A stretch of DNA of 64,000 nucleotides, taken from the NCBI RefSeq assembly GCF_900177405.1, contig NZ_LT840185.1:2347501-2411500 (forward strand), read 5' to 3'. The notes beneath the pieces are model-generated. The model saw nothing but the letters and a program-made list of their open reading frames with translations. It was not told where the DNA came from and searched no databases. Numbering within the stretch: the first letter of the stretch is position 1; the number at the start of each line of letters is the position of its first letter. Shown here one piece after another: positions 1 to 64,000 of this stretch. Source of the DNA: Allosphingosinicella indica (lineage in GTDB: Bacteria > Pseudomonadota > Alphaproteobacteria > Sphingomonadales > Sphingomonadaceae). Made by a program: the position numbers and the translations under genes.

Positions 1-88
1 GCACCGTGGCGGCATCCAACCTGCACCCGAGCTGCACCACCCGCAGCACCAATTTCGAGGCCGACGCACGACGGGCCGGAGACGCTTC

Positions 89-574
89 ATGAGCATCGCT
101 CATTACATCAAGACGTTCACGCTCTGGGAGTTCGTGAAGGCGCATGCGCTGACGCTGCGCTACTTCTTCAAGCCCAAGGCGACGATCAACTATCCGTACG
201 AGAAGAACCCCATCTCGCCCCGCTTCCGCGGCGAGCATGCGCTGCGCCGTTATCCGAACGGCGAGGAGCGCTGCATCGCGTGCAAGCTGTGCGAGGCGGT
301 GTGCCCGGCGCTTGCCATCACCATCGAGTCCGAACCGCGCGAGGACGGCAGCCGCCGCACGACGCGCTACGACATCGACATGACCAAGTGCATCTACTGC
401 GGTTTCTGCCAAGAAGCCTGCCCGGTCGATGCGATCGTCGAGGGGCCGAACTTCGAATTCTCGACCGAAACGCGCGAGGAGCTGATCTACGACAAGGCCA
501 AGCTTCTAGACAACGGCGACCGCTGGGAGCGCGCGATCGCCGCGAACCTTGCGACCGACGCACCCTACCGTTAA
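89..574 (+). CDS. nuoI: NADH-quinone oxidoreductase subunit I (NuoI)
   Basis: This is the ferredoxin-like subunit of respiratory complex I. It carries two [4Fe-4S] clusters that pass electrons along the peripheral arm toward quinone. Both cluster motifs are visible: Cys62-x2-Cys65-x2-Cys68-x3-Cys72 and Cys101-x2-Cys104-x2-Cys107-x3-Cys111. At 161 residues it has the usual length. It is the first complete gene in the window and is followed by nuoJ-K-L-M-N on the same strand. The 88 bases upstream hold no recognisable end of nuoH, so nuoA-H, if present, lie outside the window. Confidence 0.97.
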
Positions 575-605
575 GCGCCACGCCAACAGGGGCCCCGCCA
601 GTCAC

Positions 606-1214
606 GTGATTCAAGCCGTCGCCTTCTATCTGTTCGCCACGATCGTCGTGCTGTCGGGCGCGCTGACGATCGCTGCGCGCAACCCCGTGCATAGCGTGCT
701 GTGGCTGATCCTGGCCTTCTTCAACGCCGCCGGGCTGATGTTGATCGTCGGCGCCGAATTCATCGCGATGCTGCTGGTGATCGTCTATGTCGGCGCGGTC
801 GCGGTGCTGTTCCTGTTCGTGGTGATGATGCTCGACGTCGATTTTGCCGAGCTGCGCGCCGGTTTCGCGCGCTACTGGCCGTTTGGAACGGCGCTCGCGT
901 TGGTGTTCCTCGCGGAGCTGGTGCTGGCGCTCGGTGCGTGGAGCGCGGGCGGTGTCCAGATCGCGCCGACAGCTCCGGTCGATCCCAACATGTCCAACAT
1001 CCAGTCGCTCGGGATCCTGCTCTACACGCGCTATCTGTTCGTGTTCGAGGCCGCGGGCCTGATCCTGCTGGTCGCGATGGTCGGCGCGATCGTGCTGACC
1101 CACCGCACGCGGCGCGACAGCCGCCCGCAGAACATCGGCCAGCAGGTCCGCCGCCGCCCGCAGGATGCGGTGCGCAACATCGACCAGCCGGTGGGCGAGG
1201 GGGTGACGCTGTGA
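606..1214 (+). CDS. nuoJ: NADH-quinone oxidoreductase subunit J (NuoJ)
   Basis: This is a membrane subunit of complex I with about five hydrophobic helices. The open frame reaches back to 549, but the family N-terminus ([17 protein letters not shown]) begins at the GTG at 606, so I use that start, giving 202 residues. It lies 31 bases after nuoI. Its TGA overlaps the GTG of nuoK (GTGA), which suggests translational coupling. The last 40 residues after the final helix are arginine-rich and look cytoplasmic. Confidence 0.95.
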
Positions 1215-1516
1215 TCGGTCTCGCCCATTATCTCACCGTCAGCGCGATCCTCTTCGTGCTCGGCGTTTTCGGCATCTTCCTCAACCGGAAGAACATCATC
1301 GTCATCCTGATGGCGATCGAACTGATCCTGCTCGCGGTGAACATCAACTTCGTCGCCTTCTCCGCCTTCCACGGCGACATGGTGGGGCAGGTGTTCGCGA
1401 TGTTCGTGCTGACCGTGGCAGCGGGCGAGGCGGCGATCGGGCTCGCGATCCTCGTCATCTATTTCCGCGGCCGCGGCACGATCGCGGTCGACGACATCAA
1501 TCAGATGAAGGGCTGA
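1211..1516 (+). CDS. nuoK: NADH-quinone oxidoreductase subunit K (NuoK)
   Basis: This is the small complex I membrane subunit, homologous to MrpC. It has three transmembrane helices, and acidic residues lie in the second and third ([26 protein letters not shown]), as expected for proton-channel glutamates. Starting at GTG 1211 it is 101 residues, the typical length. The longer frame from 701 has no NuoJ/NuoK character before this point. It overlaps nuoJ by 4 bases and is followed after 7 bases by nuoL. Confidence 0.95.
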
Positions 1517-1523
1517 CGCGGCC

Positions 1524-3575
1524 GTGATCAAGCTCATCGTCTTCCTGCCCTTGCTGGGCGCGATCATCGCCGGGCTCGGCAATCGCGCGATCGGCAACAC
1601 CGTCGCCAAGGCGGTGACGACCGGGCTTCTGTTCGTCTCCTGCGCTTTGTCGTGGCCGATCTTTCTCGGTTTCATGGCCGGCGGGCAGACCGCCTTCGTC
1701 GAGCCCGTGCTGACCTTCATCCGATCGGGCGACATGGCGGTCGACTGGGCGCTGCGCGTCGATGCGCTGACCGCGGTGATGCTGGTGGTGGTGACCACCG
1801 TCTCGGCGCTCGTCCACCTCTACAGCTGGGGCTATATGGCGGAGGACGACAGCCAGCCGCGCTTCTTCGCCTATCTCTCGCTCTTCACCTTCGCGATGCT
1901 GATGCTGGTGACGGCGGACAATCTCGTCCAGATGTTCTTCGGTTGGGAAGGCGTCGGCCTCGCCTCCTATCTGCTCATCGGCTTCTGGTACAAGAAGCCC
2001 TCGGCCAATGCGGCGGCAATCAAGGCGTTCGTCGTCAACCGCGTCGGCGATTTCGGCTTCAGCCTCGGCATCTTCGGCACCTTCCTGGTGTTCGGCACCG
2101 TTTCGATCCCGGCAATCCTCGAGGCGGCGCCCAGCATGGCGGGCTCGACGATCGGCTTCCTCGGCAACCGCATCGATACGATGACCTTGCTCTGCATCCT
2201 GCTGTTCATCGGCGCGATGGGCAAATCGGCGCAGCTCGGCCTCCACACCTGGCTGCCGGACGCGATGGAGGGGCCGACGCCGGTCTCCGCGCTGATCCAT
2301 GCCGCGACGATGGTGACGGCGGGCGTGTTCATGGTCTGCCGCCTCTCGCCGATGTTCGAGACGAGCGACACGGCGCTTGCGATCGTCACCTTCGTCGGCG
2401 CAGCGACGGCGCTGTTCGCTGCGACGGTCGGGCTGGTGCAGAACGATATCAAGCGGGTGATCGCTTATTCGACCTGCTCGCAGCTCGGCTACATGTTCGT
2501 GGCGGCGGGGGTCGGCGCCTATGGCGCGGCGATGTTCCACCTGTTCACCCACGCCTTCTTCAAGGCGCTGCTGTTCCTCGGCGCGGGCAGCGTGATCCAC
2601 GCGATGCACCACGAGCAGGACATGCGTTTCTACGGCGCACTCCGTAAGGAGATTCCGTTCACCTTCTGGATGATGACGATCGGCACGCTCGCGATCACCG
2701 GCGTGGGCATCTACGGCGTGTTCGGCTTCGCGGGCTTCTATTCCAAGGATGCGATCATCGAGGCCGCATTCGCCAGCTCCAGCCCGGTGGGCGGCTTCGC
2801 CTTCGCGATCACGGTCTTCGCGGCGCTGCTGACCAGCTTCTATTCGTGGCGGCTCGTCTTCCTTACATTCTTCGGCAAGGCGCGTTGGGCTGGCTCGGAG
2901 CATATCCAGCATGCCGTCCACGGCGATCATCACGACCATCCGTCCGACGAACATGCGGGCGACGATCCGCACGCGCACGACGCCGCCGCGCATCAGGTGA
3001 AGACCGGCACCGCCGGCTATCACCCGCATGAAAGCCCGCTGACGATGCTGGTGCCGCTCGGCACGCTCGCCGTCGGCGCGGTGCTCGCCGGCTTCGTCTT
3101 CCACGGCATCTTCATCGATGCGGAAGAGGGCGCCGCCTTCTGGCAGGGCAGCGTCGCCTTCGACACGCACCTGATGCACGCGATGCACGAGGTGCCGATG
3201 TGGGTGAAGCTGTCGGCGACGGCGGCGATGCTGCTCGGCCTGTTCATCGCCTGGGCGATGTACATCCGCAGCAAGGATGCGCCCTCGCGGCTCGCCGCGC
3301 AGTTCGACCAGCTCTACCGCTTCCTGCTCAACAAATGGTATTTCGACGAGCTTTACGGCTTCCTATTCGTGCGCCCGGCGATGGCGCTCGGCCGCATCTT
3401 CTGGACGCGCGGTGACGAGGGGACGATCGACCGGTTCGGCCCCAATGGCATCGCCGCGCTCGCCACCGGCGGCAACCGTCTGCTCGGCCGGTTCCAGACC
3501 GGATATCTCTATACCTATGCGCTGGTGATGCTCTTGGGCCTCGCCGCCGCCGCGACCTGGGCGATGACGCGATGA
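1524..3575 (+). CDS. nuoL: NADH-quinone oxidoreductase subunit L (NuoL)
   Basis: This is the antiporter-like proton-pumping subunit at the distal end of the complex I membrane arm. The conserved Mrp/NuoL core is plain: [18 protein letters not shown], then [27 protein letters not shown]. Translation starts at GTG 1524. It is 683 residues, about 70 longer than the E. coli protein. Part of the excess is a histidine/aspartate-rich hydrophilic insert at about residues 460-502. A C-terminal amphipathic region and last helix follow. The end overlaps nuoM by 4 bases (ATGA). Confidence 0.97.
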
Positions 3576-5119
3576 ACGCGCTCGGATTTCCGATCCTCAG
3601 CATCATGCTGCTGGTGCCGACCGTGGCTGCGGTCGCCTGCCTGTTCCTGGGCGCGAACGGCGCGCGCTGGACGGCGCTGATCGCGACGCTGGCCAATCTC
3701 GCGCTCGGTATCCTGCTCTGGGCCTCCTACGACATCGGCGGGGCGCAGTGGCAGTTCGTCGAGTATAACGACCGGCTGTTCGGCGTCTTCAACTGGGCGC
3801 TGGGTATCGACGGCATCGCGCTGATGCTCACCATGCTCTCGGTCTTCCTGATGCCGATCTGCATCGGCGCGAGCTGGACGGCGATCGACAAGCGCGTGCC
3901 CGAATATATGGCGGCGTTCCTGGTCATCGAGACGCTGATGCTGGGCGTGTTCTTCGCGCAGGACATCTTCCTGTTCTACATCATGTTCGAAGCCGGCCTC
4001 ATCCCGATGTATCTCATCATCGGCATCTGGGGCGGCGCGAACCGGATCTACGCCAGCTACAAATTCTTCCTCTACACCCTGCTCGGATCGGTGCTGATGC
4101 TGGTCGCGATGCTGTGGATGGTGCAGCAATCGGCCACCACCAGCATCCCGGTGCTGCTGGAGTATGATTTCCCGCCCGAAGCGCAGACATGGCTGTGGCT
4201 GGCCTTCTTCGCCTCCTTCGCGGTGAAGCTGCCGATGTGGCCGGTCCATACCTGGCTTCCCGACGCGCACGTCCAGGCGCCGACTGCTGGCTCGGTGATC
4301 CTGGCGGGCGTGCTGTTGAAGCTCGGCGGTTATGGCTTCGTCCGCTTCTCGCTGCCGATGTTCCCGGAGGCCTCGGCGCAGATGTTCTGGCTGGTGATGG
4401 GTCTCAGTCTCGTCGCCATCGTCTACACTTCGCTCGTCGCGCTGGTGCAGAAGGACATGAAGAAGCTGATCGCTTATTCGTCCGTCGCGCACATGGCGTT
4501 CGTCACCATCGGTCTCTTCGCCTTCAATCGGCAGGGTATCGAAGGTGCGCTGGTGGTGATGCTCAGCCACGGCCTCGTCTCGGGCGCCTTGTTCCTCTGC
4601 GTCGGCGTGATCTACGACCGTCTCCATACCCGCGAGATCGATCGCTACGGCGGGCTTTCCGACAACATGCCGGCCTACGCGCTGCTGTTCCTGCTGTTCA
4701 CGATGGCGTCGATCGGCTTGCCGGGCACGTCGGGCTTCGTCGGCGAGTTCCTGGCGCTGGTTGGCGCGTACGAGGCGTCCAGCCTCGTTGCGGTCATCGC
4801 GACTACCGGCATCATCCTCGGCGCCTGCTACATGCTCTATCTTTATCGCCGCATCGCCTATGGCGCGCTCGACAAGCCCGATGTCGCGGCGATGCCCGAT
4901 CTCAACAAGCGCGAGATGGCGATCCTCGCGCCGATCGCCGCGGCCGTCCTTTGGATGGGCGTCTATCCCGAAAGCTTCCTCGCGCCTATGCGCGCCGACG
5001 TCGGCGTGCTGGTCGAGCGGATCGCGCGCGCCAAGCCTGCGGGTGACGGCCAGGCGACCCCCGGAACCGGCGTTCCCGCCGGCGCCGAACACCGCACCGC
5101 CGGCGAAGGGGCGCATTGA
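3572..5119 (+). CDS. nuoM: NADH-quinone oxidoreductase subunit M (NuoM)
   Basis: This is the second antiporter-like proton-translocating subunit of complex I. Family hallmarks include the glutamate helix [21 protein letters not shown] and the lysine/histidine region [20 protein letters not shown]. At 515 residues with about 14 hydrophobic helices it has the standard size. The last 30 or so residues are a Gly/Pro/Ala-rich polar tail without family character. The start overlaps nuoL (ATGA), and the stop TGA shares one base with the nuoN ATG. Confidence 0.97.
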
Positions 5120-6564
5120 TGACCATCTGGGAAATCTTCGCCCGCATCGCGCCGGAGCTGATCCTCGCCGTCGGCGCGACCGATCTGCTGCTGCTCGCCG
5201 CCTTCCGCCAGACGCCGGGCGCCTATCGCTTCATCTGCTGGTCTTCGGTCGCGCTGCTCGCGCTCGCGGCGCTGTCGCTGCTCGGCCCGGCCGGCAATGG
5301 CGGCGCACTGTTCGACGGCCAGTATCAGGCCGATCCGTTCGCCGCCTTCGCCAAGGTGCTGATCTTCCTCGCCTCCGCGGTCGCGATCATCGCGGCGCCC
5401 GGCTTCTTCTCGCGCCAGGGCGATCACCGCGGCGAATATCCGGTACTGATCCTGCTCTCCGCGATCGGCATGAGCGTCATGGTTTCGGCCAGCGACCTCC
5501 TGACGCTCTACATCGGGCTCGAGCTGCAGAGCCTCGCCGCTTATGTGCTTGCGTCCTTCCAGCGCCGCGACGTGCGCTCGGCCGAGGCAGGGCTCAAATA
5601 TTTCGTGCTCGGCGCGCTTGCCAGCGGCATCCTGCTCTACGGCATCTCGCTGCTCTACGGCTTTACCGGGACGACACTGTTCTCCGGCATCTCCGAAGCG
5701 GTTGCGGCGGACGGGGTTTCGACCGGCGAGCTGTTCGGGCTGGTGTTCGTCCTCGCCGGACTCGCCTTCAAGGTCTCGGCGGTGCCCTTCCACATGTGGA
5801 CGCCCGACGTCTACGAAGGCGCGCCGACGCCGGTCACCGCCTTCTTCGCCTCGGCACCGAAGGTGGCTGCGATGGCGCTGCTCGTGCGCGTGACGATCGA
5901 CGCGCTTGGCCCGGCGACCGATGCCTGGCGGCAGATCATCATCTTCATGGCGCTCGCCTCCACCATTCTCGGCGGCGTCGCGGCGATCGGTCAGCAGAAT
6001 ATCAAGCGGCTGCTGGCCTATTCATCGATCAACAACATCGGTTTCGCGCTCATCGGCCTCGCCGCCGGGACCCGCGCGGGCGTTGCCGCGGTGCTGTTCT
6101 ACATGGCGATCTACGTGGTGATGACGCTCGGCACCTTCCTGATCGTGCTGCGCATGCGCGATGCCGAGGGGCGGCCGGTGGAGACGATCGCGTCGCTCTC
6201 CGGCCTGTCGCGCAGCCGCCCGGCGCTTGCGGCGGCGATGATGCTGTTCATGTTCTCGATCGCCGGCATCCCGCCGTTGATGGGTTTCTGGCCGAAATTC
6301 TACGTGTTCAACGCGGCGGTCGAGGCGAACCTGACCTGGCTCGCGGCGGTCGGCATCGCCACCTCGGTGATCGGCGCCTTCTATTATCTCAAGATCATCA
6401 AGACGATGTATTTCGACGATCCGGCGCCGGCCTATGGCCCGACGCATGCGCCGGCCGAGACGATGGTGATCGGTGCCGCAGCGCTGTTCGTGTCGCCGCT
6501 CGGCCTGTTCGCGCTGCCTGCGCTCGGCACCGCCTCGCTGATCGCCGCGAGCGCCTTGCTCTGA
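5119..6564 (+). CDS. nuoN: NADH-quinone oxidoreductase subunit N (NuoN)
   Basis: This is the third antiporter-like subunit of complex I. Diagnostic stretches are YIGLELQSLAAYVLASF, PFHMWTPDVYEGAPTPVTAF and the helix-end QNIKRLLAYSSINNIGFALIG. I prefer ATG 5119, which overlaps the nuoM stop as TGATG. A TTG at 5116 would add one residue. The protein has 481 residues, the usual length. It is the last nuo gene and is followed 25 bases later by birA. Confidence 0.96.
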   Translation: MTIWEIFARIAPELILAVGATDLLLLAAFRQTPGAYRFICWSSVALLALAALSLLGPAGNGGALFDGQYQADPFAAFAKVLIFLASAVAIIAAPGFFSRQGDHRGEYPVLILLSAIGMSVMVSASDLLTLYIGLELQSLAAYVLASFQRRDVRSAEAGLKYFVLGALASGILLYGISLLYGFTGTTLFSGISEAVAADGVSTGELFGLVFVLAGLAFKVSAVPFHMWTPDVYEGAPTPVTAFFASAPKVAAMALLVRVTIDALGPATDAWRQIIIFMALASTILGGVAAIGQQNIKRLLAYSSINNIGFALIGLAAGTRAGVAAVLFYMAIYVVMTLGTFLIVLRMRDAEGRPVETIASLSGLSRSRPALAAAMMLFMFSIAGIPPLMGFWPKFYVFNAAVEANLTWLAAVGIATSVIGAFYYLKIIKTMYFDDPAPAYGPTHAPAETMVIGAAALFVSPLGLFALPALGTASLIAASALL

Positions 6565-6589
6565 GCCACATCGGCCCCGGGCCAAGCGC

Positions 6590-7276
6590 ATGATCCGTGT
6601 CGTTGTCGAAACCGCATCGACCAACGACGATGTGCTGGCCGATGCGCGCGATGGTGCGCCGGAAGGACTATGGCTTCGCGCCGACCGGCAGACCGCTGGG
6701 CGGGGACGGCAGGGAAGGGCGTGGCAATCCCCGCCGGGCAATCTCTACGCCAGCACGCTTGTCCGCCTGCAAGCCGGTGATCCGGCCGCCGCGACGCTTG
6801 CGCTGGTCGCCGCCGTCGCGTTGCAGGATGTGACGGCACGCCTTGCACCCGCCGCCGTGATCCGGATCAAGTGGCCCAACGACCTGCTCGCCGATGGCGC
6901 CAAGCTCGCCGGCATCCTGCTGGAACGGGAGGGCGATGCGGTGGTGATCGGCTTCGGCGTCAATCTCGCGCATCACCCGGACGACATTGATCGCTGTGCG
7001 ATAAACTTGGCGGTGCTCGGGGCATCCTGCACGCCCGGTATGGCGGTAGAGTTACTGGCCGAGTGTTTCGCCCGCTGGCTCGCGCGGTGGCGGAACGAGG
7101 GCCTTGCTCCGATCCGCACCGCCTGGCTCGCCGCCGCACACCCCATCGGCACCGCGCTCTCCACAGCCGAAGGCGATGGCCTGTTCGACGGCCTCGAAGC
7201 CGACGGCGCGCTCAGGCTTTGCTTGGCCGACGGCAGCGTCCGTGTCATGCACGCCGGCGACGTCTTCCTCATCTGA
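6590..7276 (+). CDS. birA: Biotin--[acetyl-CoA-carboxylase] ligase (BirA)
   Basis: This enzyme activates biotin with ATP and attaches it to the biotin carboxyl carrier protein. The catalytic core is clear: the biotinyl-AMP loop [11 protein letters not shown], then [22 protein letters not shown]. The protein has 228 residues and begins directly with the ligase domain, so it lacks the N-terminal winged-helix repressor domain of E. coli BirA and should be a group I enzyme without direct DNA-binding control. It sits between nuoN and coaX, 10 bases before coaX. Confidence 0.94.
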
Positions 7277-7286
7277 AAGCCCGCTC

Positions 7287-8069
7287 ATGCTGCTCGCGAT
7301 CGATGCCGGAAACACCAATGTCGTGTTCGCGCTGCTGGACGGCGGGGTAATTCGTGCACGCTGGCGGATCGCGACCGATGCGCGGCGCACGGCGGACGAA
7401 TATGCGGTGTGGCTGCACCAGCTCCTCGCGCTGGAGGGGCTGGATCGTAGCGCGATCGATGCGGTGATCGTCGGCACGGTGGTGCCGCGCGCGCTCCACA
7501 ATCTCCAGGTGCTGGCCAACAAATATTTCGGCGTCGACGCGCTGATCGCCGGCCGTCCGCCGATTGAATGGCCAATCGAGCTCGACGTCGCGGAGCCCGG
7601 TACGGTCGGCGCGGACCGGGTGCTCAACAGCATGGCGGCGCATGCGGCGCACCCGGGCGATCTCATCGTCATCGATTTCGGCACCGCGACCACCTTCGAC
7701 GTCGTCGATTATTCGGGCGCTTACAAAGGCGGCGTGATCGCGCCGGGGATCAACCTCTCGCTCGACGCGCTGGTCGCCGCTGCGGCGCGGCTGCCGCGGA
7801 TCGCCATCGAGGCGCCGGACGGCGATATGTCGGTGATCGGCCGCACCACCGAGGCGCAGATGCATATCGGCATCTTCTGGGGCTATGTCTCGATGATGGA
7901 AGGCATCACGAAGCGGATGAAGGCCGAGATTGGCCGGCCCACCAAGGTGATCTCGACAGGCGGTCTCGCCATCTTGTTCGACAAGCACACCGGCATCTTC
8001 GACGCGGTGGAGCCGGATCTCACCGTCCAGGGTCTGGCCTTGCTCTATGGGGGTCGATCCGCCACTTAG
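7287..8069 (+). CDS. coaX: Type III pantothenate kinase (CoaX)
   Basis: This catalyses the first step of coenzyme A synthesis, ATP-dependent phosphorylation of pantothenate. The acetate/sugar-kinase fold motifs are present: [15 protein letters not shown] at the N-terminus (phosphate 1), [15 protein letters not shown], and [12 protein letters not shown] (phosphate 2). The frame extends upstream to 7104, but the conserved N-terminus [11 protein letters not shown] starts at ATG 7287, giving 260 residues. The gene lies 10 bases downstream of birA. The gap after it carries a dispersed repeat. Confidence 0.95.
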
Positions 8070-8120
8070 ACGCGACGTCGCCATTGTTGGTAAAGCGCCG
8101 CGATCCCGGCACACGCAGGG

Positions 8121-8155
8121 CTGGATTGCTTCGTCGCTCCGCTCCTCGCAATGAC
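8121..8155. repeat. Dispersed REP-like intergenic repeat, single arm
   Basis: The 35 bases here run CTGGATTGCTTCGTCGCTCC then GCTCCTCGCAATGAC. They are almost the reverse complement of 36834-36868 in the same window, differing at only a couple of bases. Repeats of this kind, giving spurious translations such as VIARSGATKQS, are common in intergenic spaces of sphingomonads and other alphaproteobacteria. This copy lies in the coaX–rnj gap, ending about 32 bases before the rnj start. Confidence 0.8.
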
Positions 8156-8186
8156 GAATTTGGCGCGCCCCGAACGAAAGAAACGA

Positions 8187-9824
8187 ATGAAACCCGGCAA
8201 AGAACTTCTCTTCCTCGCGCTCGGCGGATCGGGCGAGATCGGCATGAACGTCAACCTCTACGGCTGCGACGGCAAGTGGCTGATGGTCGACCTAGGGATG
8301 ACCTTCGCCGATCCCGCCTATCCCGGCGTAGAGATCGTGTTGCCGGACCTGGGCTTCATCGAGGAGCGGCGCAAGGACCTCACCGCCATCGTCCTCACCC
8401 ACGGGCATGAGGATCATATCGGGGCGATCCCCTACCTCGCCGCCGATCTCGGCGTGCCGCTCTATGCCACTCGCTTCACCGCCGGGCTGATCGCCGAGAA
8501 ATTGCAGGAGGAAGGGCTGACCGGCCAGGTCGATCTGCGCGTCGTCGGCACCGTCGCGGCCGAGGCGATCGGACCGTTCGGCGTCACCTGGGTGCCGCTC
8601 GCACACTCGATCGCCGAGGCGAACGCGCTGCTGATCGAGACGCCGCACGGCAATGTTTTCCACACCGGCGACTGGAAGATCGATGCCGCGCCGCAGATCG
8701 GCCAACCGGCGAGCGACGAGGAGCTTCGCGCCATCGGCGACAAGGGCATCGCGGCGATGGTCTGCGATTCGACCAATGTGTTCAACGAGAAGGCGTCCGG
8801 CTCCGAAGCGACCGTGCGCGGCGGGATCGAGGAGAGCGTGGCGGCGGCGAAGGGCAGGGTGGTCGTCACCACCTTCGCATCGAACGCTGCACGGCTGCAC
8901 ACCCTGGGCCGCGTTGCGACCGTGACGGGACGCAAGCTTTGCGTGGCAGGGCGCTCGCTCGATCGTATCCTGCGCGTCGCCCGGACGGCTGGCTATCTGC
9001 AGGATTTTCCCGAGACGGTGGATTTCGACACCGCGATGCGGCTGCCGCGGCGCGAGGTTCTGATCGTCGCGACAGGCGGGCAGGGCGAGCAGCGCGCGGC
9101 GCTCGCGCGGATGGCGTTCGACAGCCATCCGATCAAGCTGGAGAAGGGCGATACGGTGATCTTCTCGTCGCGCCAGATACCCGGCAACGAGCTGGCGATC
9201 GGGCGGATCATGAACGCGCTCGCGCGGCTCGACGTCATCACCGTCACCGAGCGGCAGGCGCATGTCCATGTCTCGGGACATCCGGCACGGCCAGAGCTCG
9301 CCGCTCTGTATCACCGCATCCGCCCGCAGTTGCTGATCCCGGTCCATGGCGAGGCGCGGCACCTGCACGAACATGCGCGCTTCGCAGTCGAGGAAGGCAT
9401 TCCGCAGGCCTTCGTCCAGGAGAATGGCGATCTGGTCCGCATTGCGCCGGACGGCCCCAAGAAGCTGGGCGAGCAGCGCGTCGGCCGCCTCGTGCTCGAC
9501 GGCGACGTGATCCTGCCCGCCGACGGGACGACGATGAACGAGCGGCGCAAGGCCTCGGTCAACGGCAGTATCGCCGTCGCAGTGGCGCTGGACAAAGGCC
9601 GCCGCGTCGTCGGCGATGTCGAAGTCGCGTTGTCAGGCTTGCCGGTCGAGGAGGATCGCGAGGATTTTCTGGCGGATGCCCGCGCCGCCGCGAAGGATGC
9701 TGCCAACGGCGGGCCTGCCGACGAGGCGAAGCTGCGCGAAGCGATCCGGCTCGCGGTCCGCCGGCGCGCGACCGACTGGACCGGCAAGAAGCCGCTTGTC
9801 GATGTGCTTTTGATCCGGGTGTGA
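8187..9824 (+). CDS. rnj: Ribonuclease J
   Basis: This is a metallo-beta-lactamase/beta-CASP ribonuclease with 5'-3' exo- and endonucleolytic activity, involved in rRNA maturation and mRNA decay. The zinc-binding motif LTHGHEDHIGAIPY is near residue 75, HTGDWKID follows, and the beta-CASP region carries SGHPARPEL and the late zinc ligand region LIPVHGEARHLHEHA. The frame opens at 8151 inside the intergenic repeat. I choose ATG 8187, where the conserved N-terminus MKPGKELLFLALGGSGEIG begins, giving 545 residues. The DUF1467 gene starts 4 bases after the stop. Confidence 0.95.
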   Translation: MKPGKELLFLALGGSGEIGMNVNLYGCDGKWLMVDLGMTFADPAYPGVEIVLPDLGFIEERRKDLTAIVLTHGHEDHIGAIPYLAADLGVPLYATRFTAGLIAEKLQEEGLTGQVDLRVVGTVAAEAIGPFGVTWVPLAHSIAEANALLIETPHGNVFHTGDWKIDAAPQIGQPASDEELRAIGDKGIAAMVCDSTNVFNEKASGSEATVRGGIEESVAAAKGRVVVTTFASNAARLHTLGRVATVTGRKLCVAGRSLDRILRVARTAGYLQDFPETVDFDTAMRLPRREVLIVATGGQGEQRAALARMAFDSHPIKLEKGDTVIFSSRQIPGNELAIGRIMNALARLDVITVTERQAHVHVSGHPARPELAALYHRIRPQLLIPVHGEARHLHEHARFAVEEGIPQAFVQENGDLVRIAPDGPKKLGEQRVGRLVLDGDVILPADGTTMNERRKASVNGSIAVAVALDKGRRVVGDVEVALSGLPVEEDREDFLADARAAAKDAANGGPADEAKLREAIRLAVRRRATDWTGKKPLVDVLLIRV

Positions 9825-9828
9825 CGAC

Positions 9829-10101
9829 ATGAAGATCGGCTCGATCCTCGCCATCTATGCCCTCTTCTGGGTGATGGGCTTCTTCCTCTGCCTGCCGTTC
9901 GGTGTGCGCACCGACGAGGAGGTGGGCGCGCGCAGCAAGCCCGGTCACGCCGACAGCGCGCCGCACCGCTTCAGCTTCGGCAAGGCGGCACTCCGCGCGA
10001 CGATCCTCTCCGCCGTCGCCTTCGCGCTGTTTTATCTGAACTATCTCTACGGCTGGATCAGCGTCGCCGACATCGACTGGGCCGCGCCGCCGGCGCGTTA
10101 G
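9829..10101 (+). CDS. DUF1467 family small membrane protein
   Basis: This is a 90-residue protein with two predicted transmembrane helices (residues about 5-25 and 60-80) separated by a polar loop. The pattern of an N-terminal ALFWVMGFFLCLPFGVRT followed by a basic-polar loop and a second helix is the DUF1467 signature of alphaproteobacteria. Its function is unknown. It begins 4 bases after rnj and is probably cotranscribed with it. It ends head-to-head in a 4-base overlap with the convergent coiled-coil gene. Confidence 0.85.
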   Translation: MKIGSILAIYALFWVMGFFLCLPFGVRTDEEVGARSKPGHADSAPHRFSFGKAALRATILSAVAFALFYLNYLYGWISVADIDWAAPPAR

Positions 10102-12401
10102 GCGCGCAGGCGCTCGATCGCCTGGGCGAGCGCGACGTAAAGCTTGCCCATGTCTGACGAGAGGATGGTGACGCCGAGCGCCGATCCGTCGCGGTCCGCG
10201 AGCACGCGGCGAATCATCGATTCGAAATCGTGGATGTAGCGGTTCACCTGCTCGCGGAATTCCGGCTCGGTCTCATAGAGCTGCAGCACCTCGCGCGCCT
10301 CGCCCGAATCAAGCAGCCGGACTGCGCGGCGGGTGAAGATGCCGCGATCGCCCTTCAGATAGGCCGCCCAGGCGCTGTCGGTGACGTCGTTGGACAGGAC
10401 CTTGGTTACGTCGATCGCGGTAGAATTGAGCGACTCGATGAGCAGCGCGACGCGGCGTGAAAGCGCGGCCGATTCCTGTTCCTCTCGCGTCTTATGCTCT
10501 TCGTCCATGCGGCGTTCGAGCGCGGCGGCGGTCTCGCTGATTGCGAGCAACTGCCGGGTGAGACGCTCGGACGCGGCGCGCGCCGCGTCGGCGGCGCTTT
10601 CCGCGCTCTTGGCGACATCGTCCATCTGCTGCTGGATCGGGCCGGAAATGGCGGCGGCGATCGCATCGCGGCTCGCATCCGCGAGCTTGGCGGCGCTTTC
10701 GGGGATGACCGCGCCGATTGCCGTGCGCGCGCGCTCGGCCGCTTGACCGGCGGTTTCGCGCACGCGGACCAGCGCTTCGACGAGGCTGGGCCCGGTTTCG
10801 GACGACAATTTGGCGGCGGCGCGGTCTGCTTCCGCTGCGGCTTCGCCCAGCGCGAGGATCTGCGTCTGCGCCGTATCGAGACCTGTACCGAGCCGGGTCA
10901 GCAACGCCTCCAGCACATCCTGCTGTGTCTTGAGGCTTGCTTCCGCCTCGCCCATCCGCATCGCGGCGGCGTCGGCCGAACCCTCGACGGCCTGCACCTG
11001 CGGGAGGATCGCGGTCGCGGCCGCGTTGGTCTGTTCGGCCCGCGCCTCTACCTTCTCCAGCGACGAGGAAATCTTGACGTCGAGCTGCTCGGCGACTGCG
11101 GTAAGCGCCTGCGCCATTTCATGTGCGCGATCGATGAGATCGCCGGCGCGCTCGTGGCCGGTGCCGAGCTCGGTGAACAGCTCCTGCGCGCAGGCGCGCA
11201 CCGTCTGGAAGGAATCGGTGAGGATGGTCGCGCCGGTCGACCCGGATTCGCGCAACGTGTCGAACCGCTCCTCGAGCGATGCCATCTCGCGGGAAAGGCG
11301 ATCCATCAGCGCATGGCTCGCGGCATCCTGCGTTGCGAGATGGCCCGCCAGACCCTGAATTCGGCCGCTGATCGTCTCGAGCCGCTGCGCGAGGTTGCGC
11401 GTCGCTTCCTCACCGGCATGTTCGAGGGCGGCGCGGTTCTGCTCGATCGAGGCGAGCATCGCGGCACCCTGCGCGTCCAGCGCCGAGCGGGTGGTGTCGA
11501 CCGCGTCCGAGGCCTGGGTCATGCTGCCGTCGATCGCCGCGGTCATCGCGGCGGCGGCCTGCTCCATCCGCTCGGACGCCGCGGCGGCGTTGCTCTCGAT
11601 CCGCGCGAGATGCGCGCCGAGCCGCTGCGCCGCGCCGCCGGCGGCTTCGTCCGCCTCGCGGCCGCGCGCGGCGAGCGCGGAGAGCTGCCCTTCGAGCGAC
11701 CCGGCCTGGCTATGCGCCTCGATGCCGACTTCGCGCAGCGCCGTTCCGACCGCGCGCGCCTGTTCCTCGGCGCGGGGCAGATCGTGGAGAAGGACGCCGA
11801 TATCGACCCGCGCGTTCGAGGCGGCCGACTCCAGCGCTTCGGCCTGGCGGTCGAGCGTCTTGGTCTCGCGGGCGAGATAATGGGTGACGCGGCCGAGCCG
11901 GTCGGCGGCTTCGTCGCCGAGCGTCATTAGCCGCTCGGCCTCGCCGGTAAGCTGCGCCTTATTGTCCGCGAGCCGTTGCGCGACGATCGCCAGCACGTTT
12001 TCCAGCGCCGTGCTCTCGCTCCGCATCTCGGCGACCGCCTGGCGGAAGCGCTCGGTCTCGCGGCGCGGCGAGCGGCCGAGGATGATCCACGCGATGCCGA
12101 GCAGGATCAGCGGCGGGCTGACAAGGTTCGCCCAGCCGAGCGCGCTCTCGATCGACGGCGGCGCGGCGCGCCACACCGACCAAGCCGAGACGGCGATCCA
12201 GGCGAGCGCGAGCAGGACGATGATCGCGCCGACGATCGCGGGGCGGCGTGACGGGCGCTCCTCGTCCGGCTCGGCCTCGCTGCCCAGCCATTCGGCGAGC
12301 GTCTGTTCCTCGGGCGCCGATTCGGGCACCGTCGAAACCCCCGCGAAAACCCCATCCCCTTGCGGCTGCTGCGCTTCTGCGCGCGGATACCCCATGCTCA
12401 T
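10098..12401 (-). CDS. Large coiled-coil inner-membrane protein, TipN-like candidate
   Basis: The 767-residue protein has a polar N-terminus, two closely spaced hydrophobic helices (about residues 53-80 and 88-111), then roughly 500 residues of Ala/Glu/Arg/Gln-rich heptad-type sequence typical of long coiled coil. The last 120 residues form a more conserved, non-repetitive domain ending in SSDMGKLYVALAQAIERLR. This architecture matches the Caulobacter polarity factor TipN, but I assign that only tentatively. I use ATG 12401 (GTG 12404 and ATG 12395 are alternatives). It is transcribed divergently from the HPt-like gene at 12483. Confidence 0.75.
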   Translation of the reverse strand: MSMGYPRAEAQQPQGDGVFAGVSTVPESAPEEQTLAEWLGSEAEPDEERPSRRPAIVGAIIVLLALAWIAVSAWSVWRAAPPSIESALGWANLVSPPLILLGIAWIILGRSPRRETERFRQAVAEMRSESTALENVLAIVAQRLADNKAQLTGEAERLMTLGDEAADRLGRVTHYLARETKTLDRQAEALESAASNARVDIGVLLHDLPRAEEQARAVGTALREVGIEAHSQAGSLEGQLSALAARGREADEAAGGAAQRLGAHLARIESNAAAASERMEQAAAAMTAAIDGSMTQASDAVDTTRSALDAQGAAMLASIEQNRAALEHAGEEATRNLAQRLETISGRIQGLAGHLATQDAASHALMDRLSREMASLEERFDTLRESGSTGATILTDSFQTVRACAQELFTELGTGHERAGDLIDRAHEMAQALTAVAEQLDVKISSSLEKVEARAEQTNAAATAILPQVQAVEGSADAAAMRMGEAEASLKTQQDVLEALLTRLGTGLDTAQTQILALGEAAAEADRAAAKLSSETGPSLVEALVRVRETAGQAAERARTAIGAVIPESAAKLADASRDAIAAAISGPIQQQMDDVAKSAESAADAARAASERLTRQLLAISETAAALERRMDEEHKTREEQESAALSRRVALLIESLNSTAIDVTKVLSNDVTDSAWAAYLKGDRGIFTRRAVRLLDSGEAREVLQLYETEPEFREQVNRYIHDFESMIRRVLADRDGSALGVTILSSDMGKLYVALAQAIERLRA

Positions 12402-12482
12402 CACGGGACTGTATCATGTTTGGACGCGGGCGAAAGCTGCGGCGGCAACGGGGTGTTAACGCTCGTCGCCTATGCCGGGCGG

Positions 12483-12791
12483 ATGGTCTATGATCCGGGC
12501 GCCCTCAACGCATCGCTTGCCGCCGCGGTGGGCACCGACGGCGATCTGATGGCCGAGTTGCGCGCCGCGTTCCTCGAAAGCGCCGAGCGGCAGGCGGACC
12601 TGCTGGCCCGCGCGCGCTGCGATGCCAACTGGACGATCGCCGCCTCGCGCCTCAAGAGCGTCGCCGCGAGCTTCGGCGTCACCGGCCTTATGGACCTCGC
12701 CGAAGAGGCGCTGACCGGCGCTCCCAGCGACCCCGTTATCCTCCGCCGGATCCAAGCCGCACTCACCGACTTCCGTGGCAACGCCGCCTAA
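12483..12791 (+). CDS. HPt-like four-helix protein lacking the phospho-histidine
   Basis: This is a 102-residue all-helical protein. The stretch AASRLKSVAASFG (residues 53-65) matches the histidine phosphotransfer signature AHxLKGxAxxxG, but Ser55 stands where the phosphorylated histidine should be, and the following Gly is Ser59. The protein may therefore bind a kinase or receiver without relaying phosphate. The frame extends to 12360, and a GTG at 12453 is possible. I prefer ATG 12483 because the conserved-looking sequence MVYDPGALN begins there. It is followed by the two-domain membrane protein gene. Confidence 0.7.
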   Translation: MVYDPGALNASLAAAVGTDGDLMAELRAAFLESAERQADLLARARCDANWTIAASRLKSVAASFGVTGLMDLAEEALTGAPSDPVILRRIQAALTDFRGNAA

Positions 12792-12854
12792 GCGCTTTGC
12801 AAGAGCCGCGGCAGCGGCTTATCCGGCTCTTCCAACCTTGTTCGGGGAAGACGC

Positions 12855-14063
12855 TTGGCGCTCGCCGCCCTCATTTGTGCCTATCAGGATGCTGCCGGCC
12901 CCGGCGGGCGGCTACGCGCAACCTTGCCGCTCGCGGGACGAACCTTGCTTGAGCGCCAAGCGCGGCTGGCGGCGGCGGCGGGCGCCGATCCCATCCTCGT
13001 GCTGGTCGAGCGGCTGCCGCCCGATCTGATCGCGGCGCTTGACCGGCTGCGCGGCGAAGGCATCTCGATCCGCGTCGCGCGCACCGTCGCCGAGGCCGCG
13101 GAAGCGGTGCATCCGCACGAGCCGCTGCTGCTGATCGCCGACGGGCTGATCGCCGATGCCGAGCATTTCGGCCGGATCGCCAATGCCAGCGGCGCCACCT
13201 TGCTCAGCCGCCCCGACGACGGCGACGAGACGTTCGAGCGGATCGACGCCGATTCGCGCTGGGCGGGGATCGCCAGGCTCGACGGCGCGATGCTGCGGCG
13301 GACGGCGGCGATGCTGGGCGAATGGGATCTCCAGTCGACGCTGCTGCGCCATGCCGTCCAGGCCGACGTGCGGCAGGTCGCGCTGCGCGGCGATTCGGAA
13401 GATGCGCCACTCACGATAGCCCAGCGTGACGCCGATCTGATCGCGATCGAGCAGAAGATCGTCGAAAGCGCCAATGCCGCGCGCGGCGGCTGGGCATCGC
13501 GCTACATCCTCGCGCCGATCGAGCGGCTGGCGACGCGGCTGCTGATGCCGACCCGCGTTACCCCCGATCTGTTGCGCTTCGCCGCGGCGGGGTTGACCAT
13601 CGTCGCGGCGGTCCTGTTCGCGCGCGACTGGCTGTGGGTGGGCGGTGCGGTGATGCTGGCAGCGACGCCGCTCGACGGCGCCGCCGACCGGCTGTCGCTG
13701 CTTCGCATGGAGCAGCCGCGCATCCACGACTGGTGGGCGCAGATCCTGCCCGCGCTCGCCGCCATCGCGCTCGCCGCGCTTGGTTTTTCACTGTCGGCCA
13801 CCTTCGGGTGGGGAAGCCTGCTGCTGGTTGCAGTGACCTTGGCGTTCCTGCTCGCGCTGCACGGCGAAACGCGGGGCGATCCAGTTCCTGCGGCCGAGTG
13901 GCTGGCGGAGCGAAAGGGGATGACGCTCCTCATGCTGCCGTTCGCGCTCACCTGGAACTGGATCGGCGGGCTCGGCGCGCTCGCGCTTTATGCCGCCGCA
14001 TCCTTCTTTTGGGCGCAGCGCGCGGTGCACCGGCCCGCCGCGCCGCCCGCCGACGAGGATTAG
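12855..14063 (+). CDS. Two-domain membrane protein: nucleotidyltransferase-like N-terminus, CDP-alcohol phosphatidyltransferase-like C-terminus
   Basis: It has 402 residues. The N-terminal ~200 residues look like a sugar-nucleotide transferase fold (ALICAYQDAAGPGGRLRATL; LLLIADGLI at 91-99), but the usual Gly-x-Gly-x-Arg loop is not intact. The C-terminal half has about five hydrophobic helices and a partial CDP-alcohol transferase motif at 271-292 (TPLDGAADR…HDWW). Canonical DxxDGxxAR…GxxxDxxxD is incomplete: Thr271 replaces the first Asp and the terminal Asp is lost. Such fusions occur in inositol-phosphate lipid synthesis, but activity here is doubtful. The start is TTG 12855 behind GGGGAAG. 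Confidence 0.65.
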   Translation: MALAALICAYQDAAGPGGRLRATLPLAGRTLLERQARLAAAAGADPILVLVERLPPDLIAALDRLRGEGISIRVARTVAEAAEAVHPHEPLLLIADGLIADAEHFGRIANASGATLLSRPDDGDETFERIDADSRWAGIARLDGAMLRRTAAMLGEWDLQSTLLRHAVQADVRQVALRGDSEDAPLTIAQRDADLIAIEQKIVESANAARGGWASRYILAPIERLATRLLMPTRVTPDLLRFAAAGLTIVAAVLFARDWLWVGGAVMLAATPLDGAADRLSLLRMEQPRIHDWWAQILPALAAIALAALGFSLSATFGWGSLLLVAVTLAFLLALHGETRGDPVPAAEWLAERKGMTLLMLPFALTWNWIGGLGALALYAAASFFWAQRAVHRPAAPPADED

Positions 14064-14098
14064 CAGCGCTTTAACGCTGTTCGCGCTAAGCCTCCCCT

Positions 14099-15157
14099 AT
14101 GTCGGAAGGACCGCCGAACCTGGGTGAGCGCGGAAGCGATGCGGCGCGGCTGCTGGTCGCTGCCGCACGACGCCATGCGGCCGCCGGACGGCAACTCGCC
14201 ATTCCCGAAGCGCTGCGGCTCAGCGAGCAGGAGCGACGCATCGTCGCCGGCCTCGCAGACGCGCTCGGCCGGGCAGTGGAGGACGAGCTTCGGACGGCAT
14301 TGGCGGTGCGCGCCGCCGCGGCCGGTCGCGAGGCGCTGGCCGCCGCGCTTTCGTCAGCGCATGTCGCGATCGCCGGGCCGCTGGTCGATCGATCCGGGTT
14401 CTGGCGCGATGGCGATCTGCTTGCAGTGCTGCTGCGCCGCGTGGAAGAGCATCGCCTCAACCGCGCCGCCGCGTCGGCTGACGATCCGCTCCCCGCGCTC
14501 ATCCGGGACGGCGATGAGGAGATCGCAACCGAAGCGATGGCAGTGCTGATCGCGCGGAGCCGGCGGCTCGATCGTATCGAGGAACCGCTGGTCACCCGCA
14601 CCGAACTTCCAGCGGATATCCAGCATCGTCTGGTCTGGACGGTCGCGGCGGGACTACGGCTCTACATGACGGGGCAACAGGCGCTGCCCGCAGATCTCGC
14701 CGATGCCTGGCTCGCCGAAGAGGCTGCGAACTTTCTCGCGCATTATGACGAGGGCGACACGCTCGATGCCCGCTGCGCGCGGCTGGCGGTGCTGCTCGAT
14801 GCGGCAGGCCGGCTGGACGATGATTTCCTGATCCACGCGCTGGGCGGCGGCAGCTTTGCGCTGTTCCTGGCCGCGATCGCGCTTCGTGCGCGCCTTGCCG
14901 CCAGCGATGCGTGGACGATCCTGTCCGACACCGACGGGCGCGGTGCGCCACTTCTGCTGCGCGCCGCCGGCGTCGGGCGGCATGCCTCTGCTGCGCTGCT
15001 GCTCGCCTTGGCGCGCGAGGAGTCGGCTTTGGCGCCGCAGCTCGACCTCTTCGACCTCGTCGATCCCGATACCGCGCGCGCCGCGCTCCGGCTGTGGCGC
15101 ACCGATCCGGCCTATCGCGCCGCGCTGGCCCGGATGCTGGACCGCGAGGCGGCATGA
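14099..15157 (+). CDS. DUF2336 domain-containing protein
   Basis: This is a 352-residue, largely alpha-helical soluble protein. The middle and C-terminal parts (LPADIQHRLVWTVAAGLRLYM; LFDLVDPDTARAALRLWRTD) fit the alphaproteobacterial DUF2336 family, which resembles tandem helical repeats. The biochemical role is unknown. It has no signal peptide or membrane segment. Its ATGA overlap with the kinase-like gene at 15154 points to a joint role in signalling. Confidence 0.75.
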   Translation: MSEGPPNLGERGSDAARLLVAAARRHAAAGRQLAIPEALRLSEQERRIVAGLADALGRAVEDELRTALAVRAAAAGREALAAALSSAHVAIAGPLVDRSGFWRDGDLLAVLLRRVEEHRLNRAAASADDPLPALIRDGDEEIATEAMAVLIARSRRLDRIEEPLVTRTELPADIQHRLVWTVAAGLRLYMTGQQALPADLADAWLAEEAANFLAHYDEGDTLDARCARLAVLLDAAGRLDDDFLIHALGGGSFALFLAAIALRARLAASDAWTILSDTDGRGAPLLLRAAGVGRHASAALLLALAREESALAPQLDLFDLVDPDTARAALRLWRTDPAYRAALARMLDREAA

Positions 15158-16527
15158 GCGCACTCGAGCAGAGCAACGCCGCGCCGGTCCGCGGCCGTGT
15201 CGATCGCGACGGACGGCTGATCGAGGCCGAACCGATGCTCGAGGCGCTGCACCTCCGCGCCGGCGGCGTGCCCGGCGGGCCGATCGCGGTGCCACAGATC
15301 GCGGCCCTGGTGCGGCTGTCGCGGCGGCTCGGCATCGTCGTCTCGCGCGCGGTCGTCGCGGCGGACGGCGACGACGATCTCGACTTATGGGTGCGCGCCG
15401 ATCCGGGCGATGAGGGCGCCTCGCTTTCCGTGTCCGGCTGGCGGCGCCAGCCCGCGCGGCCGCCTGCCGACGCGCCCCAGCACGAGCGCGACGCTGATTT
15501 CCTCCGCGCCGGCGCGGACTGGATGTGGGAGACAGACGCGCGGCTCAATTTCACTGCCCTGTCCTCCGCCGCGATCGTCGCGTCGGGGCGCCCGACCGCC
15601 GATCTGATCGGCCGCCAGCTCACCCGGCTGTTCCGGCTCGAAGAGGATCGCGACGGCAATCTGCCAATCCTGACCGCGCTCGCCGATCACCGCCGCTTCG
15701 ATCGGCAGGTCGCGATCCTGCGCGGGCCGACGCGCGCGCGCTATCGCCTCGCCGGCATACCGATGATCGACGGGGCAGGGCGCTTCGCGGGCTTCCGCGG
15801 CTCGGCGACCGGCATCGGCGATCCCGACATCCCAGCCAACGACACGCGCGACCCCGATGCGCCGGCATTCGGCGAGCGTCTCGACACGGCGCTGCGAGTT
15901 CCGCTCGACCATATCGTCAGCGCCGCCGAGGCGATGCGCGCGCAGGCGGAAGGCCCGCTCGGCGACGATTATGTTGGCTATGCGGGCGATATCGCCTCGG
16001 CCGGTCGGCACCTCCTCGCGCTGGTCGACGATCTGGTCGATCTCCAGGCGATCGAGCGGACCGATTTCCGCCCGTCGCTGGAAGCGCTCGATCTCGCCGA
16101 TATCGCCCGCCGCGCCGCCGGCCTGCTCGCGGTGCGCGGCGCGGACCGCGGCGTGAAGATCGACACGCCCGGTGAGGACGAGCAGGCGCCGGCGATCGGC
16201 GAGTTCCGCCGCACGCTGCAAATTCTCACCAATCTCGTCGCCAACGCGGTCCGCTATTCGCCCGAAGGCGCGATGGTCTGGATCCGCACCGAGCGCGAAG
16301 GCGACATCGTCGCCGTCGTCGTCGCCGATCAGGGCAAGGGCATCGCGCCCGACGATCACGAGCGCATCTTCCACAAGTTCGAGCGGGTCGATCCCGCCGA
16401 ACCGGGCGGCACCGGCCTCGGCCTCTACATCGCCCGCCGACTCGCCCGCGCGATGGGCGGCGACATCATCGTCGACAGCGCGCCGGGGCAGGGCGCGCGC
16501 TTCACCCTGACGCTCCCGGCAGCTTAA
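15154..16527 (+). CDS. PAS-domain sensor kinase-like protein without the H-box histidine
   Basis: This is a 457-residue soluble protein. A PAS-like domain lies at about 112-225 (DFLRAGADWMWETDARL), a dimerisation helix pair at 238-300 and a HATPase_c domain at 345-457. The ATP-binding boxes look intact: NLVANAVRYSP (N-box), DQGKG (392-396), FHKFER and GGTGLGLYI. In the H-box the expected HELRTPL reads TALRVPL (245-251), so Thr245 replaces the phospho-accepting histidine. No membrane segment is visible. It may be a pseudokinase or an ATP-dependent scaffold. It overlaps the DUF2336 gene by 4 bases. Confidence 0.8.
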   Translation: MSALEQSNAAPVRGRVDRDGRLIEAEPMLEALHLRAGGVPGGPIAVPQIAALVRLSRRLGIVVSRAVVAADGDDDLDLWVRADPGDEGASLSVSGWRRQPARPPADAPQHERDADFLRAGADWMWETDARLNFTALSSAAIVASGRPTADLIGRQLTRLFRLEEDRDGNLPILTALADHRRFDRQVAILRGPTRARYRLAGIPMIDGAGRFAGFRGSATGIGDPDIPANDTRDPDAPAFGERLDTALRVPLDHIVSAAEAMRAQAEGPLGDDYVGYAGDIASAGRHLLALVDDLVDLQAIERTDFRPSLEALDLADIARRAAGLLAVRGADRGVKIDTPGEDEQAPAIGEFRRTLQILTNLVANAVRYSPEGAMVWIRTEREGDIVAVVVADQGKGIAPDDHERIFHKFERVDPAEPGGTGLGLYIARRLARAMGGDIIVDSAPGQGARFTLTLPAA

Positions 16528-16530
16528 CAC

Positions 16531-16565
16531 CGTTCGAAAACGAACGTAGTCGTCCGTTTTCGGAC
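16531..16565 (+). other. Tandem small hairpins with an alternative pairing
   Basis: CGTTCG-AAAA-CGAACG (16531-16546) is followed by GTCCG-TTTT-CGGAC (16552-16565, allowing for the outer bases). An alternative 8-bp stem joins CGAAAACG (16535-16542) to CGTTTTCG (16555-16562), which excludes the two small hairpins. It lies just after the kinase-like gene stop and about 80 bases before the S41 lipoprotein gene. It could be a terminator, a protein-binding site or an RNA switch. Confidence 0.4.
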
Positions 16566-16647
16566 AAACAGCGACGCGCTTCGCAGAGACGAGAGCCAGC
16601 GGCACGCGAATTGCTGACTGTCGAGCCGAATGGCTTTGGAGGGTCTG

Positions 16648-18291
16648 ATGCGTCGTTTGTTCTGCGCTGCTTTTGTGACGAGTTTGCTGACGACGGCGTG
16701 TGCCGGTCCCAATAGTGTCCGGCCTGTTGCCGTGCCATCACGGGCTGCGGCGGCGCCCAATTGGGAAGGCGAGATGCGCGGCGATCCGTGGCCGATTTTT
16801 ACGACCCTGACGCTCGCGCCGGATGCGCCGACTGGCACGCTCGATCTCAACGGCCAGAAGCTCGAGCTGACCGATGTGATATGGAGCGGCGAGCGGCTCA
16901 CAGCCAATGCCAAGGGTAGCCGCGGCCCGATCCCGATCGAGGCAATGCGGACGGACGACCGCCTCATCGGCACATTACGCGGTCAGACCGAGCGTCCTTT
17001 CGAATTGCGGGCATTTGTGTTGCCAAAAGCAGCCGCCAATCGCCTCGAAGCCTGGCGTCAGGATGTGGATGCACTCGCGACCCGCTTCGCCGCAGCCGAT
17101 CGGAGCTTTTCGCCCGACGCCCGTGTTCGCTTCCAGGAAGCGCTTCGCAGTCTCCGGCGCGAGATCCCGCGGCTCAACGACAATCAGATCATCGCGCGCA
17201 TGGCCGCGGCGATCGCGCTGGCCGACAACGCGCACACGCGGCTCTATCTCCTCCGCAACCGTACGGCGCTCCGCCGCCTGCCGATCCGGCTCTGGTGGTT
17301 CGGCGACGATCTCCGTATCGTCCGGGCGCCGCGCGATCAGGCCGGGTTTCTCGGTTGCCGGGTGACGGCGATCGGCGGGGTGGATGCCGCAACGGCGAAG
17401 CGCCGGGTGGCGCCGCTCTTCGCCGGCAACGCCTCCTGGCAAACCTACAAAAGCAGTTATTCGCTATCGAGCCCGGATGCGCTTCAGGGCGTCGGCGTGA
17501 TCACCGATGCCGATCGCGTCAAGCTGACACTGGCGGACTGCCCGGCGGCGGGCCAGGTGACGATGGCGACGCCGGCGCTCGTGCCAAGCGACAAGGCGGT
17601 GGAAGCTTGGTGGGATCTCAGCCCGCTCAAGGCCGCGACCGGCGATTGGGTCCAGGCGCTCGATGACAAACGGGCTTCCCTGCCGCTGCATCTCCGCCAG
17701 CCCGACCACAATTATTGGTATGAGGCGCTGTCAGGCACGAACGCGCTTTATGTCAATTACAGCCGTTCTCAGGAGGATGCCACCGAGACCACGGCGGCAT
17801 TTGCCGATCGCGTGCTTGCGGAGGTGGCGCGGACGAAACCTTCAGCGCTGATTCTCGATCTCAGGTTCAACACCGGCGGCAATCTCGAACTCGGCCGCGA
17901 CATGATGCAGCGGCTCGAGCAGGCGACACGCGGCATCCCGCGCTACATCATCACCGGCCGCGCCACTTTCTCGGCCGGTATCACGCACCTCGCGTCATGG
18001 CGCGAGGCAGGCAATGTCACGATCGTCGGGGAGCCGGCGGGCGACCGGCTCGACATGTGGGCCGAGGGCGGCAACATCCGTCTACCCAATTCGGGCCTCG
18101 ACGCGCATTTCGCCAATGCCGCGCATTCCTATTCGCCGACGCCGTGCCCGCCCGATGTGGCATGCCTCGACATGGCAAGTCCGGACATCGCGCCCGATAT
18201 TCCCCTTACCGAGCGGTGGGCGGATTACCGGGCGGGGAGGGACGTCGCGCTGGAAGCGATCATGGCGGACTTGGCCCGGCGCGGTTCCTGA
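16648..18291 (+). CDS. S41-family peptidase-like lipoprotein
   Basis: The N-terminus MRRLFCAAFVTSLLTTAC is a lipoprotein signal with the lipobox LTTAC. I therefore choose ATG 16648, 4 bases after GGAGGG, over the upstream ATG 16630, giving 547 residues. The C-terminal part resembles tail-specific (S41) proteases: SALILDLRFNTGGN, then TFSAGITHLASW with the presumed nucleophile Ser, and VGEPAGDRL. The middle region has no obvious PDZ domain. It probably acts in the periplasm anchored to a membrane. Substrate unknown. The stop lies inside a terminator hairpin shared with gltA. Confidence 0.8.
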   Translation: MRRLFCAAFVTSLLTTACAGPNSVRPVAVPSRAAAAPNWEGEMRGDPWPIFTTLTLAPDAPTGTLDLNGQKLELTDVIWSGERLTANAKGSRGPIPIEAMRTDDRLIGTLRGQTERPFELRAFVLPKAAANRLEAWRQDVDALATRFAAADRSFSPDARVRFQEALRSLRREIPRLNDNQIIARMAAAIALADNAHTRLYLLRNRTALRRLPIRLWWFGDDLRIVRAPRDQAGFLGCRVTAIGGVDAATAKRRVAPLFAGNASWQTYKSSYSLSSPDALQGVGVITDADRVKLTLADCPAAGQVTMATPALVPSDKAVEAWWDLSPLKAATGDWVQALDDKRASLPLHLRQPDHNYWYEALSGTNALYVNYSRSQEDATETTAAFADRVLAEVARTKPSALILDLRFNTGGNLELGRDMMQRLEQATRGIPRYIITGRATFSAGITHLASWREAGNVTIVGEPAGDRLDMWAEGGNIRLPNSGLDAHFANAAHSYSPTPCPPDVACLDMASPDIAPDIPLTERWADYRAGRDVALEAIMADLARRGS

Positions 18292-18300
18292 CCGCGCCGG
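18276..18300. terminator. Bidirectional terminator hairpin between the S41 gene and gltA
   Basis: A perfect 10-bp GC-rich stem (arms 18276-18285 and 18291-18300) encloses a 5-base loop. It overlaps the stop codon of the plus-strand S41 gene and ends 3 bases before the gltA stop on the minus strand. There is no U-tract on either side, so termination efficiency is uncertain. Confidence 0.55.
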
Positions 18301-18303
18301 CGG

Positions 18304-19590
18304 TCAGCGCTTGTCGACGGGCACGTAATCGCGCTGCGTCTGGCCGGTGTAGAGCTGGCGCGGACGGCCGATCTTCTGCTCGGGGTCGGAGATCATCTCG
18401 TTCCACTGCGCGACCCAGCCGACGGTGCGGGCGAGCGCGAACAGCGCCGTGAACATCGAGGTCGGGAAGCCGATCGCGTTGAGGATTACGCCCGAATAGA
18501 AATCCACGTTCGGGTAGAGCTTCTTCTCGATGAAATAATCGTCCTTGAGCGCGATCTGCTCCAGCTCCTGCGCGGTATCGAGCACTGGATCGGAGATGCC
18601 CAGCTCCTTCAGCACTTCCTGCGCGGTCTTCTGCATCACCTTTGCGCGCGGATCGAAATTCTTGTAGACGCGGTGGCCGAAGCCCATCAGCCGGAACGGA
18701 TCGTTTTTGTCCTTCGCGCGGGCGATATATTCCGGGATCTTGTCGGGCGTGCCGATCTCGCGGAGCATGTTGAGCGCCGCCTCGTTCGCGCCGCCGTGCG
18801 CCGGACCCCAGAGGCATGCGATGCCGGCCGCGATGCAGGCGAACGGGTTGGCGCCCGACGAGCCCGCCAGCCGCACCGTCGAGGTGGAAGCATTCTGCTC
18901 GTGATCGGCGTGGAGGATGAAGATGCGGCGCATCGCATTCTCGATCACCGGATTGACCTCATATTTCTCGGCCGGGACGCCGAAGGTCATGCGCAGGAAA
19001 TTGCCGGTATAGGTCAGCGAGTTGTCCGGATACATGAACGGCTGACCGACCGAATATTTATACGCCATCGCCGCGATCGTCGGCATCTTGGCGATCAGCC
19101 GGTGGCTGGCGATCATCCGCTGCTCGGGATCGGTGATGTCGGTCGAGTCGTGGTAGAAGGCCGAAAGCGCGCCGACGACGCCGCACATGATAGCCATCGG
19201 ATGCGCGTCGCGCCGGAAACCGCGGTAGAAGGTCGCGAGCTGCTCGTGCAGCATGGTGTGGCGCGAGATCGTGTAGGTAAAATTCTTGAGCTCGTCGGCG
19301 GTCGGAAGCTCGCCGTTCAGCAGCAGGTACGAGACTTCCATGAAGGTGGAATTCTCCGCGAGCTGATCGATCGGATAGCCGCGATGGAGGAGAATGCCCT
19401 CGTCGCCGTCGATATAGGTAATCGCGCTCTCGCAGCTCGCCGTCGAGGTGAAGCCCGGATCGTAGGTAAAGAGCCCGGTCTGGCCGTAGAGCTTGCGGAT
19501 ATCGATGACCGAAGGGCCGACCGAACCGTCGAGCACTGCATAATCGTTGGTGTTGCCGCCGATGTTCAGCGCTGCTTTGGTGTCGGCCAT
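18304..19590 (-). CDS. gltA: Citrate synthase (type II)
   Basis: This condenses oxaloacetate and acetyl-CoA to citrate, the entry reaction of the TCA cycle. It has 428 residues, the size of the hexameric NADH-sensitive type II enzymes. Catalytic regions are visible: [15 protein letters not shown] with the first active-site histidine, [14 protein letters not shown] with the second, and the aspartate region [14 protein letters not shown]. The start lies 12 bases downstream of the gltX stop, so the pair is likely one transcript. The gene converges with the S41 lipoprotein gene. Confidence 0.97.
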
Positions 19591-19602
19591 AATCTCATTC
19601 CC

Positions 19603-21030
19603 CTATAGGTTCGCCCGCTCCGCGATCCGCGCGAGGCTCTCGTCGCGGCCCAGCAGAACCAGCACATCGAATATTCCCGGCGACGTCGCCCGGCCGGTCA
19701 GTGCAGCGCGCAGCGGCTGCGCCACCTGGCCGAGCTTCACGCCGGCGCTTTCGGACACCCCACGCACGGCCTGCTCTGTCGCCTCGCCCGTCCACTCGGG
19801 CAGCGCGGAAAGCGCCGCATGGACGAGGGCGAGCAGGTCCGCCGCTTCGCCTTCTAGCAAGGCGGCGGCGCGCTCGTCGAGGTCCAAGGGACGGGTTTTG
19901 AAAAGAAACGTTGCGCCTTCCGCAATCTCGCCCAGCGATTTGGCGCGCGGCTTGAGCTCGGGCATCGCGCGGGTCAGCAGATCGCGATCGGCCTCGGTGA
20001 GCGGCCGCCCGACCAGCTTGGCGATATCCGGGGCGGCGATGTCCGCCAGCCGGGCATCGTCGGCCTCACGGATGTAGTGGCCGTTGAGATTTTCGAGCTT
20101 CTTGATGTCGAAGCGCGAGGGCGAACGGCCGACGTGCGCGAGATCGAACCATTTCACCGCATCCTCGCGCGCGATGATCTCGTCGTCGCCATGGCCCCAG
20201 CCGAGGCGGAGGAGATAGTTGGATAAGGCTTCGGGCAGGATGCCCAGTTCGTCGCGGTAATTGTCGACGCCGATCGCGCCGTGGCGCTTGGACATTTTGG
20301 CGCCGTCCTGTCCGTGGATCAGCGGCACATGCGCATAGACCGGCTCGGGCCAGCCCATCGCGCGGATGATTCCGAGCTGGCGGAAGGCGTTGTTGAGATG
20401 ATCATCGCCGCGGATGACGTGGGTCACGCCCATGTCGTGATCGTCTACCACCACCGCGAGCATATACGTGGGCGTGCCGTCCGAGCGGAGCAGGATCATG
20501 TCGTCCAGCTCGGCATTCTGGACGGTGACGCGGCCCTGGACCGCATCCTCGATCACCGTTTCGCCTTCGTGCTCGGCTTTCAGGCGGACAACGTAGGGCG
20601 CATCGGGGGAGGGCGCGTCGGGCGCGCAGTCGCGCCACACGCTGTTGACCTTGAACGGCCGGCGCTCGGCCTGCGCGGCGGCGCGCTGCGCGGCGAGCTC
20701 CTCCTGCGTCATGTAGCAGCGATAGGCGTGGCCGTTGGCGAGCATTTCGTGTGCGACCGCCGCGTGCCGCTCGGCGAAACGCGACTGGAAATAGGCGTCA
20801 CCGTCCCAGTCGAGCCCCAGCCAGCGCATGCCGTCCAGGATGGCGTCGATCGCGGCCTGGGTGGAGCGCGCTTTGTCGGTATCCTCGATCCGGAGCAGGA
20901 ACTTGCCGCCGTGGTGGCGCGCGAACAGCCAGTTGAACAGTGCGGTCCGGGCGCCGCCGATATGGAGGAACCCGGTCGGCGAGGGCGCGAAACGGGTGAC
21001 GACCGAACGAGGCTCGATGCTTGCGCTCAC
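19603..21030 (-). CDS. gltX: Glutamate--tRNA ligase
   Basis: This class I aminoacyl-tRNA synthetase charges tRNA-Glu. The HIGH-type motif appears as [19 protein letters not shown], and the KMSKR motif as [14 protein letters not shown] place the start at GTG 21030 ([20 protein letters not shown]), which has GGAGAA 7-8 bases upstream. A TTG at 21045 is possible but has no ribosome-binding site. That gives 475 residues, normal for the family. It is divergent from comEC with only about 30 bases between the start codons. Confidence 0.95.
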
Positions 21031-21059
21031 GCGCGGATTCTCCAAGGATGGCGCCCGAG

Positions 21060-23282
21060 ATGGCGACGAAAGACGCGGGCGCCCCTAGCATAGCGGTACG
21101 GTCGCTACAAATAGCGGCCGGTGTTGGAGCGCGCGTGCGTCCGCTGGGGTCGCTCCGCAGCCTGGCCGAAGCGCTGGAGCTGATCGCGGAGCGCGAGCAC
21201 GACCGCCTGCCGCTGTGGCTGCCGGTAGGGCTGGGTGCCGGCATCGCGGCCTGGTTCGTCCTGCCCGACGCGCGGTGGTGGACCGTGTTCTTGCTGATCG
21301 CAGCGGCGTTGGCGATGGCCGCGCTCGCATTCGCCGGCGGCACGCGATGGGGACGCGCGCTGGCGATCTTCGCAGGCGTAGCGGCGCTCGGCGTTGCGCT
21401 CATATGGTGGAAGGCGGAGCGGGTTGCGGCGCCGGTGCTGGAAAGGCCTGTCGTCACATCCTTCACCGGACGGATCGCGCAGGTCGAGCCGCTGCCCGCA
21501 CGACAAAGCGTACGGCTGACCCTCGCAACCGCGAGCGACGACATCCCTCCCAAAGTCCGCGTGAGCATTCCAGAGGACCGAATGCGCGATGGCCTCCGGC
21601 CGGGTGCCGAGATCGCCTTGCGGACGCGCCTGATGCCGCCGCCGCCGATGGCGGTGCCTGGCGCGTATGACTTCGCTCGCGTCGCCTGGTTTCAAGGGCT
21701 CGGCGGCACCGGGCGGGTGATCGGCGACGTCGAAATAGTGCGCGAAGCGCCGCGCGGCGCTTGGGGCGACCGGATCGCGGGCTGGCGCCAGCAACTCTCG
21801 GCGCATGTCCGCGAAAGCGTGGGCGAGGGCGGCGCGGGCGCTATCGCCGCGACGCTGGTGACCGGCGACCGCGGCGCGATCACCGATGAGGATGCCGAAG
21901 CGATGCGGCGCAGTGGTTTGGCGCACCTGCTCTCGATCAGCGGCCTGCACGTGACCGCGGTGGTGGGCGCCGCGATGCTGCTGACCTTGAAGCTGCTCGC
22001 GCTCAGCCCGGCGCTGGCGTTGCGCTGGCCGCTGGTGCTGGTCGCCGCGGGGGCCGGCGCCGCGACCGGCGTTTCCTATACGCTGCTCACCGGCGCGGAG
22101 GTGCCGACGATCCGCTCGTGCATCGCGGCGCTGCTTGTCCTCGGCGGCATCGCGATGGGGCGCGAGGCGCTGACCCTGCGCCTGATCGCGGCGGGCGCGC
22201 TCATCGTGCTGCTGTTCTGGCCCGATGCGCTTGCCGGACCCAGCTTCCAGATGAGCTTCGCCGCGGTGACGTCGATCGTGGTGCTGCACGAGCATCCGCG
22301 CGTAAAGGCGCTGCTCGCGCGGCGGGAGGAAGGATATGCGGCGCGGATCGCGCGCGGCATGCTCGCGCTGCTGCTCACCGGTATCGCCGTCGAGCTTACC
22401 TTGACGCCGATCGCACTGTTCCACTTTCACAAATCCGGCATGTACGGCGCGCTCGCCAACATTATCGCGATCCCGCTCACCACCTTCATCGTCATGCCGG
22501 CCGAGGCGCTGGGATTGTTGTTCGATGTCGTCGGACTCGGCGCGCCCTTCTGGTGGGTGGCAGGGCAGGGGCTGACCTTCATGCTGTGGATCGCCCATAG
22601 CGCGGCCAATGCGCCGGGTGCGCTCGCGATGCTGCCGAGCATGCCGCCGGGCGCCTTCGGCCTGATCGTGGCAGGCGGACTATGGGCCGCGCTCTGGCAG
22701 ACGCGCTGGCGGCTGGCGGGTTTCGCGCCGATCGTCGCGGGCGCGTTGTGGGCATTCGCGACACCCCCGCCGGATCTGCTGGTGACGGGCGACGGCCGCC
22801 ATCTCGCGCTACGCATGCCCGACGGGAGGTTCGCGACGCTGCGCGGTCGCGCCGGGGATTATGTGCGCGGCATATTGGGCGAAGGGCTCGGCACCGACGG
22901 CGAACTGTCCGCGCTCGACGAGACGAGGACGGCCTCCTGTAGCCGCGACCTCTGCGTCACCGATATCGTCCGCGACGGCCGGCGTTGGCGCCTTCTGGCC
23001 ACCCGAAGCCGTGACTTCGTCGCCTGGCGCGACATGATCCGTGCCTGCGCAGAGGCCGATATCGTCGTCGCCGACCGGCGATTGCCAGAAGCCTGTGCGC
23101 CGCGCTGGATCAAGGCCGATCGCGCATTGCTGGCAAAGACCGGCGGCCTCGCCATATCATTGGGCGGTCGGCCCAAGGTCGTCAGCGTCGCGGATCGCGT
23201 TGGGCGACACCCCTGGCGGCAAGACGGTCAGTCGTCGGCTTTCACGGCGGCGAGTTCGTTGCCGGCGACATCGACGAAATGA
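21060..23282 (+). CDS. comEC: ComEC/Rec2-family DNA-uptake channel protein
   Basis: This is the inner-membrane channel for single-stranded DNA during natural transformation. The architecture fits: two to three N-terminal helices, a soluble DUF4131-type domain ([11 protein letters not shown]), then a multi-helix Competence domain with the signature [14 protein letters not shown] and [17 protein letters not shown]-terminal soluble tail of about 150 residues follows in place of a clear metallo-beta-lactamase domain: no HxHxDH is visible. I use ATG 21060; ATG 21048 is an alternative. The 3' end overlaps the convergent VOC gene by 55 bases. Confidence 0.85.
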
Positions 23283-23566
23283 AATCGCTTGCCGCCGGGG
23301 AAAGCGAAAATCGGCTTACTGATCGTCCCGCCGGCCGCCTCGACCGCGGTCACTGCCGCCTCCAGATCGTCTACTGCGATCACCGGCAGCGGCGCGCCGG
23401 GGGCTTCGCTGCTATCGCCCTGGAGACCGATGTCCGTATCGCCGCTGGTCGTGGCGGCATAGGTCGGCCCAAACGCGGTCAAGCTCCAGCCGAACGCACG
23501 CTCGTAGAAGGCCTTGGCGGCGGCAACATCGCGAACGGGCAGTTCGACGTAGTTCAGCCGTGCCAT
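23228..23566 (-). CDS. VOC-family (glyoxalase/bleomycin-resistance-like) protein
   Basis: This 112-residue protein has the beta-alpha-beta-beta-beta pattern of the vicinal oxygen chelate fold: RLNYVELPVRDVAAAKAFYERAFGW at the N-terminus and [18 protein letters not shown] at the C-terminus. A metal-binding glutamate pair is plausible (Glu near residue 7, Glu in GNELA), but the reaction is unknown. Its ATG shares one base with the lexA stop (TGATG), so it is probably expressed from the lexA promoter and under SOS control. Its 3' end overlaps the comEC 3' end. Confidence 0.85.
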   Translation of the reverse strand: MARLNYVELPVRDVAAAKAFYERAFGWSLTAFGPTYAATTSGDTDIGLQGDSSEAPGAPLPVIAVDDLEAAVTAVEAAGGTISKPIFAFPGGKRFHFVDVAGNELAAVKADD

Positions 23567-24216
23567 CAGTAGCGTCGCAGAAGGCCCGCGAGCTTGCCCT
23601 GCACGACCACCTGATCGGGCCGGTAGCGCTGCGGATCGTAATTGCGGTTGGCGGGATCGAGCCGGATCATCGAACCTTCGCGGCGGAAGGTCTTGAGCGT
23701 TGCTTCGCTATTGTCGACCAGCGCGACCACGATCTCGCCGTCGCGCGCGGTGTCGGTCTTGCGCACCAGCGCATAGTCTCCGTCGAGAATGCCCTCGTCG
23801 ACCATCGAGTCCCCGGACACTTCCAGCGCATAATGTTCGCCCGGCCCAAGCAGCGCGGCGGGGACCGCGAGGCTTTCGGTGCCCTGCAGCGCCTCGATCG
23901 GCGTGCCGGCGGCGATCCGGCCGTGCAGCGGAAGCTCGACGATGTCGTTCGAGTTCGCGGCAGCGGGGATGACGGGGCGGGGCGCCGCCTTGGATGCCGC
24001 GCCGTCGGGCATTTTCACCACTTCCAGCGCGCGGGCGCGATTGGGAAGGCGGCGGATGAACCCGCGCTCTTCGAGCGCCGAGATCAGCCGGTGGACGCCG
24101 GACTTCGATTTCAGCTCCAGCGCGTCCTTCATCTCCTCGAACGAGGGCGAGACGCCGCTGTCGGCTAGATGGTCGTGGATGAAGATCAACAGCTCTTGTT
24201 GCTTGCGCGTCAGCAT
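23566..24216 (-). CDS. lexA: LexA SOS repressor
   Basis: LexA represses DNA-damage genes and inactivates itself when RecA filaments form. The N-terminal winged-helix domain ([16 protein letters not shown]…[20 protein letters not shown]) is followed by the self-cleavage site Ala103-Gly104 (GRIAAGTPI) and the catalytic dyad Ser137 ([10 protein letters not shown]) and Lys153 (VRKTDT). I use ATG 24216, with GAGG just upstream, rather than GTG 24219; it has 216 residues. An alphaproteobacterial SOS box lies about 20 bases before the start, indicating autoregulation. The VOC gene is coupled downstream. Confidence 0.96.
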
Positions 24217-24234
24217 CACCTCGGCCCTTCATTG

Positions 24235-24249
24235 GAACGGACAGGGAAC
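24235..24249 (-). promoter_or_regulatory. SOS box (LexA operator) upstream of lexA
   Basis: The sequence is GAAC-GGACAGG-GAAC, the exact alphaproteobacterial LexA motif (GTTC-N7-GTTC read on the other strand). It is positioned 19 bases upstream of the lexA start codon, as expected for autorepression. Confidence 0.88.
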
Positions 24250-24273
24250 GTGTAGGAAACGCCGCGGAACCTG

Positions 24274-24855
24274 TCAAGCGAGCGCAGAGCGCGTCACGCC
24301 GGCGATATCGAGGAAGTTGGCGAGGAGGGCATGGCCCTGATCGCTCGCCACGCTTTCCGGGTGGAACTGAACGCCATGGATCGGGAGATGTTGATGCCGC
24401 AAACCCATCACGACGCTGCCCGCGGTGGCGTTGACGAGGAGCGGCGCGACAACGCCCTCCGCCGCGAGCGAATGATAGCGCGCGACGGTGAAGGACGACG
24501 GCAGGCCGGCGAATACGCCGCTGCCGTCGTGCGCGATCGCCGATGTCTTCCCGTGGACGGGCGCGGTTCGCACGATCCGTTCGCCCCAATGCGTCGCAAT
24601 CGCCTGATGGCCGAGGCATACGCCGAGCAGCGGACGGGCCGCCGCCACGCAGGCGGCGACGAGATCGGGCGACACCCCGGCATCCTCCGGTCGCCCCGGT
24701 CCCGGCGAGATGACGAACGCCTGTGCGCCGCTCGCCAGCGCCTCGGCCGCGGTCAGCGCGTCGTTCCGCTCCACCCGCACCTCGGCACCCAATTCGACGA
24801 AATAGCGCACCAGATTCCAGGTGAAGCTGTCGTAATTGTCGATGACGAGGATCAT
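24274..24855 (-). CDS. trpG: Anthranilate/aminodeoxychorismate synthase component II (glutamine amidotransferase)
   Basis: This releases ammonia from glutamine for anthranilate (tryptophan) or aminodeoxychorismate (folate) synthesis by a partner TrpE/PabB. The class I amidotransferase triad is visible: Cys80 in GVCLGHQAIA, and His and Glu in GVQFHPESV. The early motif IDNYDSFTWNLVRYF is typical. It has 193 residues. No trpE or trpD lies beside it here, so whether it serves tryptophan, folate or both cannot be settled. It starts 89 bases from the divergent lon gene and lies upstream of lexA, which has its own operator. Confidence 0.93.
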   Translation of the reverse strand: MILVIDNYDSFTWNLVRYFVELGAEVRVERNDALTAAEALASGAQAFVISPGPGRPEDAGVSPDLVAACVAAARPLLGVCLGHQAIATHWGERIVRTAPVHGKTSAIAHDGSGVFAGLPSSFTVARYHSLAAEGVVAPLLVNATAGSVVMGLRHQHLPIHGVQFHPESVASDQGHALLANFLDIAGVTRSALA

Positions 24856-24893
24856 GCCGCCTTCATGCGCCTGCCGCGCCCGCGGTCAATGTC

Positions 24894-24923
24894 ATTGATG
24901 CGTTAAGGGGAGGCCCCATATAA
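24894..24923 (+). promoter_or_regulatory. Heat-shock (sigma-32-like) promoter of lon
   Basis: CCCCATATAA at 24914-24923 matches the sigma-32 -10 element (CCCCATnT). ATTGAT at 24894-24899, 14 bases upstream, keeps the TTGA core of the CTTGAA -35 element. Predicted transcription would begin near 24929, leaving a leader of about 15 bases with GGAG before the lon ATG. Confidence 0.65.
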
Positions 24924-24944
24924 CGGGCCAAGACTGGAGTCCCG

Positions 24945-27356
<2,412 letters not shown>

Positions 27357-27385
27357 TTTGTTACCCCGCAGCATCGGATTTCATT

Positions 27386-27426
27386 GGGGAATGCGCGATT
27401 TTCGGACGAAATTGCGCGCATTCCCC
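27386..27426. promoter_or_regulatory. Long imperfect palindrome between lon and hup
   Basis: Arms GGGGAATGCGCG (27386-27397) and CGCGCATTCCCC (27415-27426) are perfect inverted repeats, 12 bp each. A nested palindrome TTTCG-GA-CGAAA sits inside the 17-base loop. It starts 30 bases after the lon stop and ends just before a TTGACT element. It could end lon transcription or act as an operator for hup. Confidence 0.55.
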
Positions 27427-27427
27427 T

Positions 27428-27456
27428 TTGACTCCGCAAGGGCACCTGTTCTTAGA
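27428..27456 (+). promoter_or_regulatory. Candidate sigma-70 promoter of hup
   Basis: TTGACT (27428-27433) lies 17 bases upstream of CTTAGA (27451-27456). The -35 match is strong and the -10 match weak. It directly abuts the long palindrome. The leader to the hup ATG would be about 40 bases. Confidence 0.4.
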
Positions 27457-27505
27457 TGGTTTTTCGGCGCTCAGCCGCGATTCCAAGCGTAAACAGGGGT
27501 TCGAA

Positions 27506-27781
27506 ATGAACAAACAGGAGCTTATCGGCACGGTTGCGGACACGACCGGGCTCAGCCGCAGCGACGCCAGCAAGGCCGTGGAGAGCGTCTTCGACGCGAT
27601 CACCGCTTCGCTGAAGAAGGGCGATGAGGTCCGACTGGTCGGCTTCGGCACCTTTGCCTGCTCCAAGCGCAAGGCGTCCACCGGTCGCAACCCGCGCACC
27701 GGCGAGCCGATGCAGATCCGGGAATCGACCCAGCCGAAATTCAAGGCCGGCAAGGGCCTGAAGGACGCCGTCAACGGCTGA
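27506..27781 (+). CDS. hup: HU-family DNA-binding protein
   Basis: This small nucleoid protein bends and compacts DNA as a dimer. It has 91 residues with the HU/IHF signature (VGFGTFACSKRKASTGRNPRTG) and the usual MNKQELIGTVAD N-terminus. The open frame extends upstream to 27266 into lon, but the family start is ATG 27506. It has a separate upstream promoter candidate and a GC-rich hairpin downstream. The protein most resembles HU (hupB-like) rather than IHF. Confidence 0.95.
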   Translation: MNKQELIGTVADTTGLSRSDASKAVESVFDAITASLKKGDEVRLVGFGTFACSKRKASTGRNPRTGEPMQIRESTQPKFKAGKGLKDAVNG

Positions 27782-27787
27782 TCGGGA

Positions 27788-27814
27788 CGGGCCGGCCGGA
27801 GGGCAGCCGGCCCG
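27788..27814 (+). terminator. Candidate terminator hairpin after hup
   Basis: A 9-bp perfect stem, CGGGCCGGC pairing with GCCGGCCCG, encloses a 9-base loop. It begins 7 bases after the hup stop. The following bases (ACTTCGATCT) are not a clean U-tract, so it is a moderate candidate. Confidence 0.5.
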
Positions 27815-27888
27815 ACTTCGATCTACAGGCGATTAGTTTTCCGCGGTGCTGGACAGCGCCGTGGCCGCGCTCTAAGGAGCGCGCTCTT

Positions 27889-27907
27889 CGCCGGCCAGCG
27901 GCCGGCG
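27889..27907. other. GC hairpin just upstream of tRNA-Val
   Basis: CGCCGGCC-AGC-GGCCGGCG forms a perfect 8-bp stem with a 3-base loop. It ends 11 bases before the tRNA-Val gene. Its role is unknown; it may be part of the tRNA leader or a terminator for transcription from hup. Confidence 0.35.
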
Positions 27908-27909
27908 AT

Positions 27910-28001
27910 GCGGGGCATGGGCGCGTAGCTCAGTGGTAGAGCACTGTGTTCACACCGCAGGGGTCGCAAGTTCAATCCTTGCCGCGCCCACCATGCCCCG
28001 C
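27910..28001. repeat. Inverted repeat flanking tRNA-Val
   Basis: GCGGGGCATGG (27910-27920) and CCATGCCCCGC (27991-28001) are an 11-bp perfect inverted pair. They enclose the tRNA and share its first two bases and its CCA end. In the precursor the 5' leader and 3' trailer would pair and lengthen the acceptor stem. Confidence 0.7.
27919..27993 (+). tRNA. tRNA-Val (anticodon CAC)
   Basis: The 75-base cloverleaf folds fully. Acceptor stem GGGCGCG pairs with CGCGCCC, the D arm is GCTC/GAGC, and anticodon arm CTGTG-TTCACAC-CGCAG presents CAC. The variable loop is GGGTC, the T arm GCAAG-TTCAATC-CTTGC, the discriminator A, and CCA is encoded. It decodes GUG valine codons. The leader and trailer also form inverted repeats around the gene. 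Confidence 0.97.
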
Positions 28002-28032
28002 CTTTCGGCTCCCCCGCAGCTTTGACGTCGGA

Positions 28033-29025
28033 TCAGCCGGGCGAAAGCCCGCAGACATCCGCCACAATCTCGAACGAGCGCCGCCGCGCCATATGGTCGT
28101 AGATTTGCGACGTGATCATCAGCTCGTCGGCGCCCGTCTGCGCCACGAACCCTTCCATCGCGGTACGCACGCTGTCGGGCGAACCGATCGCCGAGCAGTA
28201 CAAAGCCTGCTCGATCCCCATCCGCTGGACCGGCGTCACGCTCTCCAGATAATCGGGGATGGGCGCCTGGAGCGGCGTCGGATTGCCGCTTCTGAGATTG
28301 ACAAAAGCCTGGGCGAGCGAGGAGGCTAGCAGCACGCCCTCCGCATCGCTCTCCGCCGCGAAGGCGTTGAAGCCGAGCATCACATAGGGCCGGTCGAGCT
28401 GCGCCGAGGGCCGGAAGCCGGCGCGATAGACGTGGATCGCCTCCATCATCTGTTGTGGGGCGAAGTGCGACGCGAAGGCGTAGGGCAGTCCCAACGCCGC
28501 CGCGAGCTGCGCCCCGTAGAGGCTGGAGCCCAGGATCCATAGCGGGATGTCCATTCCTTCGCCGGGGATCGCGCGGACGCGGCGCGGCTCGGGCGGGCGG
28601 AAATATTCCATGAGCTCGACCACGTCCTGCGGGAAGCGGTCGACGTCGCCCGAGAGCGTGCGCCGCAGCGCGCGCGCGGCGGCCTGATCGGTGCCCGGAG
28701 CGCGGCCAAGCCCGAGATCGACGCGGCCCGGGAACAGCGCTTCCAGCGTACCGAACTGCTCCGCCACCTGCAGCGGCGCGTGGTTGGGAAGCATGATGCC
28801 CCCTGCGCCGATGCGGATGCGCTGCGTGGCATTGCCGACATGCGCGAGCGCCACCGCGGTTGCGGCGCTCGCGACGCCGGGCATCGAATGATGCTCGGCC
28901 ATCCAGAAGCGGTTGTAGCCGAGCGCCTCGCCGTGCCGGGCGAGGTCCGCAGCGTTGCGGAGCGCGCTGCCGGCGTCGCCATTGTCGGTGATCGGGGCGA
29001 GGTCGAGGATCGAGAGCGGTATCAT
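28033..29025 (-). CDS. LLM-class flavin-dependent oxidoreductase (luciferase-like)
   Basis: This is a TIM-barrel monooxygenase-like protein using reduced flavin. Family features are [17 protein letters not shown] at the N-terminus, [22 protein letters not shown] and [24 protein letters not shown], typical of the YhbW-like group. I start at ATG 29025 (330 residues) since the frame upstream of it is proline/arginine-rich and unlike the family. Its substrate is unknown. It lies between two tRNA genes and is divergent from tRNA-His. Confidence 0.88.
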
Positions 29026-29078
29026 GGCTGCGATATGGGGTGGCGGCGCGGGTTCGCCACTGCACCGCGCAACTGTCC

Positions 29079-29108
29079 TTGACGGTGGCATGGCCGCGCC
29101 CCTATGTG
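29079..29108 (+). promoter_or_regulatory. Candidate promoter of tRNA-His
   Basis: TTGACG (29079-29084) is followed after 18 bases by TATGTG (29103-29108). Transcription would begin about 20 bases before the tRNA. The -35 match is good and the -10 partial. Confidence 0.4.
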
Positions 29109-29132
29109 CGGCGCCGGTTTAGCACCCCATGT

Positions 29133-29210
29133 GGCGACCGTAGCTCAGCTGGTTAGAGCATCGGTTTGTGGTACCGAGGGTCGCGGGTTCAAGTCCCGTC
29201 GGTCGCCCCA
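29133..29210 (+). tRNA. tRNA-His (anticodon GTG)
   Basis: The cloverleaf is complete: acceptor GCGACCG/CGGTCGC with the extra 5' G(-1) at 29133 opposite discriminator C, D arm GCTC/GAGC, and anticodon arm TCGGT-TTGTGGT-ACCGA giving GTG. The T arm is GCGGG-TTCAAGT-CCCGT, with encoded CCA. G(-1) is the identity element specific to tRNA-His. A run of six T follows the CCA. Confidence 0.97.
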
Positions 29211-29238
29211 GTTTTTTCATCGATATCAGGACATTGCC

Positions 29239-30288
29239 ATGCAGTCGCCTTGGGAGGCCCCCGATTTCGACGACCATGAGGTCGTGCATTTCGTCACCGA
29301 TGCAAAGTCGGGTCTGAAGGCGATCATCGCGGTGCATTCGACGCATCTCGGCCCGGGCGCCGGCGGCGTCCGCTTCTGGCATTATCAGCAGTCCGGCGAT
29401 GCGCTGGCCGACGCGCTGCGCCTCTCGCGCGGCATGAGCTACAAGAATGCGATGGCTGGCCTGCCGCTCGGCGGCGGCAAGGCTGTCATCCTCGCCGACG
29501 ACGCGCGCACCAAATCGCCAGAGATGCTTGCTGCCTACGGACGCGCGGTCGAGCGGCTAGGCGGAAGCTACGTCACCGCCGAGGATGTCGGCGTAAGCGT
29601 CGCCGATCTGGTCGCGGTGTCGAAGGTGACCAAATATGTCTCGGGCCTGCCGGTCGCCGAGGGCGCGGTCGGTGGAGATCCGGGGCCGCACACCAGCTAC
29701 GGTGTATATCTGGGCGTCAAGGCCGCAGTGAAACGCAAGCTCGGCCGCGACAGCCTGGATGGCCTCCACATCGCGATACAGGGCGCGGGCAGCGTCGCCG
29801 GCGGTCTTGCCCGTCTCGCCGCCAAGGACGGTGCCCGGATCAGTGTCGCCGATATCGATCAGGCGCGTGCGGAAAAGCTCGCTGCGGAAGTCGGCGGGAC
29901 GGTGGTTTCGACCGATGCGATCCTGACGCTTGAGGCCGACGTGCTGGCGCCATGCGCGCTAGGCGCGATCCTCACCGAACAGTCGATCGCGGCGCTCAAC
30001 GTGCCGATCGTCGCCGGGGGCGCGAACAACCAGCTCGCGACGCCTGAGGACGGCGATCGGGTTCAGGCGCGCGGCATCCTCTACGCGCCCGACTATGTCA
30101 TCAACGCTGGCGGCATCATCAACGTCGCGTCGGAATATCTCGGCGATGCGGACCAGGCAGGCGTCCAGGCGCGGATCGAGAAGATCCCCGGCCGGCTCGA
30201 TTCGATCTGGGACGAGAGCGAGACGACCGGCCGCAACCCGGCCGCGGTGGCGGACGCGATGGCGCAGCGGCTGATCGGCCGCGCCTAA
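29239..30288 (+). CDS. Glu/Leu/Phe/Val dehydrogenase (leucine-dehydrogenase type)
   Basis: This is an NAD-dependent oxidative deaminase of an amino acid, most likely branched-chain or phenylalanine. The family signature with the catalytic lysine is AMAGLPLGGGKAVIL, and the Rossmann motif is IAIQGAGSVAGGLARLAAKDG. It has 349 residues, matching leucine/phenylalanine dehydrogenases (about 350) rather than glutamate dehydrogenases (about 420). I use ATG 29239; the frame upstream reads through tRNA-His. It stands alone on the plus strand and ends 4 bases into the convergent DMT gene. Substrate not resolved. Confidence 0.9.
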   Translation: MQSPWEAPDFDDHEVVHFVTDAKSGLKAIIAVHSTHLGPGAGGVRFWHYQQSGDALADALRLSRGMSYKNAMAGLPLGGGKAVILADDARTKSPEMLAAYGRAVERLGGSYVTAEDVGVSVADLVAVSKVTKYVSGLPVAEGAVGGDPGPHTSYGVYLGVKAAVKRKLGRDSLDGLHIAIQGAGSVAGGLARLAAKDGARISVADIDQARAEKLAAEVGGTVVSTDAILTLEADVLAPCALGAILTEQSIAALNVPIVAGGANNQLATPEDGDRVQARGILYAPDYVINAGGIINVASEYLGDADQAGVQARIEKIPGRLDSIWDESETTGRNPAAVADAMAQRLIGRA

Positions 30289-31211
30289 CCTTCGGGCTGC
30301 GCGGCCTCGCTCGCGCGGCGCCGCTCCAGCACGCCCAGCCGCTGCTCGCGATAGAGCGTGTAGAGGCCGCTGGCGACAATCGCTGCCGCGCCGGCCCAAG
30401 TCGTCGCGGCGGGATGGATGTCGAACAGCGCCCAGCCGAGCAGCACTGCCCAGATGAGCTGCGTGTAGTCGAACGGCGCGACGGTCGACACCGGCGCGAA
30501 GCGCAGCGCGGCGGTGAGCAGGATCTGCGCGATGCCGCCGCTTAAGCCCACGGCGAGCAGGATCGCCCAGCCGCGCGCATCGTGCATCTGCGCTGCGAAG
30601 GGCATCAGCGCGCCGACCACGATCATCGAGAAGCTGGTGAACCACAGGACGGTGGTCTGCGTGCCTTCGGTGCGGCCGATCTGCCGGATCGTGATCGTCA
30701 CCGCGGCGACGCCGAACGCCGAGGCGACCGCGAGCGCCAGTCCGGCGGGCGGCAGACTCGACCCGGCCGGCTGCATGACGATCAGCACGCCGACAAACCC
30801 AGCCGCCACCGCGCTCCACCGGTATCTGCCGACCGGCTCCTTCAGGATCAGCGCCGACAGCATGACCGCGAACAGCGGGGCGGCGAAGCCGATCGTGGTC
30901 GCTTCGGCGAGCGGCAGATAGGCGAGCGCGCTGAACGCCAGGATCATCGTCGTAAGCCCGAGCACGCCGCGCAGCAGGTGCGCACCCGGCCGGGCCGTGC
31001 GCCAGGCATTCAGGTTGCCCGACCACAGGATCCAGGCCAGCAGCGGCGGCAGGCCGAAGGCGAAGCGATAGAAAACCAGCTCGATCGTGCTCGCGCCCGC
31101 GGCGTAGCCAAGCTTGATCCCCGCGGCCATGCACGCGAAGCATAGGACAGCGCCGAGCCGGAGCGCGATGCCCAGCGGACGGTTCTGCTGTATGGGTGCG
31201 GATGCAGGCAT
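30285..31211 (-). CDS. EamA/DMT-family membrane transporter
   Basis: This 308-residue protein has ten hydrophobic helices formed by two EamA repeats (IALRLGAVLCFACMAAGIKLG and the second starting near LALAVASAFGVAAVTI). It is a drug/metabolite exporter family member of unknown substrate. The open frame extends to 31376 but I start at ATG 31211 (MPASAPIQQ), which gives the normal length and removes a cysteine/arginine-rich leader. It is divergent from ccmC across a gap of about 110 bases. Confidence 0.88.
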   Translation of the reverse strand: MPASAPIQQNRPLGIALRLGAVLCFACMAAGIKLGYAAGASTIELVFYRFAFGLPPLLAWILWSGNLNAWRTARPGAHLLRGVLGLTTMILAFSALAYLPLAEATTIGFAAPLFAVMLSALILKEPVGRYRWSAVAAGFVGVLIVMQPAGSSLPPAGLALAVASAFGVAAVTITIRQIGRTEGTQTTVLWFTSFSMIVVGALMPFAAQMHDARGWAILLAVGLSGGIAQILLTAALRFAPVSTVAPFDYTQLIWAVLLGWALFDIHPAATTWAGAAAIVASGLYTLYREQRLGVLERRRASEAAQPEG

Positions 31212-31270
31212 GAAGCCGGGTCGCCATGCGGGTTGCCGCAAAAAAGGGCAAGCCGAGCACGCCCGAGGCT

Positions 31271-31298
31271 TTGACGCCGCGCCCGCCTTCGCTAAACA
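31271..31298 (+). promoter_or_regulatory. Candidate promoter of the ccm operon
   Basis: TTGACG (31271-31276), a 16-base spacer and TAAACA (31293-31298) resemble a sigma-70 promoter in the DMT–ccmC divergent gap. It would give a leader of about 15 bases before ccmC. Confidence 0.45.
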
Positions 31299-31320
31299 GG
31301 TCGCGGGCAAAGGGCGGGTG

Positions 31321-32040
31321 ATGCACAAGTTCGCGAATCCGGCGCGCTTTCTGAAGATCGCGCGGCCGCTGACCATGTGGCTGGGGTGGAGTGGCGGCGT
31401 GCTCGCCGCCGGCGCGCTCGCTTATGGCCTGCTGCTTGCGCCCAAGGATTATCTGCAGGGCGACAGCGTGCGCATCATGTATGCGCATGTCCCGGCCGCC
31501 TGGCTCGGTATGGGCGGATGGACCGGCATTGCGATCGCGAGCTTCATGCAGCTCGTCTGGCGGCACCCGCTCGCGTCTGTCGCGGCGAGCGCGATCGCCA
31601 TTCCCGGCGCGCTTTTCACTGCCATCTGTCTTGCTACCGGCTCATTGTGGGGCCGGCCGACCTGGGGCACTTATTGGGAATGGGATGGGCGGATGACCTC
31701 GATGCTCATCCTGCTCTTCCTCTACATCGCTTATATAGCGCTCGACGGCGCGGATCGCGAGCGGGGCGGGGAAGGGCGGATTACCGCCATCTTCGGCCTG
31801 CTCGGCGCGATCAACATCCCAATCATCCATTATTCGGTGCTGTGGTGGAACACGCTCCACCAGGGGCAGAGCATCTCGATCGTCCGCGGCACCTCGAGCG
31901 TCGATGCATCGATGCTCTGGCCGCTGCTGATCTCGGCGATCGGCTTCTCGCTGCTGTTCGGCGCAATCGTGCTGATGCGGATGCGGACGATCCTCGCGCG
32001 CGAGAAGGTCGATGCGCGGCTTCGGAGGATGGCGGCATGA
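31321..32040 (+). CDS. ccmC: Heme exporter protein CcmC
   Basis: This is an inner-membrane protein that hands heme to CcmE for cytochrome c maturation. It has six hydrophobic helices, and the tryptophan-rich heme-handling motif is WGRPTWGTYWEWDGRMTS, flanked by conserved histidines (MYAHVPAAWLGMG; IIHYSVLWWNTLHQG). I use ATG 31321 (239 residues); the frame upstream belongs to the noncoding side of the divergent DMT gene. It is the first gene of ccmCDEFGHI, all overlapping or abutting. ccmA and ccmB are absent from the window. Confidence 0.94.
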   Translation: MHKFANPARFLKIARPLTMWLGWSGGVLAAGALAYGLLLAPKDYLQGDSVRIMYAHVPAAWLGMGGWTGIAIASFMQLVWRHPLASVAASAIAIPGALFTAICLATGSLWGRPTWGTYWEWDGRMTSMLILLFLYIAYIALDGADRERGGEGRITAIFGLLGAINIPIIHYSVLWWNTLHQGQSISIVRGTSSVDASMLWPLLISAIGFSLLFGAIVLMRMRTILAREKVDARLRRMAA

Positions 32041-32168
32041 ACCACTGGCCGTTCATCGCCGGCGCCTATGCGATTACCGTTATCGGCACGCTCGGCACCT
32101 TGCTGTGGAGCTATGCAGCGATGCGCCGCGCCGAGGCTGAGGCCGATGCCTTGAGACGTGAACCATGA
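32037..32168 (+). CDS. ccmD: Heme exporter protein CcmD
   Basis: This is a 43-residue protein with one transmembrane helix (about residues 6-28) and a charged cytoplasmic tail (MRRAEAEADALRREP). CcmD helps release holo-CcmE from the CcmABC complex. It overlaps ccmC by 4 bases (ATGA) and ccmE by 4 bases (ATGA). The assignment rests on position between ccmC and ccmE, size and topology, all of which fit. Confidence 0.88.
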   Translation: MNHWPFIAGAYAITVIGTLGTLLWSYAAMRRAEAEADALRREP

Positions 32169-32602
32169 AGGCCAAACACCAACGCCTCACCCTGCTCGGC
32201 CTCGCCATCGTGGCGATGCTCGGCGCCGTGCTGCTCGGCATGTCGGCGCTGAAGGATCAGGCCGCCTATTTCTACGCGCCGGCGGACGTGGCGCGCGCGG
32301 GTATCCCTCTCGATCGCGCGGTGCGGATCGGCGGCATGGTCCGTCCCGGGTCGATCGAACGGCACGCCGACGGCATCACCATCAACTTCCTCGTCGGCGA
32401 CGAGACCGACGCCACCATCCCGGTGCGCTTCACCGGCGTGACGCCCGATCTGTTCAAAGAGGATAGCGGCGTCGTCGCCGAGGGCCGCTTCCAGCCGAGC
32501 GGGTTGTTCGTGGCCGAGGAGATCCTCGCCAAGCATGACGAGAATTACATGCCGCCCGAGCTGGCGCGCGGGAACAAGCACAAGAGCGAAAGTCTGGAAT
32601 GA
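32165..32602 (+). CDS. ccmE: Cytochrome c maturation heme chaperone CcmE
   Basis: This periplasmic heme chaperone is anchored by an N-terminal helix (LTLLGLAIVAMLGAVLLGM). It binds heme covalently through the histidine of AKHDENYMPPE near the C-terminus, which is intact. The core has the OB-fold pattern (VRIGGMVRPGSI; VVAEGRFQPSG). It has 145 residues, typical length. It overlaps ccmD and ccmF by 4 bases each. Confidence 0.96.
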   Translation: MKAKHQRLTLLGLAIVAMLGAVLLGMSALKDQAAYFYAPADVARAGIPLDRAVRIGGMVRPGSIERHADGITINFLVGDETDATIPVRFTGVTPDLFKEDSGVVAEGRFQPSGLFVAEEILAKHDENYMPPELARGNKHKSESLE

Positions 32603-34524
32603 TAGCGGAAGCGGGGCTCGCGGCATTGTGGATCGCGGCGGCGCTGTCGCTGCTGCAGCTCGTCTTCGGCGCATCGGCGCTACGGGTCGGCGGCGAGGGG
32701 TTCGCACGGGCGGTGCGTCCGCTCGCCGCGGCGCAGGGCGCGATGATCGCCGTGTCGTTCGCGGCGCTCATCATGGTCTTCCTGCGCACCGATCTTTCGG
32801 TGAAGCTGGTCGTCTCCAACAGCCATTCGATGAAGCCGTGGCTCTACAAGTTCGCGGGCACCTGGGGGAATCACGAAGGTTCGATGCTGCTCTGGGTCGC
32901 GGTGCTCGGCATTGCGGGGGCGGCGGTCGCATTGTTCGAGCGCAAGTTGAAGGAGCGGACGCTGATCGCGACGCTGGCGGCACAGGCAGCGATCGGCATG
33001 GGCTTCTACGCCTTCCTGCTCTTCGCCTCCAACCCGTTTGAGCGGCAGTTTCCGGTCCCGATCGAGGGCAACGGACTCAACCCGCTACTCCAGGACCCGG
33101 GCCTCGCCTTCCACCCGCCGACGCTCTACTTCGGCTATGTCGGCATCTCGATCGCCTTTTCCTTCGCGGTCGGCGCGCTGCTGACGCGCGATGTCGGCGC
33201 CGATTTCGCCAAGGCGATGCGCCCGTGGGTGCTCGGCGCCTGGATCTTCCTGACGCTCGGCATCACCGCCGGCTCCTATTGGGCTTATTACGAGCTCGGC
33301 TGGGGCGGTTGGTGGTTCTGGGATCCGGTCGAGAACGCGTCGCTGATGCCCTGGCTCGCCGCGACCGCATTGCTCCATTCGGTGACGGTGCTGGCGACGC
33401 GCGACAGCTTGCGCGCCTGGACGGTGATGCTGGCGGTCGTCGCTTTCTCGATGTCGATGGTCGGCACCTTCCTCGTCCGATCGGGCATCCTGACCTCGGT
33501 CCACGCCTTCGCCGTCGATCCGCAGCGCGGCGCCTTCATCCTCGTGCTGCTGCTGCTCTACATCGGCGGCGCGCTGGCGCTGTTCGGCCTCCGCGTCGGG
33601 ACGGTGAAGGAGGGCGCGACGTTCGAGCCGGTGAGCCGCGAGGGCGCGCTCGTCGCCAACAATCTCTTGCTCTCCGCCATCCTCGGCATCGTCTTCGTCG
33701 GCACGCTCTACCCGCTCGGCGTCGAGGCGGTGACGGGCGAGAAGCTTTCGGTCGGCCCGCCTTATTTCAACACCGCCGCGGGGCCGATCGCGCTGATCCT
33801 CGTCGCGGTGATGGGGGCGGGGCCGCTCGTCCGCTGGCGCCGCGACCGGGTCAAGCCGGTGGTCAGCCGGATCGCGCTGCCGATCCTGATCTCCGCCGTC
33901 GCTGTGTTCGCCGTCATCCTGTTCGGCGGTTCGATCGGCATCTTCCCGCTGCTCGGCCTGGTGCTCGCCGCCGGTGTCGCCGCGGCGAGCGTCGCGCCGC
34001 TGTGGGGCCGCAATCTCCGCCGCACGCCGCTCTTCACCTGGGGCATGGTGATCGCGCATCTCGGCATCGCGGTCAGCCTCGCGGGCATGGCGTCCGAAAC
34101 GGCGTTCAGCAAGGAAACGCTGGTGGCCGCGCGGCCTGGCCAGACGGCGCGCGTGGGCCCCTATGAAATCCATTTCGATGGCGTGAACCCGATCGCGGGG
34201 CCAAACTGGACGGCGATCGAGGCGCAGCTCACCGCGCGGCGCGGCGACGGCAAACCGTTCGAGCTGAAGCCCCAGGCGCGCATGTTCTCCTCGCCGCCCA
34301 CCGAGACGAGCGAGGCGGCGATCGCGACGCGGATCGACGGGCAGCTCTACACCGTGCTCGGCAAAGGCGATCCCGATGGTCGCTGGCAGCTTCGCCTTTG
34401 GTGGAAGCCGGCGGTGACCCTGATCTGGATCGGCGGCGGTCTGGTGGCGCTGGGGGGGCTGCTCTCGCTGATTGGCCGGGTGCGCCGCCGCAAGGCGCAC
34501 AAGCTCGATGAGGTGGCGGTATGA
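32599..34524 (+). CDS. ccmF: Cytochrome c heme lyase subunit CcmF
   Basis: This is the large inner-membrane component of the heme lyase. It receives heme from CcmE and attaches it to apocytochrome c. The tryptophan-rich motif WGGWWFWDPVENASLMPW is intact, with conserved histidines in NHEGSMLLW and LLHSVTVLATR. It has 641 residues and about 14 helices. It overlaps ccmE (ATGA) and ccmG (ATGA). Confidence 0.96.
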   Translation: MIAEAGLAALWIAAALSLLQLVFGASALRVGGEGFARAVRPLAAAQGAMIAVSFAALIMVFLRTDLSVKLVVSNSHSMKPWLYKFAGTWGNHEGSMLLWVAVLGIAGAAVALFERKLKERTLIATLAAQAAIGMGFYAFLLFASNPFERQFPVPIEGNGLNPLLQDPGLAFHPPTLYFGYVGISIAFSFAVGALLTRDVGADFAKAMRPWVLGAWIFLTLGITAGSYWAYYELGWGGWWFWDPVENASLMPWLAATALLHSVTVLATRDSLRAWTVMLAVVAFSMSMVGTFLVRSGILTSVHAFAVDPQRGAFILVLLLLYIGGALALFGLRVGTVKEGATFEPVSREGALVANNLLLSAILGIVFVGTLYPLGVEAVTGEKLSVGPPYFNTAAGPIALILVAVMGAGPLVRWRRDRVKPVVSRIALPILISAVAVFAVILFGGSIGIFPLLGLVLAAGVAAASVAPLWGRNLRRTPLFTWGMVIAHLGIAVSLAGMASETAFSKETLVAARPGQTARVGPYEIHFDGVNPIAGPNWTAIEAQLTARRGDGKPFELKPQARMFSSPPTETSEAAIATRIDGQLYTVLGKGDPDGRWQLRLWWKPAVTLIWIGGGLVALGGLLSLIGRVRRRKAHKLDEVAV

Positions 34525-35048
34525 AGCGCCTCATCCTCTGGGCGCCGCTCGCGGTGTTCGCGATCTTTGCGATCACGGTCGCGGTCGGCCTTTACGCGCC
34601 GGCAGATCGCAAGATCACCTCCAAGCTGATCGGCAAGCCGGTGCCGGAATTCTCGCTCGCGCCTGCAGTGGCCTCGCACGCGCCTTTATCGTCGGCGCAG
34701 CTTCGCTCGGGCGAGCCGCGGCTGCTCAATGTCTTCGCGAGCTGGTGCGTGCCGTGCATCGCCGAGGCGCCGCAGCTCTTGGAGCTCAAGCGCCGCGGCA
34801 TACCGATCGACGCGATCGCGATCCGCGACCGGAGCGAGGATGTGGCCAATTTCCTCGCCCGCTGGGGCGATCCCTATGAGCGGATCGGGACGGACCCGCA
34901 GACGCAGGTGCAGATCGCGCTCGGCTCGTCGGGTGTGCCCGAGACCTTCGTGGTCGACGGCAAGGGCATCATCCGCCACCAGCATATCGGCGATATCCGC
35001 CCCGAGCATATGGCGGAGCTGATCCGCGCCTATGAGGCCGCGAAATGA
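34521..35048 (+). CDS. ccmG: Thiol:disulfide interchange protein CcmG/DsbE
   Basis: This is a periplasmic thioredoxin-like reductant that keeps the CxxCH site of apocytochrome c reduced. The N-terminal helix (LILWAPLAVFAIFAITVAVG) anchors it, and the redox motif is WCVPC. The sequence GSSGVPETFVVDGKG carries the cis-proline region. It has 175 residues. It is placed between ccmF and ccmH with 4-base overlaps on both sides. Confidence 0.95.
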   Translation: MKRLILWAPLAVFAIFAITVAVGLYAPADRKITSKLIGKPVPEFSLAPAVASHAPLSSAQLRSGEPRLLNVFASWCVPCIAEAPQLLELKRRGIPIDAIAIRDRSEDVANFLARWGDPYERIGTDPQTQVQIALGSSGVPETFVVDGKGIIRHQHIGDIRPEHMAELIRAYEAAK

Positions 35049-35467
35049 CCACACGATTCTTTCAGAGCCTCGCACTTGGCGCCGCGATTCTGCTCGCCGG
35101 CCCCGCGTCGGCGGATTCGCTCATGCCACCGGCGCGCTACGCCAACACCCAGCTCGACGATCCGAGGCAAGAGGCCAAAGCCTCCGCGCTGATGGAGACG
35201 TTGCGCTGCCTCGTCTGCCAGGGCCAGTCCATCGCCGACAGCGATGCCGAAATGGCGGGAGACATGCGTGCGCTGGTCCGTCAGCGGATCGAGGCGGGGG
35301 AAAGCCCCGAGTCGATCCGCTCCTGGCTGATCGAGCGATACGGCAATTGGGTGACGTACGCGCCGCCGGTCGAGCCGATGACCTGGCCGCTATGGGCGGC
35401 GCCGCTGATCCTGCTCAGTATCGGCGTATTTCTCGCACGCGGCCGGTTCCGCAAGAAGGGACGCTGA
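35045..35467 (+). CDS. ccmH: Cytochrome c-type biogenesis protein CcmH
   Basis: This is a periplasmic redox protein that works with CcmF and CcmG. A signal peptide (SLALGAAILLAGPASADS) is followed by the motif LRCLVCQGQSIADS, containing the conserved C-x-x-C. A C-terminal transmembrane helix (PLWAAPLILLSIGVFLA) ends the 140-residue protein. This is the short CcmH form, with the TPR part encoded separately by the next gene, whose start shares one base with this stop (TGATG). Confidence 0.94.
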   Translation: MTTRFFQSLALGAAILLAGPASADSLMPPARYANTQLDDPRQEAKASALMETLRCLVCQGQSIADSDAEMAGDMRALVRQRIEAGESPESIRSWLIERYGNWVTYAPPVEPMTWPLWAAPLILLSIGVFLARGRFRKKGR

Positions 35468-36111
35468 TGGGCTGGCTGATCCTCTTGGCGCTCGTGGCGC
35501 TGGTCCTGCTCGCCTTGTGGAAGTTCGGGCGCGTTACCGGCCCGGCGCTCCAGTTCGCAGCGGCGGGGCTGCTGCTCGCGGGTGCGGGCTACGCCTGGCA
35601 GGGGCATCCGGGGGCCGAAGGCCACTACAAGCCGCCACCCGTCCGCCAGAAGGTTCCCGATACGGCCTTTGCCGAAACGCGCGGTGAAATGCTGGGCGAG
35701 TTCGACAATGCCGCGACCTGGCTGACGCTCGCCGAAAGCTATCAGCGCTCGGGTGACACCAAAGCCGGCGTGGACATCATCCGCTCGGGGCTGCGCAAGG
35801 ACGATCGCGACGCGGACCTCTGGGTCGGCCTCGGCAATGCGCTCGTCATCCATGCCGACGGGATGATGACGCCCTCGGCCGAACTCGCCTTCCAGCGCGC
35901 GCAGGCGATCGCGCCCGACCATCCCGGCCCCAAATTCTTCTACGGCCTCGCGCTTGCGCAGGGCCAGAAATATGACGAGGCGGAAGCGATCTGGCGCAAC
36001 CTCCTTGCCACCGCGCCGCCCGATGCGAGCTGGCGTGAAATGGTCGAGGAGCGGCTTGCCGCGCTGGCGCAGGCGCGGGCGATGAACCTGACCGTGCCGC
36101 AGGTGCGATAA
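35467..36111 (+). CDS. ccmI: CcmI/CycH-like TPR protein of cytochrome c maturation
   Basis: It has 214 residues. Two N-terminal hydrophobic segments (LILLALVALVLLALWKFG; LQFAAAGLLLAGAGYAW) are followed by tetratricopeptide-like repeats (WLTLAESYQRSGDTKAGVDII; DLWVGLGNALV; PKFFYGLALAQGQKYDEAEAIWRNLL). CcmI proteins present apocytochrome c to the heme lyase. The open frame runs back to 35032 but ATG 35467 coincides with the ccmH stop and gives a proper membrane start. It is the last gene of the ccm operon. Confidence 0.85.
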   Translation: MGWLILLALVALVLLALWKFGRVTGPALQFAAAGLLLAGAGYAWQGHPGAEGHYKPPPVRQKVPDTAFAETRGEMLGEFDNAATWLTLAESYQRSGDTKAGVDIIRSGLRKDDRDADLWVGLGNALVIHADGMMTPSAELAFQRAQAIAPDHPGPKFFYGLALAQGQKYDEAEAIWRNLLATAPPDASWREMVEERLAALAQARAMNLTVPQVR

Positions 36112-36213
36112 GCGTCGCCATACGCGCGAATAACTCTGATCGAAAAAAGCCGCTGCCATCGGAACCGATGACGGGCTAGGCGCGCTCACAGACGAAACGA
36201 AAGGAGCCGAACC

Positions 36214-36822
36214 ATGGCCTTCACGCTTCCCCCGCTGCCCTATGATTATGCCGCGCTGGAGCCGACCATCGACGAAGCGACGATGAAGCTGCACCACGAC
36301 AAGCATCACCAGGCCTATGTCGACAAGCTCAACGAAGCGGTCGGCGAGGAAGGGCTCGACGGCAAGAGCCTCGAGGAGATTCTTGGCGGCATTTCGAAGC
36401 TTTCCAAGAAGGCGCGCAACAATGGCGGCGGCCACTGGAACCACATGTTCTTCTGGGAAACGATGCGCGCCGGCGGCGGCCGTCCCTCGGGCAAGCTCGC
36501 GGCGCTGATCGACGAGGCGTTCGGCTCGTTCGACGACCTCAAGACCAAGTTCAACGAAGCCGGCGTCGGCCAGTTTGGATCGGGCTGGGTGTGGCTGGTC
36601 GCGAGTGCCGACGGCAAGCTGCAGATCGTCTCCACGCCGAACCAGGACAATCCGCTGATGGACGACGCCCCCGTGAAGGGCACGCCGATCATCGGCAACG
36701 ACGTGTGGGAACACGCTTATTATCTGAAGTACAACAACCGCCGCCCGGACTACCTCAAGGCATGGTGGGATGTCGTGAACTGGGAAAAGGCCGAGGAGCG
36801 GCTGGCGAAGGTCGCGGGCTAA
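36214..36822 (+). CDS. sodB: Superoxide dismutase (Fe type)
   Basis: This dismutates superoxide to oxygen and hydrogen peroxide in the cytoplasm. The four metal ligands can be placed: His in KLHHDKHHQAYVD, His in GGGHWNHMFFW, and Asp and His in DVWEHAYYLKY (with AWWDVVNW near the end). It has 202 residues. AAAGGAG lies 8 bases upstream of ATG 36214. I did not find a clear promoter in the 100-base gap after ccmI. There is a short inverted pair CATCGG/CCGATG at 36157-36170. Confidence 0.95.
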   Translation: MAFTLPPLPYDYAALEPTIDEATMKLHHDKHHQAYVDKLNEAVGEEGLDGKSLEEILGGISKLSKKARNNGGGHWNHMFFWETMRAGGGRPSGKLAALIDEAFGSFDDLKTKFNEAGVGQFGSGWVWLVASADGKLQIVSTPNQDNPLMDDAPVKGTPIIGNDVWEHAYYLKYNNRRPDYLKAWWDVVNWEKAEERLAKVAG

Positions 36823-36833
36823 GCCACACAGGC

Positions 36834-36913
36834 GTCGTTGCGAGGAGCGAAGCGACGAAGCAATCCAGCGGGCACAGACGCCGCTCTGGATGCTCCGCTT
36901 CGCTCGCAATGAC
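36834..36913. repeat. REP-like repeat, inverted two-arm copy
   Basis: A 35-base arm at 36834-36868 is followed, after 17 bases, by a shorter opposite-facing arm at 36886-36913. Both carry the core GCAATCCAG / CTGGAT…CGCAATGAC. Together they can form a large hairpin or cruciform. The first arm is nearly the reverse complement of the copy at 8121-8155. It lies between convergent sodB and yciB, where it could also end transcription. Confidence 0.8.
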
Positions 36914-36927
36914 GGTGTCGCGCGGTA

Positions 36928-37554
36928 TTATTCCACCGGCGGGACCTTCGGTTCCTCTTTCGGGTCGGTGAGTTGCAGGCCGTGCTTCAGCATCATCGGG
37001 ATGTTGGCGAGGCCGAAGAGGAAGAAGGCGGGGAGGGCGCCCCAGAGCTTGAAGCCGATCCAGAAGTCGGTGCTGGTGGTGCGCCAGATCAACTCGTTCA
37101 CCGCCGCCATCGCGATGAAGAACAGGATCCAGTTGCGCGTCAGAAGCTGCCAGCCGCGCTCGCTGAGCCCCGGATAGGCCGAGCCCAGCACCAGCTTCAG
37201 GAGGTTGCGCCCGGTCGCGAGGCCCACGGCGAGCAGCGCGGCGACCATTGCATAATAGATGGTCGGCTTCATCTTGATGAAGGTCTCGTTGTGCAGCCAG
37301 ATGGTGATGCCGCCGAGCACCACCACCATCGCGCCCGAGAACCAGAGCAGCGGGGAAACCTTGCCCGCGAGGATCTTCGACGCGATCATCGATCCGATCA
37401 TCGCCACCATGAATGCGCCGGTCGCGACGAAGATCTTGGTCGCCGCCGGCACCGGGGCGAAGGCGTTGACGACGAAGAAGACGACGAGCGGGCCGAGATC
37501 GATGAGGAAGCGGGCCAGCCCCGACATCTCGCGCGGCTTCTGGACAGTGGTCAT
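36928..37554 (-). CDS. yciB: Inner-membrane septation protein YciB/IspZ
   Basis: This is a 208-residue protein with five to six hydrophobic helices. The N-terminal signature FLIDLGPLVVFFVVNAF and the later GWQLLTRNWILFFIAMAAVNE are typical of the YciB (IspZ, septation protein A) family, connected with envelope integrity and division. It is the last gene of the dapF-mtaB-ftsY-yciB operon and overlaps ftsY by 4 bases. It converges on the repeat after sodB. Confidence 0.92.
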   Translation of the reverse strand: MTTVQKPREMSGLARFLIDLGPLVVFFVVNAFAPVPAATKIFVATGAFMVAMIGSMIASKILAGKVSPLLWFSGAMVVVLGGITIWLHNETFIKMKPTIYYAMVAALLAVGLATGRNLLKLVLGSAYPGLSERGWQLLTRNWILFFIAMAAVNELIWRTTSTDFWIGFKLWGALPAFFLFGLANIPMMLKHGLQLTDPKEEPKVPPVE

Positions 37555-38483
37555 TGGGTCTCCGAAGCGCCGGCGATCGCGCGCGCGGCATCCTGGGCAT
37601 CGAACGGACGGAGATCGTCGATCCCCTCGCCGATGCCGATGGCGTGAATGGGAAGGCCGTATTTCTCGGCCGCCGCGACGAGCACGCCGCCACGCGCCGT
37701 CCCGTCAAGCTTGGTCATGACGAGACCGGTGACGCCGGCGACTTCCTTGAACACCTCGATTTGGCTGAGCGCATTCTGGCCGGTGGTGGCGTCGAGGACG
37801 AGGACCACGTCGTGTGGCGCCGCCGGGTTGAGGCGGCCGAGGACGCGGCGAATCTTCGCTAGCTCGTCCATTAGACCTTTCTTGTTCTGCAGACGCCCGG
37901 CGGTATCGACAATCAGCACGTCGATACCCTCCGCCGTCGCCTTCTTCACGCCGTCGAAGACGATGGCGGAAGGATCGCCGCCTTCCGGCCCGGTGATGAT
38001 CGGCACGCCGATCCGCTCGGCCCACACCTTGAGCTGACCGATCGCCGCCGCGCGGAAGGTATCGCCCGCCGCCAGCAGCACGCCGTAATCTTGCTCCAGG
38101 AAAAGATGCGCAAGCTTGGCGATGGTGGTGGTCTTGCCCGATCCGTTGACGCCGACGACGAGGATCACCTGCGGGCGCGGAAAGGCGTCGATCTCCAGCG
38201 GCTCGGCCACCGGCGTCAGGATCTTCGCCACCTCCTGCGCGACGATCTCGCGCACGCCCGCTTCGTCCAGCCCGCGCTCGAACCGCTCGGCGGCGAGGCG
38301 CGCGCGCACCTTCGCCGCGGTCGACGGGCCGAGATCGGAGGCGATCAGCGCCTCCTCGATCCCGTCGAGCGTCGCTTCGTCGAGCGCCGCCTTGGTGAAG
38401 AGGCCGGTGAGATTGTCGCCGAGACGGTCGGACGTCTTGCGGAAGCCGGAACGCATCCGCTCATACCAGGGGCTTTCGGTCAC
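37551..38483 (-). CDS. ftsY: Signal recognition particle receptor FtsY
   Basis: This SRP receptor GTPase docks ribosome–SRP complexes at the membrane for insertion of membrane proteins. The NG domain is complete: LVVGVNGSGKTTTIAKLAH-type P-loop, DTAGRLQNK, and TKLDGTARGG. At 310 residues it is short, with no extended acidic A domain. It overlaps mtaB and yciB by 4 bases each. Its partner Ffh is encoded 4 kb away at 42394. Confidence 0.96.
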   Translation of the reverse strand: MTESPWYERMRSGFRKTSDRLGDNLTGLFTKAALDEATLDGIEEALIASDLGPSTAAKVRARLAAERFERGLDEAGVREIVAQEVAKILTPVAEPLEIDAFPRPQVILVVGVNGSGKTTTIAKLAHLFLEQDYGVLLAAGDTFRAAAIGQLKVWAERIGVPIITGPEGGDPSAIVFDGVKKATAEGIDVLIVDTAGRLQNKKGLMDELAKIRRVLGRLNPAAPHDVVLVLDATTGQNALSQIEVFKEVAGVTGLVMTKLDGTARGGVLVAAAEKYGLPIHAIGIGEGIDDLRPFDAQDAARAIAGASETQ

Positions 38484-39715
38484 GCAGGCTCCGCGATCAG
38501 CATATCATTCTCCAGTCCGGCGATCCGCACGGCCGCGATCTGCCCCACGGGGCCGGGTGAGGGAAGCCGGACGGGCGCGAAATTCTCGGCATGGCCGCTG
38601 CCGCCGCGCTCGCGCAGCACGTTTTGGGTCGTGCCGATCATGGTGCTCAGCCAGTTCGTTCGCCGGCGCTCACTCGCTTCGCGCAGCTTTCGAGCGCGCG
38701 CACGAGCCACGGCAGGCTCGACCTGCGGCATCCGCGCCGCCGGCGTGCCGACGCGTGGCGAATAAGGGAAGATATGCGCCATGACGATGTCGCAATCGTC
38801 GATCAGGCGGAGGCTGTTCGCCGCCATCGCATCGTCCTCGGTCGGGAAACCGGCGATGAGGTCGGCGCCGATCGCGACTTCCGGGCGCCGCGCCTTGATC
38901 CGGGCGACCATCTCCACCGCCTGCGCGCGGCTGTGACGGCGCTTCATGCGCTTCAGCACCATATCGTCACCGGCCTGCAGCGAGAGGTGAAGGTGCGGCA
39001 TCATCCGCGGCTCGTCGGTGATCAGATCGAACAGCCGGTCGTCGATCTCGACGCTGTCGATCGAGGAAAGGCGGAGGCGCGGCAGCTCCGGCACATGGCG
39101 CAGGATACGCTCGACCAGCCCGCCCAAAGTCGGCGAGCCGGGTAAATCGGGGCCGTAGCTGGTGACGTCCACGCCGGTCAGCACTACCTCGCGATAGCCG
39201 TCGTCGATCAGCGCCTTGATGCGGTCGATAACCAGCCCGGCGGGCACCGAGCGGCTGTTGCCGCGGCCATAGGGGATGATGCAGAAGGTGCAGCGATGGT
39301 CGCAGCCGTTCTGCACCTCGACGAAGGCGCGCGAGTGCGATGCAAAGCCCGAGACGAGGTGCGGCGCGGTCTCGCGTACCCGCATGATGTCGGCGACGCG
39401 CACCCTGGCTGCGTCGCCCGCGAAGCTCTCCGCTTCGAACTTCTCGCGATTGCCGATCACGTGCGCCACTTCGGGCATCGCCGCGAACGTGCCGGGGTCG
39501 ATCTGCGCGGCGCAGCCGGTGACGAAGACGCGGGCATCCGGCCGGTCGCGCTTGGCCTTGCGGATGGCTTGGCGGGTCTGACGCACCGCGGATTGGGTGA
39601 CGGCGCAGCTATTGACGATCACCAGATCGTCCGCGTCGCCGGCGAGCATCCGCATCGCCTCACTCTCCGCCATGTTGAGGCGGCAGCCAAGCGTGATGAC
39701 CTCCGCGCCGCTCAT
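38480..39715 (-). CDS. mtaB: tRNA (t6A37) methylthiotransferase MtaB
   Basis: This radical-SAM enzyme converts t6A37 to ms2t6A37 in tRNAs reading ANN codons. The UPF0004 N-terminal domain (MSGAEVITLGCRLNMAESEA) holds one cluster, and the radical-SAM motif is GCDHRCTFCIIPYGRG. The C-terminal domain is TRAM-like (TQNVLRERGGSGHAENFAPV). It has 411 residues. It overlaps dapF and ftsY by 4 bases each. Confidence 0.94.
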   Translation of the reverse strand: MSGAEVITLGCRLNMAESEAMRMLAGDADDLVIVNSCAVTQSAVRQTRQAIRKAKRDRPDARVFVTGCAAQIDPGTFAAMPEVAHVIGNREKFEAESFAGDAARVRVADIMRVRETAPHLVSGFASHSRAFVEVQNGCDHRCTFCIIPYGRGNSRSVPAGLVIDRIKALIDDGYREVVLTGVDVTSYGPDLPGSPTLGGLVERILRHVPELPRLRLSSIDSVEIDDRLFDLITDEPRMMPHLHLSLQAGDDMVLKRMKRRHSRAQAVEMVARIKARRPEVAIGADLIAGFPTEDDAMAANSLRLIDDCDIVMAHIFPYSPRVGTPAARMPQVEPAVARARARKLREASERRRTNWLSTMIGTTQNVLRERGGSGHAENFAPVRLPSPGPVGQIAAVRIAGLENDMLIAEPA

Positions 39716-40515
39716 GCCAGCGTCTCCAGGTCGATCTCGCCTTCATAGACGTGGGTGGCGGGTCCGGTCATGCGGATCGTCCCGTCGGGCTGCCAATCGA
39801 TCTCCAACGCGCCGCCGGGGAGGTGAACCGTCACCGGGCTCGTCACCAGCTTGCGGCGGATCGCCGCCACGGCGGTGGCACAGGCGCCAGTGCCGCAAGC
39901 GCGGGTGAGGCCAGCGCCGCGTTCCCAGACTCGAAGGCGGATCGCGCCGTCCGTCACGCTCGCCACGTTGACGTTGACCCGTCCGGGAAACAACGGATCG
40001 CGCTCGATCTGCGGCCCCAGCCGGTCGAGCGGGACGGCATCGGCATCGGGCACGAAGAAGATGACGTGCGGGTTGCCGACATTCACCGCGGCGGGGTCGT
40101 GCAGATCTTCCCAGCCGACCGGCATGGCCTCGGTATCCATCGCATAGGCAAGCGGCATCTCGTCCCAGCCGAAGCGCGGAGCGCCCATATCGATCGAAAT
40201 GCCGGCCGCGTCGGCCGAGGCCGCGATCACGCCGCCTGCGGTCTCGATCGCCGGTCTGCCGCCGACGAGCAGGGCGACGCAGCGGCTGGCGTTGCCGCAC
40301 GCCTCGACCTCGCCGCCGTCGGCGTTGAAAATGCGCATCGCGAGATCGGCGATGCGCGACGGACCGAGCAGGATCACCTGATCGCAGCCGATGCCCGTGC
40401 GGCGATCGGCGATGGCGCGCGCCAGCGTCTCGCTCATCGCCAGCGGTTCCTCGCGCGCGTCGAACAGCGCGAAGTCGTTGCCCAGGCCGTGCATCTTGTG
40501 AAAGCGCCGCATCAT
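39712..40515 (-). CDS. dapF: Diaminopimelate epimerase
   Basis: This interconverts LL- and meso-diaminopimelate for peptidoglycan and lysine synthesis. The two active-site cysteines are in EACGNASRC and RACGTGACA. The N-terminus FHKMHGLGNDFALFD is typical. It has 267 residues from the first of two consecutive ATG codons (40515, 40512). It is the first gene of the dapF-mtaB-ftsY-yciB operon, and a gap of about 40 bases separates it from the GGDEF/EAL gene. Confidence 0.95.
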   Translation of the reverse strand: MMRRFHKMHGLGNDFALFDAREEPLAMSETLARAIADRRTGIGCDQVILLGPSRIADLAMRIFNADGGEVEACGNASRCVALLVGGRPAIETAGGVIAASADAAGISIDMGAPRFGWDEMPLAYAMDTEAMPVGWEDLHDPAAVNVGNPHVIFFVPDADAVPLDRLGPQIERDPLFPGRVNVNVASVTDGAIRLRVWERGAGLTRACGTGACATAVAAIRRKLVTSPVTVHLPGGALEIDWQPDGTIRMTGPATHVYEGEIDLETLA

Positions 40516-40554
40516 GCTGCGCAGCGATCTAGGGTGCGGGGGGGATCAAGTCCA

Positions 40555-42204
40555 CTAGCCGGCGCGGCGGACGGTCTGCGACGGTGCGGCGACCGCGACC
40601 GGCGCCGCGGCGAGCAGATTGCGCGCCGCCAGCATCGGCTCGACCTCGGCGGCGGGCATCGGCCGGCCGAACAGCCAGCCTTGACCCTTGAAATGGCCGA
40701 TCGCGCGGAGCCGTTCCAAAATCTGCGTGTCCTCGATCCCCTCGGCGGTGACTGCGAGACCTAGGCTCTCGGCAAGGCGCGCGATGGCGCTGACGATCGC
40801 GCGGCTCTCCGAATTGTCGGTCAGCGACTGGACGAAGCTGCGGTCGATCTTGATCCGGTCGAAGGGCAGGGCGCGCAGGTGCCCGAGACTGGAATAGCCC
40901 GTCCCAAAATCGTCGAGCGCGATGCGGATGCCCTGGTTCTTGAGGCTGGCGATGATCGATTGGGCGAGGCCGAGATTCTCGAACAGCGAGCTTTCGGTGA
41001 TCTCCACCTCCAGCCGCTCGGGCGGGAAATTGGTCTCGACGAGCAGCTTCACCAGCTTCTGCGCGAGCCACGGGTCCTTGAGCTGGGTCGGCGAGATATT
41101 GACCGACAGCGTCAGCGCCGGATCCCAATGCCGCGCGATTTCTAGGCCTTGGCGGAACACCGACAGCGAGAGATCGGAAATCAGCCCACTTTCCTCCGCC
41201 ACGTCGATGAATTCGTCTGGCGGCACCAGTCCACGCTCGGGATGGTTCCAGCGCGCCAGCATCTCGAAGCCGTGGAGCGCGCCGCTCTCCAGATCGATCT
41301 GCTGCTCGAAGAAGGGTACGAACTCGCCGGCGGGAACCCCGCGACGTAGGCCCGCCTCTGTCTCGTTGCGGTTGCGAAGCTCGCGCTCTAGCGTGGCATC
41401 GAACCAGGCGCGTTCACCGCGGCCTTCCTTCTTGGCGGCGCACATCGCGATGTCGGCGCGGCGCAGCAGGGGATCGGACCGGTCGCACTCCTGGTCGGTG
41501 CAGGCGATCCCCGCCGATGCGCTGACGTGGACATGCACCCCGCCCAAGTCGACGGCGGTGCCCAGGTGCGCGACGATCGTCGCCGCGACCGAGTCCACGG
41601 CGTCGGGCCGATCGGGATCGAAGCGGAACGCGACGCCGAATTCGTCGGCGCCGAGCCGCGCGACCACGGCATCGCCGGGCGTCGCCGCCTGGATCAGGTC
41701 GGCAGCGTGGCGGAGCAGGAGATCGCCGGTGAGATGGCCGTGGAGCTCGTTCACCGACTTGAAGCCGTCGATATCGATGACGATCAGCGCGACCGAGCGC
41801 ACCTTGGGACCATTGCCGAGCAGCTCGGCGATGCAGGCGGCGAAGGCGCGGCGGTTGTAGAGACCGGTCAGCGGATCGGTCGAAGCCAGCGATCGTGCGC
41901 GGCGCTCGGCCGCCTCGCGATCGCGAATGAGGGTCACCGTGTCGCGATAGCGACGGATCCCGTAGAGCGTGAGCGCAACGTTGACGAGCAGCAGGCAGAG
42001 GACGAGCGTGCTGTTGTCCGCGCCAAACCGGGTCAGCAGCGCAGCGGCGCTCTCGACGCCGAAATTGCCGATCGCCGCGAGCAGCAGCAATATGCCGACC
42101 GCGACCCCGATGATCACAAAGTCCCGATTGGCGGAATGGCCCGTACCTGGATGTATCCGCTTGTCCGCCATTGCCTTTTCGGTGTTACTCCACACGGCGC
42201 GCAT
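40555..42204 (-). CDS. GGDEF/EAL protein with an altered GGDEF motif
   Basis: A c-di-GMP signalling protein of about 550 residues. Two transmembrane helices (FVIIGVAVGILLLLAAIGN; LVLCLLLVNVALTLYGI) precede a GGDEF domain and an EAL domain. The active-site loop reads RLGADEFG, so the second Gly is Ala. The EAL domain retains EML, ITESSL, DDFGTGYSSL, KIDRSFV and AEGIE, so phosphodiesterase activity looks possible and cyclase activity reduced or lost. The start is uncertain: ATG 42204, GTG 42213 or ATG 42171, the last with AAAGG just upstream. Confidence 0.85.
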   Translation of the reverse strand: MRAVWSNTEKAMADKRIHPGTGHSANRDFVIIGVAVGILLLLAAIGNFGVESAAALLTRFGADNSTLVLCLLLVNVALTLYGIRRYRDTVTLIRDREAAERRARSLASTDPLTGLYNRRAFAACIAELLGNGPKVRSVALIVIDIDGFKSVNELHGHLTGDLLLRHAADLIQAATPGDAVVARLGADEFGVAFRFDPDRPDAVDSVAATIVAHLGTAVDLGGVHVHVSASAGIACTDQECDRSDPLLRRADIAMCAAKKEGRGERAWFDATLERELRNRNETEAGLRRGVPAGEFVPFFEQQIDLESGALHGFEMLARWNHPERGLVPPDEFIDVAEESGLISDLSLSVFRQGLEIARHWDPALTLSVNISPTQLKDPWLAQKLVKLLVETNFPPERLEVEITESSLFENLGLAQSIIASLKNQGIRIALDDFGTGYSSLGHLRALPFDRIKIDRSFVQSLTDNSESRAIVSAIARLAESLGLAVTAEGIEDTQILERLRAIGHFKGQGWLFGRPMPAAEVEPMLAARNLLAAAPVAVAAPSQTVRRAG

Positions 42205-42205
42205 G

Positions 42206-42214
42206 TTATCCACA
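42206..42214 (+). promoter_or_regulatory. Perfect DnaA-box 9-mer
   Basis: TTATCCACA lies at the 5' end of the GGDEF/EAL gene, facing ffh. A single box may be regulatory or a chance match; no cluster of boxes is visible nearby. Confidence 0.4.
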
Positions 42215-42393
42215 GGCCTGTGAAGAAGCTGTTAACCCCGGCCGCGCTTGCCTTCGGGGGGCGTGGCGGTTAAAGGCGCGGCCATTCGATCCCAAGATCG
42301 ATGACGATCGGGCGTCCCGGGACGCGCGCTGGCCGGCGAGGTTTCGCCCGCCGGCGCTTTCTCGTTTGGCGTTCCGATCGGGGAAGGAAGACC

Positions 42394-43851
42394 ATGTTCG
42401 ACAGCCTCAGCGACCGCCTTTCCGGTGTGTTCGATCGTCTCCGCGGGCGCGGCGCGCTCAATGAGGCGGACGTGCGCGCGGCCATGCGTGAGGTTCGGAT
42501 CGCGCTTCTCGAAGCGGACGTGTCGCTTCCGGTGGTGCGCGAGTTCGTCGACAAGGCGACCGAGCGCGCGGTCGGCCAGCAGGTTCTGAAATCGGTCACG
42601 CCCGGCCAGCAGGTCGTCAAGATCGTCAACGACGCACTGGTCGAGATGCTCGGCGCCGAGGCGTCCGACCTTGATCTCGACGTCTCGCCGCCCGCGGTCG
42701 TGATGATGGTCGGCCTCCAGGGCTCGGGCAAGACGACGACCACCGCGAAGATCGCCAAGCGGCTCGCGGGCAAGGACCGCAAGAAGGTGATGATGGCGTC
42801 GCTCGACGTCGCCCGCCCGGCCGCGCAGGAGCAGCTCGCCGTGCTCGGCCGCCAGGCGGATGTCGCGACGCTGCCGATCGTCGCCGGCCAGCAGCCGGTC
42901 GACATCGCGCGGCGTGCGCTCCAGGCCGCGAAGCTTCAGGGCTTCGACGTGCTGATGCTCGATACCGCGGGCCGGCTCCACGTCGATCAGGCGCTGATGG
43001 AGGAGATGAAGGCGGTCGCCGACGTCGCGACCCCGCAGGAAATCCTCCTCGTCGTCGATGCGCTGACCGGCCAAGACGCGGTCAACGTCGCGAAGAATTT
43101 CTCGGATCAGGTGCCGCTTACTGGTGTGGTGCTGACCCGTCTCGACGGCGACGCGCGCGGTGGCGCGGCGCTCTCCATGCGCGCCGTCACCGGCAAGCCG
43201 ATCAAGTTCGCCGGCGTCGGCGAGGCGCTCGACAAGATCGAGGCCTTCCATCCCGAGCGGATCGCCGGCCGCATCCTCGGCATGGGCGACGTCGTCGGCC
43301 TTGTCGAGCGCGCCGCGGAGACCATCCAGCAGGACGAGGCCGAAGCGCTCGCCAAGAAGATGGCGAAGGGGCAGTTCGATCTGAACGACCTGCGCAATCA
43401 GCTCCAGCAGATGCAGCGGATGGGCGGGCTCGGCGCGCTTGCCTCGATGATGCCCGGCATGAAAAAGCTCGCCGGCGTCGCCGAACGCGCGCAGGACGAC
43501 AAGACGCTCGGCCGGCTCGACGCGATCATCACCTCGATGACGCCCCGGGAGCGCGCCAAGCCCGAGCTGATGAATGCCAAACGCAAGATTCGCGTCGCCA
43601 ACGGGTCGGGCACTACGGTGCAGGACGTCAACCGCCTCCTGAAGATGCATCAGGAGATGGCGAACGCGATGAAGAAGATCCGCAAGATGGGCGGGCTCGG
43701 CAAGCTCGCCGCCATGTTCGGCGGCGGCGGCGGGCTCGGCGGCATGTTGGGCGGGGCAGGGGGTGCGCTCCCGCCCGGCCTTCCGGGGCCTGGCGGCGGC
43801 AGCGCGCCGTTCAACCTGCCCCCCGGTTTCGACAAGTTTTTGAAGAAATAG
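42394..43851 (+). CDS. ffh: Signal recognition particle protein Ffh
   Basis: This is the SRP GTPase that binds 4.5S RNA and nascent signal sequences. The NG domain has GLQGSGKTTTTAKIAKRL, DTAGRLHVD and TRLDGDARGG. The M domain follows with its methionine-rich helices (LQQMQRMGGLGALASMMPGM) and RNA-binding IITSMTPRERAKPELMNAKR. The frame opens at 42301, but I use ATG 42394 with GGAAGGAAG upstream; 485 residues. The C-terminal tail is Gly/Pro-rich. It begins the ffh-rpsP-rimM run; its 180-base leader has no other gene. Confidence 0.96.
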   Translation: MFDSLSDRLSGVFDRLRGRGALNEADVRAAMREVRIALLEADVSLPVVREFVDKATERAVGQQVLKSVTPGQQVVKIVNDALVEMLGAEASDLDLDVSPPAVVMMVGLQGSGKTTTTAKIAKRLAGKDRKKVMMASLDVARPAAQEQLAVLGRQADVATLPIVAGQQPVDIARRALQAAKLQGFDVLMLDTAGRLHVDQALMEEMKAVADVATPQEILLVVDALTGQDAVNVAKNFSDQVPLTGVVLTRLDGDARGGAALSMRAVTGKPIKFAGVGEALDKIEAFHPERIAGRILGMGDVVGLVERAAETIQQDEAEALAKKMAKGQFDLNDLRNQLQQMQRMGGLGALASMMPGMKKLAGVAERAQDDKTLGRLDAIITSMTPRERAKPELMNAKRKIRVANGSGTTVQDVNRLLKMHQEMANAMKKIRKMGGLGKLAAMFGGGGGLGGMLGGAGGALPPGLPGPGGGSAPFNLPPGFDKFLKK

Positions 43852-43878
43852 ACCAGATCACCAGAAAGGATTGATATT

Positions 43879-44451
43879 ATGGCAGTTTCCATTCGTCTGT
43901 CGCGCGGTGGCGCGAAGAAGCGTCCTTATTATCGCATCGTCGTTGCCGACGCGCGTAACCCGCGTGACGGGAAGTTCATCGAGCGTATCGGCAGCTACAA
44001 TCCGCTGCTGGCGAAGGACAATCCCGAGCGCGTGAAACTGGACACCGATCGCGCCAAGCATTGGCTGTCGGTCGGCGCGCAGCCCACCGATCGCGTCCTC
44101 CGCTTCCTCGACGCCGCTGGCGTGCTCGAGCGCGCGGCGCGCAACAACCCGAAGAAGGCCGAGCCGGGCGAGAAGGCGAAGGAGCGCGCCGAGGAGCGTG
44201 CGACCAAGCAGGCCGAGGCCGCCGAGGCTGCCGCTGCCGCCGAAGCCGCGCCCGCCGAAGAGCCCGCGGCTGAAGAAGCTCCCGCCGAGGAAGCGCCTGC
44301 CGCCGAAGCTCCGGCCGAGGAAGCCGCTCCTGAGCAGACCGAAGCCGCCCCCGCCGAAGAGGCGACCAATGAAGGCGAGTCCGCCGAGGCTCCGGCCGAA
44401 GGCGCCGACGAAGCCGCGCCCGCGGAAGGCGCCGAGAAGGCCGAGGGTTGA
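43879..44451 (+). CDS. rpsP: 30S ribosomal protein S16 with a long Ala/Glu/Pro-rich tail
   Basis: Residues 1-90 are a standard S16 ([50 protein letters not shown]). About 100 further residues, from 91 to 190, are almost only Ala, Glu, Pro and Lys, including repeated [10 protein letters not shown] units. The tail should be disordered and strongly acidic. AAAGGA lies upstream of ATG 43879, 27 bases after ffh. It is followed by the rimM hairpin. Confidence 0.95.
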
Positions 44452-44467
44452 TCTCTCGCATCGTCCG

Positions 44468-44492
44468 ACCCCTCCCCGTCGTGGGGAGGGGT
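44468..44492 (+). promoter_or_regulatory. Hairpin covering the rimM ribosome-binding site
   Basis: ACCCCTCCCC (44468-44477) pairs perfectly with GGGGAGGGGT (44483-44492) around a GTCGT loop. The right arm contains the GGAGG sequence positioned 6 bases before the rimM GTG, so the folded form would hide the ribosome-binding site. Similar C/G-rich hairpins are dispersed repeats in sphingomonads, as I recall. Confidence 0.6.
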
Positions 44493-44495
44493 TAG

Positions 44496-44981
44496 GTGGC
44501 CGAACCCCGCGTCACCCTGGCGGCGATTGCCGGGCCGCACGGCATCGATGGTGGCGTGCGCTTGAAGCTGTTCGCCGAAAGCGCGGATGCGATCGCGCGG
44601 TTCGAGCAGGTGCAGGTCGGCGATCGTGAGCTGACGATCAAATCGATGAACGCCGCCGGCGGTCAGCCGATCGCGCGTTTCCATGGCATCGCCGATCGCA
44701 ATGCCGCCGAGGCGCTGCGCGGCCAGCTCGTCACCGTCGCACGCGATGCGCTGCCGCCGCTGGCGGAGGGTGAATATTATCACGTCGACCTGATCGGCCT
44801 TCGCTGCGTCGACTGCGAGGGCGCCGATGTCGGCATCGTCGCCGCGGTCGAGAATTTCGGCGCGGGCGACCTGCTCGAGATAGAGCGCCCCGATGGCAAG
44901 AAGTCGTTGATACCGTTCAAGCCCGGCGTCGCCGATCTCGCGGACGGGACGGTCACGGTCGATCCCGCCTTCCTCGCCTAG
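44496..44981 (+). CDS. rimM: Ribosome maturation factor RimM
   Basis: RimM assists assembly of the 30S head and binds S19. The N-terminal RimM barrel (VTLAAIAGPHGIDGGVRLKLF) and PRC-barrel C-terminus (YYHVDLIGLRCVDCEG; PFKPGVADLADGTVTVDP) are clear. It has 161 residues from GTG 44496. Its TAG stop is read from CTAG, the same four bases that supply the stop of the convergent FAD protein. Normally trmD follows directly; here two genes intervene. Confidence 0.94.
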   Translation: MAEPRVTLAAIAGPHGIDGGVRLKLFAESADAIARFEQVQVGDRELTIKSMNAAGGQPIARFHGIADRNAAEALRGQLVTVARDALPPLAEGEYYHVDLIGLRCVDCEGADVGIVAAVENFGAGDLLEIERPDGKKSLIPFKPGVADLADGTVTVDPAFLA

Positions 44982-45895
44982 CGGACGAGCGGCTTTCCCT
45001 TGGCGAGATCGTTGCGGATGGTGGTCGCGGCGATGCCGGCAGCCCCCATCGCATGGCTGATCTGGTCTAGACCCAGCACCACGTCCCCCGCGGCATAGAG
45101 GCCCGGTACGGTCGTTCGCTGGTGATCGTCGATGATGATGCAGCCGGTTTCCGCCAGCTCGGCGCCGAGCGAGCCCGCGAGATCGGAATGGATGTCCGAT
45201 CCCAGCGCCGGATAGACGCTATCGAAGCGCAGCGGTCCTTTGGCGGTATCGACGACGATGCAATCCTCGTCGATCGCGACCGCATGGCAAGGTCCGTCGA
45301 CCGTCGTAATGCCGAGGTCTTTTAGGCGCTTTGCGTCTTCCCGTCCTAGGGCATGCGCGGCGTCGGGCGCGATGAAGGTGATGTCGGCGGTGTAACCGCG
45401 CAGAAACACGGCCTCGGCAACGCCGTGGCTATCGTCGCCGATGACGCCGACCTTTTTGTCGGTCACCTCATAGCCGTCGCAGATCGGGCAGTAGCGGATC
45501 AGGCCTCGGGCCAGCGCATCGGCGTGGAGATCCTCGTCCATCGGCGGCTTGCGGTTGCTGACTCCGGTGGCGAGCAGTACCGACCGTGCGCGGATCGTGC
45601 CGCCGCCCCAGTGCGCCTCGAAGATGTCGCCGTCCTTGGCGATCCGCATCACCCGCCCGCTCTCGATCCCGGCGCCATATTTCTGCGCCTGCTCCTTCAT
45701 CCGCGCGATGAGATCGGTGCCCGATATGCCCTCGGGAAAGCCGGCGTGGTTATGAGTGCAGGGGATGAGCGCCGCGCGGCTGTCGCCGGCGTCGATCACT
45801 TTCAGCGAAAGATGGAAGCGCGCCAGATAGATGGCCGCCGTCAGCCCGGCCGGGCCGCCGCCGATCACGAGGCAGTCGCAAGGGTTCCCGCTCAT
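44978..45895 (-). CDS. Thioredoxin-reductase-like FAD/NAD(P) oxidoreductase
   Basis: It has 305 residues. The N-terminal FAD motif is CLVIGGGPAGLTAAIYLAR. The central NAD(P) region is VGVIGDDSHGVAEAVFL, which deviates from the usual GxGxxG. The C-terminal FAD motif is PGLYAAGDVVLGLDQISHAMG. A redox pair Cys136-Pro-Ile-Cys139 occupies the thioredoxin reductase position. It could be a thioredoxin/ferredoxin-type reductase or an oxidase of small-molecule dithiols. It lies on the opposite strand, inside the interrupted rpsP-rimM…trmD-rplS operon. Confidence 0.82.
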   Translation of the reverse strand: MSGNPCDCLVIGGGPAGLTAAIYLARFHLSLKVIDAGDSRAALIPCTHNHAGFPEGISGTDLIARMKEQAQKYGAGIESGRVMRIAKDGDIFEAHWGGGTIRARSVLLATGVSNRKPPMDEDLHADALARGLIRYCPICDGYEVTDKKVGVIGDDSHGVAEAVFLRGYTADITFIAPDAAHALGREDAKRLKDLGITTVDGPCHAVAIDEDCIVVDTAKGPLRFDSVYPALGSDIHSDLAGSLGAELAETGCIIIDDHQRTTVPGLYAAGDVVLGLDQISHAMGAAGIAATTIRNDLAKGKPLVR

Positions 45896-45983
45896 GCCCG
45901 ATTAGCGCGCGTCGCGACGGGAGGTTCCCGTCTGGCGTGTCGCATCGCGCAGAGCTAGACGATCGAGAAAAGGGGAGCCGAGG

Positions 45984-47507
45984 ATGAAGCCGATCCGTTT
46001 CGTTACCGCGCTGCTGATCGCAGCCGCGCCCATCGCCCTTCCCGCGCAACCTGCCGCGCCGCAATCGGCCCAAACCGATGCGATCGCCGCGGCGGCGCCG
46101 GAGATCGACCGCATGATGGCCGATTTCGCGCTCGACAGCCACGCGCCGGGCCTCGCCTACGGGATCGTCGCCGACGGTCGCCTCGTCTATTTCCGCGGGC
46201 TCGGCGTGCAGGATATCGAGGCGAAGCGGCCCGTCACGGCAGACAGCCTGTTCCGCATCGCATCGATGACCAAGGCGTTCACCGCGCTCGCGATCCTGAA
46301 GCTGCGCGACGACGGCAAGCTCTCGCTCGACGATCTGGCAGAAAAGCACGTGCCCGAGATGCGCGGCTGGCGCTATCTCACCACCGACTCGCCGCGCATC
46401 CGCATTCGCGACCTGCTCTCGCACACGGCGGGCTTCGTCACCGACAACCCCTGGGGCGATCGTCAGCAGCCGATGAGCGAGCCGGAATTCACCCGCATCC
46501 TGAAGACCGGCGTACCGATGAGCCGCGCACCGGGCACCGCGATGGAATATTCCAACTTCGGCTATGCTCTGCTCGGCCGGATCGTCGCCAACGTCTCCGG
46601 CATGCCATACCGCACCTATGTCGAGCGCAACATCCTGACCCCGCTCGGCATGCGGTCGACCGGCTTCGAGGTCGCCGAGGCGCCCGCCGAGCAGCGCGCA
46701 ATCGGCTATCGCTGGAAGGACGGCGGCTGGGCCGAGGAGCCGACAATGAAGCATGGCGTGTTCGGCGCCATGGGCGGGCTTCAGACCAGCGCCAATGATT
46801 ATGCGAAATATGTCGCCTGGCTGCTCGCCGCTTGGCCGCCGCGCGACGGCGCCGATCCCGGCCCGGTACGCCGCGCTTCCGTCCGCGAGCTTGCGCAGGG
46901 ATCGAACTTCGTCTCGGTCGCGCGACGCCGCGGCAAGACCGGCGCGACCGCGTGTCAGGTGCCGAGCGCTTACGGGAAAGGCATGAGCGCCGCCGTCGAT
47001 TGCGATCTCGGCCTGACGCTCGGCCACAGCGGCGGCTATCCCGGCTACGGCTCCTACGTGCTGCTGCTTCCCGAGCATGGCATCGGCTTCTTTGCCTTCA
47101 GCAACCGCACCTACAATGCACCCGTGCCGCAGGTGTGGGATGCGGCCGTCGCGCTGTCCAAGGCCGGCGCGCTCACCGGCCGCGCGATCGCCGTCACGCC
47201 TCTGCTGGAGGACGGTTACGCCGCCGCGCGGCTGATCTTCGCGGCGGGCGACGTCAATGCCGCGCGCAACCGGCTGGCGATGAACTTCCTCATGGATAAG
47301 CCTGTCGAGGAATGGCGAGCGGAACTCGGCACGCTCCAGGCCGCGGTCGGCACCTGCGACACCAACACTCCGATCACCGCGACGACCGCCATGGCGGGCC
47401 GCTTCACCTGGCGCTGTGAGCACGGTCGTATTCAGGGCGAACTATTGCTCGCGCCTTCGCCCACCGCGGAAATCCAGGAGCTGCATTATTCCGTCGTGGC
47501 ACAGTGA
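45984..47507 (+). CDS. Serine hydrolase, beta-lactamase/class C family
   Basis: The 507-residue protein starts with a signal peptide ([20 protein letters not shown]). It has the penicillin-binding-protein-like triad: Ser94-x-x-Lys97 (SMTK), Tyr189-Ser-Asn191, and GHSGGY in place of KTG. It probably acts in the periplasm as an esterase, peptidase or beta-lactamase-like enzyme; the substrate is unknown. AGGGGAGCCGAGG precedes the ATG. Its stop overlaps the trmD GTG by 4 bases, so it may be cotranscribed with trmD-rplS. Confidence 0.87.
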
Positions 47508-48235
47508 CCTTCGCCGCGACCGTCCTCACACTTTATCCGGAGATGTTTCCGGGGCCGCTCGGCGTCAGCCTTGCGGGGCGGGCGCTGTGCGAGGGCATCT
47601 GGTCGCTGGAGACGGTCCAGATCCGCGATTTCGCGACCGACAAGCACCGCTCGGTGGACGACACGCCGGCCGGGGGCGGGGCGGGGATGGTGATGCGCGC
47701 GGACGTGCTGGCGAGCGCGGTGGACGATGTGCTCGCCCGGCGTCCGGATGCGCCGATGCTGGCGATGAGCCCGCGCGGGCGTCCGCTCGATCAGGCGCTG
47801 GTCCGCGAGCTTGCCGCCGGCCCGGGCATCTCGATCCTGTGCGGCCGGTTCGAGGGGATCGACGAGCGGCTGTTCGAAGCGCGGCCGATCATCCCAGTGT
47901 CGATCGGCGACTATATTCTCTCAGGCGGCGAGACGGCCGCGATCGTCCTCCTCGATGCTTGCATTCGGCTGCTTCCCGGCGTAATGGGCGCGCCTTCGAG
48001 CGGCACGGACGAGAGCTTCGAGGCCGGCCTGCTCGAATATCCGCATTATACCCGACCCCAGATATGGGAAGGGCGCACGATCCCTGAAGTGTTGCGATCG
48101 GGGGATCATGCGAAGATCGCCGCCTGGCGGAGTGAAAGGGCGGTCGACGATACACGGCTAAGGCGGCCGGACCTGATCGAGCGCCATGGGGGCGCGCGAA
48201 GGCCACCGCCCTCTGGCGCGCGACGCGATACGTGA
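47504..48235 (+). CDS. trmD: tRNA (guanine37-N1)-methyltransferase TrmD
   Basis: This SPOUT-class enzyme makes m1G37 in tRNAs and prevents frameshifting. The N-terminus ([21 protein letters not shown]) and the knot motifs ([27 protein letters not shown]) are present, with the tail containing EYPHYTRP. It has 243 residues from GTG 47504, overlapping the serine hydrolase. It is followed by rplS. The gene is separated from rimM by 2.5 kb. Confidence 0.95.
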
Positions 48236-48246
48236 AGGCAAGATCG

Positions 48247-48642
48247 ATGAACCTGATCCAGCAGCTCGAGGCCGAAGCCATCGAGGCGTTCAACAAGAAC
48301 AAGACCATCCCCGAATTCCGCCCCGGCGATACGCTGCGCGTCGGCGTGAAGGTCGTCGAAGGCGAGCGCACCCGCGTTCAGAATTACGAAGGCGTCTGCA
48401 TCGCCCGCGCCAACCGCGGTCTCGGCAGCAGCTTCACGGTCCGCAAGATCAGCTTCGGCGAGGGCGTCGAGCGCGTCTTCCCGCTCTATTCGCCGAACAT
48501 CGATTCGATCGACGTCGTCCGCCGCGGCGCCGTCCGTCGCGCCAAGCTCTATTATCTGCGCGGCCGCACCGGCAAGTCGGCCCGCATCGCCGAGCGCCGC
48601 GATCCGCGCCGCGAGCAAGCCAAGGAAACCGCCGGCGCCTGA
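48247..48642 (+). CDS. rplS: 50S ribosomal protein L19
   Basis: L19 sits at the subunit interface. Diagnostic segments are [34 protein letters not shown] and [18 protein letters not shown] choose ATG 48247 (131 residues), with AAGG 8 bases upstream, over GTG 48232, which overlaps the trmD stop by 4 bases. A classic terminator follows. Confidence 0.96.
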
Positions 48643-48667
48643 ACGGCGCTGCGCTTCAAGCGATAGA

Positions 48668-48695
48668 GGGGCGGTCCCGCGGGGCCGCCCTTTTT
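48668..48695 (+). terminator. Rho-independent terminator after rplS
   Basis: GGGCGGTCC pairs with GGGCCGCCC (one G-U pair) around a 4-base loop, followed by TTTTT. It ends the trmD-rplS transcript. It may also stop transcription from the convergent M28 peptidase gene, whose stop lies at 48700. Confidence 0.85.
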
Positions 48696-48699
48696 CGTT

Positions 48700-50943
48700 T
48701 CAGAGCGTGATCCGCCGAACGCCGATCGTGGCGTCGGGATTATATTGCGGCTGCGCGTTGGCGGGGCGCGCGGCGATGAGCGACGCTGCTGATGCCGGCA
48801 GACCGCTGCGGATGCCAACCAGTGACCAGCGCTGCGGCCGCGCGTTGCCGAGCAGCAGTTCGACCGTCGCGCCATCGCAGCTTCGGCCCTGGCAGCGGAT
48901 GCTGAAATCATTGTCACCCGAGCGATTGGCCGCTTCGCTCTCCTCGCGATCGCGCCCGCCCATCGGCCGCGATGATCCGTTCATCCGCGCTTCGATCACC
49001 TTCGCTTGCGGAGGGCCGCGCAGCAGGATGGTGTCTGCGCCGTTGGCGCCAATGCGTAATCGCACGATGCGGCCTTCGGGTGTCGCGGCAGTGCCGGTCA
49101 GCGTCGCGGCGGGGGCGGGCGCTTCAGCCACCGGCGCTGTCGACGCCCAGCGCTTGCGGCCCGACCAGGGCACTTTCACGCCGCCCTCGAAGCCTTTCAT
49201 CGCAGCCGGCAGGGCCGCGCCGTCATTGACCACCAGCCAGCGCGCCGTGCCGGCGTCCGCATCGACCGCATATTCGATCCCGAACGGCTGCTTGCGGTTC
49301 GCGCTGTAATCGGGCGCGGCGAGCGTCGCGACCCAGCCGACAACGGCGATTGCTGCGAGCGCGGCCAGCAGCGGCCGTGCCGGCGCGCGCACGAACAGCG
49401 GTGCCAGCTCGATAAGCGCTGGAAGCAGTACCAGCGCGACCAAGGGCGCGAAGATCGCCATGGTGGCGTGATCAAGCGTCGTCTCGGCCGCCCCGATCGT
49501 CGGCGCCCAGAGCGCGAACAGCAGCAGCGCGGAGAGGATCGCGCCGATCCGCTCGGCAGCGGGCCAGCGGGAGGCCAGCAACAATCCGATCGCTGCGGGC
49601 GGCGCGACCAGGAGGAAGTAGATCGACGCGCCCGGCAGCGCCACCGAGAGAGCGGCGCCAACCAGCAGAAAGACCAGCCAGAACGCTGCACGGAGACGTG
49701 CCGCGTCCCATCGCGCCCACGCGAGCGCGGCGACGGCAGCGAGCATCGCCGTCGCATAGGTCGCGAGCTTGATCAGGATCGGCGTCCCGCGCCAATATTC
49801 GCCCGCGATGGCCCAGCCGACCGCCGTCTGGATCAGGAACGTCAGCACGCCCGCACCGGCAAGTGCGAACAGGACCGCAAGCAAGGGTCGCCCGAATGCC
49901 TGCCGCCGCCATGCGGCATAAGCGGTTACGGCAAGCGGAAGGAATAGGCTGCCGACAGCAACCGGCGCGGGCAGAACGATCAGCGCGCGGCCCCAGAGAT
50001 CGGTGAAGACCTTCTCGCCTTCAGCCGCAGGCTCTGCGGCTCCATTCGTGGCGGCACGGACCACCGCCAGCGCCTGATCGCCCATATGCTGGAGACTGCG
50101 ACGCTCGAACGCCGCCATGTCGTCGCCGGGCGTGTGATAGCGCGTCTCGTTGCCGATCACCGCGAAGTTGAGGATCGTCCAGCCGGCGTCCTTCAGTACC
50201 GCGACGTCGGTCGTGTTGGGAATGAGCTGCGAGATCGCGATGCTGAGCGAATTGGCGGCGGGCCTGTCCACCGCGACGGCGTAGCGGGTGATCGCGGGAC
50301 CATTGGGGCTGCTGGTCTCGAACATGATCGCCGGTCCGTCGACGCCGCGCGCCTCGAAATTGAGCAGCGTATCGACGTTCCGTGCCAGCGGATCGCGCTC
50401 CAGGAACGCGTGGGCGCCGAGCAGCCCGGATTCCTCACCCTCGTCGAACAGAAAGCTCACCGGCCGCGACAACGGGCGCCCTCGAAGCTGCGCCGCCACT
50501 TCGAGCAAAGTCGCGACGCCCAGCCCTGCATCGGAGGCGCCCGGGCCGACCGGAGTGGAGTCGTAATGGGTCGCGAGCAGGAGGTGGCGCCCCTCGGCGG
50601 GCCCCATCGTGGCGATCACGTTGCGCACCCGCCCGCAAGCGATGCCGCGCGCCTTGGCGGAGCCGTTGCAGATGAAATCGTCGGTGACGCGTGGTTCGAG
50701 GCCGGCCGCGCGCAACTCGGCGATCAGCCGGTCGCGAACCGCGTCATTCGCCTCGCTGTCGACGGGGTGCGGGCGCTCGTCACCCAATATGCGGGCAAGC
50801 CGGTCCGTTGCCCGCGTCGCGTCGAACATCCCGGGAGCAGAGGCAGTGCGCAGCGGCGGCGGACCTGAAACGCCGTCCTTGAGGAACAGGCCCGCCAGCA
50901 ACAGCGCGAGCGCCAGCATCGCCCCGATGATTCCACGCCCCAT
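48700..50943 (-). CDS. M28-family metallopeptidase with a multi-helix membrane domain
   Basis: It has 747 residues. An N-terminal helix anchors a periplasmic M28 aminopeptidase domain with the zinc ligands recognisable in LLATHYDSTPVGPGASDAG, FDEGEESGLLGA and NETRYHTPGDDM. After about residue 320 there are some seven to eight hydrophobic helices and a final soluble domain. Similar membrane-linked M28 peptidases occur in other bacteria, with substrates unknown. It stands alone and converges on rplS. Confidence 0.85.
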   Translation of the reverse strand: MGRGIIGAMLALALLLAGLFLKDGVSGPPPLRTASAPGMFDATRATDRLARILGDERPHPVDSEANDAVRDRLIAELRAAGLEPRVTDDFICNGSAKARGIACGRVRNVIATMGPAEGRHLLLATHYDSTPVGPGASDAGLGVATLLEVAAQLRGRPLSRPVSFLFDEGEESGLLGAHAFLERDPLARNVDTLLNFEARGVDGPAIMFETSSPNGPAITRYAVAVDRPAANSLSIAISQLIPNTTDVAVLKDAGWTILNFAVIGNETRYHTPGDDMAAFERRSLQHMGDQALAVVRAATNGAAEPAAEGEKVFTDLWGRALIVLPAPVAVGSLFLPLAVTAYAAWRRQAFGRPLLAVLFALAGAGVLTFLIQTAVGWAIAGEYWRGTPILIKLATYATAMLAAVAALAWARWDAARLRAAFWLVFLLVGAALSVALPGASIYFLLVAPPAAIGLLLASRWPAAERIGAILSALLLFALWAPTIGAAETTLDHATMAIFAPLVALVLLPALIELAPLFVRAPARPLLAALAAIAVVGWVATLAAPDYSANRKQPFGIEYAVDADAGTARWLVVNDGAALPAAMKGFEGGVKVPWSGRKRWASTAPVAEAPAPAATLTGTAATPEGRIVRLRIGANGADTILLRGPPQAKVIEARMNGSSRPMGGRDREESEAANRSGDNDFSIRCQGRSCDGATVELLLGNARPQRWSLVGIRSGLPASAASLIAARPANAQPQYNPDATIGVRRITL

Positions 50944-50999
50944 GCCGCCCCCTCGCTTTGAGGGCGCAGCCTATCCGCGTGACACCGCGCGCGCCACCC

Positions 51000-51812
51000 T
51001 CAGCCGCGGATCGCCACCTCGGACCGGTCGACCAGCTTGGTATAGAGATGCCAGGTCGCGTAACCGAGCCACGGCAGCACCACCGCAAGGCCGATGAAAA
51101 GCGGGATCGAGCCGGCGACGAGCAGTGCTGCGACGATTATGCCCCAGCGCACCATCTCGCCGGGGTTGCGGCGCACCGCGGCGATCGACGTGGATATCGC
51201 CGTTCCGGCATCGACATCGCGATCGACGAGCATCGGCAGCGAGACGACGCTTACCGCCAGCACGGCCGCGGCGAACAAAAAGCCGACGACATTGCCGATC
51301 AGGATCAGTGACCAGCCTTCGGGCGTCGCGAACAGCCGCGTCGCGAAATCGCCGACCGACACCGGCGCGGGGCCGATCAGCGCCGCATAAAGCGCCGCGG
51401 CGGCGACCATCCAGCCGACGAACAGCAGGATCAGCACCATCGCGACCGCCATGATGCCGCCGAAACCGGGACGCTTGCGCACGTCGAGGAAATGCGACCA
51501 GTCCGACTCCAGCCCCTGCTCGCGCCGCCGCGCCAGCTCGTAGAAGCCGATCGCGACGAGCGGCCCGAGCAGCGACAGCCCCGCGGCGAGCGGGAACAAC
51601 AGATGGAGCAGCGGCCCGCTGGTCGCCACCACCGCCGCGACGAGGCCGATCATCGGATAGAGCAAGCCGATGAAGATGAGATCGCCGCGCTTGGCGAGGA
51701 AATCGCGCCAGCCTTCGCGGAGCGCCGCGTTGAGATCGGCATGGCCGATGCGGCAGACTTCGGGGCGCGGTCCTGCGCCAATGCCGGTCGCTGTGCTATG
51801 GGTGATCGCCAT
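51000..51812 (-). CDS. DUF2189 integral membrane protein
   Basis: A 270-residue protein with about six hydrophobic helices, matching the DUF2189 family by its pattern (DLNAALREGWRDFLAKRGDLIFIGLLYPMIG; VRRNPGEMVRWGIIVA). Function unknown. The frame extends to 51977, past the divergent asd start, so I begin at ATG 51812 (MAITHSTATG), where family-like sequence follows. A gap of 163 bases separates it from asd. Confidence 0.82.
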   Translation of the reverse strand: MAITHSTATGIGAGPRPEVCRIGHADLNAALREGWRDFLAKRGDLIFIGLLYPMIGLVAAVVATSGPLLHLLFPLAAGLSLLGPLVAIGFYELARRREQGLESDWSHFLDVRKRPGFGGIMAVAMVLILLFVGWMVAAAALYAALIGPAPVSVGDFATRLFATPEGWSLILIGNVVGFLFAAAVLAVSVVSLPMLVDRDVDAGTAISTSIAAVRRNPGEMVRWGIIVAALLVAGSIPLFIGLAVVLPWLGYATWHLYTKLVDRSEVAIRG

Positions 51813-51975
51813 CGTCGCTCTCCTTGGAGCCAAGGGGCGGGCGTCCGGTGACGGGGCGGGCCGGGCGCCGCCTATCACGACCTTCGTAGCAGAAAAATGG
51901 CACGCGCGCGATCCGCGGGGTTGGATCGGGGGGCGGTCGGGACTAGATCGCCGGGGCAAATTGGAGACTGAAGTC

Positions 51976-53004
51976 ATGGGCTATCGGGTGGTCGTCGTGG
52001 GTGCGACCGGGAACGTCGGGCGAGAGATGCTCAACATCCTCGCCGAGCGGCAATTTCCGGTCGACGAGATCGCCGCGGTCGCCTCGCCGCGATCGACCGG
52101 AGACGTGATCGACTTCGGCGACAGCGGGCAGGAGCTTAAGGTCCGCAACATCGAGCATTTCGATTTCGCCGGTTGGGACATCGCCTTGTTCGCGGCCGGC
52201 TCGGCGGCGTCGAAGGCCTATGCGCCCGGCGCCGCTGCGGCGGGCTGCACCGTCATCGACAACAGCTCGCTCTTCCGCATGGACCCCGACGTGCCGTTGA
52301 TCGTGCCCGAGGTGAACGCGCACGCGATCGACGGCTATCGCGCCAAGAACATCATCGCCAACCCCAATTGCTCGACCGCGCAGATGGTGGTGGCGCTGAA
52401 GCCGCTCCACGATTTCGCGCGCATCAAGCGCGTCGTCGTCGCGACCTACCAGTCGGTTTCCGGCGCGGGGAAAAGCGGCATGGACGAATTGTTCGAGCAG
52501 AGCCGCAACATCTTCGTCGGCGACAGCGCCGAATCCAAGACGTTCACCAAGCAGATCGCCTTCAACGTTATCCCGCACATCGACGCATTTCTCGACGACG
52601 GATCGACAAAGGAGGAATGGAAGATGGTGGTCGAGACCAAGAAGATCCTCGATCCCAAGATCAAGGTGACCGCGACCTGCGTCCGCGTGCCCGTCTTCGT
52701 CGGCCATTCGGAAGCGATCAACATCGAATTCGAGAACGAAATCAGCGCCAAGGACGCGCAGCGCATCCTGCGCGAAGCGCCGGGCGTGATGCTGGTCGAT
52801 AAGCGCGAGGACGGCGGCTACGTGACGCCGGTCGAGGCGGTCGGCGAATATGCGACCTACGTCAGCCGCGTGCGCGAGGATCCAACCGTGGATAACGGCC
52901 TCTCGCTCTGGTGCGTCTCCGACAACCTGCGCAAGGGCGCGGCGCTCAACGCCGTCCAGATCGCCGAGCTGCTCGGCCGCCGCCATCTCCAGAAGGCGGC
53001 GTGA
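51976..53004 (+). CDS. asd: Aspartate-semialdehyde dehydrogenase
   Basis: This reduces aspartyl phosphate to aspartate semialdehyde, feeding lysine/diaminopimelate, threonine and methionine synthesis. The NADP motif VVVGATGNVGREML is at the N-terminus, the catalytic cysteine in NPNCSTAQMV and the histidine-containing region in RVPVFVGHSEAIN. I use ATG 51976 (342 residues); the upstream extension to 51670 is antisense to the DUF2189 gene. The alpha/beta hydrolase gene begins 4 bases after the stop. Confidence 0.96.
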   Translation: MGYRVVVVGATGNVGREMLNILAERQFPVDEIAAVASPRSTGDVIDFGDSGQELKVRNIEHFDFAGWDIALFAAGSAASKAYAPGAAAAGCTVIDNSSLFRMDPDVPLIVPEVNAHAIDGYRAKNIIANPNCSTAQMVVALKPLHDFARIKRVVVATYQSVSGAGKSGMDELFEQSRNIFVGDSAESKTFTKQIAFNVIPHIDAFLDDGSTKEEWKMVVETKKILDPKIKVTATCVRVPVFVGHSEAINIEFENEISAKDAQRILREAPGVMLVDKREDGGYVTPVEAVGEYATYVSRVREDPTVDNGLSLWCVSDNLRKGAALNAVQIAELLGRRHLQKAA

Positions 53005-53008
53005 CCGC

Positions 53009-53767
53009 TTGACCGCCGCGCCGACGCTCCACCATCTCGCCGCCCGTGACGGCGTCCAACTCGCCTGGCGCGAGATAGGCGAAGGGCGTCCGCTGGTCCT
53101 GATCCACGGCTATTTTTCCAACGCCGAGGTGAATTGGATCCGCTACGGCCATGCCGCGCTCCTCGTCGAGGCGGGCTTCCGCGTGATCATGCCGGACCTT
53201 CGCGCGCATGGCGAAAGCGACAAGCCGCACGACCCGGCCGCTTATGCGCCAGACGTGCTCGCCCGCGACGGCGAGGATCTCGTCGCGCATCTTGGTCTCA
53301 CCGACTATGACCTCGCCGGCTATTCGCTCGGCGGGCGGACGGTGGTGCGGATGCTTACCGCGGGCGCCGCGCCGCGCCGCGCCGTGCTGATGGGCATGGG
53401 CCTCGACGGTATCCTCGATACTCACGGCCGCGGCGGGTATTTCCGGCACGTCCTCACCAATCTCGGCAGCTTCGAGCGTGGATCGTCCGAGTGGATGACC
53501 GAAGCGTTCCTCAAGACAACCAAGGGCGATCCCGAGGCTTTGCTCCTGATCCTCAACACTTTCGCCGACACCAGCCGTGAGGAACTGGCGGATATCCGGG
53601 TGCCCGTGCTGGTCGTCACCGGCGACGAAGATGACGACAACGGATCGGGCGAAGCGCTCGCCGCCGCCATCCCAGATGCCCGCTTCGAAAGCATTCCCGG
53701 CAATCACATGAGCGCCGTCACCAAGCCCGAACTCGGCCGCGCGATCCGCGATTTCCTCATCGCTTGA
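53009..53767 (+). CDS. Alpha/beta-fold hydrolase
   Basis: It has 252 residues from TTG 53009, the only sensible start after the asd stop (AAGGCGGCG lies upstream). The fold is clear: oxyanion region PLVLIHGYFSN, nucleophile elbow AGYSLGGRT with Ser, acidic region VTGDEDDDNG and the catalytic His in PGNHMSAV. Substrate not predictable. It lies right after asd and may be cotranscribed with it. Confidence 0.85.
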   Translation: MTAAPTLHHLAARDGVQLAWREIGEGRPLVLIHGYFSNAEVNWIRYGHAALLVEAGFRVIMPDLRAHGESDKPHDPAAYAPDVLARDGEDLVAHLGLTDYDLAGYSLGGRTVVRMLTAGAAPRRAVLMGMGLDGILDTHGRGGYFRHVLTNLGSFERGSSEWMTEAFLKTTKGDPEALLLILNTFADTSREELADIRVPVLVVTGDEDDDNGSGEALAAAIPDARFESIPGNHMSAVTKPELGRAIRDFLIA

Positions 53768-53826
53768 CCCTCATCGGACGCGGGTCCAGAACGCGCGCCA
53801 CACCGAAAAGCCGAAGGGGATGCTTG

Positions 53827-55653
53827 ATGAAAGCCGCTGTATCCGTGCTCGCCCTCGCCACTCTGCTCGCTGCCGGAGGAGTCGCCGTCGCCCAGTCGGG
53901 CGCCGCGCCGACCGCGCAGGAAGCGGACGCCTTTATCGCCGCCGCCGAGAAGGATCTCGGCGATTTCTCCGTGATCGGCGCGCGCGCCGCCTGGGTGAAC
54001 GCCACGTACATCAACGACGACACCGACGCGCTCGCCGCGCATTTCGGGACGATCGGCACCGAAAAGTCGGTCGCCTATGCTAATCAGGCGGCGAAATTCG
54101 CCAAGGCGCCCGGTCTTTCGGCCGATACCAAGCGCAAGCTCGACATCTTGCGCGGCGGCATCACGCTGCCGGCGCCGACCACCGCGGGCGCCGCGGCGGA
54201 GCTCAACACCATCGCGACACGCCTTCAGTCGACCTACGGCAAGGGCCGCGGCACGCTCAAGGGCCAGCAGATCAACGGCAGCGACATCGAAGCGGCGATG
54301 GGCACCAACCGCAATCCTGAAGAGCTGAAGGAAATGTGGTCGAGCTGGCACGACAATGTCGGCGCGCCGATGCGCAAGGATTACGTCCGGCTCGTCCAGA
54401 TCGCCAACGAGGGTTCGAAGGAACTGGGCTACAAGGACACGGGAGCGATGTGGCGGTCGGGCTATGACATGCCCGCCGATGAGTTCGCTGCGCTCACCGA
54501 CAAATTGTGGCTCGAGGTGAAGCCGCTCTACGACCAGCTCCACTGCTATACGCGCGGCAAGCTCAACGCCAAATATGGCGATGCGGTGCAGTCCAAGACC
54601 GGCCCGATCCGTGCCGATCTGCTCGGCAACATGTGGGCGCAGGAATGGGGCAACATCTACGACGTCGTCGCACCCCCGGGTGCGGGCGACATCGGCTATG
54701 ACGTCGGCGATCTGCTCGAGAAGAAGGGCTATGATCCGATCAAGATGGTCAAGACCGGCGAGGGCTTCTTCTCCTCGCTCGGCTTCGCGCCGCTGCCCGA
54801 GACGTTTTGGGAGCGCTCGCAGATCGTCAAGCCGCAGGACCGCGAGGTCGTCTGCCACGCTTCCGCCTGGGATCTCGACAACAAGGACGATCTGCGCATC
54901 AAGATGTGCACCAAGGTCAACGGCGACGATTTCGTCACCGTCCACCACGAGCTCGGCCACAATTATTACCAGCGCGCTTATAACAAACAGCCATTCCTCT
55001 ATCTGAACGGGGCCAACGACGGCTTCCATGAAGCGATCGGCGATGCTGTCGCGCTGTCGATCACGCCCGAATATCTCGTCCAGATCGGCCTGCTCGACAA
55101 ATCGCAGGTGCCGTCGGCGGACAAGGACATCGGCTTGCTGCTGCGCCAGGCGATGGACAAGGTCGCTTTTCTGCCGTTCGGCCTGCTCGTCGACAAATGG
55201 CGCTGGGGCGTGTTCGAGGGCTCGATCCCCGAGAGCAGCTACAACAAGGGCTGGAACGACCTGCGCCTGCAATATCAGGGCATCGTCCCGCCGGTGGCGC
55301 GCGACGAGAGCAAGTTCGATCCCGGCGCGAAATATCACATCCCCGGCAACACGCCCTACACACGCTACTTCCTCGCCCGCATCCTCCAGTTCCAATTCTA
55401 CAAGGCGGCGTGCGACCAGGCGGGGTGGAAAGGGCCGCTCCACCGCTGTTCATTCTACGGCAACAAGGAAGTCGGCAAGCGCTTGAACGCGATGCTGGAA
55501 ATGGGCGCGTCCAAGCCTTGGCCCGATGCGCTGCAGGCCTTTACCGGCAGCCGCGAAATGTCGGGCAAGGCGATGCTGGAATATTTCCGGCCGCTCGACG
55601 CCTGGCTCAAGCAGCAGAACCGCGGCCAGCAGTGCGGCTGGCAGCGGACCTGA
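53827..55653 (+). CDS. M2-family metallopeptidase (bacterial ACE-like dipeptidyl carboxypeptidase)
   Basis: It has 608 residues with a signal peptide (AVSVLALATLLAAGGVAVAQ). The zinc motif is His374-Glu-Leu-Gly-His378, with the third ligand in HEAIGD (Glu402). Peptidase M2 enzymes remove C-terminal dipeptides and are the bacterial homologues of angiotensin-converting enzyme. It probably acts in the periplasm on peptides. I use ATG 53827 rather than the frame opening at 53764, because the signal peptide begins there. The YbjN-like gene starts 14 bases after the stop. Confidence 0.92.
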   Translation: MKAAVSVLALATLLAAGGVAVAQSGAAPTAQEADAFIAAAEKDLGDFSVIGARAAWVNATYINDDTDALAAHFGTIGTEKSVAYANQAAKFAKAPGLSADTKRKLDILRGGITLPAPTTAGAAAELNTIATRLQSTYGKGRGTLKGQQINGSDIEAAMGTNRNPEELKEMWSSWHDNVGAPMRKDYVRLVQIANEGSKELGYKDTGAMWRSGYDMPADEFAALTDKLWLEVKPLYDQLHCYTRGKLNAKYGDAVQSKTGPIRADLLGNMWAQEWGNIYDVVAPPGAGDIGYDVGDLLEKKGYDPIKMVKTGEGFFSSLGFAPLPETFWERSQIVKPQDREVVCHASAWDLDNKDDLRIKMCTKVNGDDFVTVHHELGHNYYQRAYNKQPFLYLNGANDGFHEAIGDAVALSITPEYLVQIGLLDKSQVPSADKDIGLLLRQAMDKVAFLPFGLLVDKWRWGVFEGSIPESSYNKGWNDLRLQYQGIVPPVARDESKFDPGAKYHIPGNTPYTRYFLARILQFQFYKAACDQAGWKGPLHRCSFYGNKEVGKRLNAMLEMGASKPWPDALQAFTGSREMSGKAMLEYFRPLDAWLKQQNRGQQCGWQRT

Positions 55654-55666
55654 CGCGGAGGTTCTG

Positions 55667-56248
55667 ATGAAAAGGCTTATGGCGGGGGCCGTTCTGTCCG
55701 CCGTTTTGATATCCGGGGCGGCGGCGCAGGTCGCGCCGCCCCGGTTCAACCCCGCCGCGCCGGAAAACCGGCAGGTCATCCCGTCGTTCAGTTTTGCGAC
55801 GGTGGAGCCGGTGCTGAAACAGATCGGCGCGCAATATAGGCGCGGCGGCGATCCTGCCCGGCCGACTTTGATGGTGACCTTCACCAACAATCGCCGTGCG
55901 ACGATCACGATGAGCGGCTGCGATTCCACCGGCGCCAATTGCAAGGCGCTGAGCGTCCAATCCTATTGGACGCGTATCACCAACGCATCGGCCGACCAGA
56001 CCGGCGACGCGATCAGCGCGTTCAACCACAAATATGCCTTCGCGAAAGCCTTTGTCGCCAGCGACGGCCGTCCCGCGCTGCAGCGCTATCTGACGGCGGA
56101 TTTCGGCTTCGTGCGCGGCAATCTGGCGGTCAACCTGTTGGTCTTCGCCAACCAGGCAGACCGCTATGCTACCGAGGTGCTGGGGCCGCTGGAGGCGCGG
56201 AGGCCCGCGGCCCCCACGCCATCCCCGTCGCCCGCCGGAACGCCCTAG
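55667..56248 (+). CDS. Secreted YbjN-domain-like protein
   Basis: It has 193 residues with a signal peptide (LMAGAVLSAVLISGAAAQ). The mature part (FATVEPVLKQIGAQYRRGG; TNNRRATITMSGCDSTGANC) resembles YbjN/sensory-transduction-regulator domains found near peptidases in sphingomonads. A Pro/Ala/Ser tail ends it. A strong GGAGG lies before ATG 55667. Probably cotranscribed with the M2 peptidase. Function unknown. Confidence 0.75.
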   Translation: MKRLMAGAVLSAVLISGAAAQVAPPRFNPAAPENRQVIPSFSFATVEPVLKQIGAQYRRGGDPARPTLMVTFTNNRRATITMSGCDSTGANCKALSVQSYWTRITNASADQTGDAISAFNHKYAFAKAFVASDGRPALQRYLTADFGFVRGNLAVNLLVFANQADRYATEVLGPLEARRPAAPTPSPSPAGTP

Positions 56249-56251
56249 CGC

Positions 56252-56734
56252 TTAGAGCCGCTCCAGCATGTAATCGGCGCTCGAGACGTTGAACGCGCCC
56301 GGCTCCTCGACATTGAGCTGCTCGACGACGCCATCCTTGACCAGCATCGAGAAGCGCTGGCCACGCTGGCCCAGGCCGAATTTGCTGCCGTCCATTGGCA
56401 GGCCCACGGCCTTGATGAAATCGCCATTGCCGTCGGCCAGCATCGTCACCTGGTCACCCGCGCCCGACTGATCGGCCCAGGCCTGCATCACGAAAGCGTC
56501 GTTGACGGCGGTGCAGGCGATCTCGTCCACGCCCTTGGCCTTGAGGTCGCCCGCCTTTTCGATGAAGCCCGGCAGGTGTCGCGCCGAGCAGGTCGGGGTG
56601 AAGGGGCCGGGCACGGAGAAGAGCGCAACCGTCTTGCCCGCGAAATAATCGCCGGTCGAAACCTGCTGCGGACCCTCGGCCGTCGCCTTCATGAAATTCG
56701 CGTCGGGAATGCGGTCGCCTACCTGGATGCTCAT
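56252..56734 (-). CDS. Peroxiredoxin (Prx5/redoxin type)
   Basis: A 160-residue thiol peroxidase. The peroxidatic cysteine is Cys49 in PGPFTPTCSARHLPGF. The N-terminus MSIQVGDRIPDANFMK is typical of the PRX5-like group, which reduces peroxides with glutathione, glutaredoxin or thioredoxin. I use ATG 56734; the longer frame to 56812 adds a nonfamily leader. Ends 4 bases after the YbjN-like gene on the opposite strand. Confidence 0.92.
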   Translation of the reverse strand: MSIQVGDRIPDANFMKATAEGPQQVSTGDYFAGKTVALFSVPGPFTPTCSARHLPGFIEKAGDLKAKGVDEIACTAVNDAFVMQAWADQSGAGDQVTMLADGNGDFIKAVGLPMDGSKFGLGQRGQRFSMLVKDGVVEQLNVEEPGAFNVSSADYMLERL

Positions 56735-56847
56735 GCGCTTGTCCTCTGCTCTAAGTGCGGTCGGCGGCGGCTCTAGCAAGGCGGACGGGCGCCGAACAGG
56801 GGGTGCGGCCATTGTCGGTGACTAGCGAGCGGGCCTATAGCGGAACG

Positions 56848-57408
56848 ATGGATGCCCCGCCTTTTCTCACCGGCCAGTTCCTTCTCGCGATGCCGGGGAT
56901 CGGCGATCCGCGGTTCGAGCGCGCGGTGATCGCGATGTGCGCGCACGACGAGGACGGCGCGCTCGGCATCGGGCTAGGGCGCACCTTGTCTGACATCGGC
57001 TTCCACGCGCTACTGAAGCAGCTCGACATCGATCCCGGCGTCGCGCCCGATTGCCGCATACATGCAGGTGGCCCGGTCGAGCCGCAGCGCGGCTTCATCA
57101 TCCACAGCCGGGATTGGGGCGGGGAGGGAAGCATCGACGTCGCCGGGCGCTGGACGCTGTCCGCGACGCTCGACATCCTCCGCGCTATCGCCGAGGGCAA
57201 GGGCCCGGAGCGTTGGATCGCAGCACTCGGCTATGCCGGCTGGGGTGCCGGTCAGCTTGAGCAGGAGATGAAACGCCACGGCTGGTTCACGACTGCGGGG
57301 GACGAGGCGTTGCTGTTTAAATCCGACGTCGGCGCACGCTGGGAGGATGGCTTTCGCGGCGCGGGCGTCGATCCGCGCTTGCTCGCGCTGGAATCCGGAA
57401 CGGCCTGA
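56848..57408 (+). CDS. YqgE/AlgH family protein
   Basis: It has 186 residues of the UPF0301/YqgE family: the start TGQFLLAMPGIGDPRFERAVI and HAGGPVEPQRGFIIHS are characteristic. Its biochemical role is unresolved. I use ATG 56848 because the family alignment begins there (MDAPPFLTGQ); the frame opens at 56755. It lies upstream of the ahcY regulatory region. Confidence 0.92.
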   Translation: MDAPPFLTGQFLLAMPGIGDPRFERAVIAMCAHDEDGALGIGLGRTLSDIGFHALLKQLDIDPGVAPDCRIHAGGPVEPQRGFIIHSRDWGGEGSIDVAGRWTLSATLDILRAIAEGKGPERWIAALGYAGWGAGQLEQEMKRHGWFTTAGDEALLFKSDVGARWEDGFRGAGVDPRLLALESGTA

Positions 57409-57416
57409 TCCGCACG

Positions 57417-57440
57417 ACATATAAAGATATCTTTATATGT
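57417..57440. promoter_or_regulatory. Perfect 24-bp palindrome, operator candidate for ahcY
   Basis: The half-site ACATATAAAGAT is followed directly by its exact reverse complement. It ends about 84 bases before ahcY, and the last base is part of a possible -35 element TTGAAT (57440-57445), with a weak TAAGGG 17 bases on. The ArsR-type regulator SahR is known to control S-adenosylhomocysteine genes in many proteobacteria, so it is my best guess for the ligand protein. Confidence 0.75.
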
Positions 57441-57523
57441 TGAATTGCGCGCTGCGAACCCGTAAGGGCGCGCCATAGCCGGCAGGCCGGCATCCCACAT
57501 CATTTTCTCAAGGAGCATCCCTC

Positions 57524-58936
57524 GTGGCCACTCAGGCGAAACCCGCGTTCGACGATTATGTGATCCGCGACATCGACCTCGCCGCCTTCGGCCGCAAGGA
57601 GATCGAGATCGCCGAGACCGAAATGCCGGGCCTGATGGCGCTCCGCTCCGAATATGGATCGTCGCAGCCGCTGAAGGGTGCGCGCATCACCGGTTCGCTG
57701 CACATGACGATCCAGACCGCGGTGCTGATCGAGACGCTGACCGCGCTCGGCGCCGAGGTCCGTTGGGCATCGTGCAACATCTTCTCCACCCAAGACCATG
57801 CCGCCGCCGCGATCGCCGCGTCGGGCGTCCCCGTCTTCGCCGTCAAGGGCGAGACGCTGGAGGAGTATTGGGATTATGCCGCGCGCATCTTCGATTGGGG
57901 GCAGGACGAGACCTGCAACATGATCCTCGACGACGGCGGCGACGCGACGATGTTCGCGCTGTGGGGCGCGCGCGTCGAGGCGGGCGAAGAGCTGTTCACG
58001 CCGACCAACGAGGAAGAGGAAATCTTCGCGGCGACGCTGAAGCGCTTCCTGAAGGAGCGTCCGGGCTACCTCACCAAGACGGTCGCCGCGATCAAGGGCG
58101 TCTCGGAAGAGACCACCACGGGCGTCCACCGCCTCTATGATCTCGCCAAGAAGGGCAAGCTCCCGTTCCCGGCGATCAACGTCAACGACAGCGTCACCAA
58201 GTCGAAGTTCGACAATCTCTACGGCTGCAAGGAATCGCTGGTCGACGCGATCCGCCGCGCGACCGACGTGATGCTCGCCGGCAAGGTCGCCTGCGTCGCC
58301 GGCTTCGGCGATGTCGGCAAGGGCTCGGCCGCCAGCTTGCGCAACGGCGGCGCGCGCGTCCTCGTCACCGAAGTCGATCCGATCTGCGCGCTGCAGGCGG
58401 CGATGGAAGGCTATGAGGTCGTGACGATGGAGGAAGCGGTGACCCGCGCCGACATCTTCGTCACCGCCACCGGCAACATGGACGTCATCACGCTCGATCA
58501 TATGCGCGCGATGAAGAACATGGCGATCGTGTCGAACATCGGCCACTTCGACAGCGAGATCCAGATCGGCGCGCTGGCCAACATGAAGTGGACCGAGATC
58601 AAGCCGCAGGTCGACGAGGTCGAGTTCCCCGACGGCAAGAAGATCATCGTCCTTTCGAAGGGCCGCCTCGTGAACCTCGGCAACGCCACCGGCCACCCGA
58701 GCTTCGTCATGTCCTCGTCCTTCACCAATCAGGTGCTCGCGCAGATCGAGCTGTGGGCCGAGGGCGGCAAGTACAAGAACGAAGTCTACGTCCTCCCCAA
58801 GCATCTCGACGAGAAGGTCGCGGCGCTGCACCTCGACAAGCTCGGCGTGAAGCTGACGACGCTCAACAAGAAGCAGGCCGATTATATCGGCGTGCCGGTC
58901 GAGGGTCCGTTCAAGCCGGACCACTATCGCTATTGA
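57524..58936 (+). CDS. ahcY: Adenosylhomocysteinase
   Basis: This hydrolyses S-adenosylhomocysteine to adenosine and homocysteine, clearing the product inhibitor of methylation. The NAD site [17 protein letters not shown] and catalytic regions ([43 protein letters not shown]) are intact, as is the C-terminal HYRY. GTG 57524 with AAGGAG upstream gives 470 residues, the long bacterial form. A palindromic operator candidate precedes it and a terminator hairpin follows. Confidence 0.96.
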
Positions 58937-58942
58937 TGGCGA

Positions 58943-58969
58943 ACGGGGCGGTGCCTGACGCCGCCCCGT
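58943..58969. terminator. Hairpin between convergent ahcY and oxygenase genes
   Basis: ACGGGGCGG (58943-58951) pairs with CCGCCCCGT (58961-58969) around 9 bases. It begins 6 bases after the ahcY stop and its last base belongs to the stop codon of the oxygenase gene on the minus strand. No U-tract follows. Confidence 0.55.
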
Positions 58970-59937
58970 CAGTCGATAAAGCGCTGCTGACGGATCCAGC
59001 GGCTGGCGATCAGCTTGACCCCGGTGGTTACGGGCAGCCCGGCGTGGATCGACCGCATGTCGGTCTCGCCGCCGGGCAGCAGATTGCGGAACAGCAGTGC
59101 ATCGCCGGTCTCGCCGCGCACCGACAGGTCCGCCTCCGGGAAAACGGTCTCGCCGCCCTCATAGTCCGCGTTCAGATAGACGAGCATCGTCATCACGCGC
59201 TGGTTCTCGAGCCCTGCGAGCGCGTCGAGATGCTTCTTATATTCCTGTCCCGGGCGGTAGCGCAGGATCTGCAGTGCCTCGCCTTGATCTTCCTTGGTCC
59301 CGCTCGCCGCCGCGATCCGCCGGTTCAGCGCGTGGATCACCGGATTCTCGATCGGCCAAGTGAAGATCGCCTGATCGGAGGTACGGATCGGGTTGCGGAT
59401 CTGCTCTCCCGTGGTCGGGTGCACCACCATCGCCGGCTGCATCAGCGGCATCGCCTGCGCGGCGAGATAGGCGCATTCGGTCTCGCTGAACAATTTGGGG
59501 AAGAGGCGGACGTCGGGCGAGGTGCCGATGATGCGCGGTTCGGGCAGCGCCTCGGCCGGATCGCCCTTGTCGTCCAGCGCCATTTCGCCGAGCAGATAGA
59601 GCTGCTGCCCGGCCTGCGGATCGATCGCGCTGCGCCGCCGCAGCAGATCGAGCGCGCCCGCCCAGTCCGCCGCTCCGCCGACCCCGGCTGCGAGGAAGTT
59701 GGTATAGATCACCCCGGCATGCGCGTCGCCGCCCTGCGCTGCGCGGAGGAACAGCCGCCGCGCCTCGTCCAGATCGCGCGGCAGATGCTGGCCCGTGCAG
59801 CGCCACACCGCGAGCACCCCGCAGGCCTCGGGATCGCCCTGCGCGACGCGCTGTTCGAGCAGCGTCCGGGCGTCCTCCGTTTTCCATTGGGAGACGAGCG
59901 ATTCGACATGCTGGCGGAGCGGCGCAGGGTTGTTCAT
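58969..59937 (-). CDS. 2-oxoglutarate/Fe(II) oxygenase, prolyl-4-hydroxylase type
   Basis: It has 322 residues. The N-terminal half consists of Sel1/TPR-like helical repeats (RTLLEQRVAQGDPEACGVLAV; RLFLRAAQGGDAHAGVIY). The C-terminal half is a P4Hc domain: metal ligands His-x-Asp in KKHLDAL and distal His in SIHAGLPV, and 2-oxoglutarate lysine in GVKLIASRW. The substrate is unknown. It begins about 85 bases from the divergent divL. Confidence 0.9.
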   Translation of the reverse strand: MNNPAPLRQHVESLVSQWKTEDARTLLEQRVAQGDPEACGVLAVWRCTGQHLPRDLDEARRLFLRAAQGGDAHAGVIYTNFLAAGVGGAADWAGALDLLRRRSAIDPQAGQQLYLLGEMALDDKGDPAEALPEPRIIGTSPDVRLFPKLFSETECAYLAAQAMPLMQPAMVVHPTTGEQIRNPIRTSDQAIFTWPIENPVIHALNRRIAAASGTKEDQGEALQILRYRPGQEYKKHLDALAGLENQRVMTMLVYLNADYEGGETVFPEADLSVRGETGDALLFRNLLPGGETDMRSIHAGLPVTTGVKLIASRWIRQQRFID

Positions 59938-60020
59938 CGCTTTACGCTATGGCCGGCGCGGTTCGCGCACAAGCGCCGCTCTTCCGTTGTGTCGCACTTG
60001 CTCCTAGACATCGGCGCAGC

Positions 60021-62387
60021 ATGGGTTCGGTCGAAATCTCGCGCCAGGCGCTCGGCATCATCGCCCTTGTCGCCGGCGTCTGGCTGGCGATCGCGCTGTT
60101 CCTGTCGCTCGCCGGGGCGCGCCGACTGCGCAGCGGTTCCGCGGTGGCAGACGAGGGGCGGCGCGCAAGGGCACTGCTCGACGCGGGGCCCGCAATCCCG
60201 GTGATCGTCGCGCCCGGCGGTGAGATCGAAGCGGACGCCCGCCTCGCCGACATTCTCGGCCTTTCCTATACGCCCTCCACCTTGCAGTCGCTTGCCGACA
60301 GCGATGCAGGCCTCGATCCGGGCGATGCCGAGCGGTTGCGCGAAGCGGTGGCGGGTGCCGCACGGGCCGGTGGCGCCTTCTCGCTTCACGTCGGCGTAAA
60401 CGGATCGGGCCGCCGTTTTCGGGTGGAGGGCGCGCCCGCGCCGCGCCCATGGAAGTCCGGCACCACCTTGCTCTGGTTGATCGACGCCACCGAAAGCGAA
60501 GTGCGACGCGCCGACCTGGAGGGCGAGGGCGAGCGGCTTTCGACCGCGCTCGATTCCCTTTCCGCGCTCATCGAGGCCGCGCCCTTCCCGATGTGGCACC
60601 GCGGACCGGACCTTCGCCTCGCGATGGTCAACAGCGCCTATGTCGCGGCCGTGGAAGGCGGCGATGCTCTTTCGGTGGTCACCTCGGGCATCGAACTGGT
60701 CGACGAAGGCGAGGGCGGCAGCCCGCTTAGCCAGGCAGAGGCGGTGCGCGAGCAAAGCGAGGTCGTGGCCCGTACCGTGCCCGCCACCATCGCCGGCGAG
60801 CGCCGGACGATGCGCGTGGTCGAGGTGCCGCTCAGCGACGCCGGCGTTGCGGGCTATGCGATCGACGTCGAGGATCGCGAGCAGGCGCGCGCCGAGCTTG
60901 CCCGCTTCGTCGCCGCGCAGCGCGACATGCTCGACAGGCTTTCCGCGGGCGTCGCGCATTTCGGGCGCGACCGGACGCTGATCTTCTTCAATCAGCCGTT
61001 CGCGCGGCTGTTTGCGCTGCGCAGCGACTTCCTGGCCGACGAGCCCGAATTCAACCGCGTGCTCGATGCGATGCGCGAACAAGCGCACCTGCCCGAAGTT
61101 CGCGACTATCCCGCGTGGCGCGAAGAGCGCGGCGGCTGGTTCATCGCCGGCCTCGCCGCCGAGGAAGAGGATTGGCTGCTCCCGAGCGGCAAGCACCTGC
61201 GCGTCGTCGCGCAGCCGCTGCCCGACGGCGGTCTGCTGCTGATCTTCGAGGACCGCACCGAGCAGATTCGCCTCGCATCGGCGCGTGACACGTTGCTGCG
61301 GGTGCGGACGGCGACCTTCGACAATTTGTTCGAGGCGATCGGCGTGTTCGCTTCGGACGGGCGGTTGCACCTCTGGAACAACCGTTTCCGCAATCTTTGG
61401 GCGTTCGAGGAGGAACAGCTTTCCGCGCATCCGCGGATCGACGCGCTCGTCCCGCACATCGCCGGCAAGCTCAAGAATCCGGGCCACGCCGCGCTGGTGC
61501 GCGAGCTGGTGCGCAGCGCGACCGTCGAACGCAAGCAGCGCAGCGGCCGGGTCAGCCTGCTCGACGGATCGGATTTCGAGTTTGCCGCGGTGCCGCTGCC
61601 CGACGGCAACGCGCTCTTCACCATGCTCGACGTGACCGACAGCCGCCGGATCGAGGCTGCGCTGCGCGAGCGGGCGGAGGCACTGGAGGAAGCGGACAAG
61701 CTCAAGACCGCCTTCGTCTCCAACATGAGCTATGAGCTCAGAACGCCGCTCACCTCGATCGCCGGCTTCGCCGAGATGCTGGAGGGTGGCTATGCCGGCA
61801 AGCTCGAAGCCCCCGCGACAGAATATGTCGCCGCGATCCTCGATTCGGTGAACCGGCTCGGCGTGCTGATCGACGACGTGCTCGATCTGACGCAGAGCGA
61901 CAGCGGCAGCCTGATGCTGAGCGAGGATGAGATCGATCTCGCCGCGCTGTGCGAGGAAGCGGCGGAAGCGGTGCAGGAGGCCGCCGCCGCCAAGGGCATC
62001 GATCTCGCGCTCGACATCGCGCCCTCGGCCGGCAGCGTGATCGGCGATCGGCGGCGGCTGCGCCAGGCGGTCGATCATGTCGTCAAGAATGCGGTCGACT
62101 ACACCCATGGCGGCGGCAGGGTGCTGCTCCACGCCAGCGGCGATGCGTCGGAAGCGGTGATCGCCGTGTCCGACAACGGTGCCGGCATCGCGCCGTTCGA
62201 GCAGGCCCGCGTGTTCGATCGCTTCCACCGCACTGCGGCGGCGCGGGGCGGCGATGGCGGCTCGCTCGGCCTCGGCTTGCCGCTCGCCCGCCAGTTCATC
62301 GAGGCGCACGGCGGCACCATCGCTTTGGTCTCCGAAGTGGGCGAGGGCACGACCGTCACGATCCACTTGCCGCGCCCCTTGCTGTGA
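60021..62387 (+). CDS. divL: Cell-cycle pseudokinase DivL
   Basis: It has 788 residues. After one N-terminal transmembrane helix (LGIIALVAGVWLAIALFLSL), several PAS-like regions extend to about 550. Then come the DHp and HATPase domains. The H-box reads SYELRTPLTSIAGFAEML: Tyr571 stands where a histidine kinase has His. This substitution defines DivL, which in Caulobacter activates CckA and thereby CtrA. ATP-binding boxes are present (KNAVDYTHG; DNGAGI; SLGLGLPLAR). I choose ATG 60021. tsaE overlaps its stop (GTGA). Confidence 0.9.
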   Translation: MGSVEISRQALGIIALVAGVWLAIALFLSLAGARRLRSGSAVADEGRRARALLDAGPAIPVIVAPGGEIEADARLADILGLSYTPSTLQSLADSDAGLDPGDAERLREAVAGAARAGGAFSLHVGVNGSGRRFRVEGAPAPRPWKSGTTLLWLIDATESEVRRADLEGEGERLSTALDSLSALIEAAPFPMWHRGPDLRLAMVNSAYVAAVEGGDALSVVTSGIELVDEGEGGSPLSQAEAVREQSEVVARTVPATIAGERRTMRVVEVPLSDAGVAGYAIDVEDREQARAELARFVAAQRDMLDRLSAGVAHFGRDRTLIFFNQPFARLFALRSDFLADEPEFNRVLDAMREQAHLPEVRDYPAWREERGGWFIAGLAAEEEDWLLPSGKHLRVVAQPLPDGGLLLIFEDRTEQIRLASARDTLLRVRTATFDNLFEAIGVFASDGRLHLWNNRFRNLWAFEEEQLSAHPRIDALVPHIAGKLKNPGHAALVRELVRSATVERKQRSGRVSLLDGSDFEFAAVPLPDGNALFTMLDVTDSRRIEAALRERAEALEEADKLKTAFVSNMSYELRTPLTSIAGFAEMLEGGYAGKLEAPATEYVAAILDSVNRLGVLIDDVLDLTQSDSGSLMLSEDEIDLAALCEEAAEAVQEAAAAKGIDLALDIAPSAGSVIGDRRRLRQAVDHVVKNAVDYTHGGGRVLLHASGDASEAVIAVSDNGAGIAPFEQARVFDRFHRTAAARGGDGGSLGLGLPLARQFIEAHGGTIALVSEVGEGTTVTIHLPRPLL

Positions 62388-62814
62388 TCGCGCTTCCCGG
62401 TCCTGCCGACACCGAAGCGTTGGGCGCAGCCTTGGGGTCACTGCTCCGCCCCGGCGACGTGGTCGCGCTCTCCGGTCCTCTCGGGGCGGGGAAGACGACT
62501 TTGGCGCGCGCCATATTGCGCGGTCTCGGCTTCGGCGGAGATGTAGCCAGCCCGAGTTTTCCGATCGTGATCGCTTACGAGCCGCCCGCACTCCGCCTGC
62601 CGCTTTGGCATGTCGATCTCTATCGCATCGAGCGCGCGCGGGAGATGGAGGAGCTCGGGCTCGACGATGCGCTGTTCGACAGCGCTTTGCTCATCGAATG
62701 GCCCGAGCGGCTTGGTGACCGTCTGTGGCGCCATGCGCTGCGGCTCGACCTCGATGTGTCGCCGGATGGCGCGCGCCGCTTGACAGCGCGGGTTCCGGAG
62801 GCATGGGAGGCGCG

Positions 62815-62830
<16 letters not shown>
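62384..62830 (+). CDS. tsaE: tRNA threonylcarbamoyladenosine biosynthesis ATPase TsaE
   Basis: This small ATPase is needed with TsaB/TsaD for t6A37 formation. It carries the Walker A GPLGAGKTTLAR, the conserved SPSFPIVIAYE and HVDLYRIERAREMEELGL. From GTG 62384, overlapping divL by 4 bases, it has 148 residues. The next gene overlaps its end by 16 bases. MtaB, which acts on the same t6A nucleotide, is encoded at 38480. Confidence 0.93.

Positions 62831-64000
<1,170 letters not shown>

Follow-up and report, generated by a model that had tools for sequence, protein, structure and literature searches.

Closest described systems

In the split kinase CheA3/CheA4 of Rhodobacter sphaeroides, one protein provides the ATP domain and the other carries the phosphorylated His. 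ChpT is a phosphotransfer dimer. DivL of Caulobacter has a Tyr at the His site and binds TNP-ATP weakly (57 uM; PMC4211667). In Sphingomonadales, the DivJ-PleC-DivK system is reported as degenerated or lost (PMC2877005). The polar ring proteins GPR and RgsE are described, in PMC8262873 and PMC7327166, as having two N-terminal membrane helices followed by long apolipoprotein-like helices. Literature searches on DUF2336, on SpbR with Caulobacter and PopZ, and on TipN, the growth pole ring and RgsE jointly found nothing, and a search on sphingomonad pseudokinases gave, by titles and the beginning of abstracts, nothing on the arrangement of the two kinase homologues (HK-A and HK-B) considered here. 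The gene block to which HK-A belongs may well be, although with a little less than an even chance, the remnant of a kinase-HPt-response-regulator relay on a polar-ring-type scaffold, HK-A being in that case the ATP half of a split kinase.

Gene content and conservation of the block

The window, i.e., the whole stretch of 64,000 nucleotides that was analysed, contains the five genes described by a first-pass annotation (Table 1), including the 4 bases (ATGA, 15154-15157) shared by the DUF2336 and HK-A genes. These genes had been proposed to form a module, and the conservation of their neighbourhood supports this proposal. Indeed, 60 of 80 named loci, among the matches listed, show the complete order CC(-)|HPt-NTC-DUF2336-HK, which, like the lack of His in the kinase and HPt rows, goes beyond chance; the 80 loci were kept from at least 127 matches of an HPt-based search, every one of them holds HPt by construction, the gene-order counts are conditional on HPt, and the HK, NTC and DUF2336 thresholds behind locus and row counts were chosen by the analysts. 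The gene order is kept across Sphingomonas, Sphingobium, Novosphingobium and the Erythrobacter group. Two genomes (G008 and G019) retain CC and NTC, HPt, DUF2336 and HK-A being gone; therefore, the loss is not that of the whole locus. HPt was not found in two other genomes (G012 and G035), though both keep HK-A.

Table 1. Features of the gene block and the paralogue of its kinase homologue (positions in the window unless a contig is given)
Feature	Position	Strand	Description
DUF1467 gene	9829-10101		between rnj and CC; absent from the list of the first-pass annotation
CC	10098-12404	-	768 aa, membrane-anchored coiled-coil protein
HPt' (HPt-like)	12483-12791	+	102 aa, counted from the ATG common to its relatives; HPt fold, Ser55 at the His site
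NTC	12855-14063	+	402 aa, nucleotidyltransferase-like and CDP-alcohol-phosphotransferase-like membrane protein; IPCT-DIPPS fold without catalytic motif
DUF2336 protein	14099-15157	+	352 aa, PF10098 94.8 bits (cut-off 34.6)
HK-A (module kinase)	15154-16527	+	457 aa, PAS-DHp-CA histidine-kinase homologue, HATPase_c 100.7 bits
Thr245 codon of HK-A	15886-15888	+	replaces the phospho-acceptor His, context LDTALRVPL
HK-B	G000:C1:2488138-2489760	-	outside the window; paralogue of HK-A

The coiled-coil protein and the DUF2336 protein

CC has two N-terminal hydrophobic segments (residues about 52-81 and 90-112). Its C-terminal domain, about 120 aa long, is near-invariant and occurs in 68 of the 190 alphaproteobacterial genomes sampled, three of the 68 within Sphingomonadaceae. 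The match of CC to PF01442 (E 3.9e-4) is below the cut-off, and, among four CC homologues, two match this family below the cut-off and two give no match. The likeness of CC to GPR, RgsE and TipN is a putative one of layout, as described for GPR/RgsE; in size, GPR and RgsE comprise about 2,100 aa versus 768 aa for CC.

Like SpbR of Caulobacter, the DUF2336 protein has a domain of the DUF2336 type that the SpbR model matches, but its gene, unlike that of SpbR, adjoins a kinase gene. It scores 69.9 bits with the NCBIfam SpbR model NF052659, whose cut-off is 400, and was ruled out as SpbR proper on this score. A link with polarity, suggested in the first-pass annotation, finds some support in the putative GPR/RgsE-type layout of CC and in the SpbR match, though the latter is far below the cut-off.

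A kinase homologue with a lost His and a kept ATP site

None of the 93 in-family HK-A rows has a His at the phospho-acceptor site (91 distinct rows, as two loci, L035/L070 and L043/L069, are counted twice in row totals). The residues seen there are Pro (53/93), Lys (9/93), Thr or Ser (3/93), Arg, Gln, Ala, Glu or Asp. Residues N360, N364, D392, G394, G396, G421 and G423 are kept in 92 of the 92 rows that reach them, the ATP-binding N, G1 and G2 boxes are present, and HATPase_c is matched in 11 of 11. A shortened HK-A is found in G030, a member of genus g6.

In a tree including 27 hand-picked in-family kinase rows, HK-A and His-bearing kinases form one clade (100/99). Eight of the nine His-bearing kinases shown adjoin DUF2336; L065, one of the nine rows considered as linked, lies on a contig of 3,751 bases showing no DUF2336. 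This comparison leaves out 21 kinase sequences from G000 and G044, excluded by hand as weak or partial matches and including two duplicates (L149 and L164) and some of the HisKA type (e.g., L153). Orthologues with the canonical His, regarded in the first-pass annotation as evidence against a module, do occur in the basal G032 and beyond the family, but in no in-family row, which dates the loss and does not disprove the module. The question of whether Ser55 of HPt' and Thr245 of HK-A are conserved as such is answered in the negative because the residue at both His sites varies, and a conserved Ser or Thr as substitute acceptor was ruled out by this free variation.

HK-A is, like DivL, a His-less PAS-DHp-CA protein of an alphaproteobacterium. 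However, DivL combines Tyr at the site with weak ATP binding, whereas HK-A combines a variable residue with intact ATP boxes, and the tree separates HK-A from the Tyr-type proteins that G000 and G044 encode. The identification of HK-A as DivL was ruled out by residue and tree. A separate Tyr-type protein (MSYELRTPL) is encoded elsewhere in the window, at position 61731.

The HPt-like protein and the missing receiver

A His is also found in none of the 103 HPt rows (101 distinct), in which the site is occupied by Met, Leu, Trp, Ser, Gln, Ala, Glu or Tyr, while an RCDxNW motif is invariant among HPt' relatives. HPt' is predicted to fold as a helix bundle (pLDDT 89.9), and PDB ranks 1-10 are all HPt proteins, with Foldseek E values no better than 0.08 and further helix bundles close behind. 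The Pfam Hpt model is matched at E<=0.01 by 25 of 46 members, the window protein itself staying below the cut-off. HPt' is like ShpA and other HPt proteins in its helix-bundle fold (TM about 0.7 to 2ooc), but differs from them by the missing His.

In the outgroup, eight HPts were found that are divergent to a CC homologue, and each of them has His. Among 17 CC-homologue loci inspected, HPt was recognised in five (L184, L201, L204, L205 and L206), of which two were identified by eye, but in none of the remaining 12; the HPt profile (E<=0.1) matched 6 of 34 genomes, and L217 and L218, unconvincing as HPts, were left out. A receiver adjoins the outgroup HPt in four of the five cases checked. It is encoded by 20 of the 24 outgroup genomes, and was found in none of the 35 sphingomonads other than G032. 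The phosphorelay has evidently lost its His residues and its regulator in Sphingomonadaceae (G032 apart), and we infer that the three components (kinase, HPt and receiver) were originally links of a single chain.

HK-B, a paralogue with the reciprocal loss

HK-A and HK-B align over 325 columns with a probability of 99.5. The His of HK-B is conserved in 43 of 43 sequences, and HisKA is matched in 18 of 18 and HATPase_c in 0 of 18, i.e., no ATPase domain is recognised. The loss of the His and that of the ATP domain are therefore complementary in the co-occurring HK-A and HK-B.

Over 249 genomes, with HK-A taken as absent above E 1e-60, 200 have both proteins, 33 neither, 15 HK-B only and a single one, 73% complete, HK-A only. 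When the 21 genomes less than 95% complete are left out, the remaining 228 genomes comprise 189 with both, 29 with neither, 10 with HK-B only and none with HK-A only; the scoring used the best six and five first-look candidates per genome, some absences may be misses, and the Fisher test applied to this co-occurrence ignores phylogeny. HK-A without an HK-B match was encountered in the incomplete genomes G479 (73%) and G021 (82%). Four of the 10 HK-B-only genomes belong to genus g6, including G030. Absence of both proteins was seen in 14 genera, and in three of these (g1, g225 and g231) other members have both.

Sphingopyxis-type loci have HK-B and not HK-A. In L105, HK-B was found at most about 2 kb away from HPt, and each of the 10 further loci of this type that were examined also contains HK-B; these 11 are all of the 13 CC-HPt-only loci except L072 and L131. 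So HK-B can do without HK-A or finds another kinase. Two genomes, G032 and G044, carry HK-B-like proteins (L262 and L263), with HisKA and without a HATPase_c match, and also a His-bearing HK-A relative (L064 and L060).

With the rnj distances removed, the HK-A and HK-B distances correlate at 0.84 over 20 genomes and at 0.73 within genus. The mirror-tree was nevertheless dropped as decisive evidence because the within-genus values of HK-A/NTC (0.69) and CC/NTC (0.73) are similarly high, making it unspecific; the overlapping neighbours HK-A and DUF2336 give 0.18.

A putative split histidine kinase and its alternatives

As the half of a split histidine kinase that binds ATP, HK-A would dimerise with HK-B and phosphorylate the HK-B His in trans, and HPt' and the DUF2336 protein would be binding adaptors that place or gate the pair on the CC scaffold. 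The history behind it is put forward tentatively from comparison of sequences: a polar-scaffold relay would have been dismantled and its kinase rebuilt as a split enzyme requiring both genes, through reciprocal decay of two paralogues (the ATP domain lost from one and the His from the other), the His-less HPt becoming an adaptor. The proposed division of ATP site and His between two proteins is the same as in CheA3/CheA4, but the latter have the CheA architecture, whereas HK-A and HK-B are PAS-HisKA-type paralogues, one of which lies in a scaffold locus.

The first-pass annotation favoured binding rather than phosphotransfer, and a module of this kind, in which HK-A, HPt' and the DUF2336 protein signal by binding only as a DivL-like pseudokinase system, is a real but rather doubtful possibility. 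HK-A would then use ATP to switch its conformation, or use its dimer face to sense a partner, in neither case driving phosphotransfer. The His is indeed gone from both relay proteins, the receiver was not found in sphingomonads other than G032, and DivL is, according to PMC4211667, an experimentally shown pseudo-kinase of the same fold that senses a phosphorylated regulator. However, the intact ATP boxes of HK-A contrast with the weak TNP-ATP binding of DivL, and binding alone leaves the co-occurrence of HK-A and HK-B unexplained. For the kinase, the earlier view may be only half right, as its ATP motifs are near-invariant and the kinase itself is evolutionarily tied to HK-B.

The co-loss of HK-A and HK-B is also compatible with two proteins that act in one pathway without direct contact. 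In this reading, which appears unlikely, HK-B would be a ChpT-like phosphotransfer dimer fed by another kinase, and the co-loss would reflect the common pathway. HK-B without HK-A, in 10 of the 228 genomes and in Sphingopyxis-type loci, speaks for this explanation and against the split kinase, and the HK-B-like proteins of G032 and G044 coexist with a His-bearing HK-A relative. Conversely, the asymmetry in the same 228 genomes, at least 95% complete, where HK-B may be alone but HK-A never is, is as expected of an ATP-donating half and argues for the split kinase.

That HK-A has a different acceptor residue (Thr, Ser or Lys) at this site would agree with Thr in the window and with the few Thr, Ser and Lys rows, but is highly improbable given the free variation of the site and the numerous Pro rows. 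Just as improbable is a block of decaying genes under no selection, which would account for the fast divergence of DUF2336 and NTC and the loss of block genes in several genera, but is contradicted by open frames and near-invariant motifs family-wide.

If the split-kinase reading is true, the pair is a candidate signalling device of the Sphingomonadales' own, reached by a stepwise route from a two-component relay to a heteromeric kinase with binding adaptors, of which G032 and G044 may be living intermediates. An annotation of HK-A or HK-B by itself as sensor kinase may be misleading.

The CDP-alcohol-phosphotransferase-like protein

NTC has the same full-length fold as IPCT-DIPPS of Archaeoglobus (PDB 4mnd, Foldseek E 5.7e-11), but DxxDGxxAR, from the full motif DxxDGxxAR...G...D...D, is missing in all 47 NTC rows. 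As noticed in the first-pass annotation, three proteins of the block have lost their key residues, the HPt, the kinase and the CDP-alcohol transferase all being without catalytic residues. Two of 47 NTC rows have an Asp at position 274 (numbering of the NTC protein encoded in the window), and a partial LDG is seen in Sphingomonas rows. DxxDGxxAR, which is the first motif half, is carried by the syntenic G028 gene and by five of seven order-level fused homologues.

Conservation of the gene block

The five signalling-type genes that the first-pass annotation placed between rnj and an S41 lipoprotein gene are present as described. They encode a membrane coiled-coil protein (CC), an HPt-like protein without His (HPt'), a nucleotidyltransferase-/CDP-alcohol-transferase-like membrane protein (NTC), a DUF2336 (PF10098) protein and a kinase-like protein (HK-A). 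The kinase was used as query against 60 relatives before retrieval of loci, and named genomes were scanned with an HPt profile, keeping the best 80 of 127 loci. The recurrent order is rnj-DUF1467-CC(-)-HPt-NTC-DUF2336-HK-gltA. The proposed conservation of neighbourhood holds, as all five genes stand in order in 60 of these best 80 of 127 loci, while 13 carry only CC and HPt (11 named Sphingopyxis, L128, and L072 of Sphingobium nicotianae), three lack a DUF2336 match, three are interrupted by contig ends and one has a frame artefact, all these counts being conditional on HPt presence because the HPt was the bait. Among the relatives, G009 and G025 have the HPt at another place in the genome, and the search gave no HPt for G012 or G035.

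Coordinates of the block genes, kinases and neighbouring features
Feature	Location	Remarks
DUF1467 gene	window 9829-10101	between rnj and CC
HPt-like gene	window, best start 12483	Ser at the His site, number 55 from that start
HK-A gene	window, start 15154	Thr at the His site, number 245
Tyr-type kinase homologue	window, codon at 61731; HK domain about 61710-62372	MSYELRTPL; separate from the block
HK-B	genome G000, C1:2488138-2489760	outside the window; homologue of the L105 protein
HK-B-type protein, 565 aa	Sphingopyxis locus L105:10455-12149	about 2 kb from HPt; HisKA, HELRSPLNAI
SixA-like protein	outgroup locus L184:5300-5839	between HPt and receiver

Lost phospho-acceptors and retained ATP site

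In 93 HK-A rows (91 distinct) from the family Sphingomonadaceae, the phospho-acceptor site is never His (P 53, R 14, K 9, Q 8, A 4, T 2, and S, E and D once each), and the following Glu is likewise gone. The ATP-site residues N360, N364, D392, G394, G396, G421 and G423 are retained in all 92 rows reaching them. Across 103 HPt rows (101 distinct), the His site holds M, L, W, S, Q, A, E or Y, and R45, C46, D47, N49, W50 and R56 are invariant. The idea that Ser55 and Thr245 are themselves conserved thus fails: the loss is conserved, the replacement is not.

The ten best PDB matches of the HPt' model (pLDDT 89.9) are all HPt proteins, including ShpA (2ooc, TM about 0.7), at weak E-values of 0.08 and up and with unrelated helix bundles ranking next. 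The NTC model (pLDDT 90.6) matches the Archaeoglobus IPCT-DIPPS structure 4mnd along its length (E 5.7e-11). The motif half DxxDGxxAR occurs in none of 47 NTC rows; LDGVDGKLAR is found in 5/7 fused order-level homologues (exceptions L222 and L225) and in the gene at NTC's place in the in-family genome G028. No fused protein matched the whole CDP-alcohol-transferase motif, with two later Asp in the usual places, which was matched only in stand-alone enzymes adjoining them; the outgroup fusions may therefore be variants themselves. At the G028 locus (L231), the LDGVDGKLAR-type NTC lies beside CC and an additional CDP-alcohol transferase that stands alone, and HPt, DUF2336 and kinase have no match.

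A reciprocal paralogue, HK-B

The 565-aa HisKA protein of L105 has no ATPase domain match, and its relatives lie within the CC-HPt locus in all ten other Sphingopyxis-type loci examined. HK-B keeps His and the next Glu in 43/43 sequences, including the distant ones of G030, G032 and G044. Pfam recognises HisKA in 18/18 HK-B proteins and HATPase_c in 0/18, a pattern also seen in the homologues of those three genomes, whereas HK-A has HATPase_c in 11/11 with weak HisKA. Judging from an alignment spanning PAS, DHp and CA (325 columns, probability 99.5), the two are paralogues.

Among 249 family genomes, 200 have both, 33 neither, 15 only HK-B and one only HK-A (G479, 73% complete), single absences being uncertain since only the top 6 and top 5 candidates per genome were scored. 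For the 228 genomes at least 95% complete, the numbers are 189, 29, 10 and 0 (Fisher p about 1e-28, treating genomes as independent of phylogeny). Genus g6 supplies four of these ten HK-B-only genomes; in its member G030, an NTC-DUF2336-HK row includes a diverged HK-A of reduced length. Among the 60 relatives, G021 (82% complete) carries HK-A, and HK-B gave no match there. Genomes with neither kinase fall into 14 genera, of which three also include genomes with both, so several losses occurred. The absences in G008, G019 and G028 were repeated in deeper searches; in G008 (L229) and G019 (L230), CC and NTC stay between rnj and gltA, and HPt, DUF2336 and HK-A are gone. HK-A and HK-B distances correlate beyond rnj (0.84 in 20 genomes, 0.73 within the genus), as support and not proof, because the correlations for CC/NTC and HK-A/NTC are as high and that for HK-A/DUF2336 is only 0.18.

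Possible mechanism

The losses, the retained ATP site, the gene order and the co-occurrence are observations. Tentatively, they suggest a split kinase, for which CheA3/CheA4 is a precedent: HK-A would supply the ATP domain of a heterodimer formed with HK-B, and HPt' and DUF2336 would bind the pair and position it on CC. Signalling by HK-A's module through binding only, as first proposed, is somewhat less likely, given the intact ATP boxes and the association with HK-B. That both kinases merely share a pathway without contact is improbable. The best-known pseudokinase, DivL, binds ATP weakly and displayed no autokinase activity (PMC4211667). The intact ATP boxes of HK-A and its tie to HK-B suggest that it works otherwise. 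The Tyr-type homologue within the window is probably DivL.

Ancestry

Eight loci beyond the core family (L059-L064, L067, L068) have a His-box kinase adjoining DUF2336. In the tree, the kinases of these loci and of L065 group with 27 selected His-less kinases (support 100/99), apart from 14 others, which include the Tyr-type (DivL-like) proteins found in G000 and G044; only two genomes supplied the comparison kinases. HPts with canonical His, such as AHSLKGSARGVGA, and the CC homologue are divergently transcribed and separated by no more than one or two small genes in four genomes of the order (L184, L226, L227, L228) and four of the class (L201, L204, L205, L206), His being present in 8/8 found; 12 of 17 CC-homologue loci listed showed no such divergent HPt. 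Orthologues with canonical His, named in advance as refuting evidence, exist outside the core family and in the basal genome G032, and none occurs in the 93 kinase or 103 HPt rows from within the family, a pattern that dates the loss rather than speaking against the module.

A response-regulator-type receiver adjoins the His-bearing HPt in G041, G052, G057 and G032, not in G045. Of 24 outgroup genomes, 20 have it at E <= 5.4e-74 (exceptions G037, G054, G059, and G047 with only 4.7e-19). Within the family, G032 matches at 4.9e-56, and the other 35 members give no match at E <= 1e-12. In G032, a genome with frame breaks that is 86% complete, His-bearing HPt, receiver, NTC, DUF2336 and His-bearing kinase all lie within 10 kb. 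Kinase, HPt and regulator parts therefore existed, and we infer that they once formed one chain; by this distribution, both His residues and the receiver have disappeared from the core family. By eye, the SixA-like protein of L184 is of phosphohistidine phosphatase type with a signal-like start, and flagellar hook-associated-type genes lie between NTC and DUF2336 in G032 (L186). DUF2336 has 4-9 copies in 22/24 outgroups (G036-G059, other families of the order) and 0-2 matches per family genome, G032 apart.

The CC protein

CC has two hydrophobic stretches near the N-terminus. Its helices are weakly similar to PF01442, homologues L228 (E 1.5e-14) and L184 (3.3e-10) both falling below the cut-off and L195 and L199 giving no match. 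The layout may be that reported for GPR and RgsE (PMC8262873, PMC7327166), and TipN is described as analogous to GPR in one paper; CC might be identical with one of the three. The C-terminal domain of CC is near-invariant and recurs in 68/190 sampled alphaproteobacteria, in reading frames that range in length from 266 to 2491 codons.
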